The notes under the pieces: generated by a model
Databases searched by the model: none
Seen by the model: only the letters and a program-made list of their open reading frames with translations
Told to the model about the DNA's origin: nothing
Assembly: GCA_937889515.1 (NCBI GenBank)
Contig: CALAOV010000320.1
Coordinates: 1 to 41,934 of the forward strand
Source: an uncultured Myxococcales bacterium
GTDB lineage: Bacteria > Myxococcota_A > Polyangia > Fen-1088
Reading direction: 5' to 3'
DNA: 41,934 nt
Shown here: in pieces, positions 1 through 41,934 of the stretch
Numbering within the stretch: position 1 is the first letter of the stretch
Layout: each line of letters begins with the position of its first letter
Translations under genes and position numbers: made by a program

Positions 1-15
1 AAGGCCAACACCAGC

Positions 16-813
16 CTAGAAATAGACGGCGAGCGCACCGGAGTACTCCTGGATCTGTTGGGTGTGGTTGGCGTCGAAGACGACGTAGTGGCGAACGTCG
101 CCGCGCAGGGTCAGGCGTTTCTTGAGCGCGACGATGAGGCCACCGCCGACGTTCACCATCGAATAGTTCCCGGCCTGGATCGCGTACTGATCGGCCTTCT
201 TGCGGCCAAACGCGCCGCCGGCCGCGGCGCCCACGAACGGGGTCACCGGTGAGGCCGCGAACAGGAAGGCGTTGAAGCCGCCGGCCAGATAGATGACGTC
301 GATCTGGTTGCCGACCGTCTCGCCCACCGTCCCCTCTAAGGAGACGTGCGGCGCCAGCAACCAGGCGGGGCGGAACAGGAACATGCCGTCTCCGCCCAAG
401 ACGCCGGCCGAGAAGGTGAAGCCGACGTCGTCTTCGAGGAGCGGCGAGGGCGAGAAGATCGCGCTGCCCATCCGTTTCCAGACAGAGGGTCCCTGGTGCG
501 CGGCCGCCAGATCGACGTCGAGCGGAAACACCTCGTCGCCCAGGATCCACCCGTAGGTGCCGTCGGGCAGCTCGACGCGAAACCAGTGGTCGTGGCTGGC
601 GCGGCCGATGGCGGGCAGCACCTCGCCCAGGCGGGCCCGGTAGACCACCCGGAATCCGAAACCCGGGCCGGTGTGGATCTGGGCCTCCTCGGAGACCACC
701 CGCACCAGCGCCGTGTCGTCCGCGCGCGCCTCGACCGACGCCAGCGCGACGACCAGCAGGCCGACGCATCCGAGCAGCCGCAGGGCGGGGGGCTTCATGG
801 CATGGTCACCCAC
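16..813 (-). CDS. Exported SH3-domain protein with C-terminal outer-membrane beta-barrel-like region
   Basis: Signal peptide (LLGCVGLLVVALASVEARA), SH3b-like segment (VRVVSEEAQIHTGPGFGFRVVYRARLGEVLPAIG...GWILGDEVF), then alternating hydrophobic strands with terminal aromatic (AVYF). Confidence 0.72.
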   Translation of the reverse strand: MGDHAMKPPALRLLGCVGLLVVALASVEARADDTALVRVVSEEAQIHTGPGFGFRVVYRARLGEVLPAIGRASHDHWFRVELPDGTYGWILGDEVFPLDVDLAAAHQGPSVWKRMGSAIFSPSPLLEDDVGFTFSAGVLGGDGMFLFRPAWLLAPHVSLEGTVGETVGNQIDVIYLAGGFNAFLFAASPVTPFVGAAAGGAFGRKKADQYAIQAGNYSMVNVGGGLIVALKKRLTLRGDVRHYVVFDANHTQQIQEYSGALAVYF

Positions 814-1238
814 TGCTCGACCAGCATCGCCTCGGGGCCGTTCTGCATGATGAGCATGCCGCCGCCGTGGACCTGAAGGTTCTCGGGCAGGATGAGGAGA
901 CGGCTCTCATCGACCAGCGAACAATTCATCTGATTGGCGGCCGACGCGTAGTTGGCGGCCCAGTCCGCGGGGAACGGAATCGCGCCGGGTTCCACCGGCA
1001 CCGTGAGGATGAGGCCGTTGCGGCTGCCCGTGGCGTGGCAGGTAGCATCGTAGCAGTGCTTGCCGCCGTAGTCGGCACCCAGGAAGTTGGGCCAAATCTG
1101 ATCGATGAACCACTGCTGCCCCGGCTCGCAGACGTTGACGTCGGCGGGCGGCGCGCCCAGGTCGACGGTCTGGCAACCGAGCCCCGCGCCCAGCGCGGCG
1201 GCCGCAAGCACCAGGTAGAGGCCGGCGCGCGAGATCAA
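795..1238 (-). CDS. Small lipoprotein with CX4CH (possible c-heme) motif
   Basis: Lipobox-like AAAALGAGLGC; CYDATCH motif; overlaps the neighbouring ORF in the same operon. Confidence 0.65.
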   Translation of the reverse strand: MISRAGLYLVLAAAALGAGLGCQTVDLGAPPADVNVCEPGQQWFIDQIWPNFLGADYGGKHCYDATCHATGSRNGLILTVPVEPGAIPFPADWAANYASAANQMNCSLVDESRLLILPENLQVHGGGMLIMQNGPEAMLVEQWVTMP

Positions 1239-1843
1239 AACGTGTACCTCAGATAAGTGGTGACCATCAGATCGCGGCTACCGGAGATCTCGCGCAGCCA
1301 GAAGAAATCGCCGCGCAGGCCGACCGAGAAGTGGCGGGAGAGCGAGTGGTAGTCGAAGCCGCCGCCGCCGCCGGCTGTGAAGCCGACCCGATAGCGTTCG
1401 AGCATGAGCGTGTAAAGGACGTTGGTCGACAGCCGCTCGAGGCCGGCGCCTCCTTCGGCGAAGAGCGAGGTCTGGCCGAAACGGAGGGTCAGCTTGCCCT
1501 CGGCGATGGCCTGGTAGGTCTGCAGGAGCTGGCCGGCCTGCGGGCTGTCGCCGCGGATCGAATGCGTCGAGCCGAGAAAGTGCGCCTGCACCGCCAGCCA
1601 ACGGAATAGGTCGAACCCGACCCGCGTCCCGATCGCGAACCCGGGGGCGATGTCCGCGCCGGCGGGTCCGAAGAACGCCACCGCGCCCACCTCCCCTTCG
1701 GTGTAGAGGCCGCGCGCGAACTTGCCCGGATCCGGGAAGACGATGGCGCTCGGTTCCGCCGTGACCTGCGCCTGGGCGGCCGCGCCCCAAAGCAGCCAAG
1801 ACGTCGCCAATGCCGACACCAGCTTGCGAGGTCGTGGTCTCAA
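1235..1843 (-). CDS. Outer-membrane beta-barrel-like protein
   Basis: Signal peptide, beta-rich Gly/aromatic pattern, terminal ...TTYLRYTF typical of OM barrels; 4-nt overlap with the downstream ORF. Confidence 0.7.
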   Translation of the reverse strand: MRPRPRKLVSALATSWLLWGAAAQAQVTAEPSAIVFPDPGKFARGLYTEGEVGAVAFFGPAGADIAPGFAIGTRVGFDLFRWLAVQAHFLGSTHSIRGDSPQAGQLLQTYQAIAEGKLTLRFGQTSLFAEGGAGLERLSTNVLYTLMLERYRVGFTAGGGGGFDYHSLSRHFSVGLRGDFFWLREISGSRDLMVTTYLRYTF

Positions 1844-1849
1844 TGGCCC

Positions 1850-2641
1850 CTAGTTGGTCGTCGCCATCATCGCGGGAGGCTGAAAGAGCGTGGGTGTCGG
1901 TGAGAACAGGGTGTCACCTGCATCGTGGAGCAGCTGGTCGTCGTCGTCGCGCACGCGGACACCATAATTGCACGTCATCATCGCATCGGCGGTGAAGTTG
2001 ACGTCGATTTCGAGCAGCGCCGGGATGACGACCCCCGCCGGCACCATGTCGAGCCCGATCGGGTTGACCTGGGAGTTGTTGATGAGGACCGCGTTGAACG
2101 GTGCCATCCAGCGGCCGAGAGCGTCGAGATCGAGCTCCCCCTCGTTGAAGTCGTCTTCGCGGATCGTCCCGGAGATGCTGGCGCCGGCCGCCAGGATCTG
2201 GGGCGTCACCGGAATCAGCGGGATGTAGTTGGGGGCGTTGTTGTTCCCTGCCCCCAGCGCCATGGCCACCACGTTCTCGTCGTACTTGGTGTACTCGTTG
2301 GCGCCGTCGATGCCGATCCCGAAGGTGCCGGGCTTGGTGTCGCCATTGGTCACGACGTAGGTCAGCTCGATGTGCACGTGCGAGCGCTGGATCCAGGGGA
2401 CCATGAACCCCAGCGCCGCCGACTGCGTGTCGAGGTCCTGCTGCTCCTGTTTGGTGGGGTTCCGGAACTGCAAGGTCAGGCCGTTTTCGATCCGCGGGAG
2501 GTTGCCCTTGGCGTCCTTGGCCCCCGTCACGGCCAGGACCGGCGCGGGGGAGGCGAAGTAGAGCGGCGCGTTCACGCAGGCGAGCGCGAGCGGCGCCAGG
2601 CACAGGACCAGGCCGATACGGGTTCCATTTGCTTCCATCAC
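1850..2641 (-). CDS. Lipoprotein of unknown function in the Glt/Nfs-like operon
   Basis: Lipobox LCLAPLALAC near the N-terminus; 7 nt from the next gene. Confidence 0.68.
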   Translation of the reverse strand: MMEANGTRIGLVLCLAPLALACVNAPLYFASPAPVLAVTGAKDAKGNLPRIENGLTLQFRNPTKQEQQDLDTQSAALGFMVPWIQRSHVHIELTYVVTNGDTKPGTFGIGIDGANEYTKYDENVVAMALGAGNNNAPNYIPLIPVTPQILAAGASISGTIREDDFNEGELDLDALGRWMAPFNAVLINNSQVNPIGLDMVPAGVVIPALLEIDVNFTADAMMTCNYGVRVRDDDDQLLHDAGDTLFSPTPTLFQPPAMMATTN

Positions 2642-2651
2642 AACCTGCCTT

Positions 2652-4061
2652 TCACGACCCGCCTTTGAAAATAAAAGGATAGCGACCGACGATCGTCTGT
2701 CCGGGCGCCTTCGGGAACTGCCACTGCTTGACCTGACGGACGATGCAGCCCTCGACGGCGGCGTCGCTCATGGTGCTCTGCTTGACGTTGGCCTTGCTGA
2801 CCGTTCCGTCGGGCTGAATCACCCAGAAGATGTCGACGCCGCCCGAGAGTGACGTCTTGTGCTGGAGCTCCTTTTCGTAGCAGTACTTGACGCCCGCCAG
2901 GTGCGCCCGCACCACCTTGTTGATCTGCTCCTTGGAGAGCGAGCCGTCGCTGTCGCCCGCCCCGGTGCCGAGGCCGACCGACACCTCGTGCTCGCCGCGC
3001 TCGGCCAGCTTGGGGCCGCGGCCGTGGCCGTGGTTGCCCCGGCCCCCGGTGTCGAGGTTGCCCGACCCGTAGATGTGTCCGTAGCCGGCGCCGCCGCCGC
3101 CGGGGCCGGCTCCGGCGCTCGACAGGCCGCCCGAGCCGCGGCCGGCCACCAGCTTGGCGCCCGCCATGCCGGCCATCGCCTGCTCGACGTCGTTGCTCTG
3201 CGCGAACAGCTTGGAGAGGCCCGACCCCGGCGCCTTGTCCCGGCCGATGATGCTGAGGATCCCCACCCGCTGCACCTTCTCGCGCAGGATGTCTTCCTTG
3301 CCCTTCGGGATCACGGTGTCCTTCTGGGTGGCGTCGGTGCGACCGAGCTTGCCGGCCTTGTCCTTGGCCCGCTTGGTCTGCCCCTCCTTCTCGTCCGACT
3401 TTTCTTCCGCCTTCTCCCGCTTGATGACCTCCTTCTTCTCGAATTCGAGCGCGGCGGGCGCCTCGATCTTCGCGACGCGGTCCGGGTTGAGCGCCAGCGG
3501 CGGCTTGGGCTCCTCCTTCTCCCACATGAAGTTCAAGATGATCGCGAGGGCGCCCATCACGATGCTGGTGCCCACGGTGATCTGCGCCATGTGCGGGTCG
3601 CGGAAGTGGGGTCGCGGAATGACCTCGGGCGGATCGACCCAGCGAATCTCGACCCGCAGATCGCTGCCGTCGGCGAAGATCAGCTTGGCCTTGTCGCCCC
3701 GCGCGAGGTCGACGTCGCGGGAGGCCACGTCGGCGACCGGTGTGGCGACGCCGCCGATGTTGAGGTCGCCCTTCAGGGTCGACGCGAGGTGCAGGACGTA
3801 GCCGTCGCGGCGCGGCTGCAGGAGCAGGAACTTGCTACGCCCCTCGAGCGCGGGCGTCACGAAGGTCGCCCGCTTGGATGGCCCGACGGTGATCTTCCGT
3901 CGTCTCGAGAGCAGGCGGTACGCGATGATCTGGCCACGCCAGATCATCGCGACCTGCAACTTTGCGTGGGTGGTCACCGGTCGCGGACCTGTTCTGCGCC
4001 GCGCCGGATTGTGACCCGGAAGGGGGGGAGGGAGTGCCTGAGAAAGTGGGCTGGTTGCCAA
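2652..4061 (-). CDS. AgmX/PglI C-terminal (TonB-like) domain protein, GltG/NfsG-like: degenerate FHA-like N-terminus, one TM helix, periplasmic charged linker, C-terminal domain
   Basis: FHA-like ITVGPSKRATFVTP...; TM ITVGTSIVMGALAIILNFMW; Lys/Glu linker; C-term INKVVRAHLAGVKYCYEKELQ...VEGCIVRQVKQWQFPKAPGQTIVGRYPFIF. The true start may be a later ATG (MIWRGQ...). Confidence 0.82.
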   Translation of the reverse strand: MATSPLSQALPPPLPGHNPARRRTGPRPVTTHAKLQVAMIWRGQIIAYRLLSRRRKITVGPSKRATFVTPALEGRSKFLLLQPRRDGYVLHLASTLKGDLNIGGVATPVADVASRDVDLARGDKAKLIFADGSDLRVEIRWVDPPEVIPRPHFRDPHMAQITVGTSIVMGALAIILNFMWEKEEPKPPLALNPDRVAKIEAPAALEFEKKEVIKREKAEEKSDEKEGQTKRAKDKAGKLGRTDATQKDTVIPKGKEDILREKVQRVGILSIIGRDKAPGSGLSKLFAQSNDVEQAMAGMAGAKLVAGRGSGGLSSAGAGPGGGGAGYGHIYGSGNLDTGGRGNHGHGRGPKLAERGEHEVSVGLGTGAGDSDGSLSKEQINKVVRAHLAGVKYCYEKELQHKTSLSGGVDIFWVIQPDGTVSKANVKQSTMSDAAVEGCIVRQVKQWQFPKAPGQTIVGRYPFIFKGGS

Positions 4062-4083
4062 GAGTTCACCCTATTTGTCTGCC

Positions 4084-4527
4084 TCAGAGGCTCTTGTCAT
4101 CGGCGCTTTGCCCCAGCTCCTTCATGAAAGAGCGCTTGTCGGGGGCGGACATGTCCAGCTCGAGCTTGACCCTGTTCAAAAAGTATAAGAGTTGCGGGGT
4201 CTTGAGCTTACCTTCCACGTCCATCGCGCCGAAGGTATAAGTCTTGGTTTTCACCTTCCCGCCGGCGGCGGACCCCTTGGCTTCGGCGGCGGGTCGCTCT
4301 TCGGCGACCGAAGCCCCGTCGCCGGCGCTGTCGCTAGCCCCCTCCCCCGAGCTGTCCCCGCTGGAGGCCGCGCTTCGCTCCTGGGTCTGCGTGTGGGCGG
4401 GGGCCGGCTTGCGCGCCGCCGGGTGGCGCTTGGCCGGCTTGGCGGCGGCCGAGCCGGCGACCGCCGATAGCGCGAACGCGGCGAAGATCGCGGGCACGAG
4501 CCGCCAGCGGGCGGCGCCGCCCGTCAT
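4084..4527 (-). CDS. Small exported protein, GltF/NfsF-like by position and size
   Basis: Signal peptide, low-complexity Ala/Ser linker, short conserved-looking C-terminus (KTYTFGAMDVEGKLKTPQLLYFLNRVKLEL); ATGA overlap with the upstream gene. Confidence 0.62.
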   Translation of the reverse strand: MTGGAARWRLVPAIFAAFALSAVAGSAAAKPAKRHPAARKPAPAHTQTQERSAASSGDSSGEGASDSAGDGASVAEERPAAEAKGSAAGGKVKTKTYTFGAMDVEGKLKTPQLLYFLNRVKLELDMSAPDKRSFMKELGQSADDKSL

Positions 4528-5660
4528 TTCATCTCCTTGAGCCGCGACTGCGCGTCGGCGCGCCGGGGATCGTCCTTGCCGACCGCCTGCAGGTATTGAT
4601 TGAGGAAGTCCTTGGCTTTGGCCGGATCCTTGTCGAAGTCCATGTACAGGACGCCCAGGTCGTAGAGCGCCGGCGGGTAGTCCGGCTCGATGTCGAGCGC
4701 GCGTTCGTAAGCCTTGCGGGCCAGATCGGTCTTGCCGTCGCCGCGCGCCGCGACACCCAGCGCCACCTGGGCCTCGGCATCGGCGGGGTCGATCTCGACC
4801 GCCTTTTCGAGCTCGATGCGGGCCTTCTTGTAGTCGCCGCAGTCCAGGTAGACGACCGCCTTGTTGAGGCGGGCCTGCGCGTACTTTGGATCGAGCTCCG
4901 ACGCTTTCTGATAGTCCAAGAAAGCCTCCTGGTCGTGGCCCCGCTCAAAAGCAACGAGACCCAGGTTGTTCCAGACGAAAGCGCTCTTGGGGTCGAGATC
5001 GGCCGCCTTGTGCAGCGCGGTCTCGGCAAGTTCGAACTTCCCCATTTTATAATAGGTTAGGGCCAGGGCGTTATAGGCAATTACGGTGTGGGCGACGTTT
5101 TCGCCCCCCTCCGCAAGCAGCAAACGGGCCTGCTCCAGCGACTCGTCCAGGGAGTCGGGACCCGCCTCGCGGAGCACTTGGCTGTACCGGGCACGCATGT
5201 CGAAGTCGTTGGGGTCGGCGTTGAGCCAGCGGGCGTAGACCTCACCCGCCTTCTTGCCGCTGTGGGCCCGGCGCAGGCTCTCGCCATAGGCCAGCACCGT
5301 CAGGCGCGCGCCGGGCTGGATGTCGAGCGCGCGCTTGAAGTCGTCCACCGCGGCGTCGAAGTTTCCGAGCGCGGTCTCGACCACCCCCAGGTCGTGCCAG
5401 GCCTCGAAGAGGCGGCCATCGAGCTGGGTGGCGCGGGCCAGCGGCTGGCGCGCTTCCTTGTAGTGCTTGCGCCCCGTACGCATGATTCGGACTCCTTCGT
5501 CGAAGGCCGCCTGCGCTTCCGGGCTGGTCTTGGGCAACGCCACCGGCGCGATCGGGTTCACCGCCGCGCTGCCGGGCGCGGGCGCCTTGTGCGCGCAGGC
5601 GCCCACCTGCGCGAGCGCGGCGGCCAGCACGGCCGCTTGGAAGCGGGCGCTACTGGTCAC
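4524..5660 (-). CDS. TPR-repeat lipoprotein, GltE/NfsE-like
   Basis: Lipobox LAQVGAC; successive TPR motifs (AWHDLGVVETALGNFDAAVDDFKRALDIQP; VWNNLGLVAFERGHDQEAFLDYQKASELDP; ALYDLGVLYMDF...). Confidence 0.85.
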   Translation of the reverse strand: MTSSARFQAAVLAAALAQVGACAHKAPAPGSAAVNPIAPVALPKTSPEAQAAFDEGVRIMRTGRKHYKEARQPLARATQLDGRLFEAWHDLGVVETALGNFDAAVDDFKRALDIQPGARLTVLAYGESLRRAHSGKKAGEVYARWLNADPNDFDMRARYSQVLREAGPDSLDESLEQARLLLAEGGENVAHTVIAYNALALTYYKMGKFELAETALHKAADLDPKSAFVWNNLGLVAFERGHDQEAFLDYQKASELDPKYAQARLNKAVVYLDCGDYKKARIELEKAVEIDPADAEAQVALGVAARGDGKTDLARKAYERALDIEPDYPPALYDLGVLYMDFDKDPAKAKDFLNQYLQAVGKDDPRRADAQSRLKEMK

Positions 5661-8600
5661 GGCGGACCTCCTCGATGCGATCGAGGGCGACCTTGGGCTC
5701 GCCGGGGCGGCTGGTCAGACGCAGCTCGGCTTCCTTGGGGTATTCGTTCTCCGCCAGGCGGGAGAGCGCCTGCCGGATGGCCTGGGTGTGCTTGTTGTAG
5801 ACGCCGATCTGGAGCGCGCGCGCGTAGCCCGACTTGTAGGCGTCGATCGCCTTGTCTTCGATGACGACGATGACCTTCTCCAGCTCGTCGCGGTACATCT
5901 GCTTTTCGTCTTCCTTGAGATCCTTCGGCACGGGCGCGCTACGCATGGCCTTGGCGTAGGCCTCGTAGCCCTGTCCGATACGCAAGAGCGCGGCGGTGGC
6001 CCACTCGGGCGACCGGTAGGTGACCACGTCCAGGTAGGTCTGCTTCGCCTCCTCGAGGCGCTTGGCTTTCTCTTCGAGGACCTTGGCGAGCTGCTTCGGC
6101 TTGCCGGCGATCTTGATGCGCTCGTAGTCGAGGTAGAGCAGCTCGCCCTGGATGTACCGAGCCTCGGCGGCGTAGTACCCGCCCTCCTCGCCGCCGCCCT
6201 TGCCGTGCTTGCCGTAGGCCGCCAGCGCCTTGCCGGCGGTCTCCTTGGCGGCGGTTTCGTTCCCCGCCTTGAGCTGCGCGTCGGCCTCACGGGCCAGCGC
6301 CTCGACCGTCTTGGAGTCGCCCGGGTAGGCCTTGCCGTAGGCGGCGAAGCTGGCCGCGGCGCCGCGCCAATCTTTCTGGTCCTCGCGCACGACGGCGGCC
6401 TGGAACGCCACGTCCTTCGCGTCGGGGCGGTCCTTGTAGCGCCTGGCGTATTCGCCGTAGTGCTTGATGGCCCGATCGTGCTGGCCGAGGCTCTGCCGGA
6501 GGACGCCGGCGCTGCGGAGCGCGTCGGCCGCGTGCGCGTTCTGCGGATACTTCTGCGCCAGCTGCTCGTAGAGCACCGCGGCCTTGTCGTAGTAGGCGAT
6601 GTTCTCTTCGATGCGCGCCGCGGTGAAGAGCGCCTCGGGCGCCTCGCTGGCGGTGGGGTATTTGTCCGCCAGCTCGCGGTAGGCGCCCACCGCCTCGTCG
6701 GGCTTCTTCTCTTTTTCGTACACGGCGCCCGCGTTGTTGAGCGCCTTGGGCGCCAGGCCGTTCTGCGGATATTCGTGCGACACGCGCAGGAAAAAGGCGG
6801 CCGCCTTGTCGTAGTCGCCGCTCTGCGCGTACTTCTCGCCGGACTTCATGACGGCGCCCACGATCAGCTTGTCGAGACGGTCCTGCTCGTCCTTGGACGC
6901 GAAGGCCTTGGTCTTCTTGAGCCGCCGGGCCCAGCTCTCGATGTTCTCGTAGTCCTTGGCCTTGCCGAGCGCCTGCAGGATCCGATCGCCGGCCGCGCCC
7001 GCGTTGGGATCGTCCGGATAGCGCTCGACGATCAGGCCGAAGCGTTTGATCGCCTCGTCGTAGTCGCCGTAGTCGAAGAAGAACTGGCCGTTCTTGTAGA
7101 TGACGGTGACGATCTCCTTGTCCTTCGGGAAGAGCGTCGCGTAGAGATCGGCCGCCTCGCCGAACAGCCGGTCGCTGTCGGTGATCTCGCGCTTGCCGCC
7201 GCCGGAGCCGTTGCTCGTGATCGGCTTGCGCACTTTTTCGAAGGAGCCCATCGCCTGCAGGAGCGCGTCCTTGTGGTACTTGCCGACCGGCTGGGTCTTG
7301 CCGACGGCCAGGTACTCGCGCCCCGCGTCCTCGTACTTGCCCAGCTTGAAGTAGAGGATGTCGGCGCGCAGGTAGCGCAGCTCGGCGGCGTCGGGCGCGT
7401 CGGGGAAGTTGGCCAGGTAGAACTGGTAAGCCTCGGCGGCGCGGGCGTAGCGATCTCTATCGACCACCTTGCTCGTCTTCTCGGTTTGCTGCGCCTCCGC
7501 GTGCATGGTCTTGGCCACCGTGCGGATGAGATCCTCGGCCATCGTGCGGGCGTGCTCGACGGTCTTGGGGCGATCTTTGTTGGCGGCGGCCCAGGCGCTG
7601 CGGCCGCCGTAGGTGCTGGCCAGCTTGCGCATCTCGGCGATCGCGGTCTTGATGTCGCCCATGAGCTGGTAGCCCTCGACGATCTTGCCGGCGTAGTCGG
7701 GCGCGTCGGAGCTGTTGGGGTCGAGCTCGATGAGGAGGCGGTAGGCCTCGACGGCGCGTTCATAGCGGGTCTGATCGAACACCGTGTCGGCCAGCTGCTT
7801 GAGCACCTTGCGCGAATATTGCTTGCCGCCGATCTGCGCCAGGAACTCGAAGGCGTCGTGGGCGCTCTTGGTGTCGTCTTCGGTAAAAAGCTCGACCAGG
7901 TAGTCGAGCGCCTGCCCCTGGAGCTCCTCGGCGCGCTTCTGCTGATCTTCGGTCCGGCCGGCCTTTTTCTTGGCCAGATCGAGGACGTCCTTGAACCGCT
8001 GCGCCGATTTGTTGGTGTCGCCCAGCTTCCAGTAGCACCAGGCGGTCTTGAACAGCGCCAGATCGTAGAGGGTCGACTTCGGGTGCTGGAGGACCTTCTC
8101 GTAGGCCTCGAGCGAGCTCTTGTAGTTCTGCTGCTCGTAGAAGCGGTATTCGGCGATGGCCATCCAGGCGTCGGCGATATACCGGGAGTGAGGGAAGCGC
8201 TCGAGGATGATCTGGAAGTACTTGATCGACTCGCCGATCTTTCCCTGGTCGCGCAGCGAGAACGAATAGAGGTAGATGACGGTGTCGATCTTGCGGAACT
8301 TGGGGTACTGGTCGATGAGCCGCAGGTAGACCGCCTGCGCCTGCGCCAGGTCGACGGTGGGTGGGCGGCGCGGCACCTTGGGGCACTCGGCGCGATCGCT
8401 GTGGCAGGCCGAGACGGCCGCCTGATAACGCCCCATTTTCTCGAGGTAGACCGCCTTCGACTCTTCCCAGTAGAGCTCCGCCAGCTTGTACATCGCCTCG
8501 GCCTGCTCTTTGGAGTGCGGGCTGTCGTGCAGGTAGCTCTCGATCAGCTTGATCGCCTCGCGCCTGGCGGCGGTGACCTCGGCTTCCTTTTCGAGTAGCG

Positions 8601-8832
8601 CCTGGCGCAACACGGGCGGCAGCTTGCTCTCGGGCTCGTCGGCGTCCGCGTCGTCCTGATCCGCGTCGTCCTGGTTGGCCTTGCCCGCCGATCGGGCGCC
8701 GGACTTCGCGGCGCGGGCCGCCGGTGTCAGCGCCAGCGCCAGCGTACCCGTGATCGCCAGGAAGGCGACCGCGCTCCGCACGGTGCGCAGAGGTCTATTT
8801 GAAATTCTCGTACTCATCGGACCAGTACTCAC
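5650..8832 (-). CDS. Giant periplasmic TPR protein, GltD/NfsD-like
   Basis: Signal peptide (FLAITGTLALALTPAARA), many TPR units along 1060 aa. Confidence 0.83.
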   Translation of the reverse strand: MSTGPMSTRISNRPLRTVRSAVAFLAITGTLALALTPAARAAKSGARSAGKANQDDADQDDADADEPESKLPPVLRQALLEKEAEVTAARREAIKLIESYLHDSPHSKEQAEAMYKLAELYWEESKAVYLEKMGRYQAAVSACHSDRAECPKVPRRPPTVDLAQAQAVYLRLIDQYPKFRKIDTVIYLYSFSLRDQGKIGESIKYFQIILERFPHSRYIADAWMAIAEYRFYEQQNYKSSLEAYEKVLQHPKSTLYDLALFKTAWCYWKLGDTNKSAQRFKDVLDLAKKKAGRTEDQQKRAEELQGQALDYLVELFTEDDTKSAHDAFEFLAQIGGKQYSRKVLKQLADTVFDQTRYERAVEAYRLLIELDPNSSDAPDYAGKIVEGYQLMGDIKTAIAEMRKLASTYGGRSAWAAANKDRPKTVEHARTMAEDLIRTVAKTMHAEAQQTEKTSKVVDRDRYARAAEAYQFYLANFPDAPDAAELRYLRADILYFKLGKYEDAGREYLAVGKTQPVGKYHKDALLQAMGSFEKVRKPITSNGSGGGKREITDSDRLFGEAADLYATLFPKDKEIVTVIYKNGQFFFDYGDYDEAIKRFGLIVERYPDDPNAGAAGDRILQALGKAKDYENIESWARRLKKTKAFASKDEQDRLDKLIVGAVMKSGEKYAQSGDYDKAAAFFLRVSHEYPQNGLAPKALNNAGAVYEKEKKPDEAVGAYRELADKYPTASEAPEALFTAARIEENIAYYDKAAVLYEQLAQKYPQNAHAADALRSAGVLRQSLGQHDRAIKHYGEYARRYKDRPDAKDVAFQAAVVREDQKDWRGAAASFAAYGKAYPGDSKTVEALAREADAQLKAGNETAAKETAGKALAAYGKHGKGGGEEGGYYAAEARYIQGELLYLDYERIKIAGKPKQLAKVLEEKAKRLEEAKQTYLDVVTYRSPEWATAALLRIGQGYEAYAKAMRSAPVPKDLKEDEKQMYRDELEKVIVVIEDKAIDAYKSGYARALQIGVYNKHTQAIRQALSRLAENEYPKEAELRLTSRPGEPKVALDRIEEVRRDQ

Positions 8833-10681
8833 CTTCGAAGGGCCAGTACTCTTCGTCGTCGCCCATGAGGCCTTCGAGCTGGAGCGTGGCGAACATCTCG
8901 GCGGGGTACCGCCCGGCCCGCAGATTCTCGATCTCGATCTCGAGCTTCTTCTTCTTGCCGATGACCGCGTCGATGTGGGTCAGACGCGCCTCCCGGAGCA
9001 GCTCGCGCAGGCGCTTGTCGAGATCGGCCAGGGCGGTGGTGGCGATCACCCCGGTCGCGGCCACCAGGCCGGCGCGCAGCTTGCGCGCCTCCGCCCCCAG
9101 CGCCAGCGTGGACGCCGCCTCGTGGGCGAAGGGCCCCTGAGCGACGTTCTTGAGCCGCGCCGCCCGGTGGGCCTCGTCGGCCAGCTGGCCGACCCGCTCC
9201 TCCATCTCGGGATCGCCGGCCGCCAGGGGGCGCAGCGCCTCGACGTCCTGGACCAGGCGCACCGCCTCCGTCGCGTCGGCGTTGTCGGTTGCGCCCTTTT
9301 CGTGCGCGGTCAGCTCGTCCCAGACCGCCACCTCGTTGGGGATCATGCCGGTCTCGCGGTCGAGCGACAGGATGTCGCCATAGAACTTGTAGAAGCGCGG
9401 ATCGACCTTGAGCAGCTCGGCGATCGGATCGTGCGGCGTCGCGATGGAGGCCTTGCTGAGCAGGCGCCGGTAGAGCGCGCCGCGCTTGGCCGGATCCTTG
9501 AGCAGCGTCGCCACCTGGGCCTCGATCGGGCCGTAGGTCTTCACGAAGGCGTCCAGCGTCGCGCGCACCTGATCGAACCGGCAGGACTTGAGGTCGATCA
9601 TGGCGTGCAGCAACATCACGTCGGGCGCCAGCGGCGATTTGGGGAAGGTGTGGTCGAACTCCTCGAGAAAGGCGCTGGCCGCCTCGTACTCCCCCTTCTG
9701 GAACATCGACCAGGAGGCCTCGAACAGAGCGTCGGGGAGGCGATCGGAATCGGTGGGAACGCGGAAGTAGAAATAGTAGGCGTCGTCGTACTTCCCCTGC
9801 TCGTGCGCGATCCGGCCCAGCGCCAGGTAGGCCAGGTCCTTGACCGCGAAGTACCGCCCGTCGATGAAGAAGGTGAACCGGTCCTGATCGGCCTGCTCGA
9901 CGATCTCGCACAGCGCGTGGCGAGCGGCGGCGAAGTGTCCGTGGCGGGCGTGGAGCAGGCCGCGGAAGTAGAGCGCGGCGGCGTAGAAGCGGGACTGGCG
10001 GTCGACCTCGGAGAACAGCGATTCGGCGCGCGCGCCGTCGCCGGCCCCGTAGGCGACCTTGCCGGCCAGATAGGCATGCTCGGCGGCGCTGTCGTGGGGC
10101 AGGACCTCGCCGCGGCCGGCGTCCGTGTGATCGAGGACGGAGAGGATCTCCGCCTCTTCCTTGGTCTCGAGCGCGACGTCGACCATCATCCGGTAGGCCG
10201 GCGCGAAGAGGGGGGATTTGGTCTCGCGGCCCATCACCCGCAGCAGATAGCGCTCCGCCGACTTGTAGCCCCCCGCGCGGATGAGGGCGCGCGCCAGCGT
10301 CAGCTCGGCGGTGGCGTAGTCGGGCGCGTATTCGAACTGCGCGAAGCGCGGCGATTCGACGATGCGATAAAGGCGCACGCTCGCGATCTCGGCGTTGCCG
10401 GTGACGAGATCGTCCTCGGCCGCGGCCAGCTCGGTGCGCAGCCGGTCCAGCGTGGCCGGCTGTTTGTCCCCGCCGAGCACGCCGGCCTTCTCCAGATCGG
10501 CCAGGTATCGCCCCATGGGATCGATTGAGGTCGGGGACCCTGGGAGGGTCCCCGCGCCCCCCCGCGATGGAATCTGGCGGGCGGAGCCCGCCTCCGTCCA
10601 CGCGTTGCCGCTCGGCGCCGCCTTGGGCGCGGCATCGGCGTCCACGTGCTGGACGAGCAGGGCGACGAGGAGCGCGATCAT
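8795..10681 (-). CDS. Exported TPR protein, GltC/NfsC-like, with an in-frame palindromic element after the signal peptide
   Basis: Signal peptide [20 protein letters not shown]-like repeats; residues [27 protein letters not shown] are encoded by a repeat also found intergenically at 14967-15046. Confidence 0.8.
10523..10604. repeat. Palindromic interspersed element, copy A (inside CDS 8795-10681)
   Basis: GATTGAGGTCGGGGACCCTGGGAGGGTCCCCGCGCCCCCCCGCGATGG...GGCGGGCGGAGCCCGCC...CCACGCG; two hairpins. Confidence 0.88.
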
Positions 10682-11391
10682 TTCTCCGACCGGACCTCGA
10701 TCTCGACCTCGGGCTCGTACCCGGGCAGGTCGCCGTCGTCGTCGCCGGTGATGACCACGTTCGTTCGCTGGCCGTCGGGAACGTCGATGACGAAGGTCTG
10801 CTCGGATTCGTAGCCCAGATCGGCGTGTTCCTTTTCACTCTTCTTGCCGGGGCGGACTTCGATCCGCACGGTCAGCGTGTGCGGGCCGGGCTTGGCCGGG
10901 CGCTCGGAGACCTTGATGAGCTCGTCGACCAGCGGCTTTTCGCCCGAGTCCCAGATGGAGTTGCCGTCGAGGCGGATCTCCGCGCGGCGCAGGATGAAGT
11001 CCGGCGCTCCCTTCCAGCGCAGCGTCGCCGCCAGCTTCGATTCGTAGATTCCCTCCTCGACCAGCTCGGCGCGGGCGCGCGAGCGGAACAGCTCGTCGCG
11101 CAGCCGATCGTATTCGGAGCGCAGCTTGGCCAGGTCGACGGCGGGCGGCGGCGCGGGCGGCGCCATCTGCTGCTCGACCGACTCGTTGCCTGCGCCCGAG
11201 GGCGCCGGGGAGGATTTCGACCCGGCCGTTCGCCCGGCGTCGGGCGTCGATTCGGCCGCGGGATCGTTCTTGGCCGCGCGGGCCGGCCCGGCCGCCAGCG
11301 CGAGCCCGGCCAGCGTCAGCGACAGAACCAGGCGCCCCGCGCGGTATCGGGGCTGGCAGGCGATGTTTCCTGGGATCTTCATTTTGATCAC
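10678..11391 (-). CDS. Exported protein of unknown function in the Glt/Nfs-like operon
   Basis: Signal peptide (LVLSLTLAGLALAAGPARA), predicted helical segment then beta-rich domain; 4-nt overlaps on both sides. Confidence 0.7.
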   Translation of the reverse strand: MIKMKIPGNIACQPRYRAGRLVLSLTLAGLALAAGPARAAKNDPAAESTPDAGRTAGSKSSPAPSGAGNESVEQQMAPPAPPPAVDLAKLRSEYDRLRDELFRSRARAELVEEGIYESKLAATLRWKGAPDFILRRAEIRLDGNSIWDSGEKPLVDELIKVSERPAKPGPHTLTVRIEVRPGKKSEKEHADLGYESEQTFVIDVPDGQRTNVVITGDDDGDLPGYEPEVEIEVRSEK

Positions 11392-12182
11392 TCCCGTATC
11401 GGCAGGTAGAGGCTGAGACCGATGGTGGTGGTGAGATCGTTGACCAGCAGCGTCTGCGCCAGCAGCTGCTGCCGGTAGATGTGGTCGCGCACGTCGATGC
11501 GGATGGCCCAGGCGTGGCCCAGGAAGAACTTGAAGCCGAAGCCGCCGCTGCCGGCGAGATCCTCGGACACCACCGAATCGACCACGCCGGCGCCGCCCGC
11601 CAGGTAGAAATCGAAATGGGTGATCGATCCGCCGAGCCGCATCTTGGCGTGCGCGGGCAACCAGATCAGATCGGCGTCGAAGTAGAGCTCGCGGCGCGGT
11701 CGTCCTTGCAGGACCGCGAACGTCCGCTCGAGCTCTGGTCCCCCGTACGACGTCAGGCTGGTGATCGCCGCCGAGGCCTCGACGCCGAGGTCTTCGGTCA
11801 TGTGATAGGTGTAGGCGAGGCCCAGCGTCCCCGGCGTGGGCGTCGAGCGGAGCCCGGGAACGCGGCCGAGGTAGGGAATGTCGCCCAGGTGGCCGGAATA
11901 GACCCCGTCGAAGAGGTCGGAAGAGTAATAGCCGCCCTGGATGGTCAGCTCGTGGCGGTTGGTCTGCTGAAACAGGCGGTCGCGGCTGGTCCGCTGCTTT
12001 CGCTTGGCGAACAGATCCGCCTTGATATCTTCGTCGATGCAGGCGTCGCCGCCCTTGCCGTCGGAGGTGCTGGTAGCCGCGGTGGCGTCCTCGTCCGACG
12101 TCGCGTCGTCGTCCGCCAGCGTGGGCCTAGCCGTTGCCAGCAGCAGCGCCAGCGACGAAAGGGCGATGGTCAGCCGAGCCAT
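11388..12182 (-). CDS. Outer-membrane beta-barrel protein, GltB/NfsB-like
   Basis: Signal peptide; barrel-like strands; final GLSLYLPI; paralogous to the next ORF (shared RHELTIQGGYYSSD / RFELSGLGGFYAAD pattern). Confidence 0.75.
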   Translation of the reverse strand: MARLTIALSSLALLLATARPTLADDDATSDEDATAATSTSDGKGGDACIDEDIKADLFAKRKQRTSRDRLFQQTNRHELTIQGGYYSSDLFDGVYSGHLGDIPYLGRVPGLRSTPTPGTLGLAYTYHMTEDLGVEASAAITSLTSYGGPELERTFAVLQGRPRRELYFDADLIWLPAHAKMRLGGSITHFDFYLAGGAGVVDSVVSEDLAGSGGFGFKFFLGHAWAIRIDVRDHIYRQQLLAQTLLVNDLTTTIGLSLYLPIRE

Positions 12183-13045
12183 AGGCTGAACCCCGCCAGG
12201 ACGTTGATGTTGTTGGTGATGCGCCCGCGGCTCAGCACCTCCTGCGGCAGCAGGAAGTCGCGGAGGTCCAGCCGGAACGAGAAGAAGCGGTTGAAGTAGA
12301 GCTTGAGCCCACCGCCGACCTCCCAGGTCAGGCCGAGGACGCTCGGGTCGAAGGTGCGGCCGGCCCCGGCGACCGCGAAGATGTCGCTGTGAAGGATCCG
12401 CGTCTCGCTGAACTTGAACTTCGCATGGATGGGCGACCAGAGCAGCGAGAGCATCCCCTGCCAGGCGATGCCGGGCTGGAAGTGGGTCTGCTGATCGAAA
12501 GAGGTAAACGCTTCCTCCAGGCGAAACCGCATCGGCGTCCGTGTGACCAGCGCTTCGAGCCCGAAATCCTCCGACGGGTAGAACGACAGCGCGCCGCCGT
12601 AGCTGTAGGTGGACGACAGAGCGTCGGCCGCGTAGAAGCCGCCGAGGCCGGAGAGCTCGAAGCGGTGACGCTTGAGGAAGTCGCGCCGCTGGACCCCCTT
12701 GCGGCGACCGCCCGTCGCATCGCCTTCCAGGCAGGCCAGGCCGTGTAGCGCCGATTCGGGCTCCTCGTCGGTTTCGCCGAGCTCGCTGTCGGCCTCGCCG
12801 GCCTCGCCGCCCGCGCTGCCGTCGGACTGGGACCGGCCGGCGCTCGAGCTGTCTTTTGAGCTGTCCTTGGACCCCTCTTTCGAATCCTCATCGGCGGGCG
12901 TAGCCTCGGAATCGTCGTCGCCGCCGCCCTTGTCCTCGAAAAGGTTGTCGGTCGGCTTCGAGCCCGCCAACGGGGGCGCGGCTAGCGCGGGGATCCCGTT
13001 GGTGAGCCCGTAGGCCAGAGCGAGGACGACCGTCGCACGTACCAA
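12170..13045 (-). CDS. Outer-membrane beta-barrel protein, GltA/NfsA-like
   Basis: Acidic Ser-rich N-terminal region followed by barrel; same KHRFELSGLGGFYAADALSSTYSYGGALSFYPSEDFGLEA pattern as its neighbour; first gene of the minus-strand operon. Confidence 0.75.
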   Translation of the reverse strand: MVRATVVLALAYGLTNGIPALAAPPLAGSKPTDNLFEDKGGGDDDSEATPADEDSKEGSKDSSKDSSSAGRSQSDGSAGGEAGEADSELGETDEEPESALHGLACLEGDATGGRRKGVQRRDFLKRHRFELSGLGGFYAADALSSTYSYGGALSFYPSEDFGLEALVTRTPMRFRLEEAFTSFDQQTHFQPGIAWQGMLSLLWSPIHAKFKFSETRILHSDIFAVAGAGRTFDPSVLGLTWEVGGGLKLYFNRFFSFRLDLRDFLLPQEVLSRGRITNNINVLAGFSLWLG

Positions 13046-13105
13046 CGCCCAAAAATCGTAGTCCTAGCGCAGTGCGCTTGGCAAGGTTCGTCATGCTTCT
13101 TTTTC

Positions 13106-14968
13106 ATGAAAACCTCGTCGAGAAATGACATCTATTCCGGCAGGACGATGTTCCGCGCCGGCTTTATCCACGTTATTCGCACCGCAACGACCGAGAGGCG
13201 GGTGGCGCAACATGGGGGCGACGGTGTGGCGCAACGTGCGAGACGTGATCATTCACCCCACATCGGGTCGATTGGGACCGGGTGGGCGACCGGCTGGCTG
13301 GTCGCGGTGGCCGCGGGTTTGGCCGGTCTGGTCTGTTTCGCCTGTTCGGGATCCAAATCCCCCCCTCCGATCGAGGGGGGGGTCGCGCCACGACAGTGCT
13401 CGGGCAGCGCCCTGTGCGTGGGCGCCACCATCCACATGTGTCAGGGGGACATGATCGGGGACGAGATCGAAGACTGCGCGCCGAGCGGCCAGGTCTGCAG
13501 CCTCGCCCGCTGCACCTCGCCCGATTGTCAGATGGCGGAGGCCAACGCCAGCAGCGTCGTCGGTTGTCTCTTCTACACGCTCGAGGCGGAGACGGTCGGG
13601 GAGGATCAGGCCAATCCCACCAGCTTCCTGGTTTCCAATCCGGGTGGCGATGCCGCCACCGTCGAGATCCAGCGCCCCAGCGTCGGCGCGGACGGCACCA
13701 CGCAATGGATGGGTGGAACCTCCACCCCGGTGCCGAGCGGCCAGTCGGGCCGGCTGGTCCTGCCCGGTGGGGCCGAGGTGACCGGGATCGGGACCCGGAT
13801 CGGCGGAGCCGTCCGTATCTCCAGCGACCGGCCGGTCACCGTCGTCGAGATCGAGGGCGACGACGTCGCCCAGAACGCGACCAGCACGGGGGGCACGATG
13901 ATCCTGCCACTCCAGTCGCTCGGGATCTCCTACCTGTCCGTCACCTATCCGGAGATGGCCACGCCGGCCATCGCAAACATCCCGGGCAGCCGCGGCGGGG
14001 CGGCCCGGGTGATGGTCATCGGCACGCAGCAGGGGACCACGATCCATTTCCTTCCGTTCGGGGCGGTCTCGGCCGCGCCCGGCGACGGCTTCGGCGGACT
14101 CGCCGCGGGCGAGGACTATCCGGTCGTGTTGAACGACGGCGACGTCTTTCAGATCTATAGCGGCGCCGACGGCGAGGATCTGACCGGGAGCCTGGTCACC
14201 GCGGGTCAGCCCATCGCGGTCTTCTCGGGCAACATCTCGACGACCTACGGGTCGCAGGTGACGGGAATCAATTCACCGGATATGGCGCATGAACAGATGC
14301 CGCCCATCGCCACCTGGAGCCAGACCTACGTCGCGGCATCGCTGACGCCGCAATCGAACATCGATTGCACGTCGTTCTTTGGCACCAGCGGGGCGTCGAT
14401 CTGGCGGGTGCTGGCCGCAACCAACGGGACCAGCGTCACCTTCGAGGGGCCCGGGGTAGACACCTTGCAGCTGCTGCCGGCCGGGGGCGTGGCCGCGCCC
14501 CTCGAGCAGCCCCTCGCGCTCGACGCGGGCCAAGCGGCGTCGCTCATCGGCGTCGGTAGCTTCACGGTGGCCGGGACGTATCCGATTCTGGTGACGCAAG
14601 GGATGGATTGCGAGCCGAGCCTGTCGCTGGCGATCGCCGTCGACGCCGGCACGCTGGTCAAGAGTCTGCCGTTCGCGGTGCTTCCGAATTTCGATCAGCT
14701 TCTGGGGATCGTCCGGCCCCAGAGCACGGAGGTGGATCTGGACGGCAGCGCCATCCCCGACGGCGCGTTCCAGTCGGTCGGCGAGATGTTCGAGGTGGCC
14801 GAGGTTCCTCTCGGCGCCTGCCCGCCGAACCAGGGCGTCTGCCCGCACGTCTTGACCGGCGCGGCCGGGTTCGGGATGACCTTGCGCGGAATGGACGTCC
14901 AGTCGAGCTACGCACTGACGGCGCCCGGACTCCGCTGCGACCCGGGTAACGAAGTCTGTCTGAACTGA
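13106..14968 (+). CDS. IgGFc-binding-protein-like lipoprotein
   Basis: Lipobox LAGLVCFAC; domain pattern ISSDRPVTVVEIEGDDVAQNAT...MILPLQSLGISYLSVTYPE...AGQPIAVFSGN...HEQMPPIATWSQTYV. True start uncertain (GTG 13202 or 13226 plausible). Confidence 0.75.
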   Translation: MKTSSRNDIYSGRTMFRAGFIHVIRTATTERRVAQHGGDGVAQRARRDHSPHIGSIGTGWATGWLVAVAAGLAGLVCFACSGSKSPPPIEGGVAPRQCSGSALCVGATIHMCQGDMIGDEIEDCAPSGQVCSLARCTSPDCQMAEANASSVVGCLFYTLEAETVGEDQANPTSFLVSNPGGDAATVEIQRPSVGADGTTQWMGGTSTPVPSGQSGRLVLPGGAEVTGIGTRIGGAVRISSDRPVTVVEIEGDDVAQNATSTGGTMILPLQSLGISYLSVTYPEMATPAIANIPGSRGGAARVMVIGTQQGTTIHFLPFGAVSAAPGDGFGGLAAGEDYPVVLNDGDVFQIYSGADGEDLTGSLVTAGQPIAVFSGNISTTYGSQVTGINSPDMAHEQMPPIATWSQTYVAASLTPQSNIDCTSFFGTSGASIWRVLAATNGTSVTFEGPGVDTLQLLPAGGVAAPLEQPLALDAGQAASLIGVGSFTVAGTYPILVTQGMDCEPSLSLAIAVDAGTLVKSLPFAVLPNFDQLLGIVRPQSTEVDLDGSAIPDGAFQSVGEMFEVAEVPLGACPPNQGVCPHVLTGAAGFGMTLRGMDVQSSYALTAPGLRCDPGNEVCLN

Positions 14969-15046
14969 TTGAGTTCGGGACCCTGGGAGGGTCCCGCGCC
15001 CCCCGCGATGGGGTCGGGCCGGCGGAGCCGTCCCTCCCCCGACGCG
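14967..15046. repeat. Palindromic interspersed element, copy B
   Basis: GATTGAGTTCGGGACCCTGGGAGGGTCCCGCGCCCCCCGCGATGGGGTCGGGCCGGCGGAGCCGTCCCTCCCCCGACGCG; begins at the stop codon of the preceding gene. Confidence 0.88.
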
Positions 15047-15050
15047 ATAT

Positions 15051-15096
15051 AGTTCGGGACCCTGGGAGGGTCCCGCGCCCCCCGCTTCCCCACGCG
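15051..15096. repeat. Palindromic interspersed element, copy C (lacks second hairpin)
   Basis: AGTTCGGGACCCTGGGAGGGTCCCGCGCCCCCCGC-TTCCCCACGCG, in tandem with copy B. Confidence 0.82.
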
Positions 15097-15121
15097 ATCT
15101 AGGGCTTTCGAATAGCGTCGG

Positions 15122-15949
15122 CTAGGCGCCTTTGAGGGCTTCGAGGTCGGCGCGGAGGTTGTCGGGGGTGAAGTTGTCGCGCTTGCGCCGCACGTCGAAG
15201 TAGAGGAGCACCATCCCGAGGACCGGGACCGGGAGCAGCACCATGGTGATGAGATCGCCGAACAGCGAGCTGGCGAAGATCGCCGACTGCGGGACGAGGG
15301 CGCTGGCCACCACCTGCGCGATCCCGCGGAGGAGCCCGAAGACCAACACCACCAAGGTCACCCGCAGCCAGTCGGAGCGAACCAGCGCCACGCTGCGCTC
15401 GAGCGCGGCGCGTCCGCCGATTCCTTCGATCAGCACAACCGGCGAGACGAAGGCGAAGAGAAGGGCCAGGACCAGCCCGGGGATGAGGAAGAAGACGCAC
15501 CCGATCGCTACTAAGAAGGCGGCGGGGATGACGGCCGACAGAAGCTTACCGAGACGGCGGAAGAGGAGCATCCAGACCTCGCGCCATTCGGCGTGGCCGC
15601 CGAGGACGCGATCGGCGACCGAGATGGTGAGCGCCCCGTTGGTCAGCGGCACGATGATCCCGTACAGGAAGAACGCCGTCACCAGTGTCCCCAGCAGGCC
15701 GAACAGGTAGACGCTGAGGCCACCCCCCAGCGCCGCGCTCGGATCGGCCGAAGCCGCCAGCGCCACGGTCGGGCCGAGGATCGCCGACAGCGCCAGCGAT
15801 TTGATGATCGAGGCCGGGACCAGCAGCAGCGCGCAGGTGATGAGCAGCGGCTTGGCGTGCGCGCGATAGAGCTGGAAGGCCTCGCTGAGAAGGTCCGCGA
15901 CCCCTTTTTCTGGCACCGGGGGAACCTGAGGATCGAGCGTTTCGGACAT
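15122..15949 (-). CDS. Polytopic membrane protein (YciC / glycerophosphodiesterase membrane-domain-like)
   Basis: Several hydrophobic helices; ATG at 15949 (MSETLDPQVPPVPEKGVADLLSEAFQLYRAHAKPLLI) preferred; ORF extends to 15982. Confidence 0.72.
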   Translation of the reverse strand: MSETLDPQVPPVPEKGVADLLSEAFQLYRAHAKPLLITCALLLVPASIIKSLALSAILGPTVALAASADPSAALGGGLSVYLFGLLGTLVTAFFLYGIIVPLTNGALTISVADRVLGGHAEWREVWMLLFRRLGKLLSAVIPAAFLVAIGCVFFLIPGLVLALLFAFVSPVVLIEGIGGRAALERSVALVRSDWLRVTLVVLVFGLLRGIAQVVASALVPQSAIFASSLFGDLITMVLLPVPVLGMVLLYFDVRRKRDNFTPDNLRADLEALKGA

Positions 15950-16019
15950 CGGTGGCCTCCTGTCTTCGGGAGCGGTGAGCATATATCGAAGGCGGCTGCG
16001 CGTGTTAAAAGCTCACCCC

Positions 16020-16700
16020 ATGCGCCGGCGCTTCGCACCCGCCTGCCCGACGATGCTGCTGGCGCTCGCGGTCTGCGCGGTGCCGCGGCCGGCGGGGGCC
16101 GAGACCGGGGTGGCGGACGAGATCTTCGCGGGCGACCCCGCAGCGGTCGAGCTGCCCGCGCGGCCGCGCTTGTCGCTGGCGGCCGGGATGGGCGCGACCT
16201 TCGACGCGACCGGGTTTTCCAGCGGCACCCACGCGATCCCGGCGTTCTTGGCGGTGGGTGGCTTCGGAGATCGCCTGCTGGGCCTCGATCTGGGATCGTT
16301 CGCGTCGTCGGCCTCCGGTCGATTTCACGGCGACGGAGACAGCCCGGTCGACCGGCTGGCCCTGGACGCTTTCGGCGTGGTCCGTCCCGCCGCCCCCCTC
16401 CGGCCGGGCGACGACCGCTATCGGATGCGCGTCCTACGTACGCTGGCCGGCGAGCTCGGGCTGGGGCTCGAGCGCGACGGCCGGGCATCCGGCTCGGGCA
16501 GCCGGTTTGCGCTCCACACGGGGGCGCGGGTCGAACTGCCGCTGACGCGGGCCGGGGAGGCGAGCGAGCTGCGGTTGAGATTGGCCGTGCGGCGGGCGAT
16601 CGGGCTCTACACGCCCCGGATCTACGGCGCCACCGCCAGCGACGTCACCTCGGTCGGCGATACCACCGAGGTCTACGCCGCGCTGGCGGTGGTATTTTAG
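16020..16700 (+). CDS. Exported protein of unknown function
   Basis: Signal peptide MRRRFAPACPTMLLALAVCAVPRPAGA; ORF extends upstream to 15975. Confidence 0.6.
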   Translation: MRRRFAPACPTMLLALAVCAVPRPAGAETGVADEIFAGDPAAVELPARPRLSLAAGMGATFDATGFSSGTHAIPAFLAVGGFGDRLLGLDLGSFASSASGRFHGDGDSPVDRLALDAFGVVRPAAPLRPGDDRYRMRVLRTLAGELGLGLERDGRASGSGSRFALHTGARVELPLTRAGEASELRLRLAVRRAIGLYTPRIYGATASDVTSVGDTTEVYAALAVVF

Positions 16701-16773
16701 GCTCGCTGCCGGGGCTGGTAGTTTAGGCGCACGCTGGTGGATCCGGCCCTCAAGCGCGGGGCGCGGGGCGTCG

Positions 16774-17724
16774 ATGCGATCGCCGATGGCAGGTCGACGT
16801 GAAAACGCGGTACGGGGCTCGGTCGCCTGCGCGGCGATCGTCTGCGCGGCGGCGGCGGGCGCGACCGGTTGCTCGACCACCATCGAGGTGCACCCCGCGG
16901 CCGAATCGCTGGCGCCCCGCATCGCGACCGTGGTCGGCCTCCCCCTGTCGATCGGCTGGGGCGGCGCCACGGAGCTTCAGCGGATCCAGCGCCGCAGCAG
17001 CGACAGCCTCATCGCGGCCACCGGCGGCCGGGCCGTGATCGCCGAGGAGCTCATCACGGGCGAGGACGACGCGCAGGTCGCCCTGGCGCTGCGCGCGCTC
17101 GGTGAGGATCCGGCGCTGGCCCTCACCTTCGCGATCGGCGTGACCTTCGGGGGCCGGCAGGTGAGCGGCGTCTCGGCCATCCCCGGTTTCATCGTCGGGA
17201 AAAACCTGGTCGTCGATTACCACGCGCGCATCGAGGTCCGTCACGTCGGCGCGAGCGAGGTCATCGGGACTGTCGAGACCGTCGCGACCGGCGCCCCGAA
17301 CGAGCCCGAGGTGGCCCCAAACGGCGACAAGCACGCCGCGATGGAGGCCATCGACAGCGCGATCGCCAAGGCAGTCGCCACGTTTGCCCCGCGGCTCGTC
17401 TCGCCGACCCGGACGGCGCTGATCGTGGAGGTCCCGGTGGCCGCCTCGAAGAACGCGGCGCGGAGATTGGCGGCGCTCACCCAGCTCTACCCCGAGCTCT
17501 CACTCGACCAGATGCAGGCGCTCGCGCAGAGCCGCGAACGCTTCCTGGTGGTGGCGCCCGGCGAGCTGGCCGCGCTGGGGCTGACGCGTGGCGATCTGGT
17601 CGGCGTCCCGGGCGGGCCGACGGCCGCCAGCCGGGCGGCGCTGGCCCGGACCGTCGCCCGTGGGCGGAAGCCGGCGCTGGCGATCGAACGCGCTGGGCAG
17701 CGATATATCCTGGCATCGCGGTAG
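16774..17724 (+). CDS. Lipoprotein of unknown function
   Basis: Lipobox CAAAAGATGC; continuous ORF in the coding frame. Confidence 0.6.
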   Translation: MRSPMAGRRENAVRGSVACAAIVCAAAAGATGCSTTIEVHPAAESLAPRIATVVGLPLSIGWGGATELQRIQRRSSDSLIAATGGRAVIAEELITGEDDAQVALALRALGEDPALALTFAIGVTFGGRQVSGVSAIPGFIVGKNLVVDYHARIEVRHVGASEVIGTVETVATGAPNEPEVAPNGDKHAAMEAIDSAIAKAVATFAPRLVSPTRTALIVEVPVAASKNAARRLAALTQLYPELSLDQMQALAQSRERFLVVAPGELAALGLTRGDLVGVPGGPTAASRAALARTVARGRKPALAIERAGQRYILASR

Positions 17725-17733
17725 ACTGCGCGC

Positions 17734-19707
17734 GTGATGCGCGTCGCCGCGCGCCGGCCGTCACCCGCGGCGCTCTTCCTGTTGCTCTCGCTGCTGCTCG
17801 TGGTGGCCGGGCTGTCGCTCCACCCGATGGCGGAATCGGATCTGTTTTTCCGCATCCAGGCCGGCCGGGAGATCCTGACTCGCCACGGGCTGCCCGGCCG
17901 GAACCTGTTTTCGTTCACCTATCCCGACTACCCCGATCTCGACACCTCCTGGCTGTTCGAGGTGGGCGCGGCCGTCCTCTACGGTCGGGGCGGCTTTCCG
18001 GGGATCGTGGTGAGCAAGACCCTGGTGCTGGTGGGGGTCTTCGCGGGGGCCTTCTGGCTTTGCCGCCGTCGCGGGGCGGGCGCGGCGGCCAGTGCGCTGG
18101 CGCTGGCGGCGGCCGCCTTCGTGGGGCGCGACCGGCTCGTCGAGCGGCCGCACATCTTCTCGCTCGCCGGCGAGGTGGCGACGCTGGCGGCGATCGATCT
18201 GGTCGTCGAAGGCGGTGTGGCGGCCGCCGCCCGCGTCGGCGTCGCTTTTCTAGCCACCGTCGTGGTGTGGGCCAACCTCCATGCGGGGGTGTTCGTCGCG
18301 CCGATCCTGATCGGGGCGGCCGCGGTGGGCGCGGCGCTCGATCGGGGCGGCGGCGCCCGACGGCTGGCGCTGCTCGCGGGCGCCTCGGCGCTCGGCACGC
18401 TGGCCACCCCGGTCGGTCTCGGCCTTTATCGCTACCTGCGGCTTCACCTCGAGCTTCCCGCGCTGCACCCCGTCGACGAGTTTCGGGCCCCGACCTGGAT
18501 CTCAGACGCGCCGCTCTTCCTCTACCTGGTCGGGCTGCTGGCGGTGGTGGCGATCGGGCTTCCGAGGGGCGGCGCGGCCCGCCGCCGGACGCTCCTTCGC
18601 GCGCTCGCCCCCGTGCTCCCGCTGGCGGCGCTCACCGTTCACGCGGTCCGTTTCGGCGCCGACCTGGCGCTCGTGAGCGCCCCGCTGCTGGCCGTCGCCC
18701 TGACCGGCCTCGCAGCTCGGCTGGCGGCGCGCTGGCCCGGCCTGCGGACGTCGCCTCTGCCGGCGATCGTGGTCGCCGCCCTGCTGGGCGGGTTCGCCGT
18801 CGCGCCCCGTCTGGCCGCGGCGTCCGCCTTTCGCGAAGGGATCGCGCTCGACGCGCGCGAGCTGCCGCTGCAGGCGATCGTCTTCGCCAACGAGAACCAG
18901 CTCCGCGATCGGATGTACAACGACTTCGAGACCGGGTCGTATCTCCTGTTCGAACCCATCGGCGGATACCCGCGCCATCGGGTCTTCGTCGATCCTCGGC
19001 TGCCGGCCTATCCACCCGAGATGCACCGCCTGCTCGGCCGCGCGGACGTCGGGCGCGACGAATGGAGCGCGGCGATGGACCGCTACGGCGTCGAGACAGC
19101 CCTGCTCGCCTACGCGGGCCTCAACCGGCGGGTGTCGTGGTGGGATCCGACCCGCTGGGCGTTGGTTTTCCGGGGCGGCGACGCGCGCGTGTTCGTGCGC
19201 CGGCTCCCCCGCTACGCGCCGCTCATCGCGGCGCGGGAGATCCCGGCCACCTTCGGTTTCTCCGTCGAGGACGGGACGACCACGCTCCCCATCGACGAGC
19301 GTCCGTCGGCGTCTCCGGTATCGGATTGCGAGTGGAGCCGCCGGCTCGGCGATCTCCTGTTCGAGCTCGACGGCACCCTGTCGTCCCGCGCGCGCCAGGC
19401 CTACGCGCAGGCCCTGGCGGCGCCGCCCGGTTGCCTGGCGCCGGCGGACGAGGCGCGGATCTGCGCCTGGCTGGGCGCGCTCGATCTCGAAGCGGGACGG
19501 GCGGCCTCGGCGCTGGACCTTCTGGTCCGGGCCCTGGCCCGAGGCGATCGGGACCTGACGACCTTCACCAACCGGGCCGCCGCGCTCGAAGCGCTCGGTC
19601 GGCGGATCGAGGCGGCAGACGCCTGGGGCGCCGTCGCCGCACGCGCCGGCGATTCGGCGCTGGCCACCCGCGCGCGCGAGCGCCGGGCCCACCTCGCTGG
19701 CCCGTGA
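17734..19707 (+). CDS. Polytopic membrane protein (GT-C-like topology) with C-terminal soluble, TPR-like region
   Basis: Many TM helices; early motif MAESDLFFRIQAGREI...DLDTSWLFEV; helical repeats at C-terminus (SALDLLVRALARGDRDLTTFTNRAAALEALGRRIEAADAWG). Confidence 0.7.
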   Translation: MMRVAARRPSPAALFLLLSLLLVVAGLSLHPMAESDLFFRIQAGREILTRHGLPGRNLFSFTYPDYPDLDTSWLFEVGAAVLYGRGGFPGIVVSKTLVLVGVFAGAFWLCRRRGAGAAASALALAAAAFVGRDRLVERPHIFSLAGEVATLAAIDLVVEGGVAAAARVGVAFLATVVVWANLHAGVFVAPILIGAAAVGAALDRGGGARRLALLAGASALGTLATPVGLGLYRYLRLHLELPALHPVDEFRAPTWISDAPLFLYLVGLLAVVAIGLPRGGAARRRTLLRALAPVLPLAALTVHAVRFGADLALVSAPLLAVALTGLAARLAARWPGLRTSPLPAIVVAALLGGFAVAPRLAAASAFREGIALDARELPLQAIVFANENQLRDRMYNDFETGSYLLFEPIGGYPRHRVFVDPRLPAYPPEMHRLLGRADVGRDEWSAAMDRYGVETALLAYAGLNRRVSWWDPTRWALVFRGGDARVFVRRLPRYAPLIAAREIPATFGFSVEDGTTTLPIDERPSASPVSDCEWSRRLGDLLFELDGTLSSRARQAYAQALAAPPGCLAPADEARICAWLGALDLEAGRAASALDLLVRALARGDRDLTTFTNRAAALEALGRRIEAADAWGAVAARAGDSALATRARERRAHLAGP

Positions 19708-19745
19708 CGACCGGCCGCGCTCGATAGCCGTTGCTGCGCTTGCCG

Positions 19746-21512
19746 TCAGTTGCTGCGGTTGCCGCTCAACGTCGCGGTGACCAGCGCGCGACCCAGGTTG
19801 GTGCGCAGATCGACCGACCAGGTGCCGACCTGTCCCGGGTTGATTCCGCTCGAGCCGAGGACGCTGGCGCGCCCGTCCCCGTGGGTCTCGACCAGCGGCG
19901 TCGAGCCCGAGAGGTAGAGGTCGAGGCCCACCCCGTCGGCCCCCTCGAACGTGCTGTCGAGCTCGGCGGCCAGGGTCTCGAGGCCGGAGGTGCAGGCGCC
20001 CACCAGGCAACCGGCGGGTTGCGCCACGGCGGGGCAGAGGCTGTCGTCGAGCGCGGCGCATCCCGTCGCCGTCCCATCGGGGGTTTGCGCCAGCGCGAAG
20101 AGGGCGGGAATCAGGTCCGCCGCGCTGCCGGGTAGGCCCCGGGAAGCGAGCGCCAGCGGGCCAAACGCGGTTCGCGCCACGGTTCCGAGGCGCAGGGTGA
20201 ACCCGTGGTTGCCGATGACCAGCAGGGCGTCGGTGGCGGTCGCGGTCGCGGTGGCGGTCAAGATCGGCAACCCCAGCGGCGCGAGCGGAACTACCCCCGG
20301 TCCGCTGGGCGGACCGAAGACGGCGCTCGCGAGGGTGTGGGTGACGACGTAGCCGCCGGGGATGCTGCTGGGCGCGATGGTGAGCACCGACTGCAGCGTC
20401 ACCGCGTCGAGCAGCCCGGCGGCGTCGGCGGCGATGGCCGGCAGCGCCAGCAGCGCCGCCGGCGTTGGGCTGCCGAATAGGCCGAGCGCGATCGCGTCCA
20501 GGCTCTCGGCGCCCCCGCCGTCGCGCGCGCTCCGACAGCCGGTTGGTGCGCCCGTGCCGTCGACGAGCATCACGCCGCGCCGGGCGCCCAGCGCATCGGC
20601 CAGGGCCACTTGCCCGGCGGACGACAGCGCGTCGATGGTGTCGTCGAGCCAGAGCTGAGCCGGATCGAGTGGACAGTCGCTCAGATCGGCCCAGGCCGCG
20701 GCCAGCGGGGCCGCGGCCGCCAGCGGCGGCTGGAAGGTCAGGGTCGAGGTCACGGCAAAGGTCCCCACCGGATCGGGCGTCGCGTCGGTGAGCGGCAAGG
20801 CGACCTCCACGGTGCTGTCCGCCAGCAGGCTCGATCCGGGGATGTCGACGCACCCCTCGGCCACCACCGTCTGCTCCGTGCCGTGCACGTCGAGCGCCCG
20901 ACCGATCGCCGCGCTCACCTGGCCGGTGTCCACCAGGTCGTAGAGCGCCGTATCGCCCACGGCCAGCGCGATGATCTCGCGGGCGGGGGCTGGAAGGCGC
21001 GCCAGATCGAGGTCGCGGCAGGAGAGCTCGTCGAAGAACAGCACCTGCAGGCCGGTCGTCAGGGCGGCCGCGGTGCTCGACGGCGCGAAGAAGGGCGCCA
21101 CCAGCACGCTGGCGTGCATCCCCGTCTCCACGATCACCGCCACGGTGGTGGTCGCGTCGCCGATGGTGGCCTGAATCTGGAAGGTGGTGGCGAGGCCGGC
21201 GCGCACCCCCACGGTGGCCGTTCCGGACGTGTCCGTCACGGCGCTGGCTGCGGCAAGCGTCGCGCCTTGAGCCCCGGCGCCCGCCCCCTCGACGATGGCG
21301 AAGGCGACGGTCTGGCCGGGGGCCGCCTGACCTCGCTCGGTGAGGACGACGCTGGCCGTCCCCCCCTCGCCCGGGCTGAGCGCGATGGTATTCATCGGCG
21401 ACGCGAGCGCGAAGTCGCCCGGTTGTACGACCGACTCCGGGCTGCGGCCGGCGCAGGCCCCCACCAGCAACGCCAGCAACGGAAACGCGCCCGCCGGCCA
21501 GGGTGTGGACAA
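19746..21512 (-). CDS. Ig-like domain lipoprotein
   Basis: Only the C-terminal part of the 19746-23849 ORF is plausible: TTG at 21512 gives LSTPWPAGAFPLLALLVGAC (lipobox), then bacterial Ig-like pattern SPGEGGTASVVLTERGQAAPGQTVAFAIVEGAGAG...ATVGVRAG. Confidence 0.68.
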   Translation of the reverse strand: MSTPWPAGAFPLLALLVGACAGRSPESVVQPGDFALASPMNTIALSPGEGGTASVVLTERGQAAPGQTVAFAIVEGAGAGAQGATLAAASAVTDTSGTATVGVRAGLATTFQIQATIGDATTTVAVIVETGMHASVLVAPFFAPSSTAAALTTGLQVLFFDELSCRDLDLARLPAPAREIIALAVGDTALYDLVDTGQVSAAIGRALDVHGTEQTVVAEGCVDIPGSSLLADSTVEVALPLTDATPDPVGTFAVTSTLTFQPPLAAAAPLAAAWADLSDCPLDPAQLWLDDTIDALSSAGQVALADALGARRGVMLVDGTGAPTGCRSARDGGGAESLDAIALGLFGSPTPAALLALPAIAADAAGLLDAVTLQSVLTIAPSSIPGGYVVTHTLASAVFGPPSGPGVVPLAPLGLPILTATATATATDALLVIGNHGFTLRLGTVARTAFGPLALASRGLPGSAADLIPALFALAQTPDGTATGCAALDDSLCPAVAQPAGCLVGACTSGLETLAAELDSTFEGADGVGLDLYLSGSTPLVETHGDGRASVLGSSGINPGQVGTWSVDLRTNLGRALVTATLSGNRSN

Positions 21513-21572
21513 ACTGTGGAGTCTTTTGAGCTGGATCGCCCGGGTCCGGGGAGCCAAGCTCGCTCCGCGCGC

Positions 21573-25114
<3,542 letters not shown>

Positions 25115-25118
<4 letters not shown>

Positions 25119-25864
25119 GCGCCGCCGTCCGCGCTCACGGAGACCGGCGTCTCGCAGGTGAACGAGACGGCGTCGCAGCCGAGCCCGCTCGTGGGATCGC
25201 AGTCGCTGGAGGTGTTGCAGGGCTGGTGGAGCTCCTGGTAGGGGAAACAGACGCCCAGCGAGGCGCTGCCGGCAATCGAGCTCAGGTTCTGGCCCGTCCC
25301 CTGAGAGAGACAGTAAAGGCCGCTCAGGCACTCTTGCGTCATGTCGCAGCGCTCGCCCACCGGAATGAATCCGGTGAACAGCCCCCCGCACCCCGATAGC
25401 GCGTCTTGCACGTCGGGGACCGCCGTCTGGGTGCCGGCGCAGGGGCGACCCTGATAGGAGGCGAGGCAGGCCGTCGCCGACGATGGGTTGAGGCCGAGGA
25501 GCCCCTCGGCCACCGCCGTCGAGACCAGGGCCAGCTGCTGCGTGATCGCGACCGCCGCCCGCGCTTCACAGGAGGAGCCTGCGTCCGCGCCGCTGGAGGC
25601 AGCCGGCGTCGTTCCGCCGTCGGCGCTGCACGATCCCCCCGTGGTCGAGCCGGCGTCGGCGCCGACGACCCCGCCGCCATCGGGGCCGGACGCCGCGGCG
25701 TCCTGAGGATGGGGGCTGCCACAGCAGGCCTGGCGGGCACAAAAAGCCTGCGCCAATCCAGTCGTAAAGCCGTCGAGGGTCGCGATCGTCGCGACCGGTG
25801 TGCCGGTTCCCGAATCGCAGCCCGCGAGCAGGAACAGCGCCAGACAGAGTGACCTATGCCGCAT
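25115..25864 (-). CDS. Cys-rich lipoprotein
   Basis: Lipobox LFLLAGC; many Cys (CARQACC, CAGTQ, CDMTQECLSGLYC, CNTSSDCDPTSGLGCD). Confidence 0.7.
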
Positions 25865-25999
25865 CGTCTGTTTTCAATATCATGCTTGACGCACCGAGCG
25901 CGCGTGACGGCCATTCCGCTGCGCGCCGCGTCGAATTCTCTACCTGAGCGCATCTAGGGGCTGGTCGGGGCCCAACACCCACACTATGATCCGCGCATC

Positions 26000-26302
26000 T
26001 TGTCTCGCGAAGCCGCCCGCCCGCGGCAAAAAGCCGCACCTTCACCGACGGTCCGTCTCCTCCTGCAGGACGTGGCCGAGGGGATTCGTGTCCTTCAAAC
26101 GCGCGATGGGGTCGACCTGACCGACGAGCAGATCCTCGAGCGCGCGCGCAACATCGTGACGGGACTCCTCGGAAACTATCGCATCCGATCGATCGATCCG
26201 GGCGACCGGCGCGAGCAGCGTCCGGTTCAGCAGATGAACTTCCTCGACGAGATCGAGGCGCGGGCCGAAGCGCGCAACAACGGCCGACCCGGCCGCGCCT
26301 GA
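26000..26302 (+). CDS. Small hypothetical protein
   Basis: TTG-initiated 100-aa ORF, amphipathic helical pattern; fills a gap between surface-protein genes. Confidence 0.45.
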   Translation: MSREAARPRQKAAPSPTVRLLLQDVAEGIRVLQTRDGVDLTDEQILERARNIVTGLLGNYRIRSIDPGDRREQRPVQQMNFLDEIEARAEARNNGRPGRA

Positions 26303-26338
26303 GCGCGCTCGGGCCTGGGCCCCGATTTTGGCTCAAGC

Positions 26339-29300
26339 GTGGCCGCGGTCCGGCCGACTGTTTGGGTGGGGAAGACTGCCATGCCCGAGCCTTCGGGCTG
26401 CAGTCCGTGCAAAACATACGTGCAGACTCGGTTAGGTCGCTTGGGAAGCTCGATTCAGCTGGTGCGTTCGTTCCGCGCGGGCTGGATCGGCGTGGCGAGC
26501 GCGGCGGTGGTCGCGCTCGGATCCGGGGGCGGAATGGCGCGCGCGGCCACCTGCACCTGGTCCAACGTCGCGGCGGGAAACTACAGCACGGGCATCTGGT
26601 CCTGCGGGCATGCGCCGACCTCGTCTGACGACGTCTTCTTCGACAAGACCAACGGGACCAACGTGGGCTGCACGTTCGACGTGGCCGTCAACGTCAACTC
26701 CATCACCTTCCAGAACGCCTATTCGGCCACGGTCACCGGGGGCGCGCCGTCGATCGTGGTGGTGGGCGGCTGGACGATGTCGACGGGAACGTTCACCGGC
26801 GGCGGCGGCACGGTGCAGATGGGCGGCACGATCTCGCTCACCGGGGGAACGTTCACCGCCCCCACGGGCACGGTGCAGATCGGGGGCGGGCTGTCGCTGA
26901 GCGGGGGAACCTTCACGGCCTCCAGCGGCACGGTGCAGATCGGGGGCGCCTTCACCCGCACCTCCGGGACGTTCACCGCCAGCACCGGGACGGTGATCCT
27001 GAACGCGACCGGCCCAGTCACCCACAGCTTCGGGAGCCGAACCTTCAACAAGTTGATCGTCAACGACGGCCTGGTCGGCTACTGGAACCTCGACGAGAAC
27101 GGCGGCACCGCGCTGGCCGACCGGTCGGGCTACAACAACAACCTCACGCTCAGCGCCGCGTCCTTCACGACCAGCGTGCCGTCGGTCAATTTCGCCGACA
27201 CCTCCGGGGTGGCCTTCACCGGCGCTGTGTCGGCGCAGCTCGCGGCCACGCCCCCGACCAGATTTCCGGCCGCCACGGCGGCGGAGAGTATCAGCGTCTG
27301 GGTGAAGCTGGGCGCCACCACCGGGACGCAGGACATGGTGGCTCTCGGCGACGGAACCAACGGCGTGAAGCTGGGTCTAAACGGGGGGATTCTCTCCGCC
27401 TGGACCTGGGGTGGGACCTCGCTGGTCACCGGAACGACGCCGGTCGATGGAAACTGGCATCAGGTCGTCCTCACCTACGACGGGTCGACCAACAAGCTCT
27501 ACCTCGACGGCGTGCTGGCCAACTCCACCGGCACGGCCCGCGTGGCGGCGACGACCACCAAGGCGTACCTCGGCACGTATGATGGTGTCCACGAGCTGAT
27601 GGCCAGCGGTGGGGCGCTCGACGACGTCCGGATCTACAACCGCGCGCTGACCCTCACCGAAGTGAGCGGCCTCGCGCTCGGCGGAATGCCGGCGACCGGC
27701 GCGGTGACGCATACCTTCAACGACAATTTCGCCGCGTCCGGCGACGTCGTGATCGCCTCGGGCGTCGTGACCAGCCCGCACGCCGTCACGGTCGGTGGAA
27801 GCTGGTTGAACTACGGCGGGATCTCCACGGAGACCGGGACCCTGACGCTCAATGGCGGATCGGGCGTCCTCCTTTCCGGCGGCCAGGTCATGGCGGGCAA
27901 CCTGACGATCAGCAGCGGTTCGTACACCCTGGCCGACCGCCTGTGGGCCGGGAACCGGACCTTGACCGTGAACGGCACGCTCAACGGGGGATCCTACGTC
28001 GTGCACGCCGGGACGCTGGTGGGCAGCGGGACGTTCGCGGCTGGAACGGGGACCGTCGTGCTGGACAACACGCAGACGCTGGGGACCTCCCTCGCCTCGG
28101 CCTTCTACAACCTGAGGATCGAAGATCCGACGGAGACCAACCTGGTCGCCTACTGGAAGCTGGACGAGGTGAACGGCACCAGCTTCGCGGATCTCTCCGG
28201 CACCACCGGAAACACCGGCACCCTGGTGGGCGGCGCGAGCTGGACCACCGCCGCGCCGAGCATCGGTTTCGACGATGCCGCCGGGTTGAGCTTCGACGGC
28301 TCGACGGGCTATGCGTCGATGGGCACCAACAAGGTTCCGGCGGCGAACAAGTCCCAGACGATCAGCTTCTGGGCCAAGTTTCCGTCGACGAGCGGTGTCC
28401 ACGACATGGTGACGCTGATGGATGCGGCCGATGCGAGCGGACTCGAGATCGGGATCAACGGCGGGAATCTGAACGTCTGGGAATACGGAGGTCCCATCCT
28501 CATCAGCATGGTGGCGCCCAGCATCAACACCTGGCACCACATCGCATACGTCTACAACACGGCTGGAGCCGGCACGGACCAGCTCTACGTCGATGGGGTG
28601 GTCAACACGGGCGGCGGTAACACGACGACGCACCAGACCGGTACCCCGACCGTTGCGTATCTCGGGACGTGGAACGCCGGATCCGAGCTCTACAACGGTC
28701 AACTGGACGACGTCAGAGTCTACAGTACTGCCCTGTCGTCGACCCAGGTCGCTCAGCTCGCGGCCGGGCGCTACGCGGGAACCGGCGGTTACGGGACAGT
28801 TACGCTCGGAGTCGGCGTCACGGCCGGGGGACTTCTGGCGCTCGATGCCGGCAATCTCGACGCCAACGGCAATACGATGAACGCCTCGCTCGCCAGCTCG
28901 GTCACGACCGGGACCTATACCGTCGGCAGCGCAGCGCAGACCTTCTCGGGAGGGCTGACCGTGCAGCCGAGCGGGACCCTGACCCTCCTATCCGGCACGG
29001 GCAGCGTTTCGCTGGGCAACGGCAAGGGGCTGACGATCGACGGGACGCTCAACGCGTCGGCCGCCGGCGCGACCATCAAGAGCAGCTCCGGGTCGTACAC
29101 CTTCAAGGTCGGGTCGGTCGCGACCGCCACGCCGACATTGAACATCACCGGCCTGGCCGTGCAGAACACCGATACCAACGGAATGTGGATCGACGCCGAC
29201 ACCGGCGCGACGACCACCTTCACGCGTTTCGACAACATCGCCTTCAGCAGCGGCACCGGCGCGCAGCTCCTGCAGATCTACGCGGCGACCCTCTATCTGG

Positions 29301-30736
29301 GATCGGGCGGCTGCACCTTCGACGGCAGCACCACGGTCGCCGTCAAGCTCACCGGCAACGGAACCGGCGTCGACGGCACGGAGACGCGGGCGGTCTTCGG
29401 CGGAGCGACCTGTGCGACCAATACCGCCGGCATCTGCGCCACCAGCGAGAAGTCGGACGACGACGCCAACAACGACGGCATCGGGGACAACCTGGCGAGC
29501 AACGGCGCGGTGGTGCAGTTCGCGCGGTCGGCCAGCTACGCGGGCGGCACGTTCCAAGGTTTCCCGACGGCGGCCTTCGATTGGAACACCTTCACGTACT
29601 ACGCGACCTACGCGGTCTTCCGGAACGAGGCGGGCAGCGCCGACATCGTCTACGTCCGCGACGAGTCGGGGAACGCGCTCTATTCCTGGACCACCGGCAC
29701 GAACGAAAACATCATCGGCACGCCGCAGTGGACCACCGTGGCCGGCACACACTACGTCTATGTGGCGACCAACAACACCGCCAACACGGGCAAGGTCTAT
29801 CGCCTGGTGGATAACGGCACGTCGCTGGCTCTCGACGCCGTCTGGTCGGCTCTGGCGGGCGGTAACCCCTACGCCTGCACCTGCACCATCAAGTCGCAGC
29901 TCTCGCTGGACGCCAACAACGTCTACTGGGCCGGCACGACCGGCAGCGGCGGAACGCTGACCCAGCTGCTCATGGAGATCGGTCAGACCTCGCAGTCGGT
30001 GTTGACCGGATGGCCGCTCACCACCCCCGCCAGCGTCACCACCTCGTCGCCCCAGCTGGCGACGAGCGGGGGAACCACCAAGGTCTATCTGGGCATCTCG
30101 GGCGATCTCCTCCAGCTCGACGTGACCGGGACGACGTTCGTCACCAACAGCAATCCCGGGACGATCAACGGACGCGTCAGCATCGGCACCAGCAGCGCCA
30201 GCGGCATCACCCGCGTCTTTGCCGGGGACACCAGCAAGGTGATGTGGGCCATCAGTCCCACGAATTTTACGGGTGCCAACTACCTCTGGAAGTACACCGC
30301 GGCGAGCAGCATCGGCGGGTCGAACTACTACGACTACCTCACCGACACGGTCCAGTTCGGTACGGCCGGGGGAACGGTCATCGTGCTGACCGGCGCGGGC
30401 AACGGCGGAAGCCCCGGCACGGGCGTGGTCCTGAACGCCAGCTACCCGTTCACGCTCAACGCGTCCGATCCGATCACCTCGGCGCCGCTGTACACCGGCG
30501 GCGTGATGGTGGTGGGGACCACCCTCGGCAAGCTGTATTTCCTCGACCGCAACACCGGCACCAGCCCGGGCGTCTCGATCATCGCCGAATACTACTTTGG
30601 CCCCACCGAATCGGTCTCGGCCATCGGGTTCGATTCCAACGTCAACCGCTACATGGTCTCGACCTCGGCGGCGACCAAGGACGGTCGCCTCTACTACTTC
30701 GACCTCGTGAGTGATCCGACCCCGACCTTCAAGTAG
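26339..30736 (+). CDS. Large exported LamG-domain protein (two LamG/concanavalin-like modules) with C-terminal beta-propeller-like region
   Basis: LVGYWNLDENGGTALADRSGYNNNLTL...DGNWHQVVLTYDGSTNKLYLDGVL...LDDVRIYNRALT and LVAYWKLDEVNGTSFADLSG...NTWHHIAYVYNTAGAGTDQLYVDGVV...LDDVRVYSTALS; real start may be ATG 26381. Confidence 0.83.
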   Translation: MAAVRPTVWVGKTAMPEPSGCSPCKTYVQTRLGRLGSSIQLVRSFRAGWIGVASAAVVALGSGGGMARAATCTWSNVAAGNYSTGIWSCGHAPTSSDDVFFDKTNGTNVGCTFDVAVNVNSITFQNAYSATVTGGAPSIVVVGGWTMSTGTFTGGGGTVQMGGTISLTGGTFTAPTGTVQIGGGLSLSGGTFTASSGTVQIGGAFTRTSGTFTASTGTVILNATGPVTHSFGSRTFNKLIVNDGLVGYWNLDENGGTALADRSGYNNNLTLSAASFTTSVPSVNFADTSGVAFTGAVSAQLAATPPTRFPAATAAESISVWVKLGATTGTQDMVALGDGTNGVKLGLNGGILSAWTWGGTSLVTGTTPVDGNWHQVVLTYDGSTNKLYLDGVLANSTGTARVAATTTKAYLGTYDGVHELMASGGALDDVRIYNRALTLTEVSGLALGGMPATGAVTHTFNDNFAASGDVVIASGVVTSPHAVTVGGSWLNYGGISTETGTLTLNGGSGVLLSGGQVMAGNLTISSGSYTLADRLWAGNRTLTVNGTLNGGSYVVHAGTLVGSGTFAAGTGTVVLDNTQTLGTSLASAFYNLRIEDPTETNLVAYWKLDEVNGTSFADLSGTTGNTGTLVGGASWTTAAPSIGFDDAAGLSFDGSTGYASMGTNKVPAANKSQTISFWAKFPSTSGVHDMVTLMDAADASGLEIGINGGNLNVWEYGGPILISMVAPSINTWHHIAYVYNTAGAGTDQLYVDGVVNTGGGNTTTHQTGTPTVAYLGTWNAGSELYNGQLDDVRVYSTALSSTQVAQLAAGRYAGTGGYGTVTLGVGVTAGGLLALDAGNLDANGNTMNASLASSVTTGTYTVGSAAQTFSGGLTVQPSGTLTLLSGTGSVSLGNGKGLTIDGTLNASAAGATIKSSSGSYTFKVGSVATATPTLNITGLAVQNTDTNGMWIDADTGATTTFTRFDNIAFSSGTGAQLLQIYAATLYLGSGGCTFDGSTTVAVKLTGNGTGVDGTETRAVFGGATCATNTAGICATSEKSDDDANNDGIGDNLASNGAVVQFARSASYAGGTFQGFPTAAFDWNTFTYYATYAVFRNEAGSADIVYVRDESGNALYSWTTGTNENIIGTPQWTTVAGTHYVYVATNNTANTGKVYRLVDNGTSLALDAVWSALAGGNPYACTCTIKSQLSLDANNVYWAGTTGSGGTLTQLLMEIGQTSQSVLTGWPLTTPASVTTSSPQLATSGGTTKVYLGISGDLLQLDVTGTTFVTNSNPGTINGRVSIGTSSASGITRVFAGDTSKVMWAISPTNFTGANYLWKYTAASSIGGSNYYDYLTDTVQFGTAGGTVIVLTGAGNGGSPGTGVVLNASYPFTLNASDPITSAPLYTGGVMVVGTTLGKLYFLDRNTGTSPGVSIIAEYYFGPTESVSAIGFDSNVNRYMVSTSAATKDGRLYYFDLVSDPTPTFK
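26785..26999 (+). repeat. 60-bp coding tandem repeat (about 4 units, 20 aa each)
   Basis: Unit boundaries GGGAACGTTCACC at 26785, 26845, 26905 (GGGAACCTTCACG) and 26965; protein unit GGTFTAPTGTVQIGGGLSLS. Confidence 0.85.
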
Positions 30737-30740
30737 ACCC

Positions 30741-33374
30741 ATGACCAACGATCACCGACCGCTCCGCTTCGTCCAGCCCCACCGGGTTCTTCGGGTCGTC
30801 GGGCTGGCCTGCCTGGCGACCGTCTTGCTGGCCGCGGGGCCGGCGCGGGCCGACGACTGGGCGACGCCGGGGCTCGATGCCGCGCACGGCCGGCTTTCCG
30901 CGGAGCGCTCCGGCGCTTCATTTTCCGATGGCCGCTGGGCGTACACCGCGGGCAGCGGCGGACGCATCCTGGCCAGCCCCGTCGTGTCGGATGGCTTCGC
31001 GCTCTCCGTCGATCTGGGCGGCACGGTGAGCGCGTTGCGGGCCGAGACGGGCCAGCAGGTCTGGCAGGTGGCGCTCGGCTCGGCCGTCCAGGGGACGCCG
31101 GCGATCGCCCGCGGGCGGGTCTTCGTTCCGACCATGGGCAACAAGATCGTGGCACTGGGTCTGGCCGATGGCGCGTCGCTCTGGACCGTCGACCTGGGCG
31201 GCATGAACGTGTCGTCGCCGACCCCCGTCAACGGCGACATCATCGTGGGGGCCGGTCTGCCACAGCAGTTCGTGGTGCGGCTCGACGGCGCGACCGGCGC
31301 CGTGGTCTGGCAGAGCCCGCCGATCATGGAGCAGTTCAGCAACACCTCACCGGCCGTCTCCGGCGGCCTGGTCGTGGTGGGAACCAATGGGGGCCACTAC
31401 TACGCGTTCGATGCCGCCACCGGCGCGGCGCGCTGGGACTATCGGGCGGACGGCATCGTCAACCTCGCGGCGCCGCTCGTAGCCGGTGGGCGGGCCTACA
31501 TGGCGGGCGGCAAGGACAGCGATCACGTTCACGCCGTCGACGCCGCCAGCGGCGCGCCGATCGCCGGCTGGCCGGTGAGCCTGCCCACCCCCGATCCCGA
31601 TCTGGCGGGGACGCCGATCTACCGACGCCGAGCCGTCTCGTCGTTCGCTTCCGTGGGCGGTGTGCTGATCTTGCAGACGCGCCTCGACGACGCGCTAGAC
31701 ACCGACGGCGACGGTCTGGCCGACCACTATTTGTCGCGCGAGATCGTGGTGGCGCTCGATCCCGCCTCGGGCACGTTGGTCTGGCAGCACCCGCTGGCTC
31801 GGACGGTCTTCACCGATCCCAACAGCGTCCCCAACTTCGTGGTCTGTCCCACGCCCGCCGCCTTCGGGACGGACGCCGGGACCTCGCTCCTGGCGGCGTC
31901 GTCGTCTCTGGTGTCGACGGTCGCCATCCTGGATGTCGCCAGCGGCGTCGATCTCGGCGATCGGCCGGTGGCGGGTCGGGCGCTGGCGTCGCCCGTGGTG
32001 ACGAACGGCCGCCTCATCACCGTGTCGGAGAGCGGCGTCGTCGAGGCCCAGCTCTCCAGCGTGAACCATCCGCCGTCCGCGCCGATCCTGGCCGCGAACC
32101 CCCGCCCCTTCGACAGCGCCGACGTGACCCTGCACTGGTTGCCCGCGGTCGATCCCGACGCCGAGCTGCCCAGCTACGAGCTGCGTATCGATTCCGACGG
32201 TGAGGTTCTGCAGGGCTTTGCGCAGCAGCTCTTCCCCGCGCAGGGCGCGACGTCGATGGCGGTGGTCGCCCAGCTGACGCCGGGCGTGACCTACACCTTC
32301 GCCGTTCGGGCGCGCGATCCGCACGGCGCGCTATCGCCCTGGTCGGCCCCGGAGACGTTCACCGTGGCGTCGAACGCCGGCGTGACGGTCGACGGGACTC
32401 CGGCCGCGAGCCTGCGGGCCGCGGTCGCCAGCGCGCTGCCGGGGTCGATCGTCATGTTGGGCGCGGGGACCTACCCGCTGTCCGAGCCGCTTCACGTGGG
32501 GGCGGGGGTGAGCATCGCCGGGGCGGGGGCGGGGCGAACCACGCTGGACGCCACCGGCCTTCCGGTCGGGATCAGCTTCGACGGGACCGACGCCAAGCAC
32601 CCGGCTGGCCTCGACCGGGCGACGGTGGTCGGCGCCGACACCTGCGTCGCGGTGAGCGCCGGTGCCACCGGCGTCCAGCTCACCCACCTGGTCGTGCGCG
32701 ACTGCAAGACGGCCGGGATCTCGGTGGCGGCGGCGGGTGGCGCGGCCATCGTCAACGCGACGCTGGTGGGCAACGGCACCGGCGTCGATTCGGCCGGAAG
32801 CGCCACCATCAAGAACAGCCTCGTCACGGCGAATGCCGTGGGCCTGACCAGCGAGAGCGCCGGGGCGCTCTCGAGCAGCTACGACGATCTCTTCGGGAAC
32901 CAGACCGACACCCAGGGACTGACGGCGGGCCCGGGCGATTTTTCGACGGCGGTGGCGTTCACCGATCTGGCCGCCCGCAACCTGCTGCTGGCCGGCCCCC
33001 AGCCCTCGACCGACCGCGGCGATCCCGCCGACGAGGTAGGGGCCGAGCCGACGCCGAACGGCGCGCGCATCAACCTGGGCGCTTTCGGCGGTACCGCCGA
33101 CGCCGAGCTCACCGCGCCCTCGACGGTGGTCGGCGGCGATCCCGGCACCACGCCGACCCCCACGCCGCCCTCGACCACGCCGGGCACCCCACCGACGGGC
33201 GTCACGACGCCCCCCACCACGCCGACGCCCGTCGACGAGGCCGGGGGCTGTGATCTCGCCGGCCGCCCCGCCGGCGACGGTGCCGCGCTGTTCCTGGTCG
33301 GGCTGGCCTTGCTCCTGGTCGGCGCGCGGCGCCGCCGGGTCGCCTCCGGGCGATTCTTCGAGCGATTCAAGTAA
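30741..33374 (+). CDS. PQQ-type beta-propeller / FnIII / parallel beta-helix surface protein with MYXO-CTERM-like sorting signal
   Basis: Signal peptide; propeller blades (GTVSALRAETGQQVWQVALG, NKIVALGLADGASLWTVDLG, YYAFDAATGAARWDY); FnIII; Thr/Pro linker; C-term GGCDLAGRPAGDGAALFLVGLALLLVGARRRR. Confidence 0.85.
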   Translation: MTNDHRPLRFVQPHRVLRVVGLACLATVLLAAGPARADDWATPGLDAAHGRLSAERSGASFSDGRWAYTAGSGGRILASPVVSDGFALSVDLGGTVSALRAETGQQVWQVALGSAVQGTPAIARGRVFVPTMGNKIVALGLADGASLWTVDLGGMNVSSPTPVNGDIIVGAGLPQQFVVRLDGATGAVVWQSPPIMEQFSNTSPAVSGGLVVVGTNGGHYYAFDAATGAARWDYRADGIVNLAAPLVAGGRAYMAGGKDSDHVHAVDAASGAPIAGWPVSLPTPDPDLAGTPIYRRRAVSSFASVGGVLILQTRLDDALDTDGDGLADHYLSREIVVALDPASGTLVWQHPLARTVFTDPNSVPNFVVCPTPAAFGTDAGTSLLAASSSLVSTVAILDVASGVDLGDRPVAGRALASPVVTNGRLITVSESGVVEAQLSSVNHPPSAPILAANPRPFDSADVTLHWLPAVDPDAELPSYELRIDSDGEVLQGFAQQLFPAQGATSMAVVAQLTPGVTYTFAVRARDPHGALSPWSAPETFTVASNAGVTVDGTPAASLRAAVASALPGSIVMLGAGTYPLSEPLHVGAGVSIAGAGAGRTTLDATGLPVGISFDGTDAKHPAGLDRATVVGADTCVAVSAGATGVQLTHLVVRDCKTAGISVAAAGGAAIVNATLVGNGTGVDSAGSATIKNSLVTANAVGLTSESAGALSSSYDDLFGNQTDTQGLTAGPGDFSTAVAFTDLAARNLLLAGPQPSTDRGDPADEVGAEPTPNGARINLGAFGGTADAELTAPSTVVGGDPGTTPTPTPPSTTPGTPPTGVTTPPTTPTPVDEAGGCDLAGRPAGDGAALFLVGLALLLVGARRRRVASGRFFERFK

Positions 33375-33435
33375 ATCTGGCGCCCTGCCGATCCTAGATA
33401 TAGAGCGACTTTCCGCTCGGTCCTGGGGAGACGAA

Positions 33436-33624
33436 ATGTTGAACGGTCTCGTGAGCGCGCTCTTCGTCGTTGCCGGTGGCGCCTGTGCCATGGCCGGTTA
33501 TGCGATCGGCTCCTGGCACCAACGCCGCGCCATGGAATCCGACCTGGCCGGCGAGCTGTTCGGGGAGCGCGGGTTCGATCTGCTCGACGAGCCGCTCAAG
33601 CGCCGCGACCAGCGCTTCAACTGA
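33436..33624 (+). CDS. Small single-TM protein, hypothetical
   Basis: ATG 33436, MLNGLVSALFVVAGGACAMAGYAIGSWHQRRAME..., 62 aa. Confidence 0.5.
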   Translation: MLNGLVSALFVVAGGACAMAGYAIGSWHQRRAMESDLAGELFGERGFDLLDEPLKRRDQRFN

Positions 33625-33632
33625 AGCGCCCT

Positions 33633-34697
33633 TCAGCCGTACCGCGTCGCGCCGGCTAGTCGTTCGGTCGCCGCGCGGTAAAAGTCCGGCTGGATCTCGG
33701 CGCCCACGTAGCGGCGCCCGAGCCGGGCCGCCGCCACGGCGCCCGGACAGAGGCCGCCGAACGGCTCCCACACGACGTCGCCCGCGTCGGTGCAGGCACG
33801 GATGATTCGCTCGTAGAGGTCCTGGGGCTTCTGATTGGTGTGCAGCGCGGCCGCGCCGCGCTTGAGCCGCTCGGGGCCACGCAGGGCTGGGGTGCTCCAG
33901 ATGTTGGTGACGCCCACCTCGCAGTGAAACTTGGCGCGCATCTTTTCCCAGGCGGTGCCGGCCAGCGCGGTTCGCCCGTCCAGGCTGAAGTAGGGGCGCC
34001 CGGCGCGATCGCCATGGCGATTGGCGTAGGCGGCCAGCCGTTCGAACGCCTCGACCGGCGGGAAATACCAGAGATGGCAGGCGGTGAGATATTTGCGGGT
34101 GGCGGCGTTCTTCACGCCACAGGCGGCGTTGGCCCGGCAGAGCGGCAGTCCCGCGCGCGACCATTCGCGGCGCAGCCAGTCCTGCATCGAGACCTGGCGC
34201 CCGTCGACGGAGAACCGAGCGGCTTTCACATATTGGACGCAGATCTCGGTCACCACCGGGAACTTCCGGAGGGTCTGGCTATTGGCGTTTCCCGCGATGT
34301 GGCCGAGGCCTTTGTTCCAGACGTGGCAGTTGCGGTAGTCCCAGCCCTGGCCGACGATCTCGCCGTGGACGGTCGCCCAGCCGAGCTCTGTTCCCCAGAA
34401 CCAGAGCGTCGTCTGCGGCGTCGCCCGCCTGGTCCAGGCTTCGATGTGCGGGCGATACCACTCGGCCAGACGATCGGCGGTGGGTGGATCGCCGGAGAAG
34501 CCGCCGATGCCGTACGGTCCGTCGGCGATGATGCAGACCGGCTCGGGCCACTGGTCGTAGAGCCGTTCGGCCGGCGCGTGGTGGATGGTGGCGCGGCCGC
34601 GCCGAAAGGAGGTGCCGGCGCCGGCGCCCGGCCCGATGAGGATGGAGCGCGCCAGACGGGCGGCGGAGGCGACGCCGGTCGTGCGCGCCCTAGGCAA
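33633..34697 (-). CDS. Site-specific DNA methyltransferase (N4/N6 amino-methyltransferase, beta-class order), orphan
   Basis: N-terminal motif IV-like IIADGPYGIGGF; C-terminal HTNQKPQDLYERII...GDVVWEPFGGLCPGAVAAARLGRRYVGAEI (motif X/I). TTG start overlapping the upstream stop. Confidence 0.85.
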   Translation of the reverse strand: MPRARTTGVASAARLARSILIGPGAGAGTSFRRGRATIHHAPAERLYDQWPEPVCIIADGPYGIGGFSGDPPTADRLAEWYRPHIEAWTRRATPQTTLWFWGTELGWATVHGEIVGQGWDYRNCHVWNKGLGHIAGNANSQTLRKFPVVTEICVQYVKAARFSVDGRQVSMQDWLRREWSRAGLPLCRANAACGVKNAATRKYLTACHLWYFPPVEAFERLAAYANRHGDRAGRPYFSLDGRTALAGTAWEKMRAKFHCEVGVTNIWSTPALRGPERLKRGAAALHTNQKPQDLYERIIRACTDAGDVVWEPFGGLCPGAVAAARLGRRYVGAEIQPDFYRAATERLAGATRYG

Positions 34698-35574
34698 GGT
34701 GCGCCGCTTTGAGCGCGGTCAGGATGACCCGCGTCGCAGGCGACTGGTTGAGCGTGTAAAAATGAATGCCGGGTGCGCCGCCGTGGAGCAGCTCGACGGC
34801 CTGCGCGGTGGTCTGCGCGATCCCGAGCGCGATGGTGGCCGCTTCGTCTTCACGTGACCGCTCGAGCTCGGCCTGCAGCGGAATCGGCAGGCTGGCCCCG
34901 CACAGCTTGGTCATGCGCTCGACGCCGGCCAGGCTGCGGATCGGCATGAGGCCGGGGACGATCGGGACCTTGATCCCGGCGGCGCGGGCGCGCGCCACGA
35001 AGTCGAAATAGAACCGGTTGTCGAAGAACAGCTGCGTCACCACGAAATCGAGGCCGGCGTCGACCTTGGCCTTGAGGTGGCGGATGTCCTGGTCGATGTC
35101 GCGGCACTCGATGTGTCCCTCCGGATTCCCGGCGCCGCCCAGGCACAGCTTGTTGCCGTAGCGCTTGCGGATGAACGCGATCAGGTCTGCCGCGAAGCCG
35201 AAGCCGTCCGCCGTCCGTTCGAAGCGGGTCTGGCCGGCCGGCGGATCGCCCCGCAGCGCCATGACGTTCTCGATCCCCGCGTCAACCAGCTTGTCGAGCA
35301 CGGCGGCGATCTCGCTCTCCGTGGCGCCGACACAGGTCAGGTGCGCCATCGCGGTCAGGTGCGCCTCGCGCTGGATCCACTGCACCAGCTCGACCGTCTT
35401 GAGGCGCGTCGATCCGCCGGCGCCGTAGGTCACCGACACGAAGGCCGGCGAGAGCTCCGCCAGATCGCGGATGGTCCGCTCCAGCGCCAGCCGGCCCGGA
35501 TCGGTCTTGGGCGGAAACAGCTCGAAGGAGAAGAGCTTGCGGCCGTGGTCCGCGAATAAAGCGGAGATCTTCAC
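34690..35574 (-). CDS. metF: Methylenetetrahydrofolate reductase
   Basis: FELFPPKTDPG, FVSVTYGAGGS, HLTCVGATESEI, ENVMALRGDPP, DFVVTQLFFDNRFYFDFV, VPIVPGLMPI. Confidence 0.96.
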   Translation of the reverse strand: MKISALFADHGRKLFSFELFPPKTDPGRLALERTIRDLAELSPAFVSVTYGAGGSTRLKTVELVQWIQREAHLTAMAHLTCVGATESEIAAVLDKLVDAGIENVMALRGDPPAGQTRFERTADGFGFAADLIAFIRKRYGNKLCLGGAGNPEGHIECRDIDQDIRHLKAKVDAGLDFVVTQLFFDNRFYFDFVARARAAGIKVPIVPGLMPIRSLAGVERMTKLCGASLPIPLQAELERSREDEAATIALGIAQTTAQAVELLHGGAPGIHFYTLNQSPATRVILTALKAAHLA

Positions 35575-35584
35575 GCGGAGATCT

Positions 35585-38046
<2,462 letters not shown>

Positions 38047-38103
38047 GGACGGGCGCGGCACCCGCGTCTTCGAGATCACGGGCCGCCGCTCGGCTGGCCC
38101 GAC

Positions 38104-38138
38104 GTCGGCATCTTCTACCGTCCCGAAAGATCGCCGAC
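38104..38138. terminator. Candidate hairpin downstream of eno
   Basis: GTCGGCATCTT-N12-AAGATCGCCGAC: 11-bp stem with one bulged G; no clear U-tract. Confidence 0.4.
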
Positions 38139-38222
38139 ATCCGCCAGTAGACCTCCAGGTGGTACCGGCCGCTGGCGCGGATCGTCTTGCGCTGTTCGCA
38201 GAGAGGGTGCGGCGTCGCGCGA

Positions 38223-38251
38223 CGAGAGGTGATCAATCGGCACGCCTCTCG
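38223..38251. promoter_or_regulatory. Inverted repeat in the 5' leader of the integron integrase
   Basis: CGAGAGG-N15-CCTCTCG, perfect 7-bp arms, 14 nt upstream of the ATG. Confidence 0.45.
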
Positions 38252-38265
38252 CAAAGGGGGCTTCC

Positions 38266-39324
38266 ATGCGACAGCCGCCTCCCCGCTCGAGCGCATTGTC
38301 GGGTGCCCTGATTCCATTTCCGCGTCCGGCGGCTGGACAAGCGTCCGGCGGGGAGGCCACCCGGGCTCCCCGTTTGCTCGATCGCGTGCGCGGCGTCCTC
38401 CGCGCGCGCCATTACAGCCCTCGCACCGAGCAGAGCTACGTGGGATGGATCCGCCGGTTCATCTTGTTTCACGGCAGGCGCCATCCCGACGAGCTGGGCG
38501 AACCCGAGATCACCGGTTTCTTGAGCGCCCTCGCAACCGAACGGCACCTCAGCGCGTCGACCCAGAACCAAGCCCTAGCGGCGCTCCTGTTCCTCTACCA
38601 GGTCGTCCTCAATCGCGAGATCGCCTGGCTCGCGGGCGTGGTCCACGCGAAACGCCCCGAGCGGCTGCCCGTCGTCCTCAGCCGCGGCGAGATCACGGCC
38701 GTGCTCACGGCGATGAAAGGCGTCGAACGATTGTGTGCCTCGCTCATTTACGGCGCCGGCCTTCGCGTCCTGGAAGCTTTGCAGGTGCGTGTGAAAGAGG
38801 TCGACTTCGCGGGCCAACAACTGATCGTGCGCGACGGTAAAGGTCGGAAGGATCGGGTGACCCTGCTGCCGTCGTCCTTGCAGCCCGCATTGCGAACGCA
38901 TCTCGAACGGATGCGCGAGCAGCATCAGTCGGACCTCAGCGCGGGCGCCGGCTTCGTCCAGCTCCCCGACGCCCTGCGCGTCAAATACCCCTCCGCACCC
39001 CGCGAGTGGCCCTGGCAGTGGGTGTTCCCGGCGACCCGCCATTACGTCGACCGCGACACCGGCGAGCGGCGCCGCCACCATCTTCACGAAACCGTCATCC
39101 AGCGCGCCGTCCGCCGCGCCGCCCTCGCCGCAGGCATCCCAAAACCCGTCAGCCCCCACTCCTTGCGCCACTCCTTCGCGACCCACCTCCTGGAATCGGG
39201 ATCGGACATCCGCACCATCCAACAATTGCTCGGTCACAAGGACGTCAGCACGACCATGATCTACACACACGTCCTCCGCCGCGGGCCCCTCGGCGTCCAG
39301 AGCCCGCTCGACCGCCCGTCGTAA
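38266..39324 (+). CDS. intI: Integron integrase (IntI family tyrosine recombinase)
   Basis: IntI-specific insertion [50 protein letters not shown]; catalytic [42 protein letters not shown]; terminal GVQSPLD. Confidence 0.95.
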
Positions 39325-39449
39325 TCGACGTCACAGATGCTCTTCGTGGATTAGACAGACCGCGCGGGACCTGCGTCGCCCGTTCTCTACCCGGTTCCGG
39401 GGCACCGAGCCGCTGGAAATTGCTTACGATCCGAGGTCGAATGCGTGAG

Positions 39450-39522
39450 TTGCGCCGGCTCTCCCCGCTGCTTGCCGAAAATTTCGCCCTGCGGGAAGCT
39501 GCGGGTTAATACAGAGTTAGCC
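39450..39522 (+). other. Candidate attI recombination site (core GTTAGCC at 39516-39522)
   Basis: GCGGGTTAATACAGAGTTAGCC resembles the 3' half of the attC sites (GCGGGTTAACGCCAGGTCGTTAGCC) but has no upstream R'' partner; lies immediately before the first cassette. Left boundary is arbitrary. Confidence 0.7.
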
Positions 39523-39530
39523 AGACGCAG

Positions 39531-40031
39531 ATGAAGACCATCAGCTGGATCCTTGCTGTCCTGCCCTTTGGCGCAGGCTGTGCCGCGCAGCCGGTTCGGA
39601 GTGGTCGATTGATCGATCAATATTCGCGGGGAACCTGCGTGCCTGGTCGGGTGGAACCGAATATCTACCCTTCGACTCGTGGTTGGGATGTTGTGGTCAT
39701 GACGGCGGGCAATTCGCGCGTGCGGATCATTGGCGCGGACACAGTCGGGGGCCGGATCGACGTGGAGTTCGAGGGTGGGAAGCGAATGGTCGCGGCGGGA
39801 AGCGGTGACTACATCTACCCCAAGGACGTTCGGCTCGATCCAGGCCATCGCGTACTTTTCATCAAGACCTCAGGCGTAGTGCCGTGGTTTGGCAATCCTC
39901 AGAAGACGTTCCTCTATGAATTCGACCTCCAGGCGCGTCGAGAGACCGAAGACGTTCTGGTGGATCCAAAGTATCTTCCCCCAGAATGTCCGGATCCGCG
40001 GGGTAGCGCCAAAAGTGGAGGCGCTGGCTAA
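39531..40031 (+). CDS. Cassette 1: small lipoprotein, unknown function
   Basis: MKTISWILAVLPFGAGC lipobox; starts 8 nt after the attI core; stop TAA is inside the attC R'' box. Confidence 0.8.
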   Translation: MKTISWILAVLPFGAGCAAQPVRSGRLIDQYSRGTCVPGRVEPNIYPSTRGWDVVVMTAGNSRVRIIGADTVGGRIDVEFEGGKRMVAAGSGDYIYPKDVRLDPGHRVLFIKTSGVVPWFGNPQKTFLYEFDLQARRETEDVLVDPKYLPPECPDPRGSAKSGGAG

Positions 40032-40087
40032 CCAGGCGTTGAACCCGACGGGCCTTCTGCCCGCGGGTTAACGCCAGGTCGTTAGCC
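40026..40087 (+). other. attC site 1
   Basis: R'' GGCTAAC ... GCGTTGAACCC / GGGTTAACGC ... R' GTTAGCC; one unpaired G in the left arm. Confidence 0.92.
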
Positions 40088-40092
40088 GGACC

Positions 40093-40494
40093 GTGTACCT
40101 CCCTCCTCCGATACTGGCAAAGGTTCGAGAGGCGATCGCCGATCTGGACGACGGCTTCGACTGGGGCCGCTTGGGTCGTCAGCACGATGCAATTCCGCTT
40201 TTCCTGAACATCGGTTCGATGGTGTTCCTCCGCTCCGACGGGACGTTCTTGGTGTACGAAGGCTATCCGTTGCCGGAACGGCTCATCCGCCAGACGTCCG
40301 AAGTGGACTCACTCGCTCTCGCCTGGGGTACTGAACGCTACCCCTGGCTCTCCGCTCTGTTTCCGTCTCGACCAGTCGACGCGCGGAAGTGTACGGCCTG
40401 TGGTGGAACTGGCCGCCTGGACAATAGCTCCCATGGGGGCAGTTGCGACTATTGCCTGTCCTGCGCCGCCTTGGGCTGGGTGTCAGCCGGCTAA
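40093..40494 (+). CDS. Cassette 2: small protein with C-terminal Zn-ribbon-like Cys clusters
   Basis: GTG start; KCTACGGTGRLDNSSHGGSCDYCLSCAALGW (CxxCxGxG-like plus CxxCxxC); stop TAA inside attC 2. Confidence 0.78.
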   Translation: MYLPPPILAKVREAIADLDDGFDWGRLGRQHDAIPLFLNIGSMVFLRSDGTFLVYEGYPLPERLIRQTSEVDSLALAWGTERYPWLSALFPSRPVDARKCTACGGTGRLDNSSHGGSCDYCLSCAALGWVSAG

Positions 40495-40550
40495 CGGCCG
40501 TTGCAGCGGACGGCGCTTGCGCGCCGCCGCTGAACGGCAGATCGTTAGCC
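40489..40550 (+). other. attC site 2
   Basis: GGCTAAC ... GCCGTTGCAGCGG / CCGCTGAACGGC ... GTTAGCC; extra unpaired G in left arm; central GGCGC-TTGC-GCGCC. Confidence 0.92.
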
Positions 40551-40595
40551 GGATCGGGCTTCAGTTTCTCGAGTAGGAATGGGAAGATACCGAGC

Positions 40596-41237
40596 GTGGC
40601 TCTTCAACCCGTCTATCTCGTTGCCGCCAAGAACCTAGATCCATTCCTTCAAGCCCTTCGCCACGCGCAGGCGCCCGAGAAGGTCGCGTTGAAGTTCGTT
40701 GAAGATCTGGGATTCAAAAGCACCAACGATCGACTATTCATTCCGCTACTGAAGGCTATGCGATTCCTCGACGAGGGTGGAAAGCCCACGTCGCGCTACC
40801 ATTCGTTCCTCGACGATACCGAGTCCAAGCGCGTTCTGGCCGACGGGATCCGGGATGCATATGCCGACCTCTTCCGAATCAACAAAAATGCGCATACCTT
40901 CACGCGCGAACAGCTGACCGGGAAGCTGAAAAGTCTGAGCGAAGGAAAACTGTCTCCAGCCGTGTTGGGGAACATGGCCAAGACGTTTCTGGAGCTCGTC
41001 AAGCTGGCGGACTTCTCCAGCCAGCCCACGACAGCGCCATCGGACGAGAGCGCTGCCGAGGACGCCGCCGAAGCTCCCAAGGTACCGCCCGCGAAGCCGA
41101 GTCCACCGGTGCCGTTACCTGCCTCTCCCGCTGGCACGCCGTCGCTTGTCTACCGGATCGAGATCGTGTTGCCGGCGGTTCGAGACCAAGCTGTCTACGA
41201 TGCCATCTTCCGCAGCATCCGAGAGCACCTCCTCTGA
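40596..41237 (+). CDS. Cassette 3 gene 1: DUF5343-like protein
   Basis: GTG start; PVYLVAAKNLDPFLQALRHAQAPEKVALKFVEDLGFKSTNDRLFIPLLKAMRFLDEGGKPTSRYHSFLDDTESKRVLADGIRDAYADLF matches the DUF5343 pattern I recall; Pro/Ala linker and short C-terminal domain. Confidence 0.8.
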   Translation: MALQPVYLVAAKNLDPFLQALRHAQAPEKVALKFVEDLGFKSTNDRLFIPLLKAMRFLDEGGKPTSRYHSFLDDTESKRVLADGIRDAYADLFRINKNAHTFTREQLTGKLKSLSEGKLSPAVLGNMAKTFLELVKLADFSSQPTTAPSDESAAEDAAEAPKVPPAKPSPPVPLPASPAGTPSLVYRIEIVLPAVRDQAVYDAIFRSIREHLL

Positions 41238-41818
41238 TGGGCGCTCCGGCAGATCTGTATTCGTTCGTGTATCGCGGCGTTCTTGCGGACGAGGCCGTTC
41301 GGCAGTCCCTACCGGCCAAGGACGGCGAGGGTAAGGGGCCGGAACTCGACATCCAGCGCAGGCTGCCGCTGGAGGTCCTGGATGATGCGCTGGTGGTTGC
41401 AGCCCGAAAGATGGCGTGGGTTTACACGGCGATTGCAGCGTTCGAGAACAGCGTCCGGGCGTTCATCGAGGAACGTTTGCTTGAGAAGGTTGGCGCTACT
41501 TGGTGGGACACCGCAGTCTCCGTCCAGACCAAGACCGATGCCGAGAAGCGGAAAAAGGACGAGGAGCAAATTCGATGGCACGGGTCGCGGGGCACCTCAC
41601 CGCTCGCCTACGTTCAGCTTGAGGATCTAGTGTTGATCATTCAGAACAACCACGCTCACTTCAAAGACATGATTCCCACGGTCGAATGGGCGCGAGAGAT
41701 CTTTCGCACCTTGACGCGCTCGCGCAACGTCATCATGCATAGCGGACAGCTGACACTTGCGGATGTTGAGCGGGTCGCGATGAACATCCGCGACTGGCTG
41801 CGACAGGTCGGTGGGTAG
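41237..41818 (+). CDS. Cassette 3 gene 2: Swt1-type HEPN-like protein
   Basis: AFENSVRAFIEERL...PLAYVQLEDLVLIIQNNHAHF...IFRTLTRSRNVIMHSGQLTLADVERVAMNIRDWLRQV; RNVIMH = HEPN Rx4H; TGATG overlap with gene 1. Confidence 0.8.
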   Translation: MGAPADLYSFVYRGVLADEAVRQSLPAKDGEGKGPELDIQRRLPLEVLDDALVVAARKMAWVYTAIAAFENSVRAFIEERLLEKVGATWWDTAVSVQTKTDAEKRKKDEEQIRWHGSRGTSPLAYVQLEDLVLIIQNNHAHFKDMIPTVEWAREIFRTLTRSRNVIMHSGQLTLADVERVAMNIRDWLRQVGG

Positions 41819-41826
41819 ATGCGACC

Positions 41827-41889
41827 GGCTAACAGGGCGTTGAACCTGACGGGCCTGCGGCCCGCAGGTTAACGCCAGTATCGTTGGGC
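41827..41889 (+). other. attC site 3
   Basis: GGCTAAC ... GCGTTGAACCT / AGGTTAACGC ... GTTGGGC; nearly identical to attC 1 with a compensatory C-G to T-A change. Confidence 0.92.
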
Positions 41890-41906
41890 AGACAGGCACG
41901 CCGCCG

Positions 41907-41934
41907 ATGTCACGTATCACTTCTCAGTTTCCGC
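41907..41934 (+). CDS. Cassette 4 ORF start (truncated by window end)
   Basis: ATG 41907 (MSRITSQFP...) 17 nt after attC 3; no stop before the window edge. Confidence 0.45.

Follow-up and report, generated by a model that had tools for sequence, protein, structure and literature searches.

In-frame copies of a dispersed palindromic repeat family in protein genes of an uncultured Myxococcota lineage

The palindromic element found inside the gene of a GltC-like TPR protein (copy A) is very probably a member of a dispersed REP-like family of palindromic DNA in an uncultured Myxococcota lineage, whose copies survive in genes when the reading frame is kept. Sister species differ in whether a given site carries a copy of the family. 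The window, i.e. the whole stretch of DNA which was analysed, comprises 41,934 nt of contig CALAOV010000320.1, and its genome is called G000 here; G001 and G002 are the other two genomes of the same genus. All genomes used are draft MAGs, of which G000, G001 and G002 are 91–94% complete, G000 being in 402 contigs. The features of the window are collected in Table 1.

Table 1. Coordinates of the element copies, their hairpins and the host gene in the window
Feature	Position	Strand	Basis and remarks
Copy A, palindromic element	10523..10606	+	alignment break 10523/10607 against the G001 empty site; covariance-model match, E 1.1e-12
Hairpin 1 of copy A	10532..10554	+	DNA fold of the element, z -3.7; family covariation
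Hairpin 2 of copy A	10563..10604	+	DNA fold of the element; family covariation
Copy B, intergenic	14971..15047	+	2-3 nt past the TGA stop of gene 13307-14968; absent in G001
Copy C, in tandem with B	15048..15099	+	sequence; absent in G001; hairpin 2 mostly deleted
Host gene, 628-aa TPR protein, GltC-like	8795..10681	-	NCBIfam NF033756, Pfam TPR, orthologues in relatives

The insertion is read most directly from the alignment with contig C402 of G001, which stops at 10523 and restarts at 10607 on the same G001 base, the empty site being GGGATC/GCCGCTC. Copy A is accordingly 84 bp long (28 codons), with an ambiguity of 1 nt in its boundary. An earlier note on this DNA had described an element of about 82 nt at 10523-10604, translated in frame as 27 residues; the element and the open frame were confirmed, while both sizes had to be corrected. 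The minus-strand CDS runs open right through copy A, and the G000 protein has 28 aa extra over that of G001 (APSG/DPM). The insert begins about 24 codons into the gene and follows a short hydrophobic N-terminus which is plausibly a signal peptide. In the orthologues of G001, G002, G004, G006 and G009 the hydrophobic N-terminal segment is joined directly to a D/E-P motif, and the peptide is missing together with the DNA. The insertion of copy A is thus derived; loss in the relatives instead of gain in G000 was rejected for this copy, as five relatives from three genera are without the insert.

The window contains three occurrences of the hairpin core GGGACCCTGGGAGGGTCCC, at 10534, 14977 and 15056 (mean in shuffles 0.02), and the match of copy A to the intergenic copies B and C, as first reported, was upheld. 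An alignment of 41 copies was prepared and its consensus structure was derived by RNAalifold, giving 22 pairs in two hairpins. Pairing is kept in 98.0% of the cells of this alignment against 34–56% for slid structures, a comparison which favours the structure as it was derived from the same sequences, and double-changed cells number 74 against 20 in shuffles. The family has two GC-rich hairpins whose pairing is maintained through compensatory changes, and such strict pairing suggests that the strand serves in its folded state, whether as substrate or as functional form. The approximate family consensus is TC-GGGACCCTGGGAGGGTCCC-GCGCCCCC-CGCGAYGRG...(RAA)...CYC(G)ACGCG-ATC; the unit is about 80 bp long with ends varying among copies, and the 3′ ATC is conserved at 90, 90 and 78%, the sequence beyond it being random.

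A covariance model found at least 105–111 copies in G000, at least 89 in G001, at least 50 in G002 and 0 in G003 (E<=0.01), which bears out the mobile-element reading of the earlier note. At a threshold of E<=1e-4, 16 of the 18 genomes in this bacterial family carry the element, some with at least about 150 copies. Spread follows from the presence/absence polymorphism, the tandem arrays and the dispersed identical cores taken together. Copies B and C form such a tandem pair (14971-15099), located between convergent genes, and copy C has lost an arm of hairpin 2. Among other genera, G010, G011 and G012 have at least 134–149 copies each; G003 and G008 have none.

The placement of the copies was analysed in some 1 Mb of G000 sequence surrounding 97 copies, with genes called by a home-made dicodon caller. 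Out of 70 non-coding copies, 52 lie within 20 nt behind the stop of a gene of the same orientation, where random placement within the same gaps would give 29.0 (z 8), and convergent gaps hold 42 copies, the background share of such gaps being 70/489. Coding copies are a minority and the usual site of the family is directly past stop codons. The C-termini of the upstream genes are identical to those of element-free orthologues, so the stop before the copy is native in most cases, and the supply of stop codons by the element was rejected for most copies as the cause of this placement. Six genes (L133, L156, L157, L140, L183 and L189) have their predicted stop at a TGA of the hairpin 1 loop (TGAGA variant), and in these the element may supply the stop with a few C-terminal residues. 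TAA stops are also commoner in G000 genes preceding a copy (13/56) than generally (87/831).

It is possible, although we consider it doubtful, that the family is chiefly a functional 3′ RNA element, a terminator or mRNA-end hairpin under selection, and that the coding copies arose only as rare accidents while it spread. The 52 copies close to native stops in the same orientation and the 42 copies between convergent genes would agree with such a role, as would one convergent gap (L192:2748-2836 and L041) in which two sister species have the element in opposite orientations; this last case suggests that insertions took place there independently more than once, or that a hairpin is selected for at that place. 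However, no T-run terminator motif is found at copies B and C, the same placement could come from an insertion preference, and the tandem arrays, the absence from sister species and the coding copies resemble spread. This role and the mobile family favoured here are not mutually exclusive.

The search for other coding copies, proposed along with the original observation, showed at least 11 of the 97 copies in frame within long CDSs, where the sequence on either side of the copy scores as coding; this test is biased to open frames, and the in-frame pattern leans on a separate search for broken genes, in which none of the 76 other copies was found to break a gene (two candidates were adjacent genes). 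The host CDSs encode the GltC-like TPR protein, LeuRS, CarA, Mpl, TruD, an M61 peptidase, an MsbA-like ABC transporter, an E2 acyltransferase, an NtrC-type activator, a ParB-like protein (labelled by eye, with no family match) and an HTTM/DCC1 protein. Among them the element is inserted in either orientation and in each of the three phases. Ten of the 11 were compared at the DNA level with orthologues of G001 and G002, and at the clearly resolved sites the length differences are multiples of 3. Clean inserts of 26–28 residues are seen in the GltC-like protein, CarA, M61 and Mpl, the last against G001 only, as the linker of G002 is different and longer there. In LeuRS and the NtrC-type, ParB-like, MsbA-like and TruD proteins the copy replaces a variable loop with a net gain, and in E2 it lies in a poorly aligning linker, the boundaries being uncertain in all six; the HTTM/DCC1 copy is common to G000 and G001. 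In alignments with PDB homologues, the LeuRS copy falls in a gap-rich stretch directly after a motif conserved in the homologue, and the CarA alignment starts directly behind the insert. Further copies lengthen RimP, RlmN and others at one end.

The core is open in 65–96% of copies, per frame, and the inserts are rich in Gly, Pro, Ser and charged residues, with negative GRAVY in 10 of the 11 peptides and about 0 in the remaining one. Open frames together with a hydrophilic, Gly/Pro/Ser-rich peptide would make survival in reading frames easier. Judging from these open frames, the coding copies are presumably translated. Related copies are also in frame in MAG BP4.bin10, another Myxococcales, where the MiaB gene (L279:703-2205) has two in tandem with about 50 extra residues and a ribosomal protein S1-like gene (L276:1840-3126) has one between S1 domains.

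For copy A itself the peptide would not be made if translation of the GltC-like protein began downstream, at the Met in DPMGRY, leaving the copy within the 5′ untranslated region. An ATG is indeed present at the insert end, and in other species REPs lying in genes close to the 5′ end are often non-coding (PMC3733652). Against this, the upstream ATG overlaps the stop of the preceding gene (ATGA) and is kept with the hydrophobic N-terminus in G001, G002, G006, G004 and G009, and mid-gene copies such as those of LeuRS and M61 have no such escape, so a downstream start, which had been named as a way for the proposal to fail, is judged improbable. An artefact of metagenome assembly or binning is hardly credible even for a repeat-rich draft genome in 402 contigs, because the copies are internal to contigs and flanked by syntenic sequence, several sites are common to the independent MAG Chersky.8_6 (G001), and in-frame copies occur in BP4.bin10 also.

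In the mobile-family explanation, the spreading form of the unit would be a structured strand of DNA (or RNA), moved by some factor. Copies landing past stop codons would do no harm, or would serve the mRNA as a 3′ hairpin, and within genes the survivors would be frame-keeping insertions in loops, linkers or protein ends, the in-frame pattern resulting from selection against frame loss. Copy A would give the GltC-like protein 28 residues past its N-terminal hydrophobic segment. The Y1 domain PF01797 (RAYT/TnpA_REP) is absent in G000, G001 and G002 and was found in an E. coli control; this search gave no mobilising enzyme in the three genomes of the genus, and mobilisation by RAYT is unsupported.

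Among known repeats, GTAG and CGTC REPs are located behind stop codons, CGTC REPs are without transposase, and in-frame intragenic copies, RPE-4 and RPE-6 among them, have been described from several species (Di Nocera et al. 2013, PMC3733652). The family resembles REP/BIME and GTAG/CGTC REPs in high copy number, hairpins and location near stop codons and between convergent genes, and some GTAG/CGTC REPs likewise occur within the genes of tRNA synthetases and pseudouridine synthases (PMC3733652). As a many-copy palindromic repeat, mostly extragenic and near gene ends, it is a REP in the broad sense. It differs in that its unit, at about 80 nt, exceeds a single REP in length, no RAYT/Y1 was found in the genus and neither GTAG nor CGTC is conserved at the hairpin foot: one copy out of 77 has GTAG in its leader, and in place of an unpaired CGTC end a 3′ GACGCG is present in 34 of 77, with its CGCG base-paired. 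Membership of the tagged GTAG/CGTC REPs was rejected on these counts. With MITEs such as ERIC the family shares a non-autonomous, dispersed, mostly intergenic nature and possible in-frame fusions, but neither terminal inverted repeats spanning the unit nor target-site duplications were seen at the GltC-like and Mpl sites, the two clean ones, the other sites being blurred by divergence.

The earlier note had named Rickettsia palindromic elements as analogues. The behaviour is similar, with in-frame insertions in unrelated genes that have element-free orthologues, though the analogues are wider and include intragenic REPs of several species (PMC3733652). RPE-1 and RPE-4/RPE-6 (which are CGTC REPs) are also short many-copy palindromes, of which a sizeable share is inserted in frame and lengthens housekeeping proteins by tens of residues. 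In contrast, the present family belongs to another phylum, has a two-hairpin 80-bp unit without a conserved CGTC tag, and has 11 of 97 copies in genes as against nearly half for RPEs (PMC10969869). Its sequence is presumably unrelated to that of RPEs, and Rfam gave no match at E<=1 for 10400-15300. The family is of the broad kind of palindromic repeats with coding copies, outside the tagged superfamilies, and since intragenic in-frame REPs are published for several species, the behaviour itself is already known. Our literature search met no REP or RPE-like family reported for myxobacteria or the phylum, in line with the first reading of this DNA.

It is thus a new and unusually well documented family of a known type. 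It provides a clear example from nature of core enzymes gaining protein segments out of non-coding mobile DNA, the direction being given by the empty sites of sister species, and it lies outside Rickettsia, whose frequency of such insertions was termed unusual in a 2024 review which expected analogues (PMC10969869). The before/after pairs of LeuRS, CarA, Mpl and TruD allow the effect of 26–29 extra residues on an enzyme to be asked, and the mobiliser of this orphan repeat can be sought in a family with copy number from 0 to at least about 150. We would suggest, only tentatively, that an untagged, transposase-orphan family might recognise or be recruited to stop-codon regions while occasional insertions feed in-frame segments into essential enzymes family-wide, which would make it a second independent protein-decorating lineage, outside Rickettsia, with an undescribed mechanism.

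The host protein matches NF033756 gliding_GltC at E 3.6e-38, yet under the curated equivalog cut-off. The region 2652-13045 of the window appears to hold a cluster resembling the myxobacterial Glt gliding machinery, with predicted GltC-, GltE- and GltG-like proteins and two OMP_myx_plus barrels.
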